Of a stretch of 64,000 bases of DNA, positions 1 through 64,000 are shown piece by piece. The first letter of the stretch is position 1. Every line of letters begins with the position of its first letter. The position numbers were made by a program, and so were the translations under genes. Source of the DNA: Actinoplanes siamensis (GTDB lineage Bacteria > Actinomycetota > Actinomycetes > Mycobacteriales > Micromonosporaceae). The notes below the pieces were generated by a model. The model was given only the letters and a program-made list of their open reading frames with translations. It was not told the origin of the DNA and made no database searches. The DNA lies in contig NZ_BOMW01000012.1 in the NCBI RefSeq assembly GCF_016862395.1, positions 62,001-126,000 of the forward strand. Direction: 5' to 3'.

Positions 1-149
1 GGCAGCGCCCGCAGCAGACGCTCGGTGAACCCGGTGACGTCACAGGTCTCCCGGCCGGTCAGCTCCTCCAGACGGAGCCGGGCCACCACCGCCGGCCGGG
101 ACAGATACACGTTGGGGCCGCGCAGACGGCGCAGGCTCTCGATCTTCAT
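1..149 (-). CDS. cphA: Cyanophycin synthetase, N-terminal fragment (runs off the left edge)
   Basis: Only the first 49 codons are inside the window. The translation begins MKIESLRRLRGPNVY, which matches the characteristic start of CphA, the ATP-dependent ligase that builds the arginine/aspartate polymer cyanophycin. A GGGGAG ribosome binding site lies about 6 nt before the ATG at 149. The start sits inside the upstream cyanophycinase reading frame, so the two genes overlap by about 110 nt in different frames and are probably translationally linked. Identification rests on the short N-terminus plus the cyanophycinase neighbour. The catalytic domains are not visible here. Confidence 0.85.
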   Translation of the reverse strand, partial: MKIESLRRLRGPNVYLSRPAVVARLRLEELTGRETCDVTGFTERLLRAL

Positions 150-927
150 GCGAGTGCTCCCCGATCCCCGGCCGGCGGCCGGTGAGGTGGAAGGTGTGGC
201 CCGCCGGCAGCACGTGCACCAGCGCCCCGGCCAGCGCGATCGGCCCCTCCGGCGGGACCTGGATGTCGGTGGCGGCGCCCGCGTCGACGATCGTCACGGC
301 GCCGCTGCCGAGCACCTCGAACCGGTCGCCGTCGATGAGGATCGCGGTGTCCTCGTCGATGCCCAGGCCGAGCTCGTGCGGATACAGGGCCACCGCGCTG
401 AGCAGCCGGTTCAGCCGCCCCCGCTGGGCGAAGTGCTGATCGATCAGCACCCCCGGAACAAATTCCAGACCAGGACCCGTGTGTACGCTCGCGGCCGTCA
501 CCCCGGGCCCGCCCCCACCGATGATCATGGTGGCCGACATCATCGCCGCCCCGGCGCTGGTTCCGCCGAGCACCACCGAGCCGGCGGCCACCAGTTCCTG
601 CAGCAGCGAGTCGGCTGCCGTCCCGCCCAGCACCGTGGTGATCCGCCGCTGGTCGCCACCGGTGAAGAAGATCCCTGTCGCGTCCCGCAGCACCGCCGCC
701 GTGCCGGGCTCGTTCGCGTCGGCCCGGCTGGCCAGGCGCAACGCGCACACCGAGGCGGCGCCCAGCTCGGTGAACGTGCCGACGTGGAACGCCTCAGCGG
801 CCTCGGGGGACTCAGTGGCGGCCGCGATCACCACGATCCGGGCGGACCGGCCCCCGGCCAGCTCGACGAACCGGACGAGCAGCTCCGGTCCGGCGGCGCC
901 GCCGATGATGAGTAGCCGGCCGTCCAC
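40..927 (-). CDS. cphB: Cyanophycinase (peptidase family S51)
   Basis: This 295-residue protein hydrolyses cyanophycin to beta-Asp-Arg dipeptides in the cytoplasm. The S51 signature is visible as LGGTSAGAAMM near residue 140, carrying the nucleophilic serine, preceded by FFTGGDQ and followed by GLGIDEDTAI. It starts at a GTG with a GAGGAGG ribosome binding site about 5 nt upstream. It precedes and overlaps the cphA start, a normal cphB-cphA pairing. The last roughly 40 residues after HLTGRRP are low-complexity and lie over the start of cphA, so the conserved domain ends before the overlap. Storage of nitrogen as cyanophycin is the likely role of the pair. Confidence 0.92.
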   Translation of the reverse strand: MDGRLLIIGGAAGPELLVRFVELAGGRSARIVVIAAATESPEAAEAFHVGTFTELGAASVCALRLASRADANEPGTAAVLRDATGIFFTGGDQRRITTVLGGTAADSLLQELVAAGSVVLGGTSAGAAMMSATMIIGGGGPGVTAASVHTGPGLEFVPGVLIDQHFAQRGRLNRLLSAVALYPHELGLGIDEDTAILIDGDRFEVLGSGAVTIVDAGAATDIQVPPEGPIALAGALVHVLPAGHTFHLTGRRPGIGEHSHEDREPAPSARPQRVSVPAGGGGPAPSGGADRPGDL

Positions 928-1120
928 CGTGCCTCCTCAGCAGCTCCCGCGTGGGCCACTGTCGAGGTTAATCGGAACAAAACCGCAACATTCGGCTAAT
1001 CGGAATGCTTGGCGGGCAGCGGATGGCGAATCTCCGGCGGGCCCTCGGCCAGCGCGATCGAGGGCCGGGCCGAAGTGCGCGACCAGCCGGCCGGCGAGAG
1101 CCGGGCCGGCCGAACGAAAT

Positions 1121-1618
1121 CTAGACGGGCCCGCCGCGCCGCCGCGCTCCCGGGCCCGGGCGGGGCAGGACGTCCCGGTGGCCGGCGACCTGGTGGCCGC
1201 CGGCACAGTGGATCTCGACGTGCAGCTCCTCGGCGCAGTCCCGGTGGACGAACTGGATCGGCGGCCCCTCCGGGTCGGCCAGGTACCTGTTGCCCCAGTC
1301 GCCCAGGGCGATCAGCACCGGGTAGAGGTCGAAGCCCTTCTCGGTCAGCCGGTACTCGTGGCGGACCCGGGCGCCCGGCTCCTGATACGGCTCGCGGCGC
1401 AGCACCCCGGCGCCGACCAGGGCGGACAGCCGGTTCGCCAGCACTTGGCGGGGGATCCGGGTGCGCACCCGCATGTCGTCGAAGCGGCGGATGCCGGTGA
1501 AGACCTCGCGCAGCACCACCATGGTCCACTTCTCGCCGAGGATCGCCATCGCCCGGGAGATGGTGCAGTTCGCCACGTCCCAGTCGAGGGCGCTCGGTCG
1601 TGTGACGGGTTCAACCAT
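1121..1618 (-). CDS. HxlR-family transcriptional regulator
   Basis: This 165-residue winged-helix protein has the HxlR core: CTISRAMAILGEKWTMVVLRE followed by FDDMRVRTRIPRQVLANRL and then YRLTEKGFDLYPVL. HxlR proteins are small DNA-binding regulators often controlling an adjacent gene. The conserved N-terminal cysteine is present at the start of the first helix. It is transcribed divergently from the thioesterase at 1758, with about 140 bp between them, so that gene is the obvious candidate target. The ATG has no clear ribosome binding site but lies 6 nt after a TAGGGT -10 hexamer, so the transcript is probably leaderless. The ligand is unknown. Confidence 0.9.
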   Translation of the reverse strand: MVEPVTRPSALDWDVANCTISRAMAILGEKWTMVVLREVFTGIRRFDDMRVRTRIPRQVLANRLSALVGAGVLRREPYQEPGARVRHEYRLTEKGFDLYPVLIALGDWGNRYLADPEGPPIQFVHRDCAEELHVEIHCAGGHQVAGHRDVLPRPGPGARRRGGPV

Positions 1619-1624
1619 CGGACC

Positions 1625-1630
1625 ACCCTA
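1625..1630 (-). promoter_or_regulatory. -10 hexamer TAGGGT, leaderless start of the HxlR gene
   Basis: On the minus strand TAGGGT is followed by GGTCCG and then the ATG at 1618, a 6-nt spacing that places the transcription start at or very near the start codon. I see no good -35 element. The assignment is inferred from the pattern shared with other genes in this window. Confidence 0.5.
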
Positions 1631-1722
1631 GGTCTCGTGCCCCCGTGACGCCTTCCCAGCACCGCGCGGGCCGGTTCAGCCGGCCTGTGACGCCGCCGAC
1701 CACGCCGCCAGGCTAAGTCTCG

Positions 1723-1751
1723 TTGACAGACGCAGCAAGCGGTGCCAGCCT
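1723..1751 (+). promoter_or_regulatory. Probable promoter of the thioesterase gene
   Basis: A perfect TTGACA -35 at 1723-1728 is followed by a 17-bp spacer and CAGCCT at 1746-1751, then 6 nt to the ATG at 1758. The -10 is weak, but the spacing to the start codon agrees with a leaderless transcript and no ribosome binding site is present. Confidence 0.5.
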
Positions 1752-1757
1752 GCATCC

Positions 1758-2267
1758 ATGACGCAGACTCAGACCGAGCGGACCCGCACCTTCTCCTGGA
1801 CCGACCCCAGGGAGCACGTCAACTCGCTGGCCTCCCGCACCGGCCTGGAGTTCCTGCGCGCGATGGCGTCCGGCGACATCCCGCCGCCCCCCATCGTCCA
1901 GCTGATCGACGGCAACGAGCTGCGGGTCCAGGAGGGCAGCGTCACCATCACCATGGACCCCCAGGAGTTCCACTACAACCCGATCGGCACCGTGCACGGC
2001 GGAATCCTGTCCACCCTGCTGGACACGGCGGCCGCCTGCTCGGTGCAGAGCACGCTGCCGGCCGGCGTCGGCTACACCAGCATGGACCTGAACGTGAAGT
2101 TCCTCCGCCCGGTCACTGTCGCCTCCGGCCGCCTCACCTGCACCGGCACGGTCCTGCAGCGGGGCCGCCGGACGGCCCTGGCCGAAGCCCGGCTCACCGA
2201 CGGGACGAACCGCCTGATCGCCCACGCCACCTCGACCTGCCTGCTGTTCGACCTCCCCACCCCGTAA
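1758..2267 (+). CDS. PaaI-family hotdog-fold thioesterase
   Basis: This 169-residue protein has the PaaI/HGG thioesterase signature IGTVHGGILSTLLDTAAA around residue 80, where the HGG turn and the following aspartate form the acyl-CoA active site. Downstream strands NVKFLRPV and GRRTALAEARLTD fit the hotdog fold. The family hydrolyses acyl- or aryl-CoA thioesters, and the substrate here cannot be read from sequence. It is divergent from the HxlR regulator. The start is the ATG downstream of a TTGACA-type promoter. It converges with hisS across about 120 bp. Confidence 0.9.
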   Translation: MTQTQTERTRTFSWTDPREHVNSLASRTGLEFLRAMASGDIPPPPIVQLIDGNELRVQEGSVTITMDPQEFHYNPIGTVHGGILSTLLDTAAACSVQSTLPAGVGYTSMDLNVKFLRPVTVASGRLTCTGTVLQRGRRTALAEARLTDGTNRLIAHATSTCLLFDLPTP

Positions 2268-2390
2268 CCCACCGCCCCGGACACACCCCCACGCCCGGCC
2301 GCCGATCCCGGCCGGGCATCGCAGGCGCGTCAACAGGCCCGCACGGGTGTGAACGCCTCGGCGCCGACGGGGAGCGCCGGGGGCGCACCG

Positions 2391-3707
2391 TCAGAGGTTG
2401 GTGATGGTGGGGTGCAAGTCGGCGGCGGGTGGGGTCCAGCTGGCGGCGTCCGCCTCGACCTGCTCGCCGGAGCGGATGTCCTTCACCGTGTCCGGCGAGC
2501 CGGGGAACCAGACGTAGGGAATCCCCCGCCGATCGGCGAACTGGATCTGCTTGCCGAACTTGGCAGCCGTCGGCGCCACCTCGGTCGGAATCCCCCGCTT
2601 GCGCAGCGCCGCCGCGATCCGGTGACACGCCGCCCGCTGGTCCTCGCTGGGCAGCGCGACCACCACGCAAGTCGGCACCGAGCGGGACACGCCGAGCGCG
2701 TTCTGCCCGAAGAGCAGCCCGAGCATCCGGGAGACGCCGATCGAGATGCCGACGCCCGGGAAGCGGGTGTTCCCGACGGAGGCGAGCGTCTCGTAGCGGC
2801 CGCCCGAGGAGATCGAGCCGAACCGCTCGTACCCCCGCAACTGGGTCTCATAGACCGTGCCGGTGTAGTAATCCAAGCCCCGGGCGATCTTGAGCTCGGC
2901 CCGGACCAGGCCCGACGCGTGCTCGTCCGCCGTCTCCACCACCTGCAGCAGCTCGGCGAGACCCTCGTCGAGCAGCGGATCGTCGACCCCGAGCGAGCGC
3001 ACCCGGTCCACGAACGAACCGTCGGAGGCCGAGATCTCCGCCAATTTCAGGCATGCCGCCGCTTGCGCGTCAGACGCCCCCGCGGTCTCCGCCAGCAGCG
3101 CGGCCACCTTCTCCGGACCGATCTTGTCCAGCTTGTCGACGGTGCGCAGCACCTGCGCGGTGTCCGGCAGGCCCAGGCCCCGGTAGAAGCCCTCGCACAC
3201 CTTCCGGTTGTTCACCAGGATCACCGCGGGCGGGATCGGCAGCGACCGGAAGACGTCGCCGATGACCAGCGGCATCTCGGTGTCGAAGTGGAACGGCAGG
3301 GTGTCCCGGTTGACCACGTCGATGTCGGCCTGCAGGAACTCGCGATAGCGGCCCTCCTGCGGCCGCTCCCCGCGCCACACCTTCTGGATCTGGTAGCGCC
3401 GGAACGGGAAGACCAGCTTGCCGTGATTTTCCACGACGAATCGAGCGAACGGCACCGTCAGGTCGAAGTGCAGCCCGAGCTGGTCGTCGGTGGCCGGCGC
3501 GGACGACGACTCCTCCTGAAGCCGGCGCAGGAGGTACACCTCTTTCGACGTCTCACCCTTGGCGAGCAGCGTCTCCAGCGGCTCGACCGCCCGGGTTTCG
3601 AGCGGCGCGAACCCGTACGACTCGAAGGTGGACCGGATCTTGTCCAGTACGAACTGCTCGACCATGCGCTGCGGCGGCAGCCACTCAGGGAACCCCGAGA
3701 TCGGCAC
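2391..3707 (-). CDS. hisS: Histidyl-tRNA synthetase
   Basis: This 438-residue class II aminoacyl-tRNA synthetase charges tRNA-His. Motif 2 appears as WRGERPQEGRYREFLQADID, the histidine-binding signature as GLDYYTGTVYE, and motif 3 as GVGISIGVSRML. The C-terminal anticodon-binding domain follows with VVVALPSEDQRAACH. Length is normal for the family. It lies 10 bp after the metallo-hydrolase stop on the same strand, forming a two-gene operon that also occurs in mycobacteria. Confidence 0.97.
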   Translation of the reverse strand: MPISGFPEWLPPQRMVEQFVLDKIRSTFESYGFAPLETRAVEPLETLLAKGETSKEVYLLRRLQEESSSAPATDDQLGLHFDLTVPFARFVVENHGKLVFPFRRYQIQKVWRGERPQEGRYREFLQADIDVVNRDTLPFHFDTEMPLVIGDVFRSLPIPPAVILVNNRKVCEGFYRGLGLPDTAQVLRTVDKLDKIGPEKVAALLAETAGASDAQAAACLKLAEISASDGSFVDRVRSLGVDDPLLDEGLAELLQVVETADEHASGLVRAELKIARGLDYYTGTVYETQLRGYERFGSISSGGRYETLASVGNTRFPGVGISIGVSRMLGLLFGQNALGVSRSVPTCVVVALPSEDQRAACHRIAAALRKRGIPTEVAPTAAKFGKQIQFADRRGIPYVWFPGSPDTVKDIRSGEQVEADAASWTPPAADLHPTITNL

Positions 3708-3717
3708 AGATTTTCTC

Positions 3718-4416
3718 CTAGAGGAAGCGGCCGGGCGCCGCGATCAGCTCCCGCAGGTACGGGTTCGACGCGCGCTCACGGCCGATGGTGGTGGCCGGAC
3801 CGTGGCCGGGCAGCACGACGGTGTCGTCGGGCAGCGGCAGGATCTTGTCCCGCAGGCTGGCCATCATCGTCGGGGTGCTGCCACCCGGCAGGTCGGTGCG
3901 CCCGATCGAGCCCGCGAAGAGCACGTCTCCGGAGAGACAGATCTCCTCCGCGTCCCAGGAGGAGTTCTCGCCCGGCAGGCGGAACAGCACCGACCCGCCG
4001 GTATGGCCTGGCGCGTGGTCGACGGTGATCTCCAGGCCGACGAGAGAGAGAACCGCACCATCCGACAATTCCGACACATCCGACGGCTCGGAGTACTGCA
4101 TCCGGCCGCCGAACAGCGAGTTCAGGTCGGCGCTCAACCCCTTCGAGGGGTCGGCGAGCATCTCGCGGTCGTCGGGGTGCACGTAAGCCGTGATGCCGCG
4201 CGCCCCGCAGACCGGCGCGACCGAGAACGTGTGATCCAGATGACCGTGGGTGAGCAGCACCGCGGCCGGCGACAGCCGGTGCCGCGCGAGCACCTCGTCG
4301 AGCTGGTCGAGCACACCGATGCCGGGGTCGACGATCAGGCACTGCTCGCCCGGACCGGCGGCCACCACGTAACAGTTGGTGCCGAAGGCCTGTGCCGGAA
4401 AGCTGGCGACGAGCAC
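3718..4416 (-). CDS. MBL-fold metallo-hydrolase (glyoxalase II-like)
   Basis: This 232-residue beta-lactamase-fold hydrolase carries the metal-binding motif LLTHGHLDHTFS, a later APGHTGG histidine, the CLSGDVLF aspartate and the final LPGHGP histidine. Together these make the usual binuclear zinc/iron site. It is cytoplasmic, with no signal peptide. Position immediately upstream of hisS matches the conserved actinobacterial order. The start is a GTG at 4416 with a purine-rich GAGGGGG stretch upstream. Glyoxalase II or a related thioester hydrolase is the usual annotation. The true substrate is unproven. Confidence 0.9.
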   Translation of the reverse strand: MLVASFPAQAFGTNCYVVAAGPGEQCLIVDPGIGVLDQLDEVLARHRLSPAAVLLTHGHLDHTFSVAPVCGARGITAYVHPDDREMLADPSKGLSADLNSLFGGRMQYSEPSDVSELSDGAVLSLVGLEITVDHAPGHTGGSVLFRLPGENSSWDAEEICLSGDVLFAGSIGRTDLPGGSTPTMMASLRDKILPLPDDTVVLPGHGPATTIGRERASNPYLRELIAAPGRFL

Positions 4417-4578
4417 GAGCCGGGTCCCCCTCGAAGAAAACTCTCACAGCAAAACGGGTGCGAATCGTAACGAGCCTAGCTGGGCGGCCGCACACCACTT
4501 TCTCAGGAGGTACCCGTACACTCTTGCGGGCGTGTGGCGTGCCGCACCCCTTGACATGCACAGGGAAGGACAGCGTTA

Positions 4579-5442
4579 GTGGCTCCCAGCAAGGACCGGC
4601 AGCGCAAGCTCGCGCGCGCGAAATTCGATCGCCAGATGGCTCGCCGCGCTGTCCGCGAGCGCAGGCGCCGCCGTGTCCTGGCCGGCGCCGGCATCGCCCT
4701 GGCCGTGATCGTGGTCGCGGTCGGCGGCGCCTGGATCGGCGGCGCGTTCGACCCGACGGAGAAGACCTCCACCGAGGCCGCCGACGTCTGCCTGTGGTCG
4801 CCGCTGGACGTGGCGAACAACGCCGACCTGAAGGACGTGGGCACGCCGCCCACCAAGAACCTTCCGGAGACCGGCACCGAGACGATGAGCATCACCACCA
4901 ACCAGGGCGCGCCGATCACCGCGAGCCTGGACGTGGCGAGCGCCCCCTGCGCCGCCGCCAGCTTCTCCTACCTCGCCGGCAAGCGGTTCTTCGACAACAC
5001 CGACTGCCACGAGATCCTCGACATCGGCGCGGTGCGCTGCGGTGACCCGAGCGGCACCGGCCAGGGCGGCCCGACGTACGCCTACTACGACGAGAACACC
5101 CCGGTGCAGCCGGAGCCGTCGGCGAGCGCGTCCCCCGGGGCGAAGAACCCCGTTCTCTACCCCAAGGGCACCGTGACCACGATCGGCAACCCGGCCGGCA
5201 GCAACGGCAGCCAGTTCCTGCTCTTCTTCAAGGACTACGCGCCGGCCGCCGGCGACACGCAGTACTCGATCGTGGGCAAGGTGACCGGCGGGCTGGACAC
5301 GCTGGCGAGGATCGGCAAGATTCCCACGGTGACCGGCGACGCGGGTGACAAGGTCAAGCCGAAGGAGAAGATCACCATCAAGAGCCTGACCGTCGCCGCG
5401 GACAGTGCCGCGGCAGCACCCTCGGCGAGCGCGCAGTCGTGA
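4579..5442 (+). CDS. Membrane-anchored cyclophilin-like protein, first paralogue (catalytic Arg replaced)
   Basis: This 287-residue protein has a basic N-terminus containing KDRQRKLARAKFDRQMARR, one transmembrane helix near residues 33-52, then a cyclophilin-type domain outside the membrane. The fold is recognisable from GTETMSITTNQG, CGDPSGTGQGGP and NGSQFLLFF. The segment that normally reads CHR is CHEILD here, so the catalytic arginine of peptidyl-prolyl isomerases is a glutamate. It may be a weak enzyme or a binding protein. GTG start with a GGAAGGA ribosome binding site 8 nt upstream. Tandem duplicate of the next gene. Confidence 0.88.
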   Translation: MAPSKDRQRKLARAKFDRQMARRAVRERRRRRVLAGAGIALAVIVVAVGGAWIGGAFDPTEKTSTEAADVCLWSPLDVANNADLKDVGTPPTKNLPETGTETMSITTNQGAPITASLDVASAPCAAASFSYLAGKRFFDNTDCHEILDIGAVRCGDPSGTGQGGPTYAYYDENTPVQPEPSASASPGAKNPVLYPKGTVTTIGNPAGSNGSQFLLFFKDYAPAAGDTQYSIVGKVTGGLDTLARIGKIPTVTGDAGDKVKPKEKITIKSLTVAADSAAAAPSASAQS

Positions 5443-5474
5443 GTTCGGAAGAGACCAGCAGCAGGAGGAACGAC

Positions 5475-6305
5475 GTGTCGTCGATCAAGGACCGGCAGCG
5501 TGCGGCTGCGCGAGCACGGCTCGAGAAGGAGATGGCCGAGCGCGCCGCGGCGGCCCGGGGCCGGCGCCGCCGTCAGGCGATCATCGGCTCGGCCATCGCC
5601 GTGGTGGTGATCGCCGGCGCGGCCGTGTGGATCGTCAGCGCCCTGAAGAAGGACGACAAGAAGACGACAGCCGGCAGTACCACCCCGGCCGGCACCGTCT
5701 CCTGCACCTGGACCCCTGTCGGCGCGGGCGGCGGCGGCAAGGTCAAGGACGTCGGCACCCCGCCGACCACCGTGCCGAACACCGGCACCAGCCTGCTGAC
5801 CTTCGACACCAACCTGGGCCCGATCGAGGCGACCATCGACCTGAGCAAGGCGCCCTGCACCGGCGCCAGCTACAAGTACCTGGCGTCGAAGAAGTTCCTC
5901 GACAACACCAAGTGCCACCGCCTGGTCAACGAGGACAGCTTCAAGGTCCTGCAGTGCGGCGATCCGTTCGCCACCGGCAAGGGCTACCGCGACACCGACG
6001 GCACCGGCGGCCCGAGCTACACCATGGCCGAGGAGAACCTGCCGACCAACACCAACAACCCGTACCCCGCGGGCTCGATCGCGATGGCGAACACGGGCCA
6101 GCCCGGCTCCACCGGCAGCCAGTTCTTCATCTGCTCGGAGGACACCAACCTGCCGGCCAGCTACACGCTGCTCGGCACCATCACCAAGGGCCTGGACCTG
6201 GTGAAGACGGTGGTCAAGGCGGGTGACGACGGCGCGTTCGCGTCGCAGGCCGGCGGCGGCCACCCGAAGAAGGAGCTCGACATCAAGACCATGACGGTGT
6301 CCTGA
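5475..6305 (+). CDS. Membrane-anchored cyclophilin-type peptidyl-prolyl isomerase, second paralogue
   Basis: I place the start at the GTG at 5475 because AGGAGG lies 6 nt upstream and the resulting N-terminus (VSSIKDRQRAAARARLEKEM) aligns with the first paralogue. An upstream GTG at 5439, overlapping the previous stop, would add 12 residues. A single membrane helix follows at about residues 34-53, then a cyclophilin domain with CHRLVNEDSFKVLQCGDP, retaining the catalytic arginine, and GSTGSQFFICSED. It probably folds exported proteins near the membrane. It is cotranscribed with the first copy and followed by a strong terminator. Confidence 0.92.
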   Translation: MSSIKDRQRAAARARLEKEMAERAAAARGRRRRQAIIGSAIAVVVIAGAAVWIVSALKKDDKKTTAGSTTPAGTVSCTWTPVGAGGGGKVKDVGTPPTTVPNTGTSLLTFDTNLGPIEATIDLSKAPCTGASYKYLASKKFLDNTKCHRLVNEDSFKVLQCGDPFATGKGYRDTDGTGGPSYTMAEENLPTNTNNPYPAGSIAMANTGQPGSTGSQFFICSEDTNLPASYTLLGTITKGLDLVKTVVKAGDDGAFASQAGGGHPKKELDIKTMTVS

Positions 6306-6322
6306 CCGGAGACCATGCGAAA

Positions 6323-6350
6323 AGGGCGGCCCCCAGCGGGGTCGCCCTTT
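6323..6350 (+). terminator. Rho-independent terminator after the cyclophilin pair
   Basis: A 12-bp stem (6323-6334 with 6339-6350, one G-T pair) closes a CAGC loop and runs into a five-T tract. It lies 18 nt after the stop codon. The left flank has four A residues, so it could also work weakly on the other strand. Confidence 0.9.
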
Positions 6351-6370
6351 TTCATGCCGATTCGCCGGTA

Positions 6371-6550
6371 CGACCGATGCCCGCACCCGTGACGTCCCCG
6401 TCCCCCGGCGCCACCTCGGGCGACCGATGCCCGCACCCGCGACGTCCCCGTCCCCCGGCGCCACCTCGGGCGACCGATGCCCGCACCCGTGGCAGCCCAC
6501 CGCCGCGGACCGACAGGTGCCCAAGCCCGTGGCAGCCCACCGCCGCGGCG
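6371..6550. repeat. Tandem 50-bp and 40-bp repeats between the cyclophilin pair and rel
   Basis: Two near-identical 50-bp units start at 6371 and 6421 with one mismatch. A third copy begins at 6471 but switches after about 20 bp to a different unit, GTGGCAGCCCACCGCCGCGG, which itself recurs 40 bp later (6489 and 6529). No plausible gene covers the block. The period is too short and the copies too direct for CRISPR. Confidence 0.85.
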
Positions 6551-6580
6551 GGCCGGGCGGGGCAACGCTGCCGGCCGCAC

Positions 6581-6647
6581 GCCTCTCGGCTGGCTCCCCT
6601 GGTGGTCATCCGGCACGGATGGCCACCAGGGGAGCCAGCCGAGAGGC
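6581..6647. terminator. Very long perfect hairpin between convergent cyclophilin and rel genes
   Basis: The 25-bp arms 6581-6605 and 6623-6647 are exact inverted repeats. The pairing continues inward through 6606-6611/6617-6622 with one G-T pair, leaving a 5-nt loop. The total is a 31-bp stem. It ends 5 nt before the rel stop codon, so it would fold in transcripts from both strands. There is no T tract, so termination is inferred from position and strength. Confidence 0.75.
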
Positions 6648-6652
6648 AGCCG

Positions 6653-9136
6653 TCAGGCGCCGGAGGTCACCCGGTACGCGTCGAACACGCCGTCGACCTT
6701 GCGCACCGCCGCGACCAGGTGACCGAGGTGCTTCGGATCGGCCATCTCGAAGGTGAACCGGCTCACCGCCACCCGGTCCCGCGTCGTGGTGACCGTCGCG
6801 GACAGGATGTTCACCCGCTCCTCGGAGAGCACCCGGGTCACGTCGGCCAGCAGCTTGTGCCGGTCGAGCGCCTCCACCTGGATGGCGACCAGGAACGTCG
6901 ACGCGGACGTCGGCTTCCAGCTCACCTCGACCACCCGCTCCTCCTGCTCGCGCAGGTCCTGAGCGTTGGCGCAGTCCTCCCGGTGCACGCTGACCCCGCC
7001 GGAGCGGGTGACGAACCCGAACACCGCGTCCCCGGGGACCGGGGTGCAGCAGCGGGCCAGCTTCACCCAGACGTCGGAGACGCCCTTCACCACCACGCCC
7101 GGGTCCTGTGCGGTGCTGCGGTTGCGCGGCGGGCGGGTCGCGACGGCGGTCTCGGCGATGTCCTCGACCGCCCCCTCTTCGCCGCCGAAGCCGGCGACCA
7201 GCTTGGCGACCACCGACTGGGCGGAGACCGTGTTCTCCCCGACTGCGGCGTAGAGCGACGACACGTCGGGCAGGTGCAGGTCACGCGCGATGGTCGTGAG
7301 GTTGTCGCTGGTCAGCATCCGCTGCAGGGGCAGGCCCTGCTTGCGCATCGCCTTGACGATCGCGTCCTTGCCGACCTCGATCGCTTCCTCGCGGCGCTCC
7401 TTGTTGAAGAACTGCCGGATCTTCGTCCGTGCCCGGGGGCTCTTCACGAAGCCGAGCCAGTCCTGGGTTGGGCCGGCCGTGCTGGACTTGGACGTGAAGA
7501 TCTCGATCACGTCGCCGTTGGAGAGCGTCGACTCCAGCGGCACCAGCTTGCCGTTCACCCGGGCGCCGATGCACTTGTGCCCGACCTCGGTGTGCACCGC
7601 ATACGCGAAGTCGACAGGCGTGGAGCCGGTCGGCAGCGGGATCACGTCACCCTTGGGGGTGAAGACGTAGACCTCCTGGCTGGAGAGGTCGAACCGCAGC
7701 GCGTCCAGGAACTCGGACGGGTCGCTCGCCTCGCGCTGCCAGTCGAGCAGCTGCCGCAGCCAGGTCATCTCGTCGATGTGCGCCGGCGGGCCGACGATCG
7801 TCGCGCCCTTCTGCTCCTTGTACTTCCAGTGCGCGGCGATGCCGAACTCGGCGGTGCGGTGCATCGCGAACGTCCGGATCTGCATCTCCACCGGCTTGCC
7901 GGTGGGGCCGATCACCGTGGTGTGCAGCGACTGGTACATGTTGAACTTCGGCATCGCGATGTAGTCCTTGAACCGGCCCGGCACGGGCTGCCAGTTCGCG
8001 TGGATCACGCCCAGCGCGGCGTAGCAGTCGCGGACGGTGTCGACCAGGATGCGGACGCCGACCAGGTCGTAGATGTCGTTGAAGTCCCGGCCCCGGACGA
8101 TCATCTTCTGATAGATCGAGTACAGGTGCTTCGGGCGGCCGGTCGTCTCGGCCTTGATCTTCGCCGACTTGAGGTCGAGGCTGACCCGGTTGGTCACCTG
8201 GCGCAGCAGCGCCTCGCGCTGCGGCTGGTGCTCCCCGATCAGGCGGTTGATCTCCTCGAACCGCTTGGGGAACAGGGTGCCGAAGGCCAGGTCCTCCAGC
8301 TCCCACTTGATCGTGTTCATACCCAGCCGGTGGGCCAGCGGGGCCAGGATCTCCAGCGTCTCCTTCGCCTTCTGCTCCTGCTTGGCGCGGGGCAGGAAGG
8401 TCAGGGTGCGCATGTTGTGCAGCCGGTCGGCCAGCTTGATCACCAGGACGCGCGGGTCCTTGGCCATCGCGACGACCATCTTGCGGATCGTCTCGGCCTT
8501 CGCCGCGTCGCCCAGTTTCACCCGGTCGAGCTTGGTGACGCCGTCGACGAGCAGCGCCACCTCGGCGCCGAAGTCGTTGCGCATCTGTTCGAGGCCGTAG
8601 TCGGTGTCCTCGATCGTGTCGTGCAGCAGCGCGGCCACCAGCGTGGTGGTGTCCATGCCGAGATTGGCCAGGATGGTGGCCACCGCGAGCGGATGCGTGA
8701 TGTACGGGTCGCCGGACTTGCGATACTGCCCGGAGTGCCAGCGGGCAGCCACGTCGAACGCCTTCTGCAGCTGGCGCACGTCACCTTTCGGGTGACTCGC
8801 CCGGTGCGTGGCGATCAGCGGCTCCAGCACCTCGCTGACCTGTGTGCTCTGCCACGGCGCGTTGAACCGGGCCAGCCGCGCCCGCACCCGCCGCCCGGTG
8901 GGCGCGCTGGCGAAGCCGAAGCCGGTGCTCTCGCCCGCCGGGTCGGTCTCGGACGACGCCGGAACGGCCCCGTTGGTCACGGCTGCGCCGGCGGCTCCGT
9001 TGACAGCGGCGCCGTCGGCAGCGGTCGTCTCGTCAGCGCGGTCCGAGTTGCCGGGCGTGATCTCGCCCGAGCCGGTCCGCGAGTTCTGGGTCGGTTGCAC
9101 CGTGCCCTCCGCCGGAGGGACGACGTCGCTGGACAC
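6653..9136 (-). CDS. relA: Bifunctional (p)ppGpp synthetase/hydrolase, Rel/SpoT homologue
   Basis: Domain order is complete. An HD hydrolase comes first, with [12 protein letters not shown] and [11 protein letters not shown]. The synthetase follows and contains [10 protein letters not shown], the RXKD form found in bifunctional enzymes. Next are a TGS domain ([13 protein letters not shown]), a cysteine-containing region ([14 protein letters not shown]) and a C-terminal ACT domain. It makes and degrades the stringent-response alarmone. I prefer the GTG at 9136 because a GAGGAGG ribosome binding site precedes it. An ATG at 9160 would add 8 residues but abuts a hairpin. It is downstream of apt on the same strand, as in mycobacteria. 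Confidence 0.96.
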
Positions 9137-9160
9137 CGGCCTCCTCATCACCTTCGCCAT

Positions 9161-9191
9161 GACCCCCGGCGGCTGACCGGCCGCCGGGGTC
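9161..9191 (-). promoter_or_regulatory. GC-rich hairpin in the rel 5' region
   Basis: Arms 9161-9173 and 9180-9191 pair over 12 bp with one bulged C around a 6-nt loop. The hairpin touches the ATG at 9160 and lies 25 nt upstream of the preferred GTG start at 9136. It could terminate apt transcripts or affect rel translation. Function is inferred. Confidence 0.5.
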
Positions 9192-9307
9192 GATTTCTCC
9201 AGGGGTGGCCCTCTGGAACGACCATCCTACCCGCACCGACATCACGAATGACCCTGCCGAACATCCCAATCGGCCGGGCCGGCCGGGCGAAGGACATCGA
9301 AGCCGGA

Positions 9308-9871
9308 TCAAACGGTCAGCAGCGTGTGCACCGGGCGCGGCGCCAGCCTCTCCCGCCCGTCCAGGAAGCTCAGCTCCATCAGCACGCTGAAGCCGACAAC
9401 CGTGCCACCGGCCCGTTCCACCAGGTCGATCGCGGCGGCCGCGGTGCCCCCGGTGGCGAGGACGTCGTCGACCACCAGGACGCGCTGTCCGGCGACGAAC
9501 GCGTCCGCGTGCACCTCCAGGGTGGCCTCACCGTATTCCAGCGCGTACGAGGCGGACAGGGCCTTGCGCGGCAGCTTCCCGGCCTTGCGGATGGGAACCA
9601 CCCCGGTGCCGGTGGCGTAGGCGATCGCCGCCGCCACCACGAAGCCGCGCGCCTCCACGCCCGCCACCACGTCGAACGAGCCGGCGCCGTGGTGGGTGAC
9701 GATCGCGTCGATCACCTGCCGGAACACCGCGCCGTCGGCGAACAGCGGCATCAGGTCCTTGAAAACGACGCCGGGCTTGGGGAAGTCCGGCACGTCGATG
9801 CTGGCGCCCGCGACGACAGCTGCCAGTTCGGGGCCGCTGTCACCGGTCGCTCCCGGTTTCTCGCTAGTCAC
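9308..9871 (-). CDS. apt: Adenine phosphoribosyltransferase
   Basis: This 187-residue enzyme converts adenine and PRPP to AMP. The PRPP-binding loop reads VLVVDDVLATGGTAAAAIDL, and the type I phosphoribosyltransferase features DFPKPGVVFKDLMPL and AGVEARGFVVAAAIA are present. It lies between secF and rel as in mycobacteria. The GTG start has no ribosome binding site but follows TAGGCT by 7 nt, so it probably has its own leaderless promoter as well as any read-through from secF. Confidence 0.96.
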   Translation of the reverse strand: MTSEKPGATGDSGPELAAVVAGASIDVPDFPKPGVVFKDLMPLFADGAVFRQVIDAIVTHHGAGSFDVVAGVEARGFVVAAAIAYATGTGVVPIRKAGKLPRKALSASYALEYGEATLEVHADAFVAGQRVLVVDDVLATGGTAAAAIDLVERAGGTVVGFSVLMELSFLDGRERLAPRPVHTLLTV

Positions 9872-9878
9872 GGCGGAC

Positions 9879-9884
9879 AGCCTA
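9879..9884 (-). promoter_or_regulatory. apt: -10 hexamer TAGGCT, leaderless start of apt
   Basis: On the minus strand TAGGCT is followed by 7 nt and the GTG at 9871. The absence of a ribosome binding site supports leaderless initiation. It sits just after the secF-apt hairpin. Confidence 0.5.
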
Positions 9885-9918
9885 AAGGCCCGCCACCGCG
9901 CGTGCGGTGACGGGCCTT
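9885..9918 (-). terminator. Hairpin between secF and apt
   Basis: Fifteen-nucleotide arms (9885-9899 and 9904-9918) pair with one C-A mismatch around a GCGT loop. It begins 20 nt after the secF stop. There is no T tract, so it is a probable but not certain terminator. Confidence 0.55.
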
Positions 9919-9938
9919 CGATCGCTTTCCCCGGGGTG

Positions 9939-11087
9939 TTACCGTCGTCCGCCCGGGCGGTTGCCGTTGCGGCGGGCGGCCGGGCGGGCGCCCGGGCGCG
10001 GGGTGGTGCCGCCGGCCATCGCCGGCACGTCCGAGTCGGTGGCGTTCGCCGGGCGGGTGCGGTCGCCCTTGGCCACGTCGTCCGACCGGTTTGCGCGCCG
10101 GGCCAGCACCCGGGCGTTGTGCGCCTTGATCTTCGGCTCCTGGTCCTTCAGCGCGCTCAGCACCGGCGCGGCGAACAGGATCGAGGAGAGCACGCCGAAG
10201 CCCATGCCGACGAAGAGCACCAGGCCCAGGTCCTTCAGGGTGCCGGCGCCGAGCAGCCCGGCGCCGATGAAGAGCAGGCCGCCGACCGGCAGCAGCGCCA
10301 CCAGACCGGTGTTGAGCGAGCGCATCAGGGTCTGGTTGACCGCCAGGTTGGTCGCCTCGGCGTAGGTCCGGGTGCTGCCCGCGGTGATGCCGCGGGTGTT
10401 CTCCTGCACCTTGTCGAAGACCACTACCACGTCGTACAGCGAGTAACCGAGGATCGTCAGGAAGCCGATCACCGTGGACGGCGTGACCTCGAAGCCGACG
10501 AGCGAGTAGACACCGGCGGTGAGCACCAGGTCGAGCAGCAGCGAGGCCAGCGCGGCCACCGCCATCCGCCACTCGAACCGGATGACCAGGTACGCCACCA
10601 CCAGGACCAGGAAGATGATCAGACCGATCAGCGCCTGCCTGGTGACCTGACCGCCCCAGGCGGCGGAGACCTGGTTGTCACTGATCTTGGTGGCGTCCAC
10701 CCCGAGGTCCTGGACCAGCACCGTCTTGGCCTGCTCGGCCTCGGTGGCGGACAGCGCCGAGGCGCGCACGGTGTAGGTGGCGTCCTTGCCCTCGCCGACC
10801 TGCTGGACGGCGCCGATGGTGGCCTCGGCGTCGGACTGCCGGACGGCCTTCTCGACCGCCGAGGCGATCTCGTCCTGCGTCAGCGTCTTGCCGTTGGCCT
10901 GGGCCGGGACACTGAACGAGGTGCCACCGGCGAACTCGATGCCGAGCTCGAACCCGCGGATCACGAAGCTGCCGATCGCGATCAGCACCAGCGCCGCCGC
11001 GACGGTGAACCACATCTTCCGGCGGCCCACGATGTTGATGTTCGCTTCGCCCGCGTAGAGGCGGGTCGCGAGACCGGGACGGGCCAT
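9939..11087 (-). CDS. secF: Protein translocase subunit SecF
   Basis: This 382-residue integral membrane protein is a partner of SecD in the proton-motive-force-driven step of Sec export. It has an N-terminal membrane helix after INIVGRRKMWF, the motif GIEFAGGTSF at the start of the periplasmic domain, and the C-terminal helix bundle with GYSLYDVVVVFDKVQE. The final 60 residues are basic and disordered. The start is 1 nt after the secD stop, with GGAGG as ribosome binding site, so the two are translationally coupled. Confidence 0.97.
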   Translation of the reverse strand: MARPGLATRLYAGEANINIVGRRKMWFTVAAALVLIAIGSFVIRGFELGIEFAGGTSFSVPAQANGKTLTQDEIASAVEKAVRQSDAEATIGAVQQVGEGKDATYTVRASALSATEAEQAKTVLVQDLGVDATKISDNQVSAAWGGQVTRQALIGLIIFLVLVVAYLVIRFEWRMAVAALASLLLDLVLTAGVYSLVGFEVTPSTVIGFLTILGYSLYDVVVVFDKVQENTRGITAGSTRTYAEATNLAVNQTLMRSLNTGLVALLPVGGLLFIGAGLLGAGTLKDLGLVLFVGMGFGVLSSILFAAPVLSALKDQEPKIKAHNARVLARRANRSDDVAKGDRTRPANATDSDVPAMAGGTTPRPGARPAARRNGNRPGGRR

Positions 11088-11088
11088 G

Positions 11089-13023
11089 TCAGGCCTCCTT
11101 CACACGCGAGGAGACGGACTCCTCGGTCGAGTTGCGGCGCAGGACACGGCCGAGACCGCTGACCCGCGGCGACAGGAACGCCTTGGTGTTGGCGAACATT
11201 GTCATGATCGGGTGCCGGAAGAGGAACACCACGACCAGGTCGAGAACGGTGGACAGACCCATCGCGAACGCGAAGCCCTGCACCGCGCCGATCGACACGA
11301 TGTAGAGCACGACCGCACACATGATGGTGATCGTGTTCGCCGAGATGATCGTGCGCCGGGCCCGGTGCCACGCCCGCGGCACCGCGCTGCGCGGCGTACG
11401 GCCCTCGTGGATCTCGTCCTTGAGCCGCTCGAAGTAGATGACGAACGAGTCCGCCGCGACACCGAGCGACACGATGAAGCCGGCGATGCCCGCCAGGGTC
11501 AGCGTGTAGCCCATCGTGCGGCCGAGGAAGACCAGCGCGCCGAAGGTGAGCAGACCGGAGAGCAGCAGGCTCAGGAAGATGACCGAGCCGAGCAGCCGGT
11601 AGTAGAAGAACGCGTACACCGCCACCAGGGCCATGCCGATCGCGGCGGCCAGCAGGCCGGCCTCGAGCTGCTGCAGGCCGAGGGTCGCGGAGATGGTCTG
11701 CGCCGGGCCGGAGGAGAAGGTCACCGGGATCGCGCCGAACTTCAGCTGGTCGGCCAACTGCTTGGCGCTCGTCGCGGTGAAGCTGCCGGTGATCTGCGAC
11801 GAGCCGGTCAGCACACCCTGGATCTGCGGCGCGGAGAGGATCTCCTTGTCCAGCACGACCGCGACGGCGCAGTGCTCGGCCGAACCGTAGAGCGCCTGAA
11901 CCGCGGCGTAGCACGGGTCGCTGGAGGTCGCGTTGAACGCCACCCGGGTCAGGTCGGCCCACTTCTTCTGGCCCTCGCTCTTGAAGTCGAGCGAGACGAC
12001 CCACTGGCCGTTGGTCTGGTCGAGCTGCGGGCTGGCGCTGGAGATGTCGTCACCGACCACCTTCGCCTTGTCCAGCATGACCTTGGCCTGGCCGCTGTAG
12101 CAGGCGACGACCTGCGCGTCCGCGTCGTCGATCGAGCCGTTCGGCCGCTTGTCGAGCTGGTCGCAGCTGACCGTCGGGATGTTGAACTGCATCTGCGGGG
12201 TGAGCGCGGCGACCTCGGCCGGGGTCAGCGTGGAGAACGGCTTGTACGGCAGGCCGGCCTTCGGGTCGCTGCTCAGGTCGACCGGCGCGGTCAGCTTCTC
12301 GGCCTGGTCCCAGAGCTTCGCGCCGACCTTCTGCTTGATCGCCGCGCGCTGCGCCCGCAGGTCCGCCGCCACCGGGGCGTCCGACGCGGACGCGCCGGGC
12401 GCCGCTGCCGGAGCCGGCGCGCTGGCGGCCGCCGACGGGGTGGCGCTGGGCACCGCCTCGCCACCACCCTGGCCGCCGGTGCCCGTCGACGGGCTGGACA
12501 CCACCGACGGGGCGCTGGCGCCGGTCCGCGGAGCCGCCGAGCCGGACGGCGCGGCCGACGGCGCGCCGCTGGCCGGGGCGCCCGGCGACGGCGAGGCCGG
12601 GTTCAGCGCGCTCGCGGAGACGTCCCCGGTCGTGCCAATGAGCAGCCGGAACCGCATGTTCGCGGCCTGCGCGAGGTCCTTGAGCTGGTCGTCCGCCTTG
12701 CCGGCCAGGGAGACCACGATGGTGTTGCTGCCCTGGACGACCACCTCGGCCTCGGAGACGCCGAGCGCGTTGACCCGGTTCTCGATGATCTGGCGGGCCT
12801 GGTCCATCGCCTCCTTGGTCGGCGCGCCGCCGGCCTGGGTCGCGATGTACGTCGCCTGCGTGCCGCCGACCAGGTCGAGGCCGAGCTTCGGGTGCAGGCG
12901 GTCGGTGAAGCTGCCCTTCGCGTCGCCGGCGAAGAACACGAGCAGATACAGGACGACGAAGATCAAGCCGAGCACGCCGAGTTGGCGTCCAGGATGCATC
13001 TGTCCCTGTGGTGGTCGTGCCAC
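11089..13023 (-). CDS. secD: Protein translocase subunit SecD
   Basis: This 644-residue protein carries the SecD signatures LGLDLVGGTQ, the second P1-domain segment RFLLIGTTGDV, and the C-terminal membrane domain with SLGVAADSFVIYFERLKDE. Between the periplasmic subdomains is an actinobacterial insertion rich in Ala, Pro, Ser and Gly (about residues 145-215). It is expected in the plasma membrane with SecF and YajC. It starts at GTG with GGGAGA 8 nt upstream. It follows yajC by about 140 bp on the same strand. Confidence 0.97.
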   Translation of the reverse strand: MARPPQGQMHPGRQLGVLGLIFVVLYLLVFFAGDAKGSFTDRLHPKLGLDLVGGTQATYIATQAGGAPTKEAMDQARQIIENRVNALGVSEAEVVVQGSNTIVVSLAGKADDQLKDLAQAANMRFRLLIGTTGDVSASALNPASPSPGAPASGAPSAAPSGSAAPRTGASAPSVVSSPSTGTGGQGGGEAVPSATPSAAASAPAPAAAPGASASDAPVAADLRAQRAAIKQKVGAKLWDQAEKLTAPVDLSSDPKAGLPYKPFSTLTPAEVAALTPQMQFNIPTVSCDQLDKRPNGSIDDADAQVVACYSGQAKVMLDKAKVVGDDISSASPQLDQTNGQWVVSLDFKSEGQKKWADLTRVAFNATSSDPCYAAVQALYGSAEHCAVAVVLDKEILSAPQIQGVLTGSSQITGSFTATSAKQLADQLKFGAIPVTFSSGPAQTISATLGLQQLEAGLLAAAIGMALVAVYAFFYYRLLGSVIFLSLLLSGLLTFGALVFLGRTMGYTLTLAGIAGFIVSLGVAADSFVIYFERLKDEIHEGRTPRSAVPRAWHRARRTIISANTITIMCAVVLYIVSIGAVQGFAFAMGLSTVLDLVVVFLFRHPIMTMFANTKAFLSPRVSGLGRVLRRNSTEESVSSRVKEA

Positions 13024-13163
13024 GGCGTTAGGTCTCCCTGTGTTCCGGCCGCGCGGCCGCGCGGCACTGTCGATCGGTGGCCGGCCGTCGACTGTCGACC
13101 GGCGGCCGGGACGGACCGGACCCGCCGGCAGGGACGCCGCGGGCCGGTCCGAGATGGATCTTG

Positions 13164-13574
13164 TCAGTCCTGCTTACGGACGTCGACGACCGGGTTCGGC
13201 GGCTCCTCGGCGGTGGTCTCGGTGGCCACGGCGGGCTCCTCGGCGGTCTCCGCGGCCGGCTCGTCGGCGCGGGTCAGCACCCGGGAGATGGCCGGCCGGG
13301 CGAACCGGACCTGGACGGCCGGTGCGATCTCCAGCGTGACCACGTCGTCCTCGACGGCCACCACGGTGCCGTGCAGGCCGCCGATGGTGACGATCTCGTC
13401 GCCGGGGCCCAGCTTGTTCTGCAGCTCCATCGCCTCCCGGCGCCGCTTCTGCTGCGGCCGCATCACCAGGAAATACATCACGCCGATGATGAGGATGAAG
13501 GGCAGGAACAACCCCAGTGGGTTACCGCTGGCGGACTCGGCCAGGTACACGAGAAACAGCCTTCCGTAGGCCAC
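13164..13574 (-). CDS. yajC: Preprotein translocase subunit YajC
   Basis: This 136-residue single-pass membrane protein accompanies SecDF. The membrane helix FLPFILIIGVMYFLVMRPQQK is followed by the YajC domain with LGPGDEIVTIGGLHGTV and VTLEIAPAVQVRFAR. The acidic C-terminal tail is typical of actinobacteria. The N-terminus may be 8-9 residues shorter than given. Gene order yajC-secD-secF on one strand is the conserved operon. Confidence 0.95.
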   Translation of the reverse strand: MAYGRLFLVYLAESASGNPLGLFLPFILIIGVMYFLVMRPQQKRRREAMELQNKLGPGDEIVTIGGLHGTVVAVEDDVVTLEIAPAVQVRFARPAISRVLTRADEPAAETAEEPAVATETTAEEPPNPVVDVRKQD

Positions 13575-13697
13575 CGGGACCTCTGCCGAGGTGTGCCGGG
13601 GGCGTCAAAACATCCGGGTTGAAGCGGGGGCGAGTCTAATCGGTCAACCTGGAGACTACGAATGCGGCACACGTCACGTTCACATCACGAGGGATAT

Positions 13698-14738
13698 TTA
13701 TGTATCTCGTGCGAACAGGTCCCCCTGAAACACCCCGGACCTGCCGTCTTGGGGCGGAGTCCGGCCGAGATGCGCCCAACCGGCCTCGGTGGCGACCCGG
13801 CCCCGCGGGGTCCGCGCCAGCAATCCGGCGCGCACCAGGAACGGCTCGCACACCTCCTCCACCGTGTCGGCCTGCTCGCCCACCGCGACGGCGAGCGTGG
13901 AGAGGCCGACCGGGCCGCCCTTGAACGACTCGATCAGCGCCCGCAGCACCGCGCGGTCCAGCCGGTCCAGTCCGAGCGCGTCGACGTCGTACACCTGGAG
14001 GGCGGCACGCGCGATCTCCACCGTGACCACGCCGTCGCCGCGCACCTCGGCGTAGTCGCGGACCCGGCGCAGCAGCCGGTTGGCGATGCGCGGCGTGCCG
14101 CGGGAGCGCCCGGCGATCTCGGCGGCCCCCTCCGGGGTGATCGGCACCCCGAGGATCCGGGCCGAACGGTGCAGCAGCGCGTCCAGGTCCGCCGGTGAGT
14201 AGAAGTCCAGGTGCGCGACGAAGCCGAACCGGTCCCGCATCGGCCCGGTCAGCAGGCCGGCCCGGGTGGTCGCGCCGACCAGCGTGAACGGCTCCACGTC
14301 CAGCGGGATCGCGGTGGCGCCGGGCCCCTTGCCGACCACCACGTCGACCCGGAAGTCCTCCATCGCGCTGTAGAGCAGCTCCTCGGCGGGCTTGGCGATC
14401 CGGTGGATCTCGTCGATGAACAGCACGTCGCCCGCCCCGAGGCCGGTCAGGATGGCGGCCAGGTCGCCGGAGCGCTCGATCACCGGGCCGCTCGTGGTCC
14501 GGATCCCGGTGCCCAGCTCGGCCGCCACGATGTTGGCAAGCGTCGTCTTGCCCAGCCCGGGCGGCCCGGAGAGCAGGATGTGGTCGGGTGGCGCGCCACG
14601 GCCCATCGACGCCTTCAGCAGCAACTCCAGCTGGTCACGGACCCGATGCTGGGCGATGAAGTCGGACAGCCGCCGCGGGCGGACGCTGGCCTCGGCGTCC
14701 AGCTCCTCGTCATGGACCTCGGGGGACAGATCGCTCAT
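13698..14738 (-). CDS. ruvB: Holliday junction branch-migration ATPase RuvB
   Basis: This 346-residue AAA+ motor has Walker [12 protein letters not shown], Walker [10 protein letters not shown], sensor and arginine-finger region LRDRFG-like ([14 protein letters not shown]), and the C-terminal winged helix with [10 protein letters not shown]. It forms hexameric rings with RuvA at Holliday junctions. It overlaps ruvA by 4 bp, so ruvC-ruvA-ruvB is one translationally coupled operon. A weak hairpin with AT-rich loop (13686-13711) covers its stop codon. Confidence 0.98.
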
Positions 14739-15337
14739 CGGCTCTTGCCCAGCAGCCGGATCGCCTGGCGCAGCAGCACCGGAACCGGCGGCACGTCACC
14801 GTCGAGGGTCTCGGCGATCGCGGCGACCGCCTGGTCGGCCTGGGTGGCGGTCCAGCCGAGCGCGAGCACGCCCTGGCGCACCTGCTCCTGCCAGGCGCCG
14901 GCCAGCACGCCCGCGCCCGCCCCGTCGCCGAGCCCGACCGGGCCGATCTTGCCTTTCAGCTCCACGATCATCTTCTCGGCGCCGCGCTTGCCGATGCCCG
15001 GGACCTGTGTCAGGGCCGCGATGTCGCCGCCGCCGATCGCCCGGCGTACGGCATCGGGCTGATGGACCGCGAGCACCGCCTGCGCGATCCGCGGGCCCAC
15101 GCCGTTCGCCGTCAGCAGCAGCTCGAAGAGCTGCCGTTCGTCGTCGTCGGCGAACCCGTAGAGGGTGAGCGAGTCCTCCCGGACGATCAGCGTGGTGGCC
15201 AGCCGCGCCTCGGCCCCGGTGCGCAGCGAGGCCAGCGTGTTGGGCGCGCAGAACACCCGCATGCCGACGCCGCCCACCTCGACCACGGCGCTGTCCGGAA
15301 GGATCGCGGTGACCACACCGCGCACGCTGGCGATCAT
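14735..15337 (-). CDS. ruvA: Holliday junction DNA helicase subunit RuvA
   Basis: I place the start at the ATG at 15337, overlapping the ruvC stop in an ATGA, which gives 200 residues, the normal length. The N-terminal OB fold begins [12 protein letters not shown]. The helix-hairpin-helix region contains [16 protein letters not shown] and [22 protein letters not shown]. The third domain ends in RQAIRLLGK and contacts RuvB. It recognises four-way junctions. Confidence 0.97.
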
Positions 15338-15864
15338 CGGCTGCTCCTGCGGGCGGCGGCGAGCGCCGCGGCTTGGATCCGGGCGCGGGTGCCCCCGCGC
15401 CAGATGTGACAGATGGCGATGGCGATGGCGTCCGCCGCGTCGGCCGGCCTCGGCGGGGCGTCGAGTTTCAGCAGGCGGGTCACCATCGCGGTGACCTGCG
15501 CCTTGTCGGCCGTGCCGGAGCCGGTGACGGCCGCCTTGACCTCGCTCGGGGTGTAGGTTTGCACCGGGAGCCCGGCTCGCGACCCGGCCAGGATCGCGAC
15601 CGCGCTGGCCTGCGCGGTGCCCATCACGGTGCGCGCGTTGTGCTGGGAGAACACCCGCTCGACGGCGACGCTCTCCGGCCGGTGCAGCGCGACCAGCTCG
15701 GCGAGCCTGCGGTCCAGGTGCAGCAGGCGCTGCGAGATGTCCTCGTCCGGCTCGCTGCGGACCACGTGGTACGCGATGAGTTTGCCCGGCCGCCCCGGCA
15801 CCCCCTCGACCACGCCCACGCCACACCGGGTGAGACCCGGGTCGATGCCGAGCACGCGCACCAC
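15334..15864 (-). CDS. ruvC: Holliday junction resolvase RuvC
   Basis: This 176-residue endonuclease has the RNase H-like acidic residues visible: the aspartate in [12 protein letters not shown] at residue 8, the glutamate in VAVERVF, and the aspartates in [14 protein letters not shown]. It cleaves Holliday junctions symmetrically. It is the first gene of ruvCAB. A LexA-like site and a TAGGGT -10 element lie 12-34 bp upstream of its start, suggesting DNA-damage induction. Confidence 0.97.
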
Positions 15865-15875
15865 GGCCTCCCCTC

Positions 15876-15891
15876 ACGTACGTGTGTTCGA
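15876..15891 (-). promoter_or_regulatory. Probable LexA (SOS) box upstream of ruvC
   Basis: On the minus strand the site reads TCGAACACACGTACGT, matching 10 of 12 fixed positions of the actinobacterial SOS consensus TCGAAC-N4-GTTCGA. A TAGGGT hexamer at 15893-15898 directly precedes it, so LexA bound here would overlap the promoter. Repressor binding is inferred from sequence only. Confidence 0.6.
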
Positions 15892-15958
15892 CACCCTAAT
15901 ACCCGCACCGCTTGCGCTCGCCGCCGACACGCTCCGACGATGGGGTGGGAGGTTCGCC

Positions 15959-16498
15959 ATGCACCTCATACCACCGATGGACGAGGATCCACCACCGCAG
16001 TTCGTCGATGCCGTCGCGGCCCACGAGGGTGAGCTGCGGCACGAGGCCGTGCGCCTGACCGGCGGCGATCCGATCGGCCAGGAGATCTACCAGGAGGCGT
16101 TGATCGACCTGGCCGCCCACTGGCGCCGCCTGCGCTTCTGGGGCAGTCTCACGAATTCCGACGCCACCGGCCGCTACCTGCGCGGGCGCTTGGCGAAGCG
16201 GACCGCGGCGTGGCGCGACGACCAGATCTACGAGGTCGAGGTCCGGGCGCTGCGCACACCGGAGAGGCAGTTGGTCCGGGTGGGCTGCCCGGCCGCGAGC
16301 ATCGCCTTCCACAAGGCCGCATTGATCGAGGGTACGACCCGGGCGGGCCTACTGACCCTGGCCGACGCGGCAGTGGCCTGGTGCCACGCCTCGCGCCGGT
16401 CCGAGCAGCACCGGGTGGCCCGCCTGATCATCGGCAGCATCCTCTTGATCAGCGCCATGATCCAGTCCATGACCTGGCTGGCCGCCTCCGGCGCCTGA
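15959..16498 (+). CDS. Hypothetical protein with a sigma region 2-like N-terminus
   Basis: This is a 179-residue protein starting at an ATG with GGGAGG about 6 nt upstream. Residues 18-50 (AHEGELRHEAVRLTGGDP then QEIYQEALIDLAAHW) resemble the first helices of ECF sigma factor region 2. There is no region 4 helix-turn-helix; instead the C-terminus has a hydrophobic segment LIIGSILLISAMIQSMTWL. It may be a divergent sigma-like membrane-linked protein or unrelated. It is monocistronic, between ruvC (divergent) and a Uma2 gene (convergent). I cannot assign a function. Confidence 0.6.
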   Translation: MHLIPPMDEDPPPQFVDAVAAHEGELRHEAVRLTGGDPIGQEIYQEALIDLAAHWRRLRFWGSLTNSDATGRYLRGRLAKRTAAWRDDQIYEVEVRALRTPERQLVRVGCPAASIAFHKAALIEGTTRAGLLTLADAAVAWCHASRRSEQHRVARLIIGSILLISAMIQSMTWLAASGA

Positions 16499-16584
16499 CC
16501 CGGAGATCCACCGCGGGAGAACCCTGTGAGCGCCCGGCCCGCACACATCCCGGGATGCGCCTGGGATGGGCAGGGGCCGCTTCT

Positions 16585-17184
16585 CTAGCCCGCCCGCTTC
16601 TCCCGGTATTCGGCTTCCAGCTCGGAGAGACGCACGGTCCGCACATGGTCGTAGACCGGATCTTCTGCCTCACCGGCGAGTCGATGCATCAGCACGACGG
16701 CGTCACCCTGGGAGCCCTCCGGGTCCTGATCGACGATCCAGTATTCCGGAATGCCGCGATGCGCGTACCAGCTCGCCTTGTCCGTGTACTCACCGTTCGG
16801 GGAGTTCTCCGAGACGATCTCGACAACCAGCCGGAATGCCGACCCGGGGAGATTCGAGATGCCCGCCGTCTCGGCCGAGTCGTCGCCGATCACTCCAAGA
16901 TCGGGGACTCGGTTGTCCCGCGGCCGGTCTCCGCGAACTCCGGTGTCCTGGAGAACGTCGAGACCGGCCGCGAACAACATCAGCAGGAGCCGTCGAGCCA
17001 TGCGCTTATGCCAATAGGTCGACGGGGTCGTGATGAAGAGGTTTCCCTCACGCAGTTCATAACGATAGCCGCGGGGCAGGCGAGCGAGATCCTCAACGTC
17101 CAGATCTTTGATGATGGAAAGGGGGATTGATGGCTCGGTCAACACAAGCACCCTCTCAATACTTGCCCCGCGACTACCCGTCAC
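16585..17184 (-). CDS. Uma2-family (PD-(D/E)XK-like) protein
   Basis: This 199-residue protein has the Uma2/DUF820 pattern: [21 protein letters not shown], then VPDLGVI, then [11 protein letters not shown], and [17 protein letters not shown]. These positions supply the nuclease-like D, E and K residues. The biological role of the family is poorly known. The GTG at 17184 overlaps the yebC stop in GTGA, indicating coupling. A second GTG 11 codons in, preceded by GAGAGG, could be the real start. Codon use looks slightly less GC-biased than neighbours, which may indicate later acquisition. Confidence 0.82.
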
Positions 17185-17933
17185 GCGTCAATGAGCGCCA
17201 TCACCTCGTCCGAGACATCGAAGTTCGCGTAGATGTTCTGCACGTCGTCGCAGTCCTCGAGCGCGTCGATCAGCTTGAACACCTTGCGCGCCGGCTCCTC
17301 GTCCAGCGGCACCGTCATGGTCGGGATCAGCGACGACTCGGCCGAGTCGTAGTCGATGCCGGCGTTCTGCAGCGCGGTCCGCACCGCGACCAGGTCGGTC
17401 GGCTCGCTGACCACCTCGAACGAGTCGCCCAGGTCGTTGATCTCCTCGGCGCCCGCGTCGAGCACGGCGAGCATGACGTCGTCCTCGCTCAGCTCACCCT
17501 TGGGGACGATCACCACGCCCTTGCGGTTGAACAGGTACGACACGCTGCCGGCGTCGGCGAAGGTGCCGTTGTTGCGGGTCAGCCGGGTGCGCACCTCGGT
17601 GGCGGCACGGTTCCGGTTGTCGGTGAGGCACTCGATCAGGATGGCGACGCCGTTCGGGCCGTACCCCTCATACATAATCGTCTGCCAGTCGGCGCCGCCG
17701 GCCTCCAGACCGGAGCCGCGCTTGACCGCGCGGTCGATGTTGTCGTTCGGGACCGACGACTTCTTCGCCTTCTGGATGGCGTCGTAGAGCGTGGGGTTAC
17801 CGGCCGGGTCGCCGCCGCCGGTCCGCGCCGCGACCTCGATGTTCTTGATCAGCTTGGCGAACATCTTGCCGCGCTTGGCGTCGATGACCGCTTTCTTGTG
17901 CTTGGTCGTCGCCCACTTGGAGTGGCCGGACAT
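17181..17933 (-). CDS. yebC: YebC/PmpR-family regulator or translation factor
   Basis: This 250-residue protein begins [22 protein letters not shown]-type, the unmistakable YebC N-terminus, with [19 protein letters not shown] and [11 protein letters not shown] following. The family has been described as DNA-binding regulators and more recently as helping ribosomes at proline stretches. Which applies here is unknown. It is 15 bp downstream of pdxT on the same strand, the same order as in mycobacteria. Confidence 0.96.
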
Positions 17934-17948
17934 GCGTAACCTCCGTGT

Positions 17949-18554
17949 CTACCGTGCGGGTGCGGCCTGGCGGACCATCTCGACGAAGTACCGGTGGACT
18001 CGAAGGTCGCCGGTCAGCTCCGGGTGGAAAGCCGTGGCGAGCAGGTTCCCCTGCCGAACGGCCACAATCCTACCGGCGGCGGGACCGGAGGCCACGCGCC
18101 CCAGCACCCGCACGTCGGGGCCGACCTGCTCGACCCACGGAGCCCGGATGAAGACGGCGTGGAAATCGCCGCCCTCGATGCCCTCGATCCCGACGGCGGC
18201 CTCGAACGAGTCGACCTGCCGGCCGAAGGCGTTGCGCCGGACGGTCATCTCGATCCCCTGGAAGGACTCCTGGTCGGGACGCCCGTCCAGCACCGTGGTC
18301 GCCAGCATGATCATGCCGGCGCAGGAACCGTACACCGGCATGCCGTCCGCGATCCGCTTCCGGATCGGGTCGAGCAAGCCGAAGGTGATCGCCAGATTGC
18401 TCATCGTCGTGGACTCGCCGCCGGGGATCACCAGCGCGTCGACATCGGTCAGCTCCTCGGGTCGCCGCACCGGGCGCGCCAGCACGTCCGATTCGGCCAG
18501 GGCGGACAGATGTTCTCGCACGTCGCCCTGCAGGGCCAGCACTCCGATGTTCAC
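17949..18554 (-). CDS. pdxT: Pyridoxal 5'-phosphate synthase glutaminase subunit PdxT
   Basis: This 201-residue class I glutamine amidotransferase releases ammonia for PdxS. The catalytic cysteine is in [10 protein letters not shown], the oxyanion segment is [10 protein letters not shown], and the His-Glu pair is in [10 protein letters not shown]. It is in the cytoplasm as a PdxS12-PdxT12 complex. The GTG start lacks a ribosome binding site and lies 7 nt after TAGAGT, so it is probably leaderless. It is divergent from pdxS rather than downstream of it. Confidence 0.96.
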
Positions 18555-18561
18555 ATCGCCA

Positions 18562-18567
18562 ACTCTA
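18562..18567 (-). promoter_or_regulatory. pdxT: -10 hexamer TAGAGT, leaderless start of pdxT
   Basis: On the minus strand TAGAGT, seven nucleotides, then the GTG at 18554. The 160-bp region to pdxS holds both divergent promoters. No MocR-type (PdxR) regulator gene is adjacent. Confidence 0.5.
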
Positions 18568-18715
18568 GGACGACGATCCCGGCTGACCGGCAGGGGTGTG
18601 CCGGGGCGTCCGGCGGCCTCGGGCCGGAGCAGGCCACCAGGGGGGCGATTGGCTATCGAGGCCGCCGCGGTCCGTTCCTACGATCGCCTCACCGAAACCG
18701 CGCACGAGGAGTCGT

Positions 18716-19612
18716 ATGTCTGAGAACCAGCCCGCCGTCGGAACCGCCCGCGTCAAGCGCGGCATGGCGGAGATGCTCAAGGGCGGCGTGATCATGGATG
18801 TCGTCACCCCCGAGCAGGCAAAGATCGCCGAGGATGCCGGCGCCGTCGCCGTCATGGCCCTGGAGCGGGTGCCGGCCGACATCCGGGCGCAGGGCGGCGT
18901 GTCCCGGATGTCCGACCCCGACATGATCGACGGCATCGTGAACGCCGTCTCCATCCCGGTGATGGCCAAGGTCCGGATCGGCCACTTCGTCGAGGCCCAG
19001 GTACTGCAGTCGCTGGGGGTCGACTACATCGACGAGTCCGAGGTGCTGACCCCCGCCGACTACGCCAACCACATCGACAAGTGGCGGTTCACCGTGCCGT
19101 TCGTCTGCGGCGCGACCAACCTGGGCGAGGCGCTGCGGCGGATCACCGAGGGCGCCGCGATGATCCGGTCGAAGGGCGAGGCGGGCACCGGCGACGTCTC
19201 CAACGCCACCACCCACATGCGGAAGATCCGCGGCGAGATCCGCCGGCTGCAGACCCTGCCGGAGGACGAGCTGTTCGTCGCCGCCAAGGAGCTGCAGGCG
19301 CCGTACGAGCTGGTCAAGGAGGTCGCCGAGGCGGGCAAGCTGCCGGTCGTGCTGTTCACCGCGGGCGGCATCGCCACCCCGGCGGACGCCGCCATGATGA
19401 TGCAGCTGGGCGCCGAGGGCGTCTTCGTCGGCTCGGGCATCTTCAAGTCCGGCAACCCGGCGCAGCGGGCCGCCGCGATCGTCAAGGCCACCACGTTCCA
19501 CGACGACCCCGACGTGATCGCCAAGGTGTCCCGCGGCCTCGGCGAGGCCATGGTGGGCATCAACGTCGACGAGATCCCGCAGCCGCACCGGCTGGCCGAG
19601 CGCGGCTGGTAG
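18716..19612 (+). CDS. pdxS: Pyridoxal 5'-phosphate synthase subunit PdxS
   Basis: The ATG at 18716 follows GAGGAG and gives the normal 298 residues beginning [20 protein letters not shown]. PdxS condenses ribose 5-phosphate, glyceraldehyde 3-phosphate and ammonia to PLP. The barrel signatures [50 protein letters not shown] and GSGIFKS are intact. It is divergent from its partner pdxT. A perfect 22-bp palindrome follows the stop. Confidence 0.98.
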
Positions 19613-19627
19613 GCGGACCGGGGCGAC

Positions 19628-19649
19628 GGGCCGCCCGCGCGGGCGGCCC
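19628..19649. terminator. Perfect palindrome between convergent pdxS and the next gene
   Basis: A 22-bp self-complementary GC-only sequence lies in the 44-bp gap between the two stop codons. It can form a hairpin on both transcripts. It lacks T tracts. Confidence 0.6.
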
Positions 19650-19656
19650 GGCCCGG

Positions 19657-20190
19657 TCAGACCGAACGGACCGGGAGCGGCGCCTCCGGAGCCGGGGCGG
19701 GCCCCGGCAGCGGGGGCATCACCGGTTCCACGATGTCGAAGTAGCGGGGCCGCGGGTACCGTCCGGGCAGCCGCAGCACCCGGACCAGCTTGCGCCGCCG
19801 CGCGGTCAACGCGTCCCGGACCAGGTCGGTGTGCACCTGCCGGGCCAGCACCACCCGGCGGCTGCTGGCGATCAGCGTGCGCGCCGCCGGGTCGTCCGGG
19901 TCCAGCTCGATCTGCTGCAGCTGCCGGGTGAGGTCGTTCTCCGCGGACTCGCGCTCGTCCGGCTCCGCGTCCAGGGCCAGCCGGGCCGCGGCGTAGAGCT
20001 CGACGGAGTCGTTCCGCTCGGCGACCACGGCGGCGGCGGCCGCCCGGCGCACCAGGTGTGCGTCCAGGGCGCGCTCGGCGGACTGGGCGCGGGCGTGCAC
20101 CCGCTCCACCCGCTGGGCGGTCCAGCCGAGGTACGCCGAGAAGATCGCGGCCAGCACGACGACACCCACCACCCACCACATGCCGGGCAT
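19657..20190 (-). CDS. Hypothetical single-pass membrane protein downstream of pimA
   Basis: This 177-residue protein has an N-terminal membrane helix (MWWVVGVVVLAAIFSAYLGW) and a long charged, probably helical cytoplasmic part (QRVERVHARAQSAERALDAHL, repeated Ala/Arg/Glu), ending in a proline-rich tail. I do not recognise a catalytic motif. The corresponding position in mycobacteria holds a membrane/NUDIX protein, but I see no NUDIX box here. It begins 43 bp after the pimA stop and probably belongs to the PIM operon. The start is the first of two close ATGs. Confidence 0.7.
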   Translation of the reverse strand: MPGMWWVVGVVVLAAIFSAYLGWTAQRVERVHARAQSAERALDAHLVRRAAAAAVVAERNDSVELYAAARLALDAEPDERESAENDLTRQLQQIELDPDDPAARTLIASSRRVVLARQVHTDLVRDALTARRRKLVRVLRLPGRYPRPRYFDIVEPVMPPLPGPAPAPEAPLPVRSV

Positions 20191-20233
20191 CGTAGTGCCG
20201 AAATGCGTCGGACCGTCACCTGGCCCGAGCCGA

Positions 20234-21370
20234 TCAGGCCCCGTCGTCGTCGAAGACCCGCCCGTCGGTGGCCTCGATCGCCGTCCGGTAGACCTCGAGA
20301 ACCCGGGCGGCCACACTCGGCCAGTCGAACGTGCCGACCACCTGACGGGCACAGGAGGCCAGGTCAGCGCGCCGGGCCGGGTCGTCGAGCAGCTCGCCGA
20401 GCAGCGTGGTGAGCGCGCCGGCGTCGCCGTTGGGGAACAGCGCGCCGGCTCGGCCACCGTCCAATACCCGACGGAACGCGTCCAGGTCGCTGGCCGCGAT
20501 CGTGGCGCCGGCCGCCATCGCCTCGGTGAGGATCATGCCGAAGCTCTCCCCGCCGGTGTTCGGCGCCACGTACACGTCGACGCTGCGCAGCATGCGCGCC
20601 TTGTCCGGCTCGCTGACCAGGCCCAGGAACTCGACCCGGGAGTGCAGGTCGGGCGGGATCCGGCCGTACAGCTCGTCCCGGTCGCCCGGACCGGCCACCA
20701 GCAGCCGCAGTTGCCGGCGGTCGCGGGCGAGCGCGACGAACGCCGTACGCAGCAGGGGGAAGCCCTTGCGCGGCTCGGTGAAACGGCCGAGGAAACCGAG
20801 AGCGCCGCCTTCCCCGGGCCAGCCCGGCAGCGCGGCCGCCGTGGCGAACTTGCGCACCGCGACCCCGTTCGGGATCTCCACGGCGCCGCCGCCCAGGTGC
20901 TCCACCTGGACCTTGCGGGCGAGTTCGCTGACCGCGATGCGCGCGGTGATCTTCTCCAGCACCGGCTGCAGGAAGTTCTGCGCGGCGGAGAGCGCCCGGG
21001 AACGCGTCATCGCGGTGTGGAAGGTCGCCACCACCGGGCCGCGCGCGGAGAGCACGGCGAGCAGCGAGAGGCTGGGCGTGAGCGGCTCGTGCACGTGCAG
21101 CACGTCGAACTCGCCGCGGGCCAGCCAGCGGCGCACCCGGGCGGTGGAGACCGGGCCGAACGCGATCCGGGCGACCGATCCGTTGTACGGCAGCGGCACC
21201 GCCCGCCCGGCCGGCACCAGGTACGCCGGCAGCTCGGCGTCCTCGTCCGCGGGCGCCAGCACGCTCACGTGGTGGCCCAGCCCGATCAGCGCCTCGGCCA
21301 GGTCCATGATGTGGTTCTGCACACCGCCCGGGACGTCGAACGAATACGGCGAGACGATCCCGATCCGCAC
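20234..21370 (-). CDS. pimA: Phosphatidylinositol alpha-mannosyltransferase PimA (GT4)
   Basis: This 378-residue GT-B enzyme transfers mannose from GDP-mannose to phosphatidylinositol at the inner face of the membrane. The acceptor-side glycine loop PGGVQNHIMDLAEAL follows MRIGIVSPYSFDV. The nucleotide-binding EX7E motif appears as GESFGMILTEAMAAG. Its place in pgsA-patA-pimA is diagnostic. It starts 10 bp after the patA stop. Confidence 0.94.
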   Translation of the reverse strand: MRIGIVSPYSFDVPGGVQNHIMDLAEALIGLGHHVSVLAPADEDAELPAYLVPAGRAVPLPYNGSVARIAFGPVSTARVRRWLARGEFDVLHVHEPLTPSLSLLAVLSARGPVVATFHTAMTRSRALSAAQNFLQPVLEKITARIAVSELARKVQVEHLGGGAVEIPNGVAVRKFATAAALPGWPGEGGALGFLGRFTEPRKGFPLLRTAFVALARDRRQLRLLVAGPGDRDELYGRIPPDLHSRVEFLGLVSEPDKARMLRSVDVYVAPNTGGESFGMILTEAMAAGATIAASDLDAFRRVLDGGRAGALFPNGDAGALTTLLGELLDDPARRADLASCARQVVGTFDWPSVAARVLEVYRTAIEATDGRVFDDDGA

Positions 21371-21380
21371 CTGGAGCCCC

Positions 21381-22247
21381 CTAGATCCAGAGTTTCTGGA
21401 GCATGTGCCAGTCCTGCGGGTGGCCGGCGATGCCGATCTCGAAGGCGTCGGCCACCAGCTGGGTGGTGCGCTTGACCCGCTCGTCGAGCGGCCCGTCCTG
21501 CGGCGGGGTGATCCGGCGCAGCACCGCCTCGACGCCGGTCGGCGAATACCACATGTCGACCGCGTACATCGGGGCGCCGGTGCGCAGCGCGAGGATCGCC
21601 GGGCCGGCCGGCATCCGGGTCCGCCCGCCGAAGAACCGCACCTCGACCCCGTTGCGGGAGAGGTCCCGGTCGGCCAGCAGCGGCACCACCCAGCCCTGCT
21701 GCAGGTGCTCGGTCAGCACGTCGAGCGGCGCCCGGCCGCCGCCGGTGAGCGGGAGCACCCGCATGCCCAGGCTCTCCCGGTAGTCCAGGAACTTCCGGTA
21801 GACCGCCTCCGGCCTGAGCCGCTCGGCCACGGTGATCATCGGCCAGCCGTTGGCGACCACCCAGGCGGCGGCCGCGTCCCAGTTGGCCACGTGTGGCAGG
21901 GCCAGGACCATGCCGTTGCCCTCGGCGATCACGCTCTTCATCTCGTCGAAGCAGTCCGGCCGCATGTGGAAGTCGGCCAGGTTCTGCTCGCGGGACCGCG
22001 ACGGCAGGCGGAACGCCTCCATCCAGTACCGGGCGTACGACCGCAGCCCGTCCCGGACCAGCGTCTCCGGCATGTCCGGGCCGACCACCTGCTGGTAGTT
22101 GCGGCGCAGCCGCTGGGTACCCGGGCCGTTGCCCTTCCACGCCCGGTCGGCGCCCCGGGTGAACAGCGCCCGAGCCACCGGCAGCGGCATCGCGCGGACC
22201 AGGCGCCACCCGGCCGAGTAGCCGAGCGTGAGCAGTTGGTCCCTCAC
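21381..22247 (-). CDS. patA: Phosphatidylinositol mannoside acyltransferase (PatA type)
   Basis: This 288-residue member of the lauroyl/lysophospholipid acyltransferase family adds an acyl chain to the mannose of PIM. The HX4D active site reads LPHVANWDAAAAW. The later segment GWVVPLLADRDLSRNGVEV and FFGGRTRMPAGPAILALR fit the LpxL-like fold. It overlaps the pgsA stop by 4 bp and is followed by pimA, the standard order. Confidence 0.92.
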   Translation of the reverse strand: MRDQLLTLGYSAGWRLVRAMPLPVARALFTRGADRAWKGNGPGTQRLRRNYQQVVGPDMPETLVRDGLRSYARYWMEAFRLPSRSREQNLADFHMRPDCFDEMKSVIAEGNGMVLALPHVANWDAAAAWVVANGWPMITVAERLRPEAVYRKFLDYRESLGMRVLPLTGGGRAPLDVLTEHLQQGWVVPLLADRDLSRNGVEVRFFGGRTRMPAGPAILALRTGAPMYAVDMWYSPTGVEAVLRRITPPQDGPLDERVKRTTQLVADAFEIGIAGHPQDWHMLQKLWI

Positions 22248-22864
22248 GCGACCGGGGCCTTGGGCTCGGTGTTGCGCGCGTGGATCAGCCGCTGGAAGAC
22301 GGTGAACACGGAGAGCACGGCGAGCACCCAGAGCGCGGCCGGCAGCCCCCAGTCCAGGCCCGCGGCGCCGAGCAGGCCGCCAACGCCCACAATGATCAGA
22401 CGTTCCAGGCGCTCGGCGATGCCGACGTCGGCGTTCAGGCCCAGCGACTGGGCCCGCGCCTTCACGTACGACACGACCTGGCCGGCGGCGAGGCAGATCA
22501 GCGCGGCCGGCACGCCGCCGTACGGGTTGCCCTCGGTGGCCAGGTAGTACACGACAGCGCCGAACACCGCGCCGTCGGCTATCCGGTCCATCGAGGAGTC
22601 GAGGAGCGCTCCGAATCTGCTGGAACTACCGCGAAGGCGGGCCATTGTGCCGTCGAGCACATCGGTGAGAGCACAGGCGGTTACGATCACGGTGCCCCAG
22701 AAGAGCTGACCTTGCGCACCGAAGTACGAACCGATCAGCACCCCCACGGTGCCCGCGATGGTGACGGCGTCCGGTGAGACGCCGAGCCGGAGTAGGAAAC
22801 GTGCGACCGGGTTGACGCCGTACGAGACGACGGCACGGGCCGTTACTTGGACGATCTTTGCCAT
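22244..22864 (-). CDS. pgsA: Phosphatidylinositol (phosphate) synthase, CDP-alcohol phosphatidyltransferase
   Basis: The ATG at 22864 gives 206 residues starting MAKIVQVTARAVVSYGVNP. The CDP-alcohol motif D-X2-DG-X2-AR-X8-G-X3-D-X3-D is complete, from DVLDGTMARLRG to ALLDSSMDRIAD. About six membrane helices surround it. It makes the PI precursor for the PIM lipids built by the next two genes. Upstream in most actinobacteria are the HIT protein and thrS; here an unrelated divergent GTPase gene intervenes. Confidence 0.95.
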   Translation of the reverse strand: MAKIVQVTARAVVSYGVNPVARFLLRLGVSPDAVTIAGTVGVLIGSYFGAQGQLFWGTVIVTACALTDVLDGTMARLRGSSSRFGALLDSSMDRIADGAVFGAVVYYLATEGNPYGGVPAALICLAAGQVVSYVKARAQSLGLNADVGIAERLERLIIVGVGGLLGAAGLDWGLPAALWVLAVLSVFTVFQRLIHARNTEPKAPVA

Positions 22865-23040
22865 GGCCGTCCCACCATATCGGCGTCCACCTGGTGGCGG
22901 TACGGCTCGCCCCCTCGTTGGCCGGATCGTCACCATCCGGCATCCTCTGGTGGCTTCCGGTCCTTGCGACCGGGACAGCCCCGGGTGTGGGATTTGAAGA
23001 ACAGCGGCGTAACAAACCGGAAACGACAGGAGCGCTCGGC

Positions 23041-25200
23041 ATGGCGCAGAAGACTTCGGAGAAGGGGCTCGCCGGCGCGGCCGCGCCGGTGGTGACAGAG
23101 CCCGGCAGAGTACGCAACGTGGTGCTGGTGGGTCACTCCGGCGCCGGGAAGACGACGCTGGTGGAGGCGCTGCTCGCGGCCACCGGGACGATCCCGCGCG
23201 CCGGCGCCGTGGCGGACGGCACCACGGTCACCGACCACGACCCGGCGGCGGTGCGGCAGCAACGCTCGGTGGCGCTGTCCTGCGCCCCGATCCTCCACCA
23301 GGACGTCAAGATCAACCTATTGGACACCCCCGGCTACGCCGACTTCGTCGGTGAGCTGCGGGCCGGGCTACGCGCGGCGGACGCGGCGCTGTTCGTGGTG
23401 TCCGCGGTGGACGGGGTGGACGACGCCACCGCCGCGCTGTGGGAGGAGTGCGCCGCGGTCGGCATGCCGCGGGCCGTGGCGATCACCCGGCTGGACCACC
23501 CGCGCGCCGATTACGACCAGACGCTGCAGGACTGCCAGGACGCCTTCGGCGAGAACGTGATGCCCACCCACCAGCCGATGCTCGGCGACGACGGCCAGTC
23601 GACCGTCGGACTGATCGGCCTCATCTCGCTCCGGGTCCTGGACTACTCGAAGGGTTACCCGCCCACCGTCGGCGAGGCGGAGCCGGAGCACCTGAACCCG
23701 ATCGCCGACGACCGCAACCAGCTCATCGAGGGGATCATCGCGGAGAGCGAGGACGAGACCCTGATGGACCGGTACGTCGCCGGTGAGCTGATCTCCACCG
23801 ACGCGCTGATCCCGGACCTGGAGAAGGCGGTCGCCCGGGGCAACTTCTACCCGGTCGTGCCGGTCTGCGCGGCCACCGGCGTCGGGCTGGACGCGCTGCT
23901 GGACGGCCTGGTCAACGCCGCGCCGTCACCGCTTGCGCACGACCTGCCGGTGGTCACCGGCGTGGACGGCTCGCCGCGCCCGCCGCTGACCTGCGACCCG
24001 GACGGGCCGCTGGTCGCCGAGGTGGTGCGCACCACGATCGACCGGCACGTCGGCCGGGTCTCGCTGGTCCGGGTCTTCTCCGGCACCCTGCGCCCGGACC
24101 AGACGCTGCACGTCTCCGGGCACGGCCTGGCCGAGCGCGGCCACCCGGACCACGACGCCGACGAGCGGGTCGCGCACATCTACACGCCGCTCGGCGCCAC
24201 GCTGCGCGAGGTCCCGCAGTGCGTCGCCGGGGACCTGTGCGCGATCACCAAGTCCGGCTCGGCCGAGACCGGGGACACGCTGTCCGGCAAGGACGACCCG
24301 ATGCTGATGGAGCCCTGGTCGATGCCGGAGCCGCTGCTGCCCATCGCGGTGGTGGCCAAGACCCGGTCGGACGAGGACGCGCTGGCCAAGAACCTGGCCC
24401 GGCTGGTGGCCGGCGACCCGACGCTGCGCCTGGAGCGCAACCCCGACACCCACCAGCTGGTGCTCTGGACGATGGGCGAGTCGCACGCCGACGTGGTGCT
24501 GGACCGGCTCCGCGCCGGTGGCGTCGAGCTGGACACCGAGCCGGTGAAGGTGGCGCTGCGGGAGACCTTCGGCGCCGCGGCCAAGGGGCACGGCCGGCAC
24601 GTCAAGCAGTCCGGCGGCCACGGGCAGTACGCGATCTGCGACCTCGAGATCGAGCCGCTGCCCCGCGGCGGCGGCTTCGAGTTCGTGGACAAGGTGGTCG
24701 GCGGCGCGGTGCCGCACAACTACATCCCGTCGGTGGAGAAGGGCGTGCGGGCCCAGCTGGAGAAGGGCATCGTGGCCGGTTACCCGGTCGTCGACCTGAA
24801 GGTCACGCTCGTCGACGGCAAGGCGCACAGCGTGGACTCCTCGGACGCCGCGTTCCAGACCGCCGGCGCGCTCGCGCTGCGTGAGGCGGCGGCCGCGGGT
24901 CAGATGACGCTGCTGGAGCCGGTGGACGAGATCGTGGTGCGGGTGCCGGACACCTACGTCGGCGCGGTGATGAGCGACCTGTCCGGCCGGCGGGGCCGGC
25001 CGCTGGGCACCGACACCGCGGACGACGGCGGGCACAGCCTGGTGCGGGCCGAGGTGCCGGCGATCGAGCTGGTCCGGTACGCCGTGGAGCTGCGCGCGCT
25101 GTCCTCCGGGGCGGGCACGTTCACCCGCTCCTACCTGCGGCACGAGCCGATGCCCGCGCACCTGGCCGAGGCGGTCAAGAAGGAGCACGCCGTCAGATAG
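23041..25200 (+). CDS. EF-G-like GTPase (FusA2 type)
   Basis: This 719-residue protein has the domain plan of elongation factor G. G1 is GHSGAGKTTLVEAL and G3 is LLDTPGYADF. The G4 motif is ITRLDH instead of NKXD. Domain IV/V features SGGHGQYAICDLEIEPL and SGRRGRPLGT follow. These changes place it with the EF-G-like proteins of actinobacteria rather than canonical EF-G, and its role is uncertain. The ATG at 23041 has AGGAG upstream. It interrupts the usual thrS-HIT-pgsA series. Confidence 0.93.
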   Translation: MAQKTSEKGLAGAAAPVVTEPGRVRNVVLVGHSGAGKTTLVEALLAATGTIPRAGAVADGTTVTDHDPAAVRQQRSVALSCAPILHQDVKINLLDTPGYADFVGELRAGLRAADAALFVVSAVDGVDDATAALWEECAAVGMPRAVAITRLDHPRADYDQTLQDCQDAFGENVMPTHQPMLGDDGQSTVGLIGLISLRVLDYSKGYPPTVGEAEPEHLNPIADDRNQLIEGIIAESEDETLMDRYVAGELISTDALIPDLEKAVARGNFYPVVPVCAATGVGLDALLDGLVNAAPSPLAHDLPVVTGVDGSPRPPLTCDPDGPLVAEVVRTTIDRHVGRVSLVRVFSGTLRPDQTLHVSGHGLAERGHPDHDADERVAHIYTPLGATLREVPQCVAGDLCAITKSGSAETGDTLSGKDDPMLMEPWSMPEPLLPIAVVAKTRSDEDALAKNLARLVAGDPTLRLERNPDTHQLVLWTMGESHADVVLDRLRAGGVELDTEPVKVALRETFGAAAKGHGRHVKQSGGHGQYAICDLEIEPLPRGGGFEFVDKVVGGAVPHNYIPSVEKGVRAQLEKGIVAGYPVVDLKVTLVDGKAHSVDSSDAAFQTAGALALREAAAAGQMTLLEPVDEIVVRVPDTYVGAVMSDLSGRRGRPLGTDTADDGGHSLVRAEVPAIELVRYAVELRALSSGAGTFTRSYLRHEPMPAHLAEAVKKEHAVR

Positions 25201-25498
25201 CTATCGCGTTGGCCGCCTCGTGCATCGGCGCGAGGACCTTGTCGATGACCCGCTCCTTCCGCGGGTGGAACTTCAGGGTCCGCATGCCGTAGTCGCGGAA
25301 GGCGATGGCGAGGCGGCCACCCGGCACCATGTCCTTGACCTGCGCGGCGTCGCCGAGCAGCGCCACCCGCCCGGACCACCAGGACGGCAGCTCCACCTGG
25401 CTCACCGAGTCGAAGAGAAGTCCGGCGCCTGATCCATCGCGGCCAGGAACTCGTCGCAGCGCCAGCCCTGGCCGGCGGATGTACGCGCCCAGGTGGCG
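25193..25498 (-). pseudogene. Remnant of a FAD-dependent monooxygenase (C-terminal part, frameshifted)
   Basis: Two frames together give a flavin monooxygenase C-terminal part: GQGWRCDEFLAAMDQAPDF in one frame, then FDSVSQVELPSWWSGRVALLGDAA in the next. This shows a single-base frameshift near 25413-25423. After the GDAA motif the usual substrate-side residues are missing before a typical ending (AANAIAI). The N-terminal Rossmann part is absent. The remnant meets a truncated TetR gene head to head at about 25500, and its stop overlaps the EF-G-like gene by 8 bp. Confidence 0.72.
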
Positions 25499-25499
25499 C

Positions 25500-25800
25500 G
25501 GCGGCGTCAAGGCGCTGCTGGAGAAGGGGTACGCCCGGACCACCGCGCGCGACATCGTGGCGCTCTCCGGGACCAACCTGGCCTCGATCGGCTATCACTA
25601 CGGGTCCACCGAGGCGCTGATGACCGCCGCGATGCTGAGCGCGATGGAGGACTGGGGCGACACCGTGGGCCGGGCGCTGGGCGGGCCGGGCGCCGGTGAC
25701 GACCCGATGCTCGACTTCTGGCGGCGGGTGATCCGGTCCATCCAGACCGACCGGGCGCTCTGGCTGGCCAGCATCGAGGTGCTGACGGCGGAGGACGTCG
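25500..25800 (+). pseudogene. Remnant of a TetR-family regulator
   Basis: The reading frame gives KALLEKGYARTTARDIVALS, then TNLASIGYHYGSTEALM, the classic TetR helix-turn-helix, and a C-terminal start with WRRVIRSIQTDRALWLASIEVL. No start codon or first helix precedes it; the reading frame enters from unrelated sequence. The other end breaks off against the HIT gene. TetR regulators are often divergent from flavin monooxygenases, so this and the preceding remnant look like a decayed pair. Confidence 0.72.
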
Positions 25801-25809
25801 TCGCCGGGA

Positions 25810-26334
25810 TCAGGGCGCTGGGCGCGCTGCTGCCGGCCACGCCTCCGACAGCATGAGCCGGGTGTCGGTGAGGATCTGCGGCAGCACCTTGGTCCGCCCG
25901 ATCACCGGCATGAAGTTCGCGTCGCCGCCCCACCGCGGCACCACGTGCTGGTGCAGGTGCTCGGCGATCCCGGCGCCGGCCACCGAGCCCTGGTTCATCC
26001 CCAGGTTGAAGCCGTGCGGCCGGCTCACCGAGCGGATCACCCGCATCGCGGTGCGGGTGAAGGCGGCCACCTCGGCCGTCTCCGCCTCGGTCAGGTCGGT
26101 GTAGTCGGCGACGTGCCGGTAGGGGCAGACCATCAGGTGCCCGGGGTTGTACGGGTACAGGTTCAGCACCGCGAAGACCAGCTCCCCACGGGCCACCACC
26201 AGGGTCTCCGGCTCGGGCAGGCTCGGCGCCAGGCAGAACGGGCAGCCCTCCGGCGGGTTCTCGCCGGTGATGTACGACATCCGGTGCGGGGTCCAGAGCC
26301 GCTCCAGCCCGTCCGGCTCGCCCGCCGCATCCAT
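25810..26334 (-). CDS. HIT-family nucleotide hydrolase/transferase
   Basis: This 174-residue protein carries the histidine triad in HLHQHVVPRWGGD and an N-terminal zinc-type CPFC pair. It is related to bacterial AP4A phosphorylase-like HIT proteins. NLYPYNPGHLMVCPYRHV is the characteristic upstream segment. The ATG at 26334 has GGAGG 5 nt upstream. A GTG two codons earlier is possible. It lies about 115 bp downstream of thrS as in mycobacteria, but pgsA is displaced by the EF-G-like gene. Substrate unknown. Confidence 0.92.
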   Translation of the reverse strand: MDAAGEPDGLERLWTPHRMSYITGENPPEGCPFCLAPSLPEPETLVVARGELVFAVLNLYPYNPGHLMVCPYRHVADYTDLTEAETAEVAAFTRTAMRVIRSVSRPHGFNLGMNQGSVAGAGIAEHLHQHVVPRWGGDANFMPVIGRTKVLPQILTDTRLMLSEAWPAAARPAP

Positions 26335-26448
26335 CACCACCTCCGCATCCTATGCGGTATCGCGCCGCACCGGATCTCCCGATTCCACGGCCGGGCCGCC
26401 CGGCGGGATCGCCCGCCCCCGCCGGGCGGCGGGGACGGACGCCGCGGA

Positions 26449-28446
26449 TCAGACCGCGGACGGACCGGTGTTGACGCGGGAGCGGACCACCTCGACCACG
26501 TGCGCCACCGCCTCGTCCAGCGAGACGCCGTTGCGCTGCGAGCCGTCCCGGTACCGGAACGAGACGGTGCCGCCGTTCACGTCGTCGTCGCCGGCGATCG
26601 CCATGAACGGGATCTTCTGCTGCTGGGCGGTGCGGATCTTCTTCTGCATCCGGTCGGTGGAGTAGTCCACCTCGGCCCGGATGCCCTCCTTGCGCAACCG
26701 CTCGACGAACGCCGCGAGGTAGTCCGCGTGGTCGTCCCGGATCGGGATGCCGACCACCTGCACCGGCGCGAGCCAGGCCGGGAACGCGCCGGCGTAGTGC
26801 TCGACCAGCACGCCGAAGAACCGCTCGATCGAGCCGAACTTCGCCGAGTGGATCATCACCGGCTCCTGCCGGCTGCCGTCCGCCGCCTGGTACTCCAGCC
26901 CGAACCGGGTCGGCATGTTGAAGTCGTACTGGATGGTCGACATCTGCCAGGTGCGGCCGATCGCGTCCCGCGCCTGCACGGAGATCTTCGGGCCGTAGAA
27001 GGCCGCCCCGCCCGGGTCGGCCACCAGCTCCAGGCCGCTCTCCCGGGCGACCTCCTCCAGGACCCGGGTGGCGGTCTCCCACTGCTCGTCGGTGCCGATG
27101 AACTTGTCGCTGTTCGGGTCCCGGGTCGACAGCTCCAGGTAGTAGTCGTCCAGGCCGAAGTCGTCGAGCAGCGAGCGGACGAAGTTCAGCAGGTGCTTGA
27201 TCTCGCCGGGGGCCTGCTCGGCGGTGACGTAGGAGTGCGAGTCGTCCTGGGTCAGGCCGCGCACCCGGGTCAGGCCGTGCACCACGCCGGACTTCTCGTA
27301 GCGGTAGACCGTGCCGAACTCGAACAGGCGCATCGGCAGCTCACGGTAGGACCGACCGCGCGACCTGAAGATCAGGTTGTGCATCGGGCAGTTCATCGCC
27401 TTGAGGTAGTAGTTCGCCCCCTCCAGCTCCATCGGGGGGAACATGGTGTCCTTGTAGTAGGGCAGGTGTCCCGAAGTGTGGAACAGGCCCTCCTTGGTGA
27501 TGTGCGGGCTGCCCACGTACTGGAAGCCCGCCTCGATGTGCCGGGCCCGGACGTAGTCCTCCATCTCCCGCTTGATCACCCCACCCTTCGGGTGGAACAC
27601 CACGAGACCCGACCCGATCTCGTCGGGGAAGGAGAACAGATCCAGCTCGGTGCCGAGCTTGCGGTGGTCCCGGCGCTCGGCCTCGGCCAGACGGTTGAGG
27701 TACGCCTTGAGCTCGTCCCGCGACGGCCACGCCGTCCCGTAGATGCGCTGCAGCTGCGGGTTCTTCTCGCTGCCCCGCCAGTAGGCGGCGGCCGAGCGCA
27801 TCAGCTTGAACGCCGGGATCATCCGGGTCGACGGCAGGTGCGGGCCCCGGCACAGGTCGCCCCAGACCCGCCGGCCGTCCTTGTCCAGGTTGTCGTAGTG
27901 GGTGAGCTCGCCGGCGCCGACCGCGGCGGCCTCCTCGTCCACGTCGCCCTTGATGTCGACCAGCTCGAGCTTGAACGGCTCGTCCTTGAGCTCGGCCTTG
28001 GCCTCGTCGAGCGACGAGTACTCCCGGCGGCGGAAGGCCTGCCCGGCCTTGACGATCTCCTGCATCCGCTTCTCGAGCTTGCCGAGATCGTCCGGCTGGA
28101 ACGGCTTCTCGACGTCGAAGTCGTAGTAGAACCCGTCCCGGATCGGCGGGCCGATGCCCAGCCTCGCCTCCGGGAACACGTCCTGCACGGCCTGGGCCAG
28201 CACGTGCGCGGTCGAGTGGCGCAGCACGTCCAGCCCGTCCGGCTCGTCGATCGCGACCGGGGTGACCTCGGTGTCGGCGGCCGGCGCCCAGTGCAGGTCG
28301 CGCAACCGGCCGTCGGCCTCACGGACCACCACGACCGCCTTCGGCCCGCTGGCCGGGAGCCCGGCGGCGGCCACCGCGTCGGCCGCCGTAGTCCCGGCCG
28401 GGACGACTAGCGGGTCGGCCACGGCGGGTGTACGGGGTGCAGACAC
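26449..28446 (-). CDS. thrS: Threonyl-tRNA synthetase
   Basis: The protein has an N-terminal TGS domain, the editing domain with [16 protein letters not shown], and a class II core with [13 protein letters not shown] and a C-terminal anticodon domain. I favour the GTG at 28446 (665 residues) because GGAG lies 6 nt upstream. The ATG at 28458 would add four residues and has no useful ribosome binding site. A strong hairpin immediately upstream may be an attenuator or a terminator. It charges tRNA-Thr. Confidence 0.96.
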
Positions 28447-28465
28447 GGTGATCTCCATTCAGAAA

Positions 28466-28496
28466 GGTGACGGCCCGGCTCCTCCGGGCCGTCACC
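28466..28496 (-). promoter_or_regulatory. Terminator-like hairpin in the thrS leader
   Basis: Perfect 13-bp arms (28466-28478 and 28484-28496) enclose a loop that reads AGGAG on the minus strand. TTTCT follows and the coding sequence begins within 8-20 nt. It resembles an intrinsic terminator placed directly before thrS. It is either the end of the upstream minus-strand transcript or an attenuator. Confidence 0.65.
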
Positions 28497-28650
28497 GATG
28501 CTATCCGCCGCGGATATCCGCTCTTCGCGCGGCGCGCGAGCCACACCCACCGCCACGCCGCCGGCCCGCTCTCCCCTCGCGGCTCACCACGCCGCGCCGC
28601 CCGCTCCCCACCCGCGGCTCACCCGCCGGTGGCCCGGTGGGCGGCCGCGC

Positions 28651-29565
28651 TCATTCCCGGCCGACGGCGGCCGCCAGCCAGGAGGGCAGCGGCTCGCGGT
28701 TGGTGAGCCACTCGCCGGGGATCCCGTCGATTCCGGTGTACGCCGCCACGACTCCCCCGGCGATCGCCGCCGTGGTGTCCACGTCCCCGCCGGCCGCCAC
28801 GCACGCCGCGATCGCTGCCGGATAGTCGTCCAGGTACCGGTCGGCCACCCAGAGCGCGAACGGCACGGTGTCCTGCGCCGTCGCCCGTCCCCCGTTGCCC
28901 AGCCGCTCCGCCGCCTCCGCGACACTCCTCGGCGCCGGCCCGGTCAGCCCGTCGCGGACCACACCCGGCGCGGTGTGCGCCGCCGTGGCCCGCAGCAGCC
29001 GGCCGGGGTCCGGGCGGCGCCCGCCGAGCCGGGCGGCGGCGGCGAACGCGGCGGCCACGGACACCGACACCCCGCCCGCGATCCCCTCCGGATGCGCGTG
29101 GGTCACCTCGGCGGCGCGGGCGCCCTGCACGGCCGCGTGCGCGAGCGAGTCGGCGTGCCAGGCCCCGAGCGGCGCGGCGCGCATGGCCGCCCCGTTCCCG
29201 CACGAGCCCTGCCCGTCGAACGCCGCGGCGGCCGCGATCGGCCAGGGCAGCCCCTCACGGATCTGGCGCAGCATCACCACCGCGCCCGGCCCGTATCCCC
29301 GATAGGGTTCGAAGACGCTGCCCAGGCGCCACGCGAAGGCGTCCCTGTCGAAATCTCCATCGTCGAGCGTGGCCACCAGGCAGCAGGCCTGCTCGGTGTC
29401 GTCGGTCCAGTCCCAGGGCGGGTCCGGGACCCGGGCGTCGAGCAGGTCGGCGGGCTCGTTGCCGGGCACGAAGTACTGCGCTCCGAGCGCGTCGCCGACG
29501 CTGAGGCCGGCCAGGCTCTCGAGGGCCAACGCGAGTCGCGTACCGGGGAAGAGGGTGAAAGACAT
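28651..29565 (-). CDS. ADP-ribosylglycohydrolase (DraG family)
   Basis: This 304-residue protein removes ADP-ribose from targets or hydrolyses related nucleosides. The metal-binding motifs are WDWTDDTEQA near residue 50 and GGDVDTTAAIAGGVVAAYTG near residue 265. I choose the ATG at 29565 because homology begins at LALALESLAGLSVGDALGAQY. An upstream start at 29619 is possible. It is divergent from the response regulator at 29662. No ADP-ribosyltransferase gene is visible nearby, so the target is unknown. Confidence 0.9.
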   Translation of the reverse strand: MSFTLFPGTRLALALESLAGLSVGDALGAQYFVPGNEPADLLDARVPDPPWDWTDDTEQACCLVATLDDGDFDRDAFAWRLGSVFEPYRGYGPGAVVMLRQIREGLPWPIAAAAAFDGQGSCGNGAAMRAAPLGAWHADSLAHAAVQGARAAEVTHAHPEGIAGGVSVSVAAAFAAAARLGGRRPDPGRLLRATAAHTAPGVVRDGLTGPAPRSVAEAAERLGNGGRATAQDTVPFALWVADRYLDDYPAAIAACVAAGGDVDTTAAIAGGVVAAYTGIDGIPGEWLTNREPLPSWLAAAVGRE

Positions 29566-29649
29566 CGGTACTTCGGATCGTATTCCATCACTGATTGTCA
29601 TCAAAGCATCTCGCTGCATGACACTTTAGGTTCTGCCCGCCGCGGCCGG

Positions 29650-29655
29650 TACGGT
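29650..29655 (+). promoter_or_regulatory. -10 hexamer TACGGT, leaderless start of the response regulator
   Basis: TACGGT is followed by CTTCGC and the ATG at 29662. No ribosome binding site is visible. The operon of regulator, kinase and possibly the secreted protein would start here. Confidence 0.5.
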
Positions 29656-29661
29656 CTTCGC

Positions 29662-30351
29662 ATGGCCACGGTGTTGCTCGTCGAGGACGACCATGTCGTG
29701 CGTGGCGCCATGCTCCGTTCGCTCGCCGACCGCGGGCACGCCGTGCACGCCGTCGGCACCGCCCTGGAGGCGCTCCGGCGGGTCGCCGCGGAGACACCCG
29801 ACCTCGTCGTGCTCGACCTCGGTCTGCCCGATCTGGACGGTTCGGACGCGCTGCGCATGCTGCGCGGCATCACCGATGTGCCGATCATCATCGCCACCGC
29901 CCGCGACGACGAGCAGACCGTCGTGCGGCTGCTCCGGGCCGGCGCCGACGACTACATGGTCAAGCCGTTCACCGGCGCCCACCTGGACGCCCGGATCGCC
30001 ACGGTGCTCCGCCGGGTCGGCCGCGCCAGCCGCGCCGCGGCGCCGGCCGTGCACGAGGTGGGCGAGCTGCGGGTGGACGTCGGCGAGCGCAGCGCTACCC
30101 TCGGCGATCAGCCGCTGGCGCTGACCCGCAAGGAGTTCGACCTGCTGGCGTACCTCGCCGCCCGTCCGGGCCGGGTGGTGTCCCGTCGTGAGCTGTTGGA
30201 GGAGGTATGGCGGCAGCCCTCGGTCGGCGAGGACCAGACCATCGACGTGCACTTGTACTGGCTGCGCCGGAAACTGGGCGAGTCCGCGGCGAAGCCCCGT
30301 TACCTGCGCACCGTGCGGGGGGTCGGATTCCGGTTGGTGGCGCCGGACTGA
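29662..30351 (+). CDS. OmpR/PhoB-type response regulator
   Basis: This 229-residue protein has a receiver domain with the acidic pocket VEDD near residue 8, the phosphorylatable aspartate at about residue 52 in LDLGLPDLDG, and the lysine in YMVKPF. The C-terminal winged helix ends LRTVRGVGFRLV. It directly precedes and nearly overlaps the kinase, forming a two-component pair. Its targets probably include the secreted protein downstream, although a 233-bp gap separates them. Confidence 0.95.
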   Translation: MATVLLVEDDHVVRGAMLRSLADRGHAVHAVGTALEALRRVAAETPDLVVLDLGLPDLDGSDALRMLRGITDVPIIIATARDDEQTVVRLLRAGADDYMVKPFTGAHLDARIATVLRRVGRASRAAAPAVHEVGELRVDVGERSATLGDQPLALTRKEFDLLAYLAARPGRVVSRRELLEEVWRQPSVGEDQTIDVHLYWLRRKLGESAAKPRYLRTVRGVGFRLVAPD

Positions 30352-30353
30352 GG

Positions 30354-31748
30354 TTGCGGCTGGCGTACACGACCGCCGCCACCACCGCCGTGGCCGCCCT
30401 GGTCTTCCTCGTCCCGCTGGGCTGGGGCCTGCGCTCGGACCACCGCGAGCAGGCGCTGTCCGACGCCGCCCGGCAGACCGCCACGGTGGCCGGCGCGCTG
30501 GTCGCCGGCGCCGGCGACAAGGGGGTGGCGGCCGCGGCCGCGACCGCCGGCAACCCGGTCGTGCACACCCCGGGCCTGGCGCCCGGCGACGGTGGCCGGG
30601 CCAGCGCCGCGGAGATCGACCGGGCGGCGAGCCGCACCGGGGCGAGCATCGTGGACGTCCCCGGCGGCGTGCTGCGCCTGCAGCCGGTCACCGCCGGCAC
30701 CAAGGCCTGGGTGGTCGAGGCGTTCGTGCCGGACGCCGAGCTGGGCGCGAACACCGCCCGCGACTGGTGGCTGTTGCTCGGCCTGGCGGTGGTGCTGGTG
30801 GGCGGCTCGGTGATCGTGGTGGACCGGCTGGCCCGCGGCGCCGTGGACTCGGCGAACAACCTGGTCGAGGCGGCCCTCGCGGTCGGCGACGGCGACCTGG
30901 GCGTGCGGATCCACCCGTCCGGGCCCCGCGAGCTGGCCGAGGCCGGGTACGCGTTCAACCGGATGGCCGACCGTCTGATCACCTCGCGCACCGACGAGCG
31001 GGAGCTGGTCGCCGACCTGTCGCACCGGCTGCGCACCCCGCTCACCGCGCTGCGGCTGGACGCCGAGGCGCTCGACCCGGACGACACCCAGATCATCGAC
31101 CTGACCGCGGACGAGGTGGACCGGCGGCGCGGCATCCGGCGCATCCGGAAGGCCATCGCCACTCTGGAGGACGAGGTCAACTCGCTGATCAACACCACCC
31201 GGCAGGCGGTCGCCGCGCAGGTGGCGGCCGCCCCCGAGGAGGGGATCTGCGACGCCAGCGAGGTGGTCCGGGAGCGGATGAGGTTCTGGTCGGCGCTGGC
31301 CGGCGACCAGAACCGGCAGTACCGCGTGGTCGGCGCGCACCTGCGGATCCCGGTGCCGGTGCCCCGCGCCGAGCTGGCCGCGGCACTGGACGCGGTGCTC
31401 GGCAACGTTTTCCGGTACACCCCGCAGGGCACCGCCTTCGAGGTGGCGCTCTCCCGCCGGGACGGCTGGGTGGCGCTACGGGTGGACGACGCCGGCCCGG
31501 GCATCCCGGACCCGGAGAAGGCGCTGCGCCGCGGTCAGAGCCAGCAGGGCTCGACCGGGCTGGGCCTGGACATCGCCCGCCGGATGACCCAGTCCAGCGG
31601 CGGCTCGGTCAGCCTGGACCGGGCCACACTCGGCGGCGCCAGCGTGGTGATGCTGATCGCCGACGCCGAGGCCGCCCCGAAGACGCCCAACCGCTTCGGA
31701 CTGGTCGGCCGCGGCGGTCGCGGCCGCCGGTGGCAGCGTCCGAGTTGA
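30354..31748 (+). CDS. Sensor histidine kinase
   Basis: The start appears to be the TTG at 30354, two bases after the regulator stop. This gives 464 residues. A first membrane helix at residues 8-25, an extracytoplasmic sensor of about 110 residues, and a second helix (LLLGLAVVLVGGSVIVV) precede a HAMP-like linker. The H box is DLSHRLRTPLTALRLD with His at about residue 224. The ATP lid motifs are VDDAGPGIPD and STGLGLDIARRMT. The ligand is unknown. The extracytoplasmic part is Ala/Gly-rich without obvious motifs. Confidence 0.93.
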   Translation: MRLAYTTAATTAVAALVFLVPLGWGLRSDHREQALSDAARQTATVAGALVAGAGDKGVAAAAATAGNPVVHTPGLAPGDGGRASAAEIDRAASRTGASIVDVPGGVLRLQPVTAGTKAWVVEAFVPDAELGANTARDWWLLLGLAVVLVGGSVIVVDRLARGAVDSANNLVEAALAVGDGDLGVRIHPSGPRELAEAGYAFNRMADRLITSRTDERELVADLSHRLRTPLTALRLDAEALDPDDTQIIDLTADEVDRRRGIRRIRKAIATLEDEVNSLINTTRQAVAAQVAAAPEEGICDASEVVRERMRFWSALAGDQNRQYRVVGAHLRIPVPVPRAELAAALDAVLGNVFRYTPQGTAFEVALSRRDGWVALRVDDAGPGIPDPEKALRRGQSQQGSTGLGLDIARRMTQSSGGSVSLDRATLGGASVVMLIADAEAAPKTPNRFGLVGRGGRGRRWQRPS

Positions 31749-31812
31749 AGCGCAAGACCCTTGACGGACACCTCCCCCAGACGGAACAGAAGTTGCTTAG
31801 ATCTGTTTTAAG

Positions 31813-31849
31813 AGTGTTCCCCTGGCTCGCCCGGACTGGCAGTGTTCCC
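31813..31849 (+). repeat. Short direct repeat upstream of the secreted HELTH protein
   Basis: AGTGTTCCC occurs at 31813 and again at 31841, 28 bp apart, in the otherwise gene-free 233 bp after the kinase. It could be a regulator site for the preceding two-component system. This is speculative. Confidence 0.3.
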
Positions 31850-31981
31850 TCCGATCCCATCCGGCTCCCCGGTTCGCTCACCGCACGTCCCCATCGCCGC
31901 GGCCGGCGGAGCCTCGGCTCGGTGGGGGGCGGGCACCCCATGGCCCCCTCCCACCGTGCGCCAGCTCGACGAGGAGACGCT

Positions 31982-34207
31982 TTGCCAGCGCATCGCCGGT
32001 CAGCCTCCGGGTCGCCCATCGGGCGGCGCCGGGCCGGGGATGAGCAACCGGGGGCGTCACGCCCGGTCACCGGCCGGATGCTTCCGGTCGTGCTCGGGCT
32101 GGCCCTGCTCGGGGTCGGCGGCCTGGTCGGGCCGAGCGTGATCGGCTCCTCCCGGGACGACGACCCCGGCGCCTTCGAGCTCACCGCGCTCCCCGAGGAC
32201 GCCCCGGACCAGGGGCTGGTCTACGAGGGACTTGAGCCGGCCAAGTCCGGCGCGCTCTGCTCCGGGTCGTACCTGCTCTTCGACGAGACCTGCACGCACG
32301 GCCCGGATCGCGCGCCCACCGGCCTGACCGTCCGCAAGGACGTCGCCCCGGTCACGGCGCCCACCAACCTGCCCGACAAGGTGCGCGCCATGCAGCCGGT
32401 GGTCGTCCCGCCGGACGCGGAGATCGCCCGCGACCTGGGCGGCAGCGCGCTCACCCCGGACGCGCCGGCCCTGATCGCCGACCCGGCGCCGGGCAACGCC
32501 GACTTCGTGCTCGGCCCCTCCGGAGTGGCCTGCGCCGACGACGGGCAGAGCGGTAAGCGCGTCCAGGTGCTCTACCTGTACGCGGCCGGCACCGCCACCC
32601 GCTACCGGCAGTACGTGAACTCGTTCCGCACCTGGGCGGCCGGGGTCGACGCCATCTTCGACGCCAGCGCCGGCGAGACCGGCGGCTCCCGGCACGTGCG
32701 CTACGTGACCACTCCGGAGTGCACGGTCTCGGTCTCCGAGGTGGAGCTGCCGGCCGGCTCGCTCGACTCGTTCGCCGCCACCGTCAAGGCGCTGAACGGC
32801 CTCGGCTACAACCGCGCCGACCGCAAGTACCTGATGTTCTCCGACTCGAACGTCTACTGCGGCATCGGCACGTACGTCGACGACCCCCGTCCCGGCCGCA
32901 CCAACCGCAACAACGCCGGCCCGTCGTTCGCCCGGGTCGACTCCGGCTGCTGGAGCTCGGTGATGGCCGCGCACGAGCTGACCCACGTGTTCGGCGCGGT
33001 GCTCAACGGCGCGCCGAACAGCACCGGAGCGGGCGGCTGCGTGGACGACTACGACCTGCTCTGCGGCCCGGACCGGTCCGGCGAGACGGTCCGGCCGACC
33101 TGCCCGAAGACGCACGAGGTGCGCCTGGACTGCGGGCACGACGACTACTTCAACACCAACCCGAAGCCGGGCAGCTACCTGGACACCCACTGGAACGTGG
33201 CGCTCAGCGACTTCCTGCTGCGCAGCGACGGCGGTGACGACATCCCGGACGTCCCGGGCGCGGTCACCCCCGGCCCCACCCGCCAGGGCACGCCGCCGGC
33301 CAGTGCCCCGCCGGCCCGGCCGGACCCGTCGCCGAGCACCGTGCCGTCGCCGGCCGGTCCGGCCGCGGACCCGGCCGGCCCGAGCACGCCGCCGGGCTCA
33401 CCCGCGGCCACGGCGCCGCTGCCGGGCGCCAGCGCGGGCGCCGGGCTGGACGCCGAGCGGGCCGCCTTCCACGCCGAGTCGGGCAGCCAGAACGGGTCCG
33501 GCGACCAGGACAGCGGCGCGCCGGCCGGGACGGGCTCGCAGGCGGCCCTGGAGATCCGCGACGCGACCAGCATGTCGGTCCGGCTCACCTGGAGCGCCGC
33601 GTCCGACGACGCGAAGTACGAAGTGTCAGTGGACGGCAAGCCGGTGGCCACCACCAAGGCGACCCGGGCCCGGCTGATCGGGCTCAAGCCGGACGCCACG
33701 TACCGGGTGGAGGTCAGGAGCCGGACCGCCGGCTACCGCGCGACCGGCTCCGCGAAGACCGCCCCGGCCGCCCGGCCGGTGCAGAACTCGTGGTTCGTGC
33801 TGACCAACTCGCTGACCGGCGGCGCGGCCGACCTCTACGCCGCCCGCGCCGCCGACGGCACCCCGGCCACCCTGTCCGCGGCGGACGGCGGCAACCAGCA
33901 GCAGTGGCAACTCGTCCCGGCGGCCGAGGCGCTCAACAGCTACACGCTGGTCTCCCGGGCCAGCGGCAAGTGCCTGCTGCCGCTCGGCGGCGCTCCGGTG
34001 GCCGGCGCGCCGCTGGTACAGGGCGACTGCCAGAGCCCGGGCACCCGCTGGCACCTGCAGGCCTCCGGGTTCGGCTTCACGCTGCGCAGCCAGACCGGCG
34101 ACCTGGCGGTCGGAGTCGGCGGCCAGCGCTTCGGCTGGCACCGGGTGCTGGCCCTGGAGCCGGACACCGGTCAGCGTCACCAGAGCTGGACCGCGGTGCC
34201 GAACTGA
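31982..34207 (+). CDS. Secreted/anchored HELTH-motif protein with FN3 and ricin-type lectin domains
   Basis: I place the start at the TTG at 31982 because GAGGAG lies 5 nt upstream. The 741-residue protein has a basic N-terminus, a signal/anchor helix (MLPVVLGLALLGVGGLVGPS), and a large extracellular region with several cysteines. A zinc-protease-like AAHELTHVFG has its histidines at residues 331 and 335. A Pro/Ala-rich linker follows at about 425-515, then one fibronectin III domain (about 520-595). The C-terminal ricin-B lectin region has QQQWQL and HQSWTA. The third metal ligand is not obvious. Protease activity on a surface polymer or protein is inferred. Confidence 0.85.
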   Translation: MPAHRRSASGSPIGRRRAGDEQPGASRPVTGRMLPVVLGLALLGVGGLVGPSVIGSSRDDDPGAFELTALPEDAPDQGLVYEGLEPAKSGALCSGSYLLFDETCTHGPDRAPTGLTVRKDVAPVTAPTNLPDKVRAMQPVVVPPDAEIARDLGGSALTPDAPALIADPAPGNADFVLGPSGVACADDGQSGKRVQVLYLYAAGTATRYRQYVNSFRTWAAGVDAIFDASAGETGGSRHVRYVTTPECTVSVSEVELPAGSLDSFAATVKALNGLGYNRADRKYLMFSDSNVYCGIGTYVDDPRPGRTNRNNAGPSFARVDSGCWSSVMAAHELTHVFGAVLNGAPNSTGAGGCVDDYDLLCGPDRSGETVRPTCPKTHEVRLDCGHDDYFNTNPKPGSYLDTHWNVALSDFLLRSDGGDDIPDVPGAVTPGPTRQGTPPASAPPARPDPSPSTVPSPAGPAADPAGPSTPPGSPAATAPLPGASAGAGLDAERAAFHAESGSQNGSGDQDSGAPAGTGSQAALEIRDATSMSVRLTWSAASDDAKYEVSVDGKPVATTKATRARLIGLKPDATYRVEVRSRTAGYRATGSAKTAPAARPVQNSWFVLTNSLTGGAADLYAARAADGTPATLSAADGGNQQQWQLVPAAEALNSYTLVSRASGKCLLPLGGAPVAGAPLVQGDCQSPGTRWHLQASGFGFTLRSQTGDLAVGVGGQRFGWHRVLALEPDTGQRHQSWTAVPN

Positions 34208-34263
34208 CCGATCCCCTCACCCCCCCATCCCGGCCGAACCGCCGGAGCGACAGGAGAGCAGCG

Positions 34264-34410
34264 ATGCGTGACGTGCTGAGCAGGCGGAAGACCGAGCCGG
34301 AGGAGGAGCCGGCCCGGTTCGGCCGCCGCAGGCTGATCCGCTGGCTGACCATCCTCACCATCGGCACGGTGGTGATGCTGGCCTGCTGGCAGGACCCGCT
34401 CTATCCCTGA
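34264..34410 (+). CDS. 48-residue single-pass membrane peptide
   Basis: The ATG at 34264 has AGGAG 6 nt upstream. The peptide has a charged N-terminus (RRKTEPEEEPARFGRRR) and one membrane helix (LIRWLTILTIGTVVMLACW). It lies 56 bp after the secreted protein and overlaps the stop of the convergent adenosine deaminase gene by 10 bp. Unknown function; it may modulate the kinase or protease upstream. Confidence 0.7.
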   Translation: MRDVLSRRKTEPEEEPARFGRRRLIRWLTILTIGTVVMLACWQDPLYP

Positions 34411-35423
34411 CCCGCCGCGTAGGAGTCGATCTCGGCGAGCAGGCGCGCCTTGCCGTCCGCGGACCGGAAGCTGTGCCGGACGGCGTTGCGGGCCAGGTCG
34501 GCGACCCCGGCGGAGTCCAGGCCGAGCAGCCGTGCGGCGACCGCGTACTCCTGCTCCAGCGTCGTGCCGAACATCGGCGGGTCGTCGGAGTTCACGCTGA
34601 CCGGTACCCCGGCCGCGACCAGCTTCCCGATCGGGTGCTCGGCGAGGTCGGTGACCGCGCGGGTGCGCAGGTTGGAGGTCGGGCACACCTCCAGCGGGAT
34701 CTGGTGCTCGGCCAGGTAGGCCATCAGCCGCTCGTCCTGGGCGGCGGCGATGCCGTGCCCGATCCGCTCGGCGCCCAGCTCCCGGATGGCGTCCCAGATC
34801 GTCTCCGGCCCGGTGGTCTCCCCGGCGTGCGGGACGCTGTGCAGCCCGGCCGCGCGGGCCTGGTCGAAGTACGGCTTGAACTGCGGCCGCGGCACCCCGA
34901 TCTCCGGCCCGCCCAGTCCGAAACTGATCAGGCCCTCCGGCCGCTCGTCCAGCGCGATCCGCAGCGTTTCCTCGGCCGACGCCAGACCCGCCTCGCCCGG
35001 GATGTCGAAGCACCAGGCCAGGTCGATCCCGAAGTCCCGGCGGGCGCCGGTGCGGGCGTCCTCGATCGCCTCGCAGAACGCCGGCGCCGGGATGCCGCGG
35101 CGCACGCTGGAGTACGGCGTGACGGTGAGCTCCGCGTACCGCACCCGCTGGCGGCTCAGCTCGCGGCCGATCTCGTAGGTCAGCAGGCGCACGTCCTCGG
35201 CGTCCCGGATCAGATCGACCACGCTCAGGTAGATCTCGATGAAGTGCGCGAAGTCGCGGAACTCGAAGTACTTCGTGAGCAGCTCGGGGTCGGCCGGCAC
35301 GGGCGAACTGCCCTCGTGCCGGGCGGCCAGCTCGGCCACGATCCGCGGGGACGCCGAGCCGACGTGGTGCACGTGCAGCTCGGCCTTGGGTAGTCCGGCG
35401 ATGAACGCCGTCAGGTCGCTCAC
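34401..35423 (-). CDS. add: Adenosine deaminase
   Basis: This 340-residue metal-dependent deaminase has an N-terminal LHVHHVGSASP metal-binding pair, the VPHAGETTGP motif with catalytic glutamate, GHGIAAAQD, and the VNSDDPPMFGTTLEQEY metal-site segment. It converts adenosine to inosine, or a close adenine-type substrate in the related branch. A GGGAGAG ribosome binding site precedes the GTG start. It forms a same-strand pair with the methyltransferase at 35445 upstream. Confidence 0.93.
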   Translation of the reverse strand: MSDLTAFIAGLPKAELHVHHVGSASPRIVAELAARHEGSSPVPADPELLTKYFEFRDFAHFIEIYLSVVDLIRDAEDVRLLTYEIGRELSRQRVRYAELTVTPYSSVRRGIPAPAFCEAIEDARTGARRDFGIDLAWCFDIPGEAGLASAEETLRIALDERPEGLISFGLGGPEIGVPRPQFKPYFDQARAAGLHSVPHAGETTGPETIWDAIRELGAERIGHGIAAAQDERLMAYLAEHQIPLEVCPTSNLRTRAVTDLAEHPIGKLVAAGVPVSVNSDDPPMFGTTLEQEYAVAARLLGLDSAGVADLARNAVRHSFRSADGKARLLAEIDSYAAGQG

Positions 35424-35444
35424 GATCTCTCCCTGAGTCGGAAC

Positions 35445-36188
35445 CTAGATGGAAGCCACCACGAAGATACGGCGGAACGGGAACGCCACGCGCCGGTGTC
35501 CGGCCGGATACGCGTCGGCGAGACGTCCGCCCAGCTCAGCCCGGAACTCCGTCCACTGGGGCGGGTCCAGCGCGGCCCGCACCGGCCGCAGCGCGGTCCC
35601 CTCCATCCAGCGCAGCACCGGATGCTCCGGCCCGTCCGCCGGCAGCAGGTGCAGGTAGGTGGTCTCCCAGGCGTCCACGTCGGCGCCGGCGAGCAGCGCG
35701 GCGTAGCCGGCCGGGTCCTCCACCGGCGACTCGCGCAGCACGTGACCGACGCCGAACTCGGCGGCCACCGCGCGCAGCAGCCGGTGCGACGGCGCGTCGA
35801 AGTTCCCCGGCACCTGCATCGCCAGCCACGCGCCGGGCGGCAGCGCGGCGGCCCACCGGCCGAGCATCTCCTGGTGTCCCGGCACCCACTGCAGTGCCGC
35901 GTTGGTCACCACCACGTCGGTGTCCGGCCCGGGTGCCCAGTCGGCGATGTCGCCGACGCGGAACCGCACGCTCCCCGGGCCGGCCTGCCGGATCATCTCG
36001 GGCGACGAGTCGACGCCGGTCACCCGCGCCCGCGGCCAGCGCTCGGCGAGCGTGCGGGTCAGCTCACCGGTTCCGCAGCCCAGGTCGGTCACGGCCCGCG
36101 GGGCGGTGGCGCCGATCCGCGCCACCAGGTCGAAGAACGGCCGGGACCGCTCGTTGCCGAAGCGCCGGTACACGGTCGGATCCCACAT
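35445..36188 (-). CDS. tam: Trans-aconitate 2-methyltransferase-like SAM methyltransferase
   Basis: This 247-residue class I methyltransferase starts MWDPTVYRRFGNERSRPFFDL, the Tam signature. The SAM loop is VTDLGCGTGELTRTLAERWP, followed by VTGVDSSPEMI. Known Tam proteins esterify trans-aconitate, an inhibitor of the TCA cycle. A GAGGGGA ribosome binding site precedes the ATG. It is divergent from the aldo/keto reductase, with a perfect 10-bp palindrome (36207-36216) in the intergenic region. Confidence 0.92.
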   Translation of the reverse strand: MWDPTVYRRFGNERSRPFFDLVARIGATAPRAVTDLGCGTGELTRTLAERWPRARVTGVDSSPEMIRQAGPGSVRFRVGDIADWAPGPDTDVVVTNAALQWVPGHQEMLGRWAAALPPGAWLAMQVPGNFDAPSHRLLRAVAAEFGVGHVLRESPVEDPAGYAALLAGADVDAWETTYLHLLPADGPEHPVLRWMEGTALRPVRAALDPPQWTEFRAELGGRLADAYPAGHRRVAFPFRRIFVVASI

Positions 36189-36206
36189 CTGCCGATCCCC
36201 TCAAAC

Positions 36207-36216
36207 CGTACGTACG
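36207..36216. promoter_or_regulatory. Palindrome CGTACGTACG in the tam/aldo-keto reductase intergenic region
   Basis: A perfect 10-bp palindrome lies 18 bp upstream of tam and 40 bp upstream of the reductase start. It is a candidate operator serving both genes. No regulator gene is adjacent. Confidence 0.3.
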
Positions 36217-36244
36217 TTTTTCTAACAACGTATCAGCTTGGCGG

Positions 36245-36250
36245 TAGGGT
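36245..36250 (+). promoter_or_regulatory. -10 hexamer TAGGGT, leaderless start of the aldo/keto reductase
   Basis: TAGGGT is followed by CTCCAC and the GTG at 36257. No ribosome binding site is present. Confidence 0.5.
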
Positions 36251-36256
36251 CTCCAC

Positions 36257-37234
36257 GTGGAAAAACGAAGCTTTCGCCGGATGGGCCGCGACGCGTCGGT
36301 GATCGGCCTGGGCGCCTGGCAGCTCGGCGCCGACTGGGGCGACGTCAGCGAGGCCGACGCGCACGCCACCCTGCAGGCCGCGGTCGACGCCGGGGTCACC
36401 TTCATCGACACCGCCGACGTCTACGGCGACGGTCGCAGCGAGCAGATCGTCGGCTCGTTCGTGAAGGACAAGCCCGGCCTCACGGTGGCCACCAAGATGG
36501 GCCGCCGGCTCCCCCAGGAGCCGGCGAACTACCACATCGACAACTTCCGGGCCTGGACCGACCGCTCCCGCGCCAACCTCGGGGTGGACACCCTGGACCT
36601 GGTCCAGCTGCACTGCCCGCCGACCCCGGTCTTCCACAGCGACGAGGTCTTCGACGCGCTGGACACGCTGGTCCAGGAGAAGCGGATCGCGGCGTACGGC
36701 GTGAGCGTCGAGAAGGTGGAGGAGGCGCTTGCCGCGATCGCCCGCCCGGGGGTCGCCAGCGTCCAGATCATCCTCAACGCGTTCCGGCTCAAGCCGCTCG
36801 AGCGGGTGCTGCCGGCGGCCGCCGAGGCCGGGGTGGGCATCATCGCCCGGGTCCCGCTGGCCAGCGGCCTGCTCTCCGGGCGCTACGACGAGCACACCAC
36901 GTTCGCCGCCGACGACCACCGCAACTACAACCGGCACGGCGAGTCGTTCGACGTCGGCGAGACGTTCTCCGGAGTGGACTTCTCCACCGGGCTGGAGGCG
37001 GTCCGCCGGCTGCGGCCGCTCGTCCCGGACGGCGTGACGATGGCACAGTTCGCGCTGCGCTGGATCATCGATCAGCCGGCCGTCACCGTGGTGATCCCGG
37101 GTGCGCGCAATCCCGAGCAGGCGCGCGCGAACGCGCATGCCGCTGATCTGTCCCCGCTGACGCCGGAGACCCAGGAAAAGATCACCGCGGTCTACGATGA
37201 GCTGATTCGCCCCCAGGTGCACGACAAATGGTGA
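36257..37234 (+). CDS. Aldo/keto reductase
   Basis: This 325-residue NADPH-dependent oxidoreductase has the catalytic set visible: aspartate and tyrosine in FIDTADVYGDGRSEQIVG, lysine in VATKMG, and histidine in DLVQLHCPP. The C-terminal cofactor-binding part reads VTVVIPGARNPEQARANA. The substrate is unknown. The GTG start is leaderless in appearance. Its stop overlaps the start of the small membrane protein gene at 37228. Confidence 0.93.
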   Translation: MEKRSFRRMGRDASVIGLGAWQLGADWGDVSEADAHATLQAAVDAGVTFIDTADVYGDGRSEQIVGSFVKDKPGLTVATKMGRRLPQEPANYHIDNFRAWTDRSRANLGVDTLDLVQLHCPPTPVFHSDEVFDALDTLVQEKRIAAYGVSVEKVEEALAAIARPGVASVQIILNAFRLKPLERVLPAAAEAGVGIIARVPLASGLLSGRYDEHTTFAADDHRNYNRHGESFDVGETFSGVDFSTGLEAVRRLRPLVPDGVTMAQFALRWIIDQPAVTVVIPGARNPEQARANAHAADLSPLTPETQEKITAVYDELIRPQVHDKW

Positions 37235-37476
37235 ACAAAGAAACCGGTATCCCGGACGGGCCGGTCCGCTTGCACGGCTGGCTGCCCATGTCACTCGGCC
37301 TGCTCGGACTCGTGCTGGGTGCGGTGTGGACGCTGCAGGGGCTCAACCTGTTCGAGGACGAGCTGATGAGCGACCAGCCGGTCTGGGCCGCCGTCGGCGC
37401 CGTCGTGGCCGTGGCCGGGCTGGTCCTGGTGGTCATCGGCATGCGCCGCCGCAACAGCGCACGCCCCGTCGCCTGA
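37228..37476 (+). CDS. Small two-helix membrane protein
   Basis: This 82-residue protein overlaps the aldo/keto reductase stop by 7 bp. Helices are at about residues 20-42 (LPMSLGLLGLVLGAVWTLQGLN) and 54-72 (AAVGAVVAVAGLVLVVIGM), then a basic tail. It has no recognised family. Coupled translation with the reductase suggests related expression. Confidence 0.72.
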   Translation: MVNKETGIPDGPVRLHGWLPMSLGLLGLVLGAVWTLQGLNLFEDELMSDQPVWAAVGAVVAVAGLVLVVIGMRRRNSARPVA

Positions 37477-37486
37477 CGAGCGCGGG

Positions 37487-37575
37487 GACCGGCACCCGGG
37501 CCCGGGAGCCAGGGCAAGGACCGGCACCTGGGCCCGGGAGCCAGGGCAAGGACCGGCACCCGGGCCGGGGCGCCG
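37487..37575. repeat. 32-bp tandem repeat after the small membrane protein
   Basis: Three copies of a 32-bp unit beginning GACCGGCACC start at 37487, 37519 and 37551, the last being partial. The remaining 270 bp up to the cold-shock terminator contain no supportable gene. Confidence 0.8.
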
Positions 37576-37850
37576 ACGCGAGGCCCGCGTCCACGCGGGG
37601 CGCCACCGCGAAGACGGCGCCCGCTTCCGGGGCGCCGTCGCGACGCGCCAACGCGCGAGACCGGGCGCCCGAACGCGACGCGCTAATGCGAGGACAGGCC
37701 GAAAAAGATCGGACCAATGCGCCGGACAACCCCATGAAGCACACGACCCGGCCGCGTGGGTGACTTCCCCTGGGAAGGCGGCGCCACACGCGACCGGGCC
37801 GGCATTAAATCGTTAATCGAGCTGCCCATAACAATGGGCCGCACAAAAGA

Positions 37851-37882
37851 GGCCCCGCAACCTCCGGCGAGGGTGCGGGGCC
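37851..37882 (-). terminator. Rho-independent terminator of the cold-shock gene
   Basis: A 14-bp stem with one mismatch (37851-37864 and 37869-37882), a 4-nt loop and TCTTTTG on the minus strand. It starts 60 nt after the csp stop. Confidence 0.88.
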
Positions 37883-37942
37883 CAGTCAGGCCGGCCTCCG
37901 CCAGGCGGCCGGCAAGCCGGCCTCGCGACCGGCGGCTTGGTC

Positions 37943-38146
37943 TCAGAGCGGGCGAACCTGCTCCGCCTGCGGGCCCTTCTGGCCCTGGGCGATCTCGAAC
38001 TCGACCCGCTGGTTCTCCTCCAGAGTGCGGTAGCCGCTCGTCTGGATGGCCGAGAAGTGGACGAACACGTCAGCACCCCCGCCGTCGACGGTGATGAAGC
38101 CGAAGCCCTTGTCTGCGTTGAACCACTTCACGGTTCCTTGCGCCAT
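37943..38146 (-). CDS. cspA: Cold-shock protein (CspA family)
   Basis: This 67-residue OB-fold RNA chaperone has RNP1 ([10 protein letters not shown]) and RNP2 (VFVHFSAI) both intact. It starts [17 protein letters not shown] with AGGAGAG upstream. It is monocistronic with a clear terminator. A long leader is likely, as in other csp genes. Confidence 0.97.
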
Positions 38147-38363
38147 GCTGAACTCTCCTTCTGAAAATGCCGGCCCGCCCGACCGCGGCAGCGGAGCGCG
38201 GGGCCGATGACCGTTTTCGAGCAGCGGCGCCGCGAGGCGGCCCTTCAGAGGACGTCCCCTCCGTTCGGCTACGAGACACCTGGTGACCCTCCCGGGATCG
38301 GGCCGGTGTCGCGCCGCCTGGCGGAAGCAGCGAACCACGTACGCAAAAACTGGCCACACTGTA
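38147..38363 (-). promoter_or_regulatory. Probable promoter and long leader of the cold-shock gene
   Basis: The nearest good -10 hexamer on the minus strand is TACAGT at 38358-38363, which would give a leader of about 200 nt. I see no other gene in this gap. Long structured leaders are typical of csp mRNAs. The start site here is inferred. Confidence 0.4.
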
Positions 38364-38428
38364 CCCGAAAAACGGGCCGCAAAGCTGCCCCTCGAAGGAA
38401 TCCAATAAAGCATGGCAGATATGGAAAA

Positions 38429-38462
38429 GGCTCCCCACTTCATGGTTGTGAAGTGGGGAGCC
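38429..38462 (-). terminator. Rho-independent terminator of the DUF3618/DUF4235 operon
   Basis: A perfect 14-bp stem (38429-38442 and 38449-38462) has a 6-nt loop and TTTTCC on the minus strand. It lies 30 nt after the DUF4235 stop. Confidence 0.88.
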
Positions 38463-38492
38463 GTCACGACTCCTGTCTATACAGAAGTTGAT

Positions 38493-38765
38493 CTAGTCGG
38501 GCCAGTGACCGGTGACCCGCCGCGTGCCGATCGCACCACCACGGTGGACGGCCGCCCGCACCACCGAGAAGATCGCCCCCTGCAGCGCCGCCGCGGCGAG
38601 CACCTCACCCCAGCCGCGGTCCTCGTCACCGGCGTCGGGCGCGTCGTCGTCCCCCGAGGCCAGCTTCCAGACCTGCTTGAACAGAACACCGGCCAGCGCG
38701 CCGGCGGCCAATCCGAGCGCCATGTTCACCGGCTTCAGCGCGGCCTTCTCCAACTTGCCCGCCAT
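38493..38765 (-). CDS. DUF4235 family membrane protein
   Basis: This 90-residue protein has a first hydrophobic segment (PVNMALGLAAGALAGVLFKQVWKLAS) and a second (LAAAALQGAIFSVVRAAVHRGGA), the DUF4235 layout. Its start codon overlaps the DUF3618 stop by 1 bp. Function is unknown; the family is commonly found with holin-like and DUF3618 proteins, apparently in envelope stress operons. Confidence 0.85.
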   Translation of the reverse strand: MAGKLEKAALKPVNMALGLAAGALAGVLFKQVWKLASGDDDAPDAGDEDRGWGEVLAAAALQGAIFSVVRAAVHRGGAIGTRRVTGHWPD

Positions 38766-39241
38766 CAGCGCCGCCTCCCGCGCAGGATCAGGATCACGCC
38801 GACCACCGCGGCCAGCCCGGCCACGATCAGCGCCGGCGGGATCCGGCCGCTGCGCACCCGGTCCACGGCGTCGTGCGCCACGTCGCCCGACACGGCGGCG
38901 GTCTGGCCGGCCGCGTCCTTCACCGTCGACGACGCCTGACCCGCCGCGTCCTTCACCGTGGCGGACGCCTGACCGGCGGCGTCCCGGACCGTCGCGGAGG
39001 CCTGGCCGGCCACCTCACGCAGCCGGCCGGTGGCCGACACCGCCTGATCGAGCAGCCGCTGCTTGGTCTGCGAGACCTGCTCGCGGGCGCGGGCCTTGAC
39101 GTCCGCCTTCGCGGCCAGGGCCTGCACCGTCTCACCCAGGTCCGCCCGGGTCTGCTTGATCTCGGCGCGCAGGGCCACCAGATCCGGTTTCCCGGCCGTG
39201 CCGTTGTCCGGTTTCCCGGCCGTACCGTTGCTCTCGCTCAT
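38765..39241 (-). CDS. DUF3618 protein with an 11-residue repeat
   Basis: The ATG at 39241 with GGAGG upstream gives 158 residues. After a short duplicated GTAGKPD segment comes the DUF3618 core (LRAEIKQTRADLGETVQALA), then about three copies of an 11-residue repeat of the type GQASATVKDAA, and a C-terminal membrane helix (ALIVAGLAAVVGVILIL). The repeat should form an amphipathic helix lying along the membrane. Middle gene of the holin-DUF3618-DUF4235 operon. Confidence 0.85.
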   Translation of the reverse strand: MSESNGTAGKPDNGTAGKPDLVALRAEIKQTRADLGETVQALAAKADVKARAREQVSQTKQRLLDQAVSATGRLREVAGQASATVRDAAGQASATVKDAAGQASSTVKDAAGQTAAVSGDVAHDAVDRVRSGRIPPALIVAGLAAVVGVILILRGRRR

Positions 39242-39314
39242 GCCGCCACCTCCGCTTCGCTCCGGCGTCGCCACGAGTCCACGACCGAGCCGACTGATCC
39301 ACCCGCAAGCTCGC

Positions 39315-39746
39315 TCATGCCCGGCCCCGCTCCTTGACCGCCTGCTTGACCTCGTCGACATCGGCCTTCAGGCCCTCGATCGCGGCCTTCGGCTCCGGCG
39401 GGACGGCCCGGCGCAGCTGCGCGCGGCCGATCAGCGCCAGCACACCGGCCACCGCGAAGATCGCCACGGTGATCACGAGCGCGGCCAGCCAGAGCGGCCA
39501 GACCAGGTCCAGGGCGATGACCGCTGTCGCGATCAAGGCGCCGACACCGTACATGGCGAACACGCCCGCGCCGCCGAACAGGCCGACGCCGATCCCGGCG
39601 TGCTTGCCCTTCTCGGCGAGCTCCGCCTTGGCCAGGGTGAGCTCGTCCCGGACCAGCTTGCTGAGCTGCTCACTGGCACGCTGCACCAGTTCCCCGGTGG
39701 ACTGCTCGGTCAACGGTCGAGCCCTGCCGTTGAGCACATCGGCCAT
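39315..39746 (-). CDS. Phage holin superfamily-like membrane protein (PF07332 type)
   Basis: This 143-residue protein has an N-terminal amphipathic helix (LVQRASEQLSKLVRDELTLAKAELAEKGK) and two membrane helices, the usual pattern of the actinobacterial holin-like family. It is not a phage gene by context. First gene of the operon with DUF3618 and DUF4235. Confidence 0.85.
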   Translation of the reverse strand: MADVLNGRARPLTEQSTGELVQRASEQLSKLVRDELTLAKAELAEKGKHAGIGVGLFGGAGVFAMYGVGALIATAVIALDLVWPLWLAALVITVAIFAVAGVLALIGRAQLRRAVPPEPKAAIEGLKADVDEVKQAVKERGRA

Positions 39747-39812
39747 CGTTCCCCCTTTCGCTATGTCCGGTGTATGCCCTGATCACCGATGACTCAATCC
39801 TTCCGGAACGGG

Positions 39813-41003
39813 TCACCGCCCGGTCGTGGCCGCGACCGTGTCGTCAGTCCCCGGCGCGTGGCCGTCCGCGCCGCCGAACGCCGCGCCCCGGGCCTCGCCG
39901 TCGTCGCCGCCGCTGAACACCCGGGCATCCGCCGGCGCGTCCACCCTCCGAGCCTGACGCACCGGCGCCACCCCGTCGTCGAGTTCGTCGAGCTGGGTGC
40001 GCATCCGCGGCAGGGCGCCGCGCTGGTTCTCCCACATCCAGCCCACCAGGCGCTCGCGGACCAGGCAGCGCAGATCCCAGAGCGCCCCCGCGTCGGCCGC
40101 GCTGACCAGCGCGCGCAACCGGATCGTCCCGCCGGTCGCCTCGGTCACCTGCAGCACGCAGACCCGCTCGTCCCACAGCTCGGAGTTCTCGCAGACACGC
40201 CGCAGCTCGGCCCGCAGCGGCTCGATCGGCGTCGACCAGTCCACGTCGATCTCCGCGGTGCCGAGCACCGCGGACGTGCTGCGGGTCCAGTTCTGGAACG
40301 GCTTGGTGGTGAAGTACGAGGTGGGCAGGATCAGTCGCCGGTCGTCCCAGATCTGCACCGCGATGTAGGTCAGGGTGATCTCCTCGATCCGGCCCCACTC
40401 GCCCTCGACGACCACCACGTCGTCGACCCGGATCGCGTCGCTGAACGCCAGCTGGATGCCGGCGAAGACGTTCCCCAGAGTGCTCTGCGCCGCCAGAGCC
40501 GCGATCACCGAGACCAGACCGGCCGAGGCCAGCACGCTGGCGCCCAGCGCGCGGATCCCCGGGAAGGTCATCAGCACCACGCCGACGGTCAGGATCACGA
40601 TCGACGCGACGGTGACCCGGCGCAGCATCACCACCTGGGTCTTGATCCGCCGGCGGCGCAGGTTGTCCGGCACGTCGGTGCGCCACCGGGCGAGGGTCAT
40701 GTCCTCCAGGACCAGCAGCAGCGCGGCCACCAGCCAGCCGAACGCGGCGATGCAGCCGATCACCAGCGCGTGCACCACACCGGTCCGGCCGGGGAAGTCG
40801 CCACCCCAGACCCGGACCGCCTGCTGGATCGCGATCAGGGTCAGGGTCACCAGGAACGGGCGGTGCATGTTGCGGGCCAGATCGGCGGCGAGCGCGGACC
40901 GGCGGCCGATCCGGATCATCGCCCAGTGCGACGCCTCGACGACCACGATGGCCGCGACGGCAGCCCCCGCGACACCGAGAACGGCTGTCAGAACGCTGGA
41001 CAC
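39813..41003 (-). CDS. MscS-family mechanosensitive channel
   Basis: The GTG at 41003 with GAGAGGAAA upstream gives 396 residues. Four or so membrane helices precede the MscS pore and beta domain: ALAAQSTLGNVFAGIQLAFSD, then VDDVVVVEGEWGRIEEI and RRLILPTSYFTTKPFQNW. The C-terminal tail is acidic and disordered. It releases solutes on hypo-osmotic shock. A longer upstream start at 41096 is unlikely because homology begins after SSVLTAVLG. Confidence 0.92.
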   Translation of the reverse strand: MSSVLTAVLGVAGAAVAAIVVVEASHWAMIRIGRRSALAADLARNMHRPFLVTLTLIAIQQAVRVWGGDFPGRTGVVHALVIGCIAAFGWLVAALLLVLEDMTLARWRTDVPDNLRRRRIKTQVVMLRRVTVASIVILTVGVVLMTFPGIRALGASVLASAGLVSVIAALAAQSTLGNVFAGIQLAFSDAIRVDDVVVVEGEWGRIEEITLTYIAVQIWDDRRLILPTSYFTTKPFQNWTRSTSAVLGTAEIDVDWSTPIEPLRAELRRVCENSELWDERVCVLQVTEATGGTIRLRALVSAADAGALWDLRCLVRERLVGWMWENQRGALPRMRTQLDELDDGVAPVRQARRVDAPADARVFSGGDDGEARGAAFGGADGHAPGTDDTVAATTGR

Positions 41004-41155
41004 GAGGCTTTCCTCTCCATGATCGAGTGCTGTGCCAGCGCTCCAATTTGCCCTCTCCGGTGGCCGGCACACACCCGAACGGCGGATGTCGGACACAGCT
41101 CACACCGTGCCGCGCCGGGATGTCAGTCAGATCTTGAGATCCCGGTCGTGCCCGC

Positions 41156-41268
41156 GGCCCCGCCTCGGGCGTACCGCGAATCGGATTGTGCCTCTCAGAT
41201 CCGGAGAGGCGGCCACGCCGGTGGCCCCGCTCCCGGCGTACCGCCGATCGGCTTGTGAATCTCAGATC
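41156..41268. repeat. Imperfect direct repeat overlapping the DUF1206 gene end
   Basis: A segment of about 45 bp starting GGCCCCGC and ending CAGATC occurs at 41156-41201 and 41223-41268, offset exactly 67 bp. The right copy covers the last codons of the DUF1206 gene, so part of its C-terminus appears to have been duplicated downstream. Confidence 0.7.
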
Positions 41269-42086
41269 TTGCGATATTTGGCCTGGGCGAAGCAGTAGGC
41301 CCCGAACGCCGCGATGCCGGCGGCGATCAGCACCAGCAGCCAGACCCCCCACGGGTGCCCGGCCAGGGTCTTCAACGCCGCGTCCAGGCCACGGGCCTTG
41401 TCCGGGTCGTAGGTGACCGCGGCCGTGACGAACAGGACGCCGGCGATCGCGTACGCGGTGCCCTTGGCCAGGTAACCGGCCATGCCGAGCCGGACGATCG
41501 GCTGCCGGGTGGACGCCGGCATCTGCTGGGTGTTCAGGTGCTTGGTGAACTTCCTGCGCAGGCCGTAGACGAAAATCCCGATGCCGACGCCGAGCACCGC
41601 CAGGCCGGCCAGCCCGACGAGCCAGCGCCCGCCGGTGGACTGCATCAGCCCGGACGACTTGCTCTCGTAGCTGTCGCCCATCGAGGCGTTGGCGCCCTGG
41701 ACCACCTTGACCGCCATCCAGCCCAGGTAGACGTAGAGCACCGCCCGCACGCCGGAGAGCACCCGCTCGGCGACCGCTGTGCGGTTCTGCTCACCGCTCT
41801 CCCCGACGACCGCCTCGAAAGCCTGCCAGATCGCCATGGCGGCCAGGCCGATCGCGATGATCACGAGCAGTGTCTTGCCGTAGGAGTGGCGGGCCAACTC
41901 CTGCAGGGCGCCCGACTGGTCGCTCTCCTGGCCGGAGCCGCCGAAGGCCACCTGCAACGCGATCCAGGCGAACAGCAGGTGGATGATGCCGTAGCCGACG
42001 AACCCGCCCCGGGCCAGATACTCCAGAGGCTTGCTGTCGGCCGCGCGCGACGCGTGGTATTTGACGTTCGAGGCAGTGGAGGACAT
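41262..42086 (-). CDS. DUF1206 membrane protein
   Basis: This 274-residue integral membrane protein has the three repeated DUF1206 units of two helices each, seen as LARGGFVGYGIIHLLFAWIAL, VLSGVRAVLYVYLGWMAV and LGMAGYLAKGTAYAIAGVLFV. Each starts with a glycine-rich turn. Function is unknown. The ATG at 42086 follows a run of six G. It is monocistronic. Confidence 0.88.
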   Translation of the reverse strand: MSSTASNVKYHASRAADSKPLEYLARGGFVGYGIIHLLFAWIALQVAFGGSGQESDQSGALQELARHSYGKTLLVIIAIGLAAMAIWQAFEAVVGESGEQNRTAVAERVLSGVRAVLYVYLGWMAVKVVQGANASMGDSYESKSSGLMQSTGGRWLVGLAGLAVLGVGIGIFVYGLRRKFTKHLNTQQMPASTRQPIVRLGMAGYLAKGTAYAIAGVLFVTAAVTYDPDKARGLDAALKTLAGHPWGVWLLVLIAAGIAAFGAYCFAQAKYRKI

Positions 42087-42130
42087 GCCCCCCAATGTGA
42101 CCGAGCGCGCCGTCCGTCAAACTCCGGGTG

Positions 42131-42454
42131 CTATCGGGAGACCTGCACCTGGATCGCGCTCGGCGTCACACTCTCCAGGGACACCTGCAACCCGGCCACC
42201 TCCACCGCCTGCTGGCCCTTGGTGAGCGTGATCTGCTGGCCGGCCACCCGCAGGGTCACCGTGTCGTCGTCGGCGCTGACGAACTCGGCCTCCACGCCGA
42301 GCACCTCGGCGCTGGCGCTGGTCTCCCGCTGGATGGTCACCGTGCACTGATCGACACCACAGTCGACGCCGTCGCCGCCACAGCCGCCGACGAGCAGAGC
42401 CGCTCCGAGAGCCGCGGACACGGCAAAATTCTTTAAGATCGACACCCTTTTCAC
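42131..42454 (-). CDS. Putative small lipoprotein
   Basis: The GTG at 42454 gives 107 residues with a basic start (VKRVSILKN) and a lipoprotein signal ending LLVGGCGG. The mature part is beta-rich (AEFVSADDDTVTLRVAGQQI). There is no recognised domain. It is divergent from the acetyltransferase at 42511. The start could be three codons shorter. Confidence 0.65.
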   Translation of the reverse strand: MKRVSILKNFAVSAALGAALLVGGCGGDGVDCGVDQCTVTIQRETSASAEVLGVEAEFVSADDDTVTLRVAGQQITLTKGQQAVEVAGLQVSLESVTPSAIQVQVSR

Positions 42455-42510
42455 GGTACGTGGCCGGAGCCACCCCAAGCCGTGGATCCGGTCCCGCGAG
42501 GAGGCCTTTC

Positions 42511-42798
42511 GTGACTGACCACCTGGTGCACGACAACGTCGCGGCACACCGTTTCGAGCTCGCGGTGGACGGCGAGGTGGGGGCGCTGGCCAGTTACCGG
42601 ATGCGCGGCGAGGACGTGGTCGTCGTCCTGCACACCGAAACGCACCCGGATCTGCGGGGCCAGGGGCTGGCCGGTGAGCTCGCCCACAAGACGCTGGACC
42701 GGCTCCGCGATCGGGGCCAGCGGATTGTGCCAGCTTGTCCGTTCTTCGCCCGCTACATCGGCGACCATCCGGAGTACGCGGACCTGGTGGCCCACTGA
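42511..42798 (+). CDS. GNAT-type N-acetyltransferase (YjdJ-like)
   Basis: The GTG at 42511 has GAGGAGG 6 nt upstream and gives 95 residues. The acetyl-CoA loop is HPDLRGQGLAGELAHKTLD, and CPFFARYI near the C-terminus is typical of the small GNAT_2-like family. Substrate unknown. Confidence 0.9.
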   Translation: MTDHLVHDNVAAHRFELAVDGEVGALASYRMRGEDVVVVLHTETHPDLRGQGLAGELAHKTLDRLRDRGQRIVPACPFFARYIGDHPEYADLVAH

Positions 42799-43312
42799 GC
42801 GGGCCCCGGCATCCGGGACAGCCCCCACCCGGGAACCACCACCATCCCGAGCCCAGCCGCGCACGGTCCCCTCCACCTGCGCGTAACGGCCACGAACCCA
42901 GCCGAACGAGCCGGGCTGGCAGTCATGGTTGCTTCAACTCCCGGACACGACCAGGAGTTCCGGCCGGGAGCCCACCACCGCAACCGGCGAATCGGCAGGA
43001 ACCGGCCGACCACGCCGCCCGGCAACCAATCCCAGCCATCCACCACCAAGACCGGCGGCGCAAAGCGCAACCCACCCCAGCCACCCACCACCAAGACCGA
43101 CCGCCCCACCCCACACCGCGAGCGACAGCCCCGGAAAAGCAGCCCAAACCGCGAATTCACCCGATCGGGCCGCACCGCAAGTCTTCACACCCCGCCCACC
43201 CAGGGGGCTGACCCCTGACCACCATGACTCGGATGGGTGATCTTGGCCGGGGCGCCTGTGGACAACCCGCCACTGTGGATAACTCCCGTTGATCTCCGCG
43301 GGGCTGGGAGGA
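42799..43312. other. 514-bp gene-free region with strand-skewed composition
   Basis: The plus strand is rich in A and C between about 42940 and 43150, with a 24-bp near-exact repeat at 43031 and 43076. Open frames here look low-complexity and I do not support any of them as genes. Two DnaA boxes lie at the right end. Confidence 0.6.
43257..43282 (-). promoter_or_regulatory. Pair of consensus DnaA boxes
   Basis: On the minus strand TTATCCACA (43274-43282) and TTGTCCACA (43257-43265) are exact strong DnaA boxes in the same orientation, 17 bp apart start to start. No other replication-origin features are seen, so a DnaA-titration or regulatory site is more likely than an origin. Confidence 0.55.
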
Positions 43313-44842
43313 TCAGGCGGCGACCGGCTCCGGGACGTTCGCGCCGGCGATCAGCTCGGCGGCGGCGAGACCGCAGGCCCGGGTCGCGCCGAATGTCGCC
43401 ACATGGATGCCCCCGAGGACGGTGACCGGAATGCCCATCTCCACCACTATCGCGTCCGGGCGCGCGGCCAGGACACCGGCCAGCGTGTCCGCGATCCAGC
43501 GGTGCCGGTGCACGTCACGGACCACCAGGACGAGCGGGCGGCCGGCCGCGCCGGCCAGCACCACGCTCGCCGGGTCGCTCAGGCTCTCCAGGTCGTCCGC
43601 GCCCAGGCGGACCGAGGTGGTGCCGGGCAGCAGTTCGGCCAGGGGCGCGCCGATGCCCCACGGGGTTTCCTCGCCGATCGCGATGTTCCGCGGCGGGGCG
43701 AATTCCACGACGTGCGGGACGCCGGTGACGGGCAGTTCCGGGGCGCCTTCGGCGCGGGTCACCCGGACCGCGCGGCGGGCGGCGTCGAAGCCGATCCCGG
43801 AGAGGGGTTGCGGTCCGCGGACCACTCCGGCCTCCCGCTGGGTGCGGGTGGTCCACGCGCCGAGCGCGCGCACCCGCGCCACGGCGTCACGCAGCCGCGC
43901 CTCGGGCAGTTCGCCGGAGAGCACCGCCGCGACGATCGCGTCGCGCAGCCGGATGGCGGTCTCCTCGTCGGCGTGGTCGCCGCCGACACAGATCGCGTCC
44001 ACCCCGGCGGCCAGCGCGCGGACCGTGGCGCCCGCCAGGCCGAAGCGGCGGCGCACGCCCTGCATCTCGATGCCGTCGGTGACGATCAGGCCGCCGAAGC
44101 CGAGTTCCTCGCGCAGCAGCCCGGTGAGGATCCGCGGGCTGAGGGTGGCCGGCAGGTCCGGGTCGTATGCCGGGACGAGCAGATGACCGGTCATCACGAC
44201 CTGGGCGCCGGCGGCGATCGCGGCGCGGAACGGGACGAGCTCGCAGGCGGCCAGCTCCTCGGCGGTGCGGTCGATCAGCGGCACGTCGTGGTGCGAGTCG
44301 ACGCTGGTGTCGCCGTGTCCGGGGAAGTGCTTGGCGCAGCCGGCCACGCCGTACGTCTGCAGACCCCGCACGAATGCGGCCGTGTGCCGCGCCACCAGTC
44401 CGGGCTCGGCGCCGAACGCGCGTACGCCGATGACCGGGTTGTCGGGGTTGTTGTTGACGTCCGCGTCCGGGGCGTAGTCGAGGGTGATGCCCGCCGCGGC
44501 GAGTTCGCAGCCCAGGTCCCGGGCGACCGCCTCGGTGAGCAGCGGGTCGTCGATCGAGCCGAGCGCCAGGTTGCCCGGGCGGGAGCTGCCCAGCCGCGAT
44601 TCGAAGCGGGTGACGTCGCCGGCTTCCTCGTCGATGGCCACGATGACGTCCGGGCGCTCGGCGCGCAGCTGGGCGGTCAGCGCGGAGACCTGGGCCGGCG
44701 ACTCGACGTTGCGGGCGAACAGGGCGACCCCGCCGAGGCCCTGGCCGAGCCATCGGCGGACCCAGTCCGGGGCGGAGGTGCCGACGAAGCCCGGCTGGAG
44801 GACCGCGGCGGCAAGTTCCGGCAATTCGCCGTGCTTGGACAT
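43313..44842 (-). CDS. Glycoside hydrolase family 3 (NagZ-like beta-N-acetylhexosaminidase)
   Basis: The ATG at 44842 with GGGGGA upstream gives 509 residues. The GH3 active-site region is CAKHFPGHGDTSVDSHHDVPLI, the catalytic aspartate lies in GLIVTDGIEMQGV, and DEEAGDVTRFE is the substrate loop. The His-containing loop of NagZ-type enzymes is present. A C-terminal Rossmann-like extension of about 150 residues is usual in actinobacterial members. It probably trims GlcNAc from muropeptides. No signal peptide, so probably cytoplasmic. Confidence 0.9.
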   Translation of the reverse strand: MSKHGELPELAAAVLQPGFVGTSAPDWVRRWLGQGLGGVALFARNVESPAQVSALTAQLRAERPDVIVAIDEEAGDVTRFESRLGSSRPGNLALGSIDDPLLTEAVARDLGCELAAAGITLDYAPDADVNNNPDNPVIGVRAFGAEPGLVARHTAAFVRGLQTYGVAGCAKHFPGHGDTSVDSHHDVPLIDRTAEELAACELVPFRAAIAAGAQVVMTGHLLVPAYDPDLPATLSPRILTGLLREELGFGGLIVTDGIEMQGVRRRFGLAGATVRALAAGVDAICVGGDHADEETAIRLRDAIVAAVLSGELPEARLRDAVARVRALGAWTTRTQREAGVVRGPQPLSGIGFDAARRAVRVTRAEGAPELPVTGVPHVVEFAPPRNIAIGEETPWGIGAPLAELLPGTTSVRLGADDLESLSDPASVVLAGAAGRPLVLVVRDVHRHRWIADTLAGVLAARPDAIVVEMGIPVTVLGGIHVATFGATRACGLAAAELIAGANVPEPVAA

Positions 44843-44870
44843 GATCCCCCGTACCTCCGAATGAATAGAC

Positions 44871-44890
44871 GAACGCCTATGTGAGCGTTC
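44871..44890. promoter_or_regulatory. Inverted repeat GAACGC-N8-GCGTTC upstream of the GH3 gene
   Basis: A 20-bp dyad with perfect 6-bp arms lies 28 bp upstream of the GH3 start. A further hairpin-like CCCCGTTCGGGG is close by. It is a plausible operator; the regulator is unknown. Confidence 0.4.
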
Positions 44891-44971
44891 TCCCCCGTTC
44901 GGGGACCTATGGTCACACCACTCACCGTCATCAGTCAACAAACCTTTCTATTAGCTGTGGCCGATACCCGA

Positions 44972-44977
44972 TAGAGT
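44972..44977 (+). promoter_or_regulatory. -10 hexamer TAGAGT, leaderless start of the 42-residue gene
   Basis: TAGAGT is 6 nt before the GTG at 44984, which is why I prefer that GTG over the one at 44981. Confidence 0.45.
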
Positions 44978-44983
44978 GGCGTG

Positions 44984-45112
44984 GTGCCGCTCACCCCCCT
45001 CGCGGAAGCCACCGTCGACTGGTCCCAGGTGCATGCCGTCCGTCTGCTCGGCGTCGCTCTGGCCGTGCTTTTCCTGCTCTGGGCCATCCGCCGCATGTTC
45101 CGCGGCAAATAG
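44984..45112 (+). CDS. 42-residue membrane peptide upstream of recQ
   Basis: The peptide has a short polar start, one membrane helix (VRLLGVALAVLFLLWAI) and a basic end (RRMFRGK). It ends 18 bp before recQ and is probably cotranscribed. No family is recognised. It may be one residue longer from the GTG at 44981. Confidence 0.65.
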   Translation: MPLTPLAEATVDWSQVHAVRLLGVALAVLFLLWAIRRMFRGK

Positions 45113-45130
45113 GGGTACACAGGCGGCCCG

Positions 45131-46768
45131 ATGAAACTCCCCATCTACGGCCCCCGCCTGCGCAAAGTGGCCCGCACCCACTTCGGTTGGCCGTCCCTGC
45201 GCCCCGGCCAGTTCAAGCCGATGCGCGCCGTCCTGCGCCGCAAGGACGCCCTGGTCGTGCTCCCCACCGGAGCCGGCAAGTCGGCCATCTATCAGATCCC
45301 GGCGGTGCTGCTGCCCGGCCCGACGGTGGTCGTCTCCCCGCTGCTCGCCCTCCAGCAGGACCAGATCTCCGCGCTCAACGAGCGGAACGACCCGAAGATC
45401 CGCGCGGTCCGGGTCAGTTCCGCGGAGACGCCACGCGAGCAGCAGGAGGCCATCGAGGAGCTTCGCGCCGGCCGCGCCGAGTTCCTCTTCATCACCCCCG
45501 AGCAGCTGGCCAACCCGGAGCGGCTGGCCGAGGTCAAGGCCCTCAAGCCCGGCCTGGTGGCGATCGACGAGGCGCACTGCATCTCGGCGTGGGGGCCGGA
45601 CTTCCGGCCGGACTTCCTGGCGCTCGGCGAGATGATCAAGGAGCTGGGCAGCCCACCGGTGCTGGCGCTGACCGCTACCGCGTCGCCGCCGGTGCGCGAG
45701 GACATCATCAACCGGCTGCGCCTGCGCAATCCGGAGATCCACGTGTCCGGCCTGGACCGGCGGAACCTGTTCGTCGAGGTCACGCACTGCCCCGACGAGG
45801 CGTACCGGTGGCGGCGGCTGACCGCGATGCTGGACGAGGGACAACGACCCGGCATCGTGTACGTCCCGACCCGCCGCGCCGCCGAGGAACTGGCCGCCCG
45901 TCTCACCGAGGCCGGGTACCCGGCGGAGTTCTACCACGGCGGGATGGCGGCCGGCCTGCGCGAGCAGCGGCACGAGGACTTCACCGACGACAAGATCGAC
46001 ATCATGGTCGCCACGTCGGCGTTCGGCATGGGCATCGACAAGCCGAACATCCGCTGGGTGGCGCACATGGCGCTGCCCGACTCGCCGGACAGCTACTTCC
46101 AGGAGATCGGCCGGGCCGGGCGCGACGGCGAGCCGGGGCGGGTGCTGCTGCTCTGGCGCGCCGAGGACGAGGCGATCCAGCGTTTCTTCAACGGCGGCGG
46201 GCCCGACGTCGAGGAGCTTCGGGAACTGGCCGGGGTCCTGCACAAGGGACCGACGACGAAGACCGCGCTGCAGAAGGAGACCGGGCTGGGCCCGCGCCGC
46301 GTCGGGCAGTACCTGGCGCTGCTGGAGCAGGCGGGCGCCGTCCGTACCGGGAAGCGCAGCAAGCTGACCGTGCCGGCCGGCGCGCCGCTCCCGGCCGAGG
46401 CCGCCGAGGCCGCGGCCGCGGAGTACGAACGGCAGCAAACCGTGATCAAGTCGCGGACCGACATGATGCGCGCGTTCGCGGAGAGCCGGCAGTGCCGGAC
46501 CGAGACGCTGCTGGCGTACTTCGGCGAGGAGATCCGGGGGACCTGCGGCCATTGCGACAACTGCGCGGACGGCAGCGCCGACGCGGTCAACGCGGTGGAG
46601 GAGGAGGGGCCGTTCCCGGTGCACAGCCAGGTCCGCCACGGGGAGTGGGGCACCGGGATGGTGATGGGGTACGAGGAGGAGAAGATGACGGTCCTCTTCG
46701 ACACGGTCGGCTACAAGACCCTCTCGGTGCCGGTCGTGGTGCAGCAGAATCTGCTCACCGCGGCTTAG
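45131..46768 (+). CDS. recQ: RecQ-family ATP-dependent DNA helicase
   Basis: This 545-residue superfamily 2 helicase has Walker A LPTGAGKSAIYQIPA, the DEAH box DEAHCISAWG, motif VI IGRAGRDGEPG, and a zinc-binding region ending TCGHCDNC. There is no HRDC domain. Instead the last 60 residues (VRHGEWGTGMVMGYEEEKM and VGYKTLSVPVV) resemble the small SH3-like tail of UvrD/PcrA helicases. It is presumably in DNA repair. It starts at ATG 45131. Confidence 0.95.
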   Translation: MKLPIYGPRLRKVARTHFGWPSLRPGQFKPMRAVLRRKDALVVLPTGAGKSAIYQIPAVLLPGPTVVVSPLLALQQDQISALNERNDPKIRAVRVSSAETPREQQEAIEELRAGRAEFLFITPEQLANPERLAEVKALKPGLVAIDEAHCISAWGPDFRPDFLALGEMIKELGSPPVLALTATASPPVREDIINRLRLRNPEIHVSGLDRRNLFVEVTHCPDEAYRWRRLTAMLDEGQRPGIVYVPTRRAAEELAARLTEAGYPAEFYHGGMAAGLREQRHEDFTDDKIDIMVATSAFGMGIDKPNIRWVAHMALPDSPDSYFQEIGRAGRDGEPGRVLLLWRAEDEAIQRFFNGGGPDVEELRELAGVLHKGPTTKTALQKETGLGPRRVGQYLALLEQAGAVRTGKRSKLTVPAGAPLPAEAAEAAAAEYERQQTVIKSRTDMMRAFAESRQCRTETLLAYFGEEIRGTCGHCDNCADGSADAVNAVEEEGPFPVHSQVRHGEWGTGMVMGYEEEKMTVLFDTVGYKTLSVPVVVQQNLLTAA

Positions 46769-46811
46769 GGAGCGGCCCGGCGCGCCCGGGACAGCCGGTA
46801 TCCATGGCAGG

Positions 46812-46887
46812 GCACGAAAGCAAGACCGCGCGGCGTACGCCCGTGGCTGAGCGCGAAAGCTTAACCGCGCGGCGTACGCCCGTGGCG
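46812..46887. repeat. 36-bp direct repeat between recQ and the metallo-hydrolase
   Basis: A unit containing ACCGCGCGGCGTACGCCCGT occurs twice, offset 39 bp, with few mismatches, just after recQ and before the convergent hydrolase stop. No hairpin with a T tract is present here. Confidence 0.7.
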
Positions 46888-46892
46888 GGGCC

Positions 46893-47609
46893 TCAGGGGG
46901 CCACCGCCTCGCGGAAGCGGGCGGCGGCGCCGCCGGAGATCGCCGGCCCGTGGCCGAAGACGGCGTGCTCGAAATCGCGCTCGGCCAGCCGGGCCAGGCT
47001 CTGCACGGCCCGCTCCGGATCGGCCACCACGGTGAGCCCGGTCACCCGACCACCGGAGCTGGCCGCGGCGTCGCCCGCGAACAGGACGCCCCCGGCGCGG
47101 TCGAGCAGGAAGCACAGGTGTCCCCGGGTGTGCCCGGGCGTGTGCAGCGCGGTGAATCCCGGGATCGGCTCGGCCCCGTCCCCGGCCAACTGGTCGACTC
47201 TGGTGGGCTCGACCCGGCCGATCCGCCGGAAAAGGAACTTCTTCAGCCGGCCGGCGGGCTCCTCGGCCGGGAAGGCGCCGTTCACGAACGGCGCCTCCGC
47301 GGCGTGCGCGATCAGCCGGGCCCCGGTGCGCTCGCGCACCTGCGCCGCGCTGCCCGCGTGGTCGGGGTGGTGGTGGGTGAGCAGGATCGCGGTCACCTCG
47401 CCCAGGTGCCGCCCGATGCCCCGCAGCGCCCGCTCGATCACCGCCGTCTGCCCGGGCAGGCCGGTGTCCACCAGCACCACGCCGTCGTCGGTCCGGACCG
47501 CGTGCACGTTCACGTTGACGTTGCCGAATCCCAGGCGGAGCTCGAAGACCCCGTCGACCACTTCCCGCACGCCGCACAGTCTCTCAGGAGCCACCGCCGG
47601 CCGGTCCAT
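46893..47609 (-). CDS. MBL-fold metallo-hydrolase
   Basis: This 238-residue protein has the metal motif LLTHHHPDHAGS, a later HTPGHTRGHL histidine, VLFAGDAA and the final VFGHGP. The family includes lactonases and hydroxyacylglutathione hydrolases. The start at 47609 is the first ATG before the conserved domain; GTG starts further in are possible. It is divergent from the hypothetical at 47757. Confidence 0.88.
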   Translation of the reverse strand: MDRPAVAPERLCGVREVVDGVFELRLGFGNVNVNVHAVRTDDGVVLVDTGLPGQTAVIERALRGIGRHLGEVTAILLTHHHPDHAGSAAQVRERTGARLIAHAAEAPFVNGAFPAEEPAGRLKKFLFRRIGRVEPTRVDQLAGDGAEPIPGFTALHTPGHTRGHLCFLLDRAGGVLFAGDAAASSGGRVTGLTVVADPERAVQSLARLAERDFEHAVFGHGPAISGGAAARFREAVAP

Positions 47610-47756
47610 CAGGCGGACCCGAGTTCGCAACACGGGGTTAACGGAGCATGTCGGGTGAGCCACGACATGATCGGGTAGAGGGGTGGTGAGACGGTACCGG
47701 CACGGTGGTGCGAAAGAATGCGCTGTCGGCCACCGACGGAAGCGAAAGGAACCCGA

Positions 47757-48260
47757 GTGACGGACGAACCGCTCTACGCCCAGCTGGGCTTCACCGACGC
47801 CGAGTGGGGGCTGCTGGTCGGCCTGCCGCACGCGGTGCTCACGGCGGCGAGCGCCGCCACCCCCGACAGTGCCCGCAAGACCCGGGCCGAGAGCGCGGCC
47901 GGCCTGAGCCGCATCTCCGACGCCCGGGCCTCGGCGAGCACCCTGGTCACCGCGGTCGCCACGGCCGCCGTGGCCGAGGCCGGGGACCCGGAGCTCGGCG
48001 AGGAGCCGCCGGTGATCGAGCCGGCCGACCCCGGCGCGTACGCCAAGGATGTCCTGGGCCGGGCGGCCGAGGCCGCCGCCCTGCTCTCCGCGAAGGCCTC
48101 GGTGGCCGACGCCGAGACCTACCGCCACTGGCTGCTGGAGATCACCGACGCGGTGGTCGGCGCGGCGTCCACCGGCGGCCTGCTCGGGCTCGGCGGCGAG
48201 ACCGTCACCGAGGACGAGCGCACCTTCCGGGACCACCTGGCCAGCGCACTGGCCGCCTGA
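47757..48260 (+). CDS. Hypothetical Ala-rich protein
   Basis: This 167-residue protein starts at GTG with AAAGGA upstream. It is helical and acidic, beginning MTDEPLYAQLGFTDAEWGLL. The segment YRHWLLEITDAVVGAASTGGLLGLGGE near the C-terminus is the most conserved-looking part. No catalytic motif is recognised. It is followed by a hairpin and faces the VOC gene. Confidence 0.65.
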   Translation: MTDEPLYAQLGFTDAEWGLLVGLPHAVLTAASAATPDSARKTRAESAAGLSRISDARASASTLVTAVATAAVAEAGDPELGEEPPVIEPADPGAYAKDVLGRAAEAAALLSAKASVADAETYRHWLLEITDAVVGAASTGGLLGLGGETVTEDERTFRDHLASALAA

Positions 48261-48267
48261 CCCGGCC

Positions 48268-48291
48268 GGCCCGGGGCCCCGGCCCCGGGCC
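48268..48291. terminator. GC-only hairpin between convergent genes
   Basis: Ten-bp perfect arms (48268-48277 and 48282-48291) with a 4-nt loop directly follow the hypothetical gene stop. There is no T tract. Confidence 0.55.
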
Positions 48292-48329
48292 ACGAAGGTC
48301 CACGCCCGCGGCGGCGCGACCGGGAAGGA

Positions 48330-48731
48330 TCAGCCCGGCGCGCCCCGGTAGGTGCCGAAGGCCCACAGATTCCCCTCGGGATCGCGAACGGCGAAGTCCC
48401 GCGAGCCGTAGTCGGTGTCGAACGGCTCCCGCACCACCTCGGCCCCGGCCGCCCGCGCCCGCGCGAACAGCTCGTCCGGCTCATCGGTCACCACGTACGC
48501 CCCGAAGGTCCCCGGACGCAACGCGAACGAGTCGTCCCGGGTCGATCCGAGCATGATCCCGCCGCCCGGCGGCCAGTCCAGCTGGGCGTGGTCCACCCGG
48601 TCCCCCTCGCCGTACGTCACGGTCTCGACGAAGCCGAACGCCGCCACCAGGAAGCGGATCAGCGCCCGGGCGTCGTGTGCCCGCAGCGTCGGCCAGACCT
48701 GCGGGGGCGGTGGTGTCCTCTGATCAGTCAT
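48330..48731 (-). CDS. VOC-superfamily protein (glyoxalase/bleomycin-resistance type)
   Basis: This 133-residue protein has one VOC domain: RAHDARALIRFLVAAFGF, then FGAYVVTDEPDELFARARAAGAEVV and FAVRDPEGNLWAFGTY. The metal ligand pattern is incomplete, as in many YCII/PhnB-like relatives. The reading frame is open upstream into an AraC remnant with no stop between. The ATG at 48731 is the natural start for the VOC domain. Confidence 0.88.
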   Translation of the reverse strand: MTDQRTPPPPQVWPTLRAHDARALIRFLVAAFGFVETVTYGEGDRVDHAQLDWPPGGGIMLGSTRDDSFALRPGTFGAYVVTDEPDELFARARAAGAEVVREPFDTDYGSRDFAVRDPEGNLWAFGTYRGAPG

Positions 48732-48915
48732 GATCTCATCCTGACCGGTGGCAGCCGCGGCCGCTCGGACCAGACCGAACTCCTCCGCCAACCACCGGGA
48801 CGGGGCACATCCGGCGAACGCCTGGACGTCGCGGACCAGGTGGGACTGGTCGGCGTACCCGTGCTCGGCGGCCAGGCCGGCGAGCCGGCGCGTACTCGTC
48901 GACAGTCGCCCGCAC
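48732..48915 (-). pseudogene. C-terminal remnant of an AraC-family regulator
   Basis: The frame immediately upstream of the VOC start encodes RRLAGLAAEHGYADQSHLVR followed by DVQAFAGCAPSRWLAEEFG, the last helix-turn-helix of AraC/XylS proteins. The first DNA-binding helix and effector domain are absent, replaced by the promoter region of the NACHT-like gene. AraC-VOC pairs are common, so this looks like a truncated partner. It reads in frame into the VOC gene. Confidence 0.75.
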
Positions 48916-49025
48916 AGCACGCCCCCTGACATCTGTCGATGGCATGGCAGTATCGGGACGTGTCGCGGGCGGTGGTCAGCGGGGCCGGTCCCGCCCGGCG
49001 CCCGCCGGGCTGATCGGAGGGCTGG

Positions 49026-51881
49026 ATGGAGAACCGCCCCTCCGGATGGACGCCGTCGGGGAGAACCCTGGCCACCGTGGTCACCGGTGTCGGCCTGGGC
49101 CTGCTGGGCAACCTGATCACGAACGAGATCGATCCGCCGGACTCCTGGTCGCCGTGGTGGCCGCGCGGGCTCTGGGCCGCCCTCGGGGTGCTGATCGTCG
49201 TCACCTGGCTGCTCACCGACGTACGCCCGGAGCAGGCCGCCCGGGTACGGCGCCGGCGGCTGTTCGCCGACTCGGTGGTCAGTGCCCTGGTCCGGATCGG
49301 CGAGAAGGAGAACTGGCGGGACGTCCGCTTCGCCGAGCTGCAGGCCGAGCTGGAGGTGCAGGACGACAGGCGCCGGCTGCGGCGCCCGCGCGGCCCGCGC
49401 CGGGTACGGTCGCTGACCCGGGCCATGCGGCAGAGCCGGGACCGGCTGGTCCTGCTGGAGGGCGAGCCCGGCGCCGGGAAGAGCGTCGCCCTGCGCCACC
49501 TGGCTCTGCGCCTGGGCCGGCGGGCCGCCCGGCGCTTGTTTCCCGGCCGGGTCGTCCCGCTCTACCTGAACCTGAAGGAGCTGCGCCGGTCCGGCGGCGA
49601 GCTGAGCATCAGGGACTTCGTGATCGCCTCGGTGAGCCGGTCCGGCGCGTTGCTCGCCGAGGAACTGGACGAGGGGATGCGCCGGGGGACCTGGCTGTTC
49701 CTGTTCGACTCGTTCGACGAGATCCCGGAGATCCTGACCGCCACCGAGGTGGAGCCGGTGGTCGAGGAGTACGCCGATGCCATCCACGAGTTCCTGCACA
49801 CGATGAACGCCAGCCGCGGCATCGTGGCGTCCCGCGAGTTCCGCGGCCCGCGCCGGTTCGGCTGGCCCCGGTTCACCGTGCTGCGGCTGACCACCCGGCA
49901 GAAGCGGGAGCTGATCCGGCGCGCCCGGCTCACCGCGGCGCAGGAGAGCCTGCTGCTCGGCGGGATCACCGCGAACGAGGGCGCGCTGGGGCCGTTCTCC
50001 GACAACCCGATGCTGCTCGGCCTGCTCACCGGCTACGTGGCCCGCAACGGCACGCTGCCCCGGGCCTCGCACGAGGTCTTCGAGGACTTCGTGGCGGACC
50101 GGCTGCGCCGCGACGCCGGCCGGGTCCGGCAGCGGTTCGGGCTGGACGGCGCGGCGGTGCGGTCGGCCGCCGAGCAGGCCGCGTTCTGCATGGCCGCCGA
50201 GCCAGGGCTCGGCCTCTCCCCCGGCCACGACGAGCTGGCGGCCGCTGTCGCCCGGCGTTTCGGCCCGCGACCGGCGCCGCGGGCCGGCCTGGACGCGCTG
50301 GCGCTGGTGCGGCTGGCCGGCGGCGAGGACCGGTTCAGCTTCGTGCACCGCCGGTTCCAGGAGTTCTTCGCGACCGCGCTGGTGCTCCGCGACACCTCGC
50401 TGGTGTCCGCGGAGCGCCTGCTCACCGACGGTCGCTGGCGGGAGACCGCGGTGACGCTGCTGCAGACCCACGACGCGGCGGCCACCACCGAGCTGATCGA
50501 GGAGGCCGGGCGCCGCCTGCGTGCGGCGATCCCGGCGCGCTCCCGGGCGAAGCGTTTCACCTGGCCGTCCGGGGTGCTGCACCTGCTCTCCGTGCTGACC
50601 GCGGGGCTCGGCGCCGCTTCGGTGACGCGGATCGGCGCGCCGGTGCGCGCGCTGGTCGGGCGGTTGCTGCGCCGGGCGTACGAGAAGGGCTCCCGCACCG
50701 ACCGGATGTGGGCGATCGAGAACGCCGCGCTCGCCCCCGACCCGGAGCGCGACGAGCTGCTCGACCGCGCCGCCGCCGGTCCCAGCCTGATGCTGCGGGA
50801 GACCGCGTTCGCCCAGGTGGGCCGGCTGCGCTCGATGACTCCGGCGCTCGAGCGGCAGGTGCGCGCGATCCTGATCGGGCAGGCCGCCACCGGCCGGCTG
50901 TGGCGGGAGCGGGCCACCGTGGCGGCCGGTCTCCGGCGCCTGCCCGAGCCCCGGCCCTTCCTGCAGCTCTACGGCGTGCTGCTGCTCACCCCGGCGGCCG
51001 ACGCGCTGGTCGTGGCCACGTATGCGGCGCTCGGCCTGCGCCGGGCCGGCCTCACCGGCCCGCTGGTCGTGGTCGCCACCCTGGTCGAGACCTTCATCCT
51101 GCTCGGCTTCCTGCTCTGCTGCGTGGTGGCCGGCGCCCCGGCGCTGGGCTCCCGGTCCGCCCGCTGGGCCCGGGTGGTCGGATCGGTCCCGCCCGGCGCG
51201 TTCCGGGCGTTCACGGTGATCGGCACGCTGGTCCGGACCTTTCTGCTGTTCGCGGTCATGCTCGCTGTCCTGCCCGCGGCCGGGCCGGTCGCCGTCCATC
51301 TGGCGCTGTGTTTCCACGCCTACCTGGACGCCGCGGCGAGCCCGCGCCCGATCCCGCTGCGGTGGCTGTGGGCGGCGCCGGTGGTCTGGCTGGCGCACCG
51401 GTCCACGGCCGTGCGGCGGATCCCGCGGCGCCACCTGATCGCCCCCGCGCTGGGCGTCCTGGCCGTTCTGGTCCTGGCCACCGGCGGCCGGCCGGTCCTG
51501 GCGTTCTGGAGCGCCTACGTCAATCCGGTGACCGAGTCGTTGTCCCGGGTGCTGCTGGCCCTCGGCCTGCTGATCGCCGCGGGATGGTCGGTGTTCCGCT
51601 GGTGGTCGAACCACCGGGACCAGCGCCGGGTCACCGCGCGGGCCGGCGCCGGCCCGCTGCGGCTGGCCGACATGCGCGCCCTGCTCACCGCGATCGAGAC
51701 CGACCACGGCCTGTCCGTGCTGGTCCGCGGCCTACGCCGGGGCCGGTTCAGCGCCGAGCCGGACGCCGTGGAGCACCTGCGCGTGCTGGAGGCGGGCGAC
51801 GGCCCCTACCGCGTCAAGGCCAGCGAGACCACTCTGGACGAGATCGCCCGGCTGCTCGCCGACCGCCGCCCCGCGGCCTGA
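49026..51881 (+). CDS. Membrane-anchored NACHT-like STAND NTPase
   Basis: This 951-residue protein has two N-terminal membrane helices (about residues 14-31 and 48-63) followed by a NACHT-type NTPase. Walker A is LLEGEPGAGKSVALRHLA, with GEPGAGKS at 146-153. Walker B with the NACHT acidic cluster is FLFDSFDEIPE at 225-235. A winged-helix-like segment ends FSFVHRRFQEFFAT. The C-terminal third holds four to six more membrane helices and a short helical cytoplasmic tail. Such proteins act as sensors, including some bacterial antiphage NLRs. No effector enzyme domain is visible. It sits beside an AraC remnant. Function is inferred only. Confidence 0.85.
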   Translation: MENRPSGWTPSGRTLATVVTGVGLGLLGNLITNEIDPPDSWSPWWPRGLWAALGVLIVVTWLLTDVRPEQAARVRRRRLFADSVVSALVRIGEKENWRDVRFAELQAELEVQDDRRRLRRPRGPRRVRSLTRAMRQSRDRLVLLEGEPGAGKSVALRHLALRLGRRAARRLFPGRVVPLYLNLKELRRSGGELSIRDFVIASVSRSGALLAEELDEGMRRGTWLFLFDSFDEIPEILTATEVEPVVEEYADAIHEFLHTMNASRGIVASREFRGPRRFGWPRFTVLRLTTRQKRELIRRARLTAAQESLLLGGITANEGALGPFSDNPMLLGLLTGYVARNGTLPRASHEVFEDFVADRLRRDAGRVRQRFGLDGAAVRSAAEQAAFCMAAEPGLGLSPGHDELAAAVARRFGPRPAPRAGLDALALVRLAGGEDRFSFVHRRFQEFFATALVLRDTSLVSAERLLTDGRWRETAVTLLQTHDAAATTELIEEAGRRLRAAIPARSRAKRFTWPSGVLHLLSVLTAGLGAASVTRIGAPVRALVGRLLRRAYEKGSRTDRMWAIENAALAPDPERDELLDRAAAGPSLMLRETAFAQVGRLRSMTPALERQVRAILIGQAATGRLWRERATVAAGLRRLPEPRPFLQLYGVLLLTPAADALVVATYAALGLRRAGLTGPLVVVATLVETFILLGFLLCCVVAGAPALGSRSARWARVVGSVPPGAFRAFTVIGTLVRTFLLFAVMLAVLPAAGPVAVHLALCFHAYLDAAASPRPIPLRWLWAAPVVWLAHRSTAVRRIPRRHLIAPALGVLAVLVLATGGRPVLAFWSAYVNPVTESLSRVLLALGLLIAAGWSVFRWWSNHRDQRRVTARAGAGPLRLADMRALLTAIETDHGLSVLVRGLRRGRFSAEPDAVEHLRVLEAGDGPYRVKASETTLDEIARLLADRRPAA

Positions 51882-52029
51882 GCAGCCTCACTCCCGGCCC
51901 AGCAGGCCTCGGGCGCGGGTCGTTGGCGACGATCCGGTGGACGGCGAGCACCGAGCCGACCGCGTGCCGCGGGTTGCCGGTGCCGACCACCTCGACGCGG
52001 CCGCGTCGACCGGCGAGCGAACTCCTGCA

Positions 52030-53211
52030 TCAGGCGACCACTTCCGGTTCGGCCTCGGCGGCGGGCCGGCGCACACCGGTCACCGCGGAGTAGACCGAGC
52101 CGATCTGCGCGGCGACCCGCTTCCAGGAGTACGCCTGCCGGGCCCGGTCCAGGGCGGCCGTCGCGTAGGTGAACCGCCGCACCTTGTCGTTGACCAGGCG
52201 GCGCAGCGCGCCGCCGAGCGCCCGCGGGTCACGGGCCGCGACCAGGTCGCCGGTCAGGCCGTCGACCACCGTTTCGCTCAGCCCGCCCTCCGCGGCCCCG
52301 ATGATCGGCACGCCGCAGGCCATCGCCTCCAGCGCCGACTGCTCCTCCCAGGGCCCGGCGACCAGCAGGTCGGCGGAGCGGTACCAGCTCGGCATCTCGC
52401 GGTGCGGCACCGCGCCGACCAGCCGGAGCCGGTCGGCCACCTGGAACCGCTCGGCGAGCGCGCGCAGCGACCTGGCGCCCGGGTCGGCGGGCAGCTGGTC
52501 CGGCGACGGGCCGCCGACGACCACCATCTCGGCGCCGGGGACGTAACGCATGGCCTGGATGACGTCGCCGTACCGCTTGTGCTCGACCAGCTTGCCGACC
52601 GCGAGGATGCGGGTGCGCTCCGGGTCACGCGGGGCGATCGGGCCCTCCGGGGTGAAACGCTCGCTGTCCACGCCGGCCGGGACGACGGTGAGCTGCGCCC
52701 GCGGCACGCCGATCCGGACCAGGCCGCGGACCTCGTCCTGGGTCTGCGCGACCACCCGGTCGACGGCCCGGCCGAGGGCCCGCTCGTAGCCGGTGCGGGA
52801 CGGGCCGGCCACGCCCGGCTCGATCGCGCCGAGCTCGTGGAACGACTGCACGACCGGGATGTCGAGCTGCCGGGCGGCGGTGACGGCGGCCAGGCCGCTG
52901 GTCCAGAAGTGGGCGTGGGCGACGTCCGGCGACCAGCCGTCGCGCTGCCAGTGCTCGCCGAGCAGCCGGGCGAACTCGCCCATGTGCGGGAGGAGCTCGT
53001 CGGTGGGCAGCGGCTGGGCGGGGCCGGCCGGCACCTGGACGACGTGCACGCCGTCCGCTACCAGTTCGGCCGGCTCCTGGCCGGTGCGCCGGGTGTACAC
53101 CCGCACCTCGTGCCCGAGATCGGCGAGCGCCCTGGACAGGTCGGCGACGTGAGCGTGTTGGTCGCCCACGCCGAGCGGGCTGGCGTACTCGGAGATCATC
53201 GCAATCCGCAC
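52030..53211 (-). CDS. Group 1 glycosyltransferase (GT4-like)
   Basis: The GTG at 53211 with GAGGAGAG upstream gives 393 residues. The N-terminal glycine loop is RIAMISEYASPLGVGDQHAHV. The C-terminal donor site includes LAVGKLVEHKRYGDVIQAM and the EX7E-like EEQSALEAMACGVP. It has no membrane segment. Sugar donor and acceptor are unknown. It is monocistronic, facing the NACHT-like gene. Confidence 0.9.
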   Translation of the reverse strand: MRIAMISEYASPLGVGDQHAHVADLSRALADLGHEVRVYTRRTGQEPAELVADGVHVVQVPAGPAQPLPTDELLPHMGEFARLLGEHWQRDGWSPDVAHAHFWTSGLAAVTAARQLDIPVVQSFHELGAIEPGVAGPSRTGYERALGRAVDRVVAQTQDEVRGLVRIGVPRAQLTVVPAGVDSERFTPEGPIAPRDPERTRILAVGKLVEHKRYGDVIQAMRYVPGAEMVVVGGPSPDQLPADPGARSLRALAERFQVADRLRLVGAVPHREMPSWYRSADLLVAGPWEEQSALEAMACGVPIIGAAEGGLSETVVDGLTGDLVAARDPRALGGALRRLVNDKVRRFTYATAALDRARQAYSWKRVAAQIGSVYSAVTGVRRPAAEAEPEVVA

Positions 53212-53447
53212 GGGCTCTCCTCGGGGCGACAGATACGACTGTGATAACGGCGTGCTTCGTTGCCCGGCTGCTCCCAGCGTAAACATCGTCGCCGGCCACG
53301 CGCCGGCTTGCCGCGGCAACGGTGGCCGTGTTCGCCCGGTGGCGTGCCCGCGGCCGGCTCGATCTCGGACCAACGACTCAGCCGGGCCGGGAAGGCGCCC
53401 GGGGAGGTCCGTCGTTAAGCCGCCGCGGCGCCGGGTAAGAGCCATCC

Positions 53448-53894
53448 GTGGCTACCGTGACCCGCACCGTCCAGGCCCCGCCCGACCGCGTCTTCGCCGT
53501 CCTCTCCGACGGCTGGAGCTACAGCGACTGGGTGGTCGGCACCTCGCACATCCGCGACGTCGAGGACTCCTGGCCCCGGCCCGGCTCGCAACTGCACCAC
53601 AAGGCCGGCCCGTGGCCGTTCTCGCTGCACGACTCCTCGACCGTGCTGGAGTGCGTGCCCGGCCGCGAGCTCAAGATCCGGGCCGGGCTGTGGCCGCTCG
53701 GCGAGGCGGTGGTGGACATCCTGCTGGAGCCGGCGTCCGGCGGCGGCACCCGGGTCGTCATGCACGAGGACTTCGAGTCCGGTCCGCTGCTCTGGGTCCG
53801 CAACAAGATCAACGACCTGTTGCTGCACCAGCGCAACGTCGAGGCGTTGCGCCGGCTCGCCGACATCGCCGAGGCGCAGCACGATCACCGGTAG
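53448..53894 (+). CDS. SRPBCC-family protein
   Basis: This 148-residue protein of the START-like fold begins MATVTRTVQAPPDRVFAVLS and has GWSYSDWVVGTSHIRDVE, typical of the polyketide-cyclase-like branch. It overlaps the 3' end of the convergent FAD oxidoreductase by 10 bp, an arrangement common in actinobacteria. It may bind the hydrophobic substrate or product of that enzyme. The start follows TAAGAG by 6 nt. Confidence 0.87.
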   Translation: MATVTRTVQAPPDRVFAVLSDGWSYSDWVVGTSHIRDVEDSWPRPGSQLHHKAGPWPFSLHDSSTVLECVPGRELKIRAGLWPLGEAVVDILLEPASGGGTRVVMHEDFESGPLLWVRNKINDLLLHQRNVEALRRLADIAEAQHDHR

Positions 53895-55474
53895 ATCGAG
53901 CGCTGCGCGGCCGCGACGGCCGCGCGGTAGGCGGCTCCGCTCAGCTTCCGGTCCCGGGCCAGCGCCGCGCGCGCCGCGTTCGCCCCCGGCGCCCCGTGCA
54001 CCCCGCCCCCGGGATGCGCCGAGGAGCTGCCCAGGAACAGCCGGTCGACCGGCGTGTCCGCCCGCCCCAGCCCCGGGACCGGCCGGAAGAACAGCTGCTG
54101 GAACGCGGCGGACGTGCCGCCGCCGAGGGCGCCGCCGACCAGCGACGGGTTCTCCTCCTCCAGGTCCTCGGGCGAGAACACGTTGCGCCCCACGATCCGG
54201 CTCCGGAACCCGGGCGCCTGGTCCTCGATCACCCCCTCCATCCGCTCCACGTGCGCCGCGATCTCGTCCGCCGGCCAGCTCTCGCGATGCGGCAGATGGG
54301 TGTACGCCCAGGCGCTCTCCGTGCCCTCCGGTGACCGGGTCGGATCGGCCGTGGTCATCTGCCCGAGCAGCAGGAACGGGTGGTCCGGCACCTCCCCGGT
54401 GGCGAGCTCGGCGGAGTACCGGGTCAGCCCGTTCAGATCCGCGCCCAGGTGCACCGTGCCGGAGCCGGCGACCTCCGGGTTCTTCCACGGGATCGGCCCG
54501 TCCAGCGCCCAGTCCACCTTCACTGTCGCCCCGTCCCACCGGAAGTGCGCCAGGTCCTCCACCATCCGCGGCGGCAGCCAGCGCTCCCCGACCAGGTTCA
54601 GGAAGAGCGACGGCGCCGGCACGTCGGCGATCACCGCGCGCCCGGCCCGCCAGTCCCGCCCGTCAGCGGTCCGCACGCCCATCGCCCGGCCGCGCGCCAC
54701 CAGGACCCGGCTCACCGGCGCCGAGTAGACGATCTCGCCACCTCGCGCCGTCAGCCGTCCGACCAGCGCGGACGTCAGCCGCCCGGCCCCGCCGACCGGT
54801 ACCGGCCAGCCGACCTCCTGGCCCAGCATGGCCAGCAGCCACCCGTAGACCCCGCCGCCGGCCTCCTCCGGCGACAGGTCGGTGTGCAGCGCGCAGCCAG
54901 CCAGCAGCGCCCGGGCGCCCTCCCCGGCGAACAGCTCGGAGCCCAGCTCACGCGCGGAGAGCACGAGCCTGCGGGCCAGCCGCAGCGTCTGGCCGGTGCC
55001 CAGCCGCCGGACCAGGCCGAGACCGGACCGGACCGGGGGGAACGGCCGCGTGATCGCCTCCAGCATGCGGCCGGAGACCTTCGACCAGTCCCGGTACGCG
55101 TTGCGCCACCGCTCGCCGTCGCCGGCCGCGAACGCCTCCACCGACGCCATCGTCCGCTCGATCTCGCGATGCACCGTCGCGGCCCGCCCATCGGGCAGCA
55201 GATGGCTGAAAACGCTCGGCGCGTGCGTCCAGGACAGGCCGTACCGTTCGAGTGCCAGCTCGCGCATCACGGGCGAGGCGTAACCGAGCGGATAGAACGC
55301 GCTGAACAGGTCGGACAGGTACCCGGGCGCGGTGATCTCCCCGGATCGCACCGCGCCGCCCGGTTCGCCGGTGGCCTCCAGCACCCGAACCGTCCAGCCG
55401 GCGTCGGCCAGGATGTTCGCCGCCACCAACCCGTTGTGCCCCGCTCCGATGATCACCGCATCAACCGTGTCCAC
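53885..55474 (-). CDS. CrtI/phytoene desaturase-like FAD oxidoreductase
   Basis: This 529-residue protein starts VDAVIIGAGHNGLVAANILADA, a Rossmann FAD site, with LEATGEPGGAVRSGE following. The C-terminal FAD-contact segment is LFLGSSSAHPGGGVHGAPGANAA. It belongs to the desaturase/isomerase superfamily, but no carotenoid genes are nearby, so a carotenoid role is not supported. The GTG start is 6 nt after TAACGT, suggesting a leaderless mRNA. Confidence 0.9.
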   Translation of the reverse strand: MDTVDAVIIGAGHNGLVAANILADAGWTVRVLEATGEPGGAVRSGEITAPGYLSDLFSAFYPLGYASPVMRELALERYGLSWTHAPSVFSHLLPDGRAATVHREIERTMASVEAFAAGDGERWRNAYRDWSKVSGRMLEAITRPFPPVRSGLGLVRRLGTGQTLRLARRLVLSARELGSELFAGEGARALLAGCALHTDLSPEEAGGGVYGWLLAMLGQEVGWPVPVGGAGRLTSALVGRLTARGGEIVYSAPVSRVLVARGRAMGVRTADGRDWRAGRAVIADVPAPSLFLNLVGERWLPPRMVEDLAHFRWDGATVKVDWALDGPIPWKNPEVAGSGTVHLGADLNGLTRYSAELATGEVPDHPFLLLGQMTTADPTRSPEGTESAWAYTHLPHRESWPADEIAAHVERMEGVIEDQAPGFRSRIVGRNVFSPEDLEEENPSLVGGALGGGTSAAFQQLFFRPVPGLGRADTPVDRLFLGSSSAHPGGGVHGAPGANAARAALARDRKLSGAAYRAAVAAAQRSIYR

Positions 55475-55480
55475 ATTCGC

Positions 55481-55486
55481 ACGTTA
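55481..55486 (-). promoter_or_regulatory. -10 hexamer TAACGT, leaderless start of the FAD oxidoreductase
   Basis: On the minus strand TAACGT, GCGAAT, then the GTG at 55474. No ribosome binding site is present. Confidence 0.5.
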
Positions 55487-55525
55487 GCCACGTTTAGCCC
55501 CCAACCGCGAGGGCACCCCTCATTC

Positions 55526-55924
55526 ATGGAACGGGGAAACAGCAAGCACGGCACGGTGCTCGACGAGCAGATGGCCCAAGAGGTGCGAGGCAGCATCCAG
55601 GGCACCGCAGGCGGACGGGCCGAGGAATGGCACACGCCCGAGCCGGCCGGCGAAGACCAGCCGGAGGTCACCGTCGCGCCCAACGGCGATTTCGGCCGGG
55701 GCATCCCGGACGGTGTGGGAAGCGCCCACGGCGAGGCTCTCAGCCGGTTCGGGAGCTTCCTGAGCAGATCCGCCTTCCCGGGCGACCGTGCCGCGCTGGA
55801 GGCCTCGGCGCGGACGATGAACGCCCCGGACGACGTGTTGCGGCGCATCGCGTCGCTGCCGGAGGGCAGGACGTTCCAGAACGTCGCCGAGGCATGGCAT
55901 GCGAGTGAAGGAGGAACCGCGTGA
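55526..55924 (+). CDS. DUF2795 protein
   Basis: This 132-residue protein has the usual start MERGNSKHGTVLDEQMAQEV and RAEEWHTPEPAGEDQPEV. The DUF2795 domain is at the C-terminus, NAPDDVLRRIASLPEGRTF then NVAEAWHA. Function is unknown. It overlaps the next gene by 4 bp (GTGA). Confidence 0.88.
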   Translation: MERGNSKHGTVLDEQMAQEVRGSIQGTAGGRAEEWHTPEPAGEDQPEVTVAPNGDFGRGIPDGVGSAHGEALSRFGSFLSRSAFPGDRAALEASARTMNAPDDVLRRIASLPEGRTFQNVAEAWHASEGGTA

Positions 55925-56385
55925 GCACGGTCACCGAGTTCGTTGACGTCAACGTCCCGGTCCGCACCTGCTACGACCAGTGGACGCAGTTCGAGGAGTT
56001 CCCGCGCTTCATGGAGGGCGTCGAGGAGATCCAGCAGCTGGACGACACGCACATGCACTGGAAGACCAAGATCGCCGGAGTGGAGCGCGAGTTCGACGCG
56101 AAGATCACCGAACAGCTGCCCGACGAACGGGTCGCCTGGACCGCCACGCAGGGCGAGAAGCAGGCCGGTGTGGTCACGTTCCACCGCTTGGACGACACGC
56201 ACACCCGGGTGACGGTCCAGCTCGACTTCGACCCGCAGGGCTTCGTGGAGACCGCGGGCGACAAGCTCGGCCTGGTGGACCGCCGGATCAAGGGCGATCT
56301 GCACCGCTTCAAGGAGTTCATCGAGAGCCGCGGCGGCATCACCACCGGCGGCTGGCGGGGCCAGGTGCACCGCCCCGGTGCGTGA
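55921..56385 (+). CDS. SRPBCC-family cyclase/dehydrase-like protein
   Basis: This 154-residue START-like protein begins MSTVTEFVDVNVPVRTCYDQW then FEEFPRFMEGVEEIQQLDDTH. The family includes lipid-binding and stress proteins. It is coupled to the DUF2795 gene and followed by a strong terminator. The ligand is unknown. Confidence 0.9.
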   Translation: MSTVTEFVDVNVPVRTCYDQWTQFEEFPRFMEGVEEIQQLDDTHMHWKTKIAGVEREFDAKITEQLPDERVAWTATQGEKQAGVVTFHRLDDTHTRVTVQLDFDPQGFVETAGDKLGLVDRRIKGDLHRFKEFIESRGGITTGGWRGQVHRPGA

Positions 56386-56404
56386 TCTCCCCCTGCTCCC
56401 GCGA

Positions 56405-56427
56405 CGGCCGCCCCTCCGGGGCGGCCG
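56405..56427 (+). terminator. Rho-independent terminator after the SRPBCC gene
   Basis: A 10-bp perfect GC stem (56405-56414 and 56418-56427) with a 3-nt loop is followed by TTTCTTTC, 19 nt after the stop codon. Confidence 0.9.
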
Positions 56428-56482
56428 TTTCTTTCTCCCCGCGCGCCGGCGTCCCGGTCCGCTTCGCTCCCGCCCTTTCGCG

Positions 56483-56580
56483 GCCGATCACGTTCCGGCC
56501 GTCTCCCGCGCCGCCTTCCGCCGCCGATCACGTTCCGGCCGCCTCCCGCGCCGCCTTCCGCCGCCGATCACGTTCCAGCC
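56483..56580. repeat. 40-bp tandem repeat
   Basis: A unit beginning GCCGATCACGTTCC starts at 56483, 56523 and 56563, giving two and a half copies with a period of exactly 40 bp. It occupies the gap between the terminator and the 59-residue gene. Confidence 0.85.
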
Positions 56581-56614
56581 GTTTCGGGGGCCACCGCCCG
56601 GGTACGCGAAAGTC

Positions 56615-56794
56615 ATGACTGATCGACCGGAAGGCGCCTGGCGCGACGAGGAGAAGCTCCCGTTGAAGGACCTGAAGCAGGCCATGGCCACGTGGGACAC
56701 CGACGGGCAGGACGAGCCGAACGACAACGACACCGGCAACCAGCCGGGCGACAATGTGCGGCCCAGCACCGTGGGGCCCAGCGGACCGCAGTGA
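56615..56794 (+). CDS. 59-residue acidic hypothetical protein
   Basis: The protein starts MTDRPEGAWRDEEKLPLKDL and is very polar, with a disordered Asn/Asp/Gly/Pro tail. There is no good ribosome binding site. Its stop abuts the stop of the convergent gene at 56795. Function unknown. Confidence 0.55.
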   Translation: MTDRPEGAWRDEEKLPLKDLKQAMATWDTDGQDEPNDNDTGNQPGDNVRPSTVGPSGPQ

Positions 56795-57553
56795 TCAGCG
56801 CGTTCGCGGCCGGGCCCGGACGTTCCGGCGCAGGAGCACACTGCCCGTCCCGGCCGCCGCGCGGACCTCGTACCGATCGGCGGCCCGGTGCCAGCCGTCC
56901 TCCTGGAGGACCGCGCCCATCGGCGTCCCGTTGCTGGTGGTCCACGGAGTGACCACCGCCCCGGCGCCGCCGTCCAGCCGGATCCGGAACGGCGCGGACG
57001 TGTCGGCGGCCAGCACCACGGCGCCCACCCCGCCGGTGAACGTCACCGGCACCGTGCCGGCCGGCTCCGGCAGCCGCACCTCGGCAAGCCCGCAGGCCCC
57101 CAGGTCGATCCGGCCCACCCGGCCGCCGCGCAGGTCCAGCTGCTGCTCCCCCGCCCCGGCGGGCAGCCGGAGATCCCACCGGAGGTCCCGGTTCAGCACG
57201 ATGCGTACCTCATCCAAGCCGTCACTCCCGGTGGCCCGCAGGCGCACCTCGACCCGGCCACCGCGCCGCGTCACCACCGGCGCCACCCCCGCGTCCGGCG
57301 CCGAGCTGACCCGGTAGAGCAGGCCGGGCAGGGTCGCCGTCCGCACCTGGATCCGGCTGGCCGCGTCGTGCACCGTGAGCCACGCGCCGGTCCGATTCGG
57401 CAGCGGACCCGCCTGAACCCGATCGGTCACCGGCGGTACCGGATCCGTCTCCGGAGCCGATTCCCTGGTGTAGCCCGCCACAACCGCTCCCACCAGCGCG
57501 AACGCCCCGATTGCGGCGACTGTTGAGCGACTCCGGCGCAAGGTTGGGTGCAC
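56795..57553 (-). CDS. Hypothetical secreted or membrane-anchored beta-rich protein
   Basis: This 252-residue protein has an N-terminal signal/anchor (STVAAIGAFALVGAVVAGY), a Pro-rich stretch, and a mostly beta-strand region with repeated LDLRGGRVGRIDLGACGLAEV and FTGGVGAVVLAADT. This resembles repetitive adhesin-like or toast-rack folds. No cysteine or catalytic motif is clear. It is expected on the cell surface. Unknown function. Confidence 0.65.
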   Translation of the reverse strand: MHPTLRRSRSTVAAIGAFALVGAVVAGYTRESAPETDPVPPVTDRVQAGPLPNRTGAWLTVHDAASRIQVRTATLPGLLYRVSSAPDAGVAPVVTRRGGRVEVRLRATGSDGLDEVRIVLNRDLRWDLRLPAGAGEQQLDLRGGRVGRIDLGACGLAEVRLPEPAGTVPVTFTGGVGAVVLAADTSAPFRIRLDGGAGAVVTPWTTSNGTPMGAVLQEDGWHRAADRYEVRAAAGTGSVLLRRNVRARPRTR

Positions 57554-57620
57554 GATCGGACAACGGAGAATCGGCCGAACGGGTGACGGCGTTCTCGGCT
57601 TGCCGAGCCAGACTTTTCGG

Positions 57621-57830
57621 GTGCGATCTGCCGGATTCCTGTCTGAACGTCAGCGCCGCCTCGCGTGGGTCGGCTTCTTCCTGGCCGCTTTCCAGGCGCC
57701 TCTGGCCGCGAAGCTCATCGATGACGCGTCGTGGTTCTTCGCCGTCGTCGTCGCTCTCGTAGTCGCGACGGTCATCGTCGCCGACGACGCCCAGCGTCGC
57801 CGCCCCGAGCCCGCCAACTACCCGGAGTAA
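57621..57830 (+). CDS. Small two-helix membrane protein
   Basis: The GTG at 57621 gives about 69 residues with helices WVGFFLAAFQAPLAAKLI and SWFFAVVVALVVATVIVA and a charged tail. A TTG at 57600 would add 7 residues. It is weakly supported by codon use, the two hydrophobic segments and the lack of an alternative frame. Unknown function. Confidence 0.55.
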   Translation: MRSAGFLSERQRRLAWVGFFLAAFQAPLAAKLIDDASWFFAVVVALVVATVIVADDAQRRRPEPANYPE

Positions 57831-57853
57831 TTCCCGACGAACGATCAGGGCCG

Positions 57854-57914
57854 CCCGGCGCGGTCCTCTCGTCCCGGTTGAGGCAGGGCCCCCGGCGCGG
57901 TCCTCTCGTCCCGG
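57854..57914. repeat. 24-bp direct repeat
   Basis: An exact 24-bp sequence starting CCCGGCGCGG recurs 37 bp later (57854 and 57891), in the gap between two convergent hypothetical genes. Confidence 0.7.
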
Positions 57915-57977
57915 CCACCCCGTCCCGCGGAGGTGGCCGCGCCGTTACCTGCCCGGCGTCCAGTGCCTGCCCGACGC

Positions 57978-58526
57978 TCAGCCGGGCAGTGACTCGTGCC
58001 CGCGCCGGCCGTGGGTGCGCCGCCGCTCCTTGAGTTCCGCCTCGTAGAGGTGGCGCCGCCCACCCGCGAGCTCGTCCCGGGCGTCCCGCTCCACCTGCCG
58101 GAACTCGCTGTAGTACCCGTCGTCGTACTCCTCGACGATCTGGAAGGTCCAACGCCCCGGGATGACGTTGCGCCCGATCAGCTCCCGCTCGATCCGTTCC
58201 GCGATCGCGGTGTGCCCACCCTTGCGGAACAGTGACACGGCCTCGTCCAGCATGAAGTCGGCGGTCCCGGTGAGCTGGTGCAGCGAGTACAGATGCCCGC
58301 GCACCCGTTCCACCGTCTCCAGTGCCTCGCTCAGCTTCCCGAGCGCCTCCACCGTGACGTCGTCCAGCCCGTCCGGCCGCCGATGCGCCGCATCCGGCCC
58401 GTCCGCCTGACCCGCTGGCCCGTCCGCCCGCTCCGGCCCGTCGTTCTCCTGCCGTGCCCGGCCGCTCCCGGCGCCGTCCGGCAACCGCTCCGCCTGCCGC
58501 GACCCGTCGTTCTCCGCCCCCGCCAT
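57978..58526 (-). CDS. Hypothetical cytoplasmic helical protein
   Basis: This 182-residue protein has a disordered charged N-terminus of about 55 residues. A helical core follows (LGKLSEALETVERVRGHLYSL), then TADFMLDEAVSLFRKGGHTA and IVEEYDDGYYSEFRQVERDA. It has AAGGAGAGG upstream of its ATG. I do not recognise the family. It is divergent from the gene at 58676. Confidence 0.7.
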   Translation of the reverse strand: MAGAENDGSRQAERLPDGAGSGRARQENDGPERADGPAGQADGPDAAHRRPDGLDDVTVEALGKLSEALETVERVRGHLYSLHQLTGTADFMLDEAVSLFRKGGHTAIAERIERELIGRNVIPGRWTFQIVEEYDDGYYSEFRQVERDARDELAGGRRHLYEAELKERRRTHGRRGHESLPG

Positions 58527-58662
58527 GGCTCCCTCTCCTTCTTCGGCTGCCGCTCTCGTACCCGCTTCACCTCCTCCCGAACAACGTCGTTCCGGCCACG
58601 CGGCCCGGCAGCTTCAACCGAGCTGCACCGGTGGGGAGAACCGTTGGCTACCCGGCCGTCTC

Positions 58663-58668
58663 TACCTT
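58663..58668 (+). promoter_or_regulatory. -10 hexamer TACCTT, leaderless start of the 118-residue gene
   Basis: TACCTT is followed by 7 nt and the ATG at 58676. No ribosome binding site is visible. Confidence 0.4.
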
Positions 58669-58675
58669 TCTTCTC

Positions 58676-59032
58676 ATGAATGGCCTGTTCAGCAACGCCG
58701 CCGCCCGCGCCGCCCTCCGCTCCGCCCACGCCTCGCTGGCCGACCTCACCGCCACCGTCGGCGTCAGCGGTCTCGCCGCCGCCCAGTCGAACCCCGGCCT
58801 CATGTCGGTCATCGACCAGCACGCCGCCGGCGTCCGCGACAGCCTCAACGCCGACACCCGCCCGCTGACCGCGATCCTGCTCGCCGCCTACGCCGAGGGT
58901 GTCCGCGACGCCGCCTTCCAGCACGGCTGGGTCGCTCCGGACGCCGAGATCGACTGGTCGGAGAACGACTGGGTCCTGCGCCGCCTGCTCGCCGTCTGCA
59001 TGCTGGCGCGCACGCTCCCCACCTCGCACTGA
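58676..59032 (+). CDS. Hypothetical 118-residue protein
   Basis: This Ala-rich helical protein has AALRSAHASLADLTATVGV followed by LMSVIDQHAAGVRDSL, and a C-terminal WVLRRLLAVCMLAR. It resembles small actinobacterial proteins found in several genomes near membrane proteins, but I cannot name a function. It faces the membrane protein at 59184. Confidence 0.65.
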   Translation: MNGLFSNAAARAALRSAHASLADLTATVGVSGLAAAQSNPGLMSVIDQHAAGVRDSLNADTRPLTAILLAAYAEGVRDAAFQHGWVAPDAEIDWSENDWVLRRLLAVCMLARTLPTSH

Positions 59033-59183
59033 CCGGGCGGGCCCGCCCGTCCCCGCCGGACCGCTGGTCAGCACCAACCTCCGCGACATCCTGAGCGCCC
59101 AGTCACCTCCAGGGCCGGCCCCGCACCCGCGGCGCCGGCCCTGCTCACGTCCCAGCCCTCGGCGACATCCCGGCTCCGCAGCC

Positions 59184-60692
59184 TCAGGTGTCGTCCCGGG
59201 AGTCGGCCGCCCGCTTCTGCTCCGCACCCGGCGGCGAGACCACCTGGGTCCGATCACCGTCGTCACCCTCGCCGATCACCAGAGTCCGATCCGGCCCAGG
59301 CGACGGGATCACGGTCGTCTCCTCGTCCCCCGCGCCCTGCGTGACCACCGTGGTCTCGCCGCCGTCCTCCGCGCTCCGCTCGGCCGCCGGGGCGGTCCCA
59401 TCGTCACCGGACCGCACTGCCGAGGCCGTCGCCCCGTCGCCGGACCCGGCAACCGCCGTGTCCCCGTCAGGTCGCCCGGAGCCCGGCCGAACCCCGGGCC
59501 TGATCACCGCGGTACCGGGCGTCGCCGGGCGCGCACCCGGATCGGTCGGCTCGTCGTCACGGCCGAACCCGGGGATGAAGTGCAGGGCGTCGTCCTCCGG
59601 CATCGCGATCACCTCGGTCCGGTCGTCCTCCGGCTCCCCGGCCCACCGGTTCGCCGCCCGGCGCTCCCGCTCCTGCGCGACCCGGCGCTCCTCGGCCGCC
59701 CGCCGCTCCTGCACGGCCCGGCGCTCCTCCACGGCGCGGGCCGCACGCTCGATCTCGGCCTGGCGGGCCGCCTCGGCCCGGCGCGTCTCCTCAGCCCGGC
59801 GCGTCTCCTCAGCCCGGCGCGTCTCCTCCGCGAGCCGCCGTTCCTCGACCCGGCGAGCTTCGGCCGCGAGCCGCGCCTCCTCGGCCTTGCGCGCCTCCTC
59901 CGCGCGCCGGGCCTCCTCCGCCTTGCGCGCCTCCTCCGCCCTGCGCGCCTCTTCCGCGCGGCGTTCCTCCTCGGCGCGGGCGGCCGCCTGGCGGGCCCGC
60001 TCCTCGGCGAACGCCCGGGTCCGCTCCCGGATCGCCGCCGACTCCACCGCCGCCTGGTCCAGCCAGCCCTCCCAGCGCCGCTGCATGGGCCGGATCAGGC
60101 CACCGCCGACGCCCACGACGATCACCCCGGCGACGGTGACCAGCACCGTGATCAGCAGTGGCCGGGTGACGGTCGTGGCGATGCCGATCTGGTCCAGCCC
60201 GGCGATCGCTGCGAGCGTGACGATCACCCCGGCGACCACGTTGGCCACCACTCGGGCGTAGCCGAGGTCGCCGAGGGCGTCGCGCACGAGATCGCGCGCG
60301 ACGCCGGCCACCGCCACGGCGGCCACCACGATCAGGATCGCCACGAACGCCTGGGGCAGCCAGGCGATCAGCGAGTTGAGCAGGGTGCTCACCGGGTTCG
60401 GCCCCCACAGGCCGAAGGCGAGCTGCAAGGCGATCAGCAGCACCGCCCAGTAGGCGAGCCGGGCGCAGAGGGCGACCGGGTCGGTGCCGCGCAACAGGCG
60501 GCCCGCCGGACCGCGCTGGACGGCCCGGTCCAGGCCGGCGCGGCGCAGCGCCTTCGCCGTGATCGTCCGGGCCAGCCGCGCCAGTAGCCAGCCCACCAGC
60601 AGCACCGCGACGAACGCCAGGGCGACCGGCACATGGAGCACCAGAGATCGCCACATGTCGCTGAGTCCACGGCTCAACCCGTCACCGGTCAT
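59184..60692 (-). CDS. MscS-like transmembrane protein with a long charged helix and threonine-motif tail
   Basis: The ATG at 60692 with GGGAG upstream gives 502 residues. Three or four membrane helices (VALAFVAVLLVGWLLARL, AFVAILIVVAAVAVAGVARD, ITVLVTVAGVIVVGVGGGL) resemble the conserved-TM-helix part of mechanosensitive-type proteins. A highly charged helix of about 150 residues follows, made of AEEARKAEEARR-type repeats. The tail is disordered and carries five short motifs of the form D/E-x-T-x-V-I/V (DRTEVI, ETTVV, ETTVI, DRTLVI, DRTQVV). No MscS beta domain is seen. Confidence 0.8.
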   Translation of the reverse strand: MTGDGLSRGLSDMWRSLVLHVPVALAFVAVLLVGWLLARLARTITAKALRRAGLDRAVQRGPAGRLLRGTDPVALCARLAYWAVLLIALQLAFGLWGPNPVSTLLNSLIAWLPQAFVAILIVVAAVAVAGVARDLVRDALGDLGYARVVANVVAGVIVTLAAIAGLDQIGIATTVTRPLLITVLVTVAGVIVVGVGGGLIRPMQRRWEGWLDQAAVESAAIRERTRAFAEERARQAAARAEEERRAEEARRAEEARKAEEARRAEEARKAEEARLAAEARRVEERRLAEETRRAEETRRAEETRRAEAARQAEIERAARAVEERRAVQERRAAEERRVAQERERRAANRWAGEPEDDRTEVIAMPEDDALHFIPGFGRDDEPTDPGARPATPGTAVIRPGVRPGSGRPDGDTAVAGSGDGATASAVRSGDDGTAPAAERSAEDGGETTVVTQGAGDEETTVIPSPGPDRTLVIGEGDDGDRTQVVSPPGAEQKRAADSRDDT

Positions 60693-61190
60693 CCGCTGCT
60701 CCCGCCCTCTCGTCGCCTCCCCCGACAGGTGTATCACCCGCCTCCGACACATCCTGGACGACCGGAACAAGTCGATGAGGTACGTCGATCAGCGCCTCGG
60801 ACGCACGTCACCGGCCGCGGGACCGGCGGCCGAGTCCTTGGAGACGACGACGGTCGACGGCCCCCGGGGAAAGCCTCCGGGTGCGTCGACGCGCACGGGA
60901 GCCGGGAACGCCGTAACCGAGAGATCGGGATTGTCCGATGAGGCGGATCGCACGAAGGAATCGGCCCGCCGCCACCCCTCGGCGGCTCCTGCGGCCGGGT
61001 GCGACTCCCGATGTCAACCATCCGGCCCGCGCGGCGGGCGGCGGCCCGGAACGCCAATGGACACGCGGACCACACCGCTTGATCACGTGCTGTCACGCCC
61101 TCCGGGTGGCACACCTCGCACAACGTCAAGAATCGGACGGTCGGCCGGTGCGGCATCGTACAAACGGCCCAGCCGGGATAGGCTTTCCGC
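60693..61190. other. 498-bp gene-free region upstream of the SpoIIE-type phosphatase
   Basis: I find no supportable gene. Open frames exist on both strands but lack codon bias, start signals and recognisable content. It probably holds the two divergent promoters, including the leaderless -10 for the phosphatase at its right end. A GC-rich hairpin lies near 60880-60910. Confidence 0.5.
61179..61184 (+). promoter_or_regulatory. -10 hexamer TAGGCT, leaderless start of the phosphatase
   Basis: TAGGCT is followed by TTCCGC and the ATG at 61191. No ribosome binding site is present. Confidence 0.5.
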
Positions 61191-63314
61191 ATGGTCGGCT
61201 CGGGAGCGGCACGCCCGCCAGCGATCTCCACGCTGCCCGTGCAGTCCGCGGGAGCCAAGGGATGCGCGGCCCTGGTGCACGCCTTCGACTGGTCGCGCAC
61301 CTCGCTCGGCCCCATCGACCGCTGGGACTCCGCGGTGCGCGCCTCCGTCGATCTGCTGCTGGAGTCGCCGGTCCCGATGATGTTCGTCGGCGGCCCCGAC
61401 TGCGTGGTGCTCTACAACGACGCCTATGCCGAGGTGCTGGGCGGCCGGCATCCGGCGGCGCTGGGCCAGCCGGCCGCGGAGGCGTTCGGCGAGGCGTGGG
61501 ACCAACCCGGGATGAGCGACGTGATCGGCCAGGTGTTCCGCACCGGTCAGGCCGTGCTGGAGCCGGAGAGCCAGGTGACGCTGCGGCCGGGCGGCTCGGA
61601 GCCGGCCTTCTACACCCGCGGCCACTCGGTGGTGCGCGACTCGGCCGGCGCGATCGCCGGGGTGCTCACGGTGGCCGCCGAGACGACGCAGGTGGTGCAC
61701 CGGCTGCAGAGCCTCGGCGAGCTGACCGCGCGACTGGCCGGGGCGCTCACCATCGACGACGTCACGCGCGTCGTGCTGACGTACGCGATGGCCTCTTTTG
61801 ATCTTGATCATTGTGTCCTGGCGGTGGACGACGGCAGTTCCTACCGGTTCGTCCGCCGGATCCGCGGCGAGATGCTGGACGAGGCGGACGAGCGCCTGCC
61901 ACCGGTCTGGCGCCGGGTCGCCGCGGTCCCGGACGCGCCGCTGGTCACGGCTGCCGAGAGCGGCCGGGCGACGTTCGTCTCGGACGGCGAGCCGCTGCGG
62001 GCGGTCGCGCAGGACCGGCACGAGCGGCGGATCCGCTCGCTGGCCGCCCTCCCGCTGCGCACGGCGTCCGTGCGCGGCGCCCTGATCATGGGTTTCCGGC
62101 GCGCGCACGTCTGGCTGCCGGCCGAGCGCGCCCTGCTGCGCGCCGCCGCCGAGCTGATCGCGCAGGCGGCCGAGCGGGCCCGCCGGTTCGAGGCTCAGCA
62201 CGGCACCGCCCAGCTGCTGCAGCGCAGCATGCTACCGGAGCACCTGCCGGAACTGGACACGTTCCGCATCGCCGCACGGTACGACGTGGGTGTCGACGGC
62301 AACGCGGCGGGCGGCGACTTCTACGACGCGTTCCGGCTCTCCGACGGCCGGCTGGCCATGGTCCTCGGCGACGTGGCCGGGCACGACGTGCGGGCCGCGG
62401 CCGTGATGGGCCAGGTCCGCGCGGCGCTGCGGGCGCTCGCGCTGACCGATCCGGCCCCGCCGAGCGTGCTGGCCGGGCTGGACCGGCTGGTCGGCTCGCT
62501 GGGCGCCGAGTCGCGGAACGAGGAGATCTTCGTGACCGTGGTCTACGGCGTGCTGGACCCGGCCGACGGGTCGGTCACGCTGGCCAGCGCCGGTCATCCG
62601 CCGCCGGTGCTGCGCCGCGCCGGGCTGGGCGGCGAGCCGGCCAGCGCCGAGCTGGTGAAGGTTCCGCCGGGCGCCCCGCTCGGGCTGGGCGGCCGCTGGC
62701 AGACCGGTTCGCTGACGCTGGAGCCGGGCGACACGATACTGATGTACAGCGACGGCGTGGTCGAGCGCCGCGACCGCCCGCTGAACGAGGGTCTCGACGC
62801 CCTGGTCGCCGCGGCGGCCGGCTCGGCGAGCGGCGATCCGCGGAACATGTGCTCGCTGGCCACCGCCGCGATCGAGGGCACCACGGACGACGACGTGGCG
62901 GTGCTCGCGGTCGAGCACGCCCTGGCGATGAGCCGGGCGGCGACCATGCACGTGGCCGCCGAGCCGACCGGCCCGAGCCGGGTCCGGCAGTGGATGAGCA
63001 ACCGCCTGCGCGACTGGCAGGTCCCCGAGCCGGTGATCGGCGCGGCGATCCTGTGCACCAGCGAGCTGACCACGAACGCGCTGCTGCACGCCGGCACCCC
63101 GGCGCAGGTGCACATCGACCTCAACGCGGAGCGCCTGCTGGTGTCGGTGGCCGACACCGGCACCCGGGGCAGTGTGATCCGGGCCAGGGCCGATGCCCTC
63201 GCCAGCCGTGGCCGCGGGCTCGGCCTGATCGAGGAGCTGAGCGATTCGTGGGGCACCGATCCCACGGTGCGTGGCTCCACTGTCTGGTTCGAGGTGTTGC
63301 TCAACAGAGAGTGA
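61191..63314 (+). CDS. SpoIIE-type PP2C phosphatase with PAS, GAF and ATPase domains
   Basis: This 707-residue protein has an N-terminal PAS-like domain (about residues 40-160, with VLYNDAYAEVLGGRHPAALG), and a GAF domain (about 170-310). The PP2C/SpoIIE phosphatase follows (DVGVDGNAAGGDFYDAFRLS, LVLGDVAGHDVRAAAVM, YSDGVVERRDRPL). A C-terminal HATPase anti-sigma-like kinase domain has ELTTNALLHAG and GRGLGLIEELSD. It is expected to control an anti-sigma factor antagonist in response to a signal bound by PAS or GAF. No partner sigma gene is within the window. Confidence 0.93.
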   Translation: MVGSGAARPPAISTLPVQSAGAKGCAALVHAFDWSRTSLGPIDRWDSAVRASVDLLLESPVPMMFVGGPDCVVLYNDAYAEVLGGRHPAALGQPAAEAFGEAWDQPGMSDVIGQVFRTGQAVLEPESQVTLRPGGSEPAFYTRGHSVVRDSAGAIAGVLTVAAETTQVVHRLQSLGELTARLAGALTIDDVTRVVLTYAMASFDLDHCVLAVDDGSSYRFVRRIRGEMLDEADERLPPVWRRVAAVPDAPLVTAAESGRATFVSDGEPLRAVAQDRHERRIRSLAALPLRTASVRGALIMGFRRAHVWLPAERALLRAAAELIAQAAERARRFEAQHGTAQLLQRSMLPEHLPELDTFRIAARYDVGVDGNAAGGDFYDAFRLSDGRLAMVLGDVAGHDVRAAAVMGQVRAALRALALTDPAPPSVLAGLDRLVGSLGAESRNEEIFVTVVYGVLDPADGSVTLASAGHPPPVLRRAGLGGEPASAELVKVPPGAPLGLGGRWQTGSLTLEPGDTILMYSDGVVERRDRPLNEGLDALVAAAAGSASGDPRNMCSLATAAIEGTTDDDVAVLAVEHALAMSRAATMHVAAEPTGPSRVRQWMSNRLRDWQVPEPVIGAAILCTSELTTNALLHAGTPAQVHIDLNAERLLVSVADTGTRGSVIRARADALASRGRGLGLIEELSDSWGTDPTVRGSTVWFEVLLNRE

Positions 63315-63533
63315 CAGCGTGCACTCTCGATGCGAGCCTTGGGCGCCTACGACACGAACGATCACCCACAATCGCGCATATCGGCGACCAAGGATCACCT
63401 GATTCACTCGACCGCTTACCCACGGTAGTTTAATTCTGCTCTAAAGCGGACAATGAACCGTCCAGTGGTGACGAAGCGTTATCAGTGCCGTAGAGTGCTC
63501 AAGCAACTGGGGACGTCCATACTGGAGCGGCAC

Positions 63534-64000
63534 ATGCGGATCAGAGGCTATGCACCACTGACACCCTGCTGGGTGGAGCTGGCGAGCGCGGACCCTGCGC
63601 GAGCGGCACAGTTCTACGGAGAGTTGTTCGGCTGGGAGTCAGCCGGTGATCGTTTCAAGCTGAACGGCCGTGCCGTCGCGGGTCTCACCCGCAGCCAGGC
63701 GGACCGCCCGGACGGATGGTTGACCCACCTCAGCACGCCGGCCCTGGACGAGACCCTGGAGCAGGTCGCGCTCGCCGGTGGCAGCTGCCTTAGCCACCCG
63801 GCCCACGCGCACGGCGGCCGCCGTGCGATCGTCACCGACCCGGCCGGCGCGGTGCTGGGCCTCTGGGAGCCGGCCGACTTCGCCGGGGCGCAGGCGGGCG
63901 GCGAGCCGGGCACCATGTCGTGGCCGGAACTGATCACTGACGACCCGAACGCCGCGGCGCTCTTCTACGGCTCCGCGTTCGGCTGGCTGCTGCGCCACGA
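63534..64000 (+). CDS. VOC-superfamily protein, partial (runs off the right edge)
   Basis: The ATG at 63534 has TGGAG upstream. The visible 155 residues hold one complete VOC half (LTPCWVELASADPARAAQFYG then ELFGWESAGDRF) and the start of a second (MSWPELITDDPNAAALFYGSAFGWLL). This is the tandem-domain form often annotated as a glyoxalase/bleomycin-resistance protein or hydroxylase. Enzyme activity is unassigned. The 219-bp gap before it is noticeably more AT-rich than its surroundings. Confidence 0.88.
   Translation, partial: MRIRGYAPLTPCWVELASADPARAAQFYGELFGWESAGDRFKLNGRAVAGLTRSQADRPDGWLTHLSTPALDETLEQVALAGGSCLSHPAHAHGGRRAIVTDPAGAVLGLWEPADFAGAQAGGEPGTMSWPELITDDPNAAALFYGSAFGWLLRH

What the first reader, a model, noticed from the sequence alone, without database searches (positions are those of the whole stretch)
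29650..34410. Two-component system feeding a secreted HELTH/FN3/ricin protein and a 48-residue membrane peptide
Seen: a leaderless response regulator, a near-overlapping kinase, then a secreted protein with HELTH at residues 331-335, an FN3 domain, a ricin-type lectin tail and a micropeptide with one membrane helix, all on one strand. Inference: a sensing circuit that deploys an extracellular lectin-guided protease, with the peptide as regulator or anchor. I know no named system of this composition.
Basis: partly seen in the sequence, partly recalled or inferred. Interest (0 to 1): 0.55.

Follow-up and report, generated by a model that had tools for sequence, protein, structure and literature searches.

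The report
Sensor-controlled structured RNA before dead protease
Next to a bacterial sensor-regulator gene pair we found an apparently undescribed folded RNA that the regulator probably switches on; it recurs in many genera of one bacterial family, while the neighbouring 'protease' that first drew attention is a part of the locus in only some of them and has mostly lost its catalytic residues.

Summary
The four genes are real: response regulator 29662-30351, kinase 30354-31748, secreted HELTH/FN3/ricin protein 31982-34207, 48-residue membrane peptide 34264-34410. The order is conserved in 36 of 61 related loci.

The 'protease' reading fails for most sensor-linked relatives. The domain has a metzincin fold, but 16 of 55 linked copies keep HExxH, against 33 of 33 unlinked ones. 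In the 43-copy Actinoplanes clade, window included, a second histidine (invariant in the unlinked copies) is gone in 43 and the Met-turn methionine in 41. The protein stays under purifying selection: a probable pseudo-metzincin.

The unexpected part is the gap 31749-31981: a regulator-type direct repeat, a promoter at fixed spacing and a ~115-nt two-hairpin RNA with covariation and no Rfam match. It occurs once per genome in 49 of 121 Micromonosporaceae, 48 of them 2.2-3.1 kb downstream of the regulator. In 11 of 24 loci without the secreted protein the peptide is absent too; in four the RNA ends 4-31 nt from a convergent gene.

Best reading: the system drives a dedicated RNA, possibly an sRNA, which in Actinoplanes also leads the pseudo-protease/peptide mRNA. 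No transcript was measured.

The parts
29662..30351 (+). OmpR-family response regulator, 229 aa, probably leaderless
   Evidence: Pfam Response_reg and Trans_reg_C; 79-100% identical orthologue in 76 of 121 family genomes; TAnnnT 6-7 nt before the ATG in 39 of 39
30354..31748 (+). Sensor histidine kinase (TTG start)
   Evidence: HAMP, HisKA, HATPase_c; follows the orthologous regulator in the loci examined
31797..31811 (+). Putative regulator-binding direct repeat TTAGATCTGTTTTAA (TTA-N8-TTA, 11-bp period)
   Evidence: One TTA-N8-TTA within about 900 nt after the kinase in 83 of 94 loci (two pairs of loci are identical there); exact consensus only here in the own genome; 0.11 matches expected in the window at up to 2 mismatches, 4 found
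31837..31845 (+). Extended -10 promoter element TGGCAGTGT (TGnCAnnnT)
   Evidence: Each specified base of TGnCAnnnT present in 64 of 67 rows at a fixed distance
31853..31965 (+). Two-hairpin structured RNA: 5' GAUCCC, hairpin 1 with large C-rich loop, hairpin 2 with C-rich loop; leader of the secreted-protein mRNA here
   Evidence: Covariation; folding z -2.33 for the window copy and -3.4 to -7.1 for five relatives; model R1 hit 80 bits (the window sequence is in the model); no Rfam match
31982..34207 (+). Secreted pseudo-metzincin/FN3/ricin-B protein (TTG start, 741 aa)
   Evidence: 36 of 61 related loci carry it in the same four-gene order
32972..32986 (+). HELTH (residues 331-335), relic of the metzincin active site
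   Evidence: HExxH intact in 16 of 55 linked and 33 of 33 unlinked relatives; residue 352 is Gly where unlinked copies have His, residue 360 Leu where they have Met
33548..33751 (+). FN3 domain
   Evidence: Pfam PF00041, 26.2 bits
33797..34189 (+). Ricin-type beta-trefoil lectin domain
   Evidence: Pfam PF14200 58.4 bits; PF00652 21.7 bits, below its cut-off of 29
34264..34410 (+). 48-residue single-span membrane peptide with conserved RRxxR...WQ(D/E)P motif
   Evidence: 57 aligned members: Arg26 and Pro45 in 57, Asp/Glu44 in 57, Trp42 and Gln43 in 55 (window residue numbers)

Best explanation
A two-component system controls one dedicated promoter just behind its kinase gene. The phosphorylated regulator binds the 11-bp-period direct repeat at -56 to -42 and activates a promoter (TGnCAnnnT) that makes a conserved RNA of about 115 nt with two hairpins and exposed C-rich segments. 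In some Micromonosporaceae this RNA ends a few nucleotides from the convergent neighbour, so it most likely acts by itself as a small RNA, plausibly by pairing its C-rich loops with G-rich ribosome-binding sites (inferred). In Actinoplanes-type genomes the same RNA is the leader of an mRNA for a secreted, mostly non-catalytic metzincin-lectin and a small membrane peptide; in several other genera of the peptide alone. The peptide is best explained as an MgrB-like feedback modulator of the kinase. The secreted protein is best explained as an extracellular glycan- or protein-binding scaffold. Shown by sequence: gene order, box and promoter at fixed spacing, RNA structure, linkage, decay of the active site. 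Inferred: binding by this regulator, the transcript itself, RNA action in trans, peptide feedback, scaffold role.
For: RNA structure: 18 of 28 pairs changed on both sides; covariation score 0.284 against 0.168 in shuffles (0 of 500 reach it) and 0.061-0.110 when slid. Folding z -2.33 for the window copy, -3.4 to -7.1 for five relatives. Linkage: 49 of 121 family genomes, one hit each, 48 of them 2191-3136 nt after the regulator start on its strand. At order level 23 of 200 genomes, all 23 of the same family. Box to RNA 55-57 nt in 67 of 67 rows. Stand-alone RNA: 11 of 24 loci without the secreted protein also lack a peptide match; in four of them (L157, L160, L152, L161) the RNA ends 4-31 nt from the convergent stop codon. 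Dead protease; selection kept. Peptide conserved with and without the secreted protein.
Against: No expression data. The model was built from 50 sequences; at least 28 of the 49 family genomes with a hit supplied one (25 regions fetched from them, the window, and two whose contig lengths equal those of L040 and L043), so at most 21 are independent. I left 16 diverged elements out of the alignment; there the model scores weakly. The window copy folds less strikingly (z -2.33). Hairpin 2 lacks a T-run, so where the RNA ends is unknown. In the other 7 of the 11 peptide-less loci 125-216 nt remain before the convergent stop, and unrelated small ORFs there were not excluded. L024 and L036 keep box and secreted protein without an RNA hit, G076 has the secreted protein without a hit, and six genomes of genus g19 have the regulator without the RNA. 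The box is not enriched genome-wide (own genome 2 sites at up to 1 mismatch, 6 for the reversed control). No RNA targets were computed.
Confidence: 0.6

Rival explanations
1. One reading: the sensor pair deploys an active, lectin-guided extracellular metalloprotease.
For: HELTH present in the window copy; metzincin fold; sensor-linked copies of genus g44 keep HExxH, the second His and Met in 5 of 5.
Against: HExxH broken in 39 of 55 linked copies; the second His absent in 43 of 43 Actinoplanes-clade copies, window included; Met-turn Met absent in 41 of 43. Secreted protein beside the regulator in 21 of 76 genomes (by eye).
Confidence: 0.12
2. The RNA is a purely cis-acting leader (riboswitch, thermosensor or protein-binding attenuator) controlling the downstream gene.
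For: In Actinoplanes it lies directly upstream of the ribosome-binding site; the 3' arm of hairpin 2 is C/U-rich and could pair with the Shine-Dalgarno (inspection).
Against: 11 of 24 loci without the secreted protein have no peptide match either, and in four the RNA runs to within 31 nt of a convergent stop codon; L024, L036 and G076 have the secreted protein without an RNA hit.
Confidence: 0.27
3. The hairpins are only a transcription terminator between convergent genes, or a DNA-level dyad.
For: Strong GC hairpin 2 near the convergent stop codon in several genomes.
Against: Fixed spacing to promoter and box, conserved 5' end, covarying hairpin 1, loop GGT and a CCCC run invariant in 24 of 24 rows; also present upstream of the secreted protein, where the strong hairpin precedes a gene.
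Confidence: 0.1
4. The micropeptide is a membrane anchor or partner of the secreted protein, not a kinase modulator.
For: Directly downstream of the secreted protein in Actinoplanes.
Against: Conserved in 13 of 24 RNA-bearing loci that lack the secreted protein.
Confidence: 0.2

Closest known systems
Small RNAs activated by two-component response regulators (e.g. DosR-controlled DrrS of Mycobacterium, PMC5360333, seen in a search listing only)
   Same: Structured RNA with a promoter preceded by a response-regulator-type box; linked to a regulator
   Different: No Rfam match; found here only in one family; encoded directly behind its own kinase; becomes an mRNA leader in some genera
6C RNA of actinobacteria (features recalled; papers seen in listing only)
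   Same: Two hairpins with C-rich loops
   Different: The whole Rfam library, searched with E up to 10 on four loci, gave no match at the element
MgrB, PhoP-activated small membrane inhibitor of PhoQ (PMC2789325, PMC8404706; listing and abstract starts)
   Same: 47-48 aa, membrane peptide, probably made under control of the adjacent system's regulator
   Different: No sequence relation tested; motif WQ(D/E)PLY instead; feedback not shown
Inactive ADAM/M12 pseudopeptidases (PMC11266112, passages read)
   Same: Metzincins with substituted HExxH; HQxxH also occurs there (ADAM7)
   Different: Bacterial; the Met-turn methionine is lost too, which the review says ADAM pseudopeptidases typically keep
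Akkermansia OgpA and Amuc_1438 glycopeptidases
   Same: Best structural matches, Z 11.3-12.0 over 167-175 residues
   Different: 10-13% identity; O-glycan specificity untested; the window copy lacks residues invariant in its own unlinked relatives

Membership tests
Metzincin metallopeptidases | Metzincin fold | tested here: met
   AlphaFold2 model pLDDT 86.4; the best VIA matches are metzincins, Z up to 12.0, rmsd 3.7 over 175 residues; relatives hit Pfam reprolysin-like families weakly, Reprolysin_4 in 26 of 73
Metzincin metallopeptidases | HExxHxxG zinc motif | tested here: inconclusive
   Intact in the window copy; broken in 39 of 55 linked relatives, intact in 33 of 33 unlinked
Metzincin metallopeptidases | Third zinc ligand (His/Asp at HExxHxxGxxH/D, or its equivalent) | tested here: not met
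   Residue 341 is Leu; the candidate His352, present in 33 of 33 unlinked copies, is Gly. That His352 is the ligand was not shown: no coordinates were available
Metzincin metallopeptidases | Met-turn methionine | tested here: not met
   Residue 360 Leu in the window and in 41 of 43 clade members, Met in 33 of 33 unlinked
Metzincin metallopeptidases | Proteolytic activity | not testable with these tools
   Needs protein
6C RNA | Match to the Rfam family | tested here: not met
   No match of any Rfam family at the element in L152, L157, L164, L166 with E up to 10, nor in the window at gathering thresholds
Trans-acting sRNA | Independent transcript without ORF | tested here: inconclusive
   Promoter, structure, and 11 of 24 contexts without secreted protein or peptide, four of them without room for a gene; no transcript measured
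Trans-acting sRNA | Base-pairing targets | not tested
OmpR/PhoB-type regulon | Regulator with receiver and winged-helix domains | tested here: met
OmpR/PhoB-type regulon | Direct repeat near -35 of a target promoter, bound by the regulator | tested here: inconclusive
   Repeat at -56 to -42 with fixed spacing; binding not tested
MgrB-like kinase inhibitors | Single-span peptide of about 47 aa in the regulator's own regulon | tested here: inconclusive
   Size and position fit
MgrB-like kinase inhibitors | Inhibits the kinase | not testable with these tools
   Needs a reporter strain

The most novel reading that the evidence does not exclude
A family-wide, undescribed, C-rich two-hairpin regulatory RNA is the main ancestral output of a two-component system. 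In some lineages this stand-alone RNA gene has been turned into the 5' leader of an mRNA for a membrane peptide and a recruited extracellular metzincin, and the recruited enzyme then lost its active site and works as a non-catalytic lectin scaffold under the same switch.
Probability: 0.4. Interest if true: 0.77.

Novelty: new variant of a known kind. Interest (0 to 1): 0.62.

Why it matters
It gives a defined RNA, with predicted start, promoter and one predicted controller, in a family rich in antibiotic producers (recalled) for which the literature searches here listed no described counterpart. It would let one ask how a small-RNA gene becomes an mRNA leader, because both states and the intermediate (peptide only) exist in related genera. 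It also shows a bacterial metzincin losing its catalytic residues while linked to a sensor system and staying under selection, a natural series for pseudoenzyme evolution.

Tried and rejected
Rfam: no family at the element. Known riboswitch or 6C RNA: no match. Solved relatives by sequence: none for the domain alone; the profile gave only a keratinase at E 0.37. Wide regulon of the box: not supported, 2 sites at up to 1 mismatch in the own genome against 6 for the reversed pattern. A second box about 12 kb downstream, seen in 3 of 12 genus genomes before another micropeptide, is not complete in the window, so I do not claim it. Literature: searches listed nothing on this RNA, this locus or the secreted protein among the rows shown; the library holds open-licence PMC papers only. 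A loose regular-expression search for the peptide missed most copies; a profile search replaced it. The 'tail length' lines are unreliable for L019, L021, L024, L031, L038 and L042 (motif matched elsewhere in the frame), so tail lengths are not counted.

Rows dropped: 109 domain hits were reduced to 90 distinct sequences; L142 (linked; the HExxH region is missing) and L064 (unlinked; HExxH intact) were left out of the tree and counts. That tree is a quick one with long branches among distant rows. 'Unlinked' means no regulator or kinase hit in the DNA held, or the regulator elsewhere by coordinates; for L121 and L122 it rests on different contigs of draft genomes. A1 holds 73 of the 90 rows. 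Of 84 extracted elements 16 diverged ones were not aligned; A2 holds 50 of the remaining 68. The 67 rows omit L024 and include L036, which keeps only a 29-nt stub. L025/L026 and L045/L136 are identical in the box region. Eleven of 94 loci had no TTA-N8-TTA in range.

Full report
What is there. The window lies in an 8.2-Mb genome of 161 contigs; its nearest named relatives in the scan are Actinoplanes. HELTH is at 331-335 if translation starts at the TTG at 31982. The regulator has a TAnnnT hexamer 6 nt (36 loci) or 7 nt (3 loci) before its ATG in 39 of 39 regions, which supports 'leaderless'.

Gene order. A genome scan with the secreted protein gave 61 loci. Regulator, kinase, secreted protein and peptide are all present in 36 of 61; L011 and L045 are cut by contig ends, no peptide was found in L020, and 22 have no regulator or kinase hit in the DNA held. 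In an even sample of 121 family genomes an orthologous regulator (79-100% identity) is present in 76 and the secreted domain, anywhere, in 48 at E up to 1e-10. They are neighbours in 21 of the 76 (counted by eye from both tables). So the secreted protein is a lineage-specific part of the locus. In loci without it the micropeptide is often still there.

The HELTH domain. No Pfam or NCBIfam family covers it in the window protein, but relatives hit reprolysin-like families weakly. The AlphaFold2 model (A1, 73 rows, pLDDT 86.4) matches metzincins: the best VIA match is Amuc_1438, Z 12.0, rmsd 3.7 over 175 residues, followed by OgpA and ADAM17. Foldseek alone gave one hit at E up to 0.001, mature Bacteroides fragilis toxin 2. 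In 88 aligned copies all 33 unlinked ones have HExxH and a histidine at position 352. Of the 55 sensor-linked ones 16 have HExxH and 12 have His352. In the Actinoplanes clade (43 rows including the window) His352 is absent in 43, Met360 in 41, and HExxH intact in 9. The (quick) tree needs at least 9 changes for HExxH and 1 for His352. Genus g7 carries HQLVH in 5 of 5, and genus g44, also linked, is intact in 5 of 5. Pairwise dN/dS is 0.14-0.41 in the pairs tested with at least one broken motif and 0.10-0.38 in pairs with HExxH on both sides. This looks like a retained pseudoenzyme. That His352 is the third zinc ligand is inferred from conservation only.

The non-coding gap. Between kinase and secreted protein the relatives share a block that does not look coding, and the same block is seen in genomes without the secreted protein or peptide. 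It contains TTA-N8-TTA, found once within about 900 nt after the kinase in 83 of 94 loci. The promoter element TGnCAnnnT has each specified base in 64 of 67 rows. The RNA then begins with GATCCC (GAACCC in part of the family). Box to RNA is 55-57 nt in 67 of 67 rows, one of them the stub of L036, which places the repeat at -56 to -42. The exact box occurs once in the own genome.

The RNA. In an alignment of 50 sequences (A2) the structure of two 14-pair helices has 86.7% of cells paired and 18 of 28 pairs with changes on both sides. The covariation score is 0.284 against 0.168 in shuffles (0 of 500) and 0.061-0.110 when slid. Single-sequence folding z is -2.33 in the window and -3.4 to -7.1 in five relatives. 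In 24 sequences from loci without the secreted protein, hairpin 2 is nearly invariant, and the loop's GGT and a CCCC run are invariant. Element lengths of 105-121 nt among these 24, with indels not in threes, and the compensatory changes argue against coding.

Distribution. A covariance model (R1) finds one hit per genome in 49 of 121 family genomes (15 of 44 genera). 48 lie 2191-3136 nt after the regulator start on the same strand; the other, G077, is near a contig end. At least 28 of these 49 genomes supplied a sequence to the model, so at most 21 are independent. By regulator identity, 47 of 55 genomes at 91% or more carry the linked RNA and 1 of 21 at 79-86%. In 12 loci of the diverged group weak hits (E 0.0015 to 0.9) start within about 10 nt of the place predicted from the box; two further weak hits lie on the opposite strand and are probably chance. 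Of 200 genomes at order level 23 have it, all of the same family. Among 62 loci including the window it is in 37 of 40 linked and 0 of 22 unlinked. No hit: L024, L036 and L045, G076 and six genomes of genus g19.

Mechanism. A regulator whose best predicted site is one promoter, with a fixed architecture and a conserved folded RNA, points to the RNA as the ancestral output. In 11 of 24 loci without the secreted protein there is no peptide match either. In four of these the RNA ends 4, 23, 28 and 31 nt from the convergent stop codon, which leaves no room for a gene; in the other seven 125-216 nt remain and small unrelated ORFs were not excluded. A leader with nothing to lead is unlikely, so I favour a stand-alone RNA; its C-rich loops suggest pairing with G-rich ribosome-binding sites (inference, not computed). 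In Actinoplanes the same RNA precedes the secreted protein and the peptide. The peptide has an Arg in 57 of 57 members before its membrane span and WQ(D/E)P after it. Being small, membrane-spanning and downstream of the regulator's putative box, it resembles MgrB in logic (abstract starts of PMC2789325 and PMC8404706), not by tested homology.

Literature. Searches listed no paper on this RNA, locus or protein among the rows shown. The pseudopeptidase review PMC11266112 (passages) gives the closest parallel for active-site decay. DrrS (PMC5360333) was seen only in a listing.

Noticed in passing
window 44984-45112 (+): A second small membrane peptide of about 42 aa, conserved in three genus genomes (L194, L196, L217); there a box-like TTAG...TTAA site lies just upstream, but the site is incomplete in the window.
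   Followed up: partly
   Followed up: no
   Followed up: no
L156, L182, L185, L189 (genus g19): The regulator and kinase are kept but no box or RNA model hit follows the kinase; another coding region appears to start there in some.
   Followed up: no
   Followed up: partly
window 29562-29661 and the same region of relatives: Upstream of the leaderless regulator an imperfect inverted repeat (GTCAT...ATGAC) looks conserved; possible autoregulatory site (by inspection).
   Followed up: no
L152, L157, L164, L166, about 2.7-3.7 kb beyond the RNA: Sub-threshold hits (33-39 bits, cut-off 78) of the Rfam cspA model in all four loci searched, opposite strand to the RNA.
   Followed up: no
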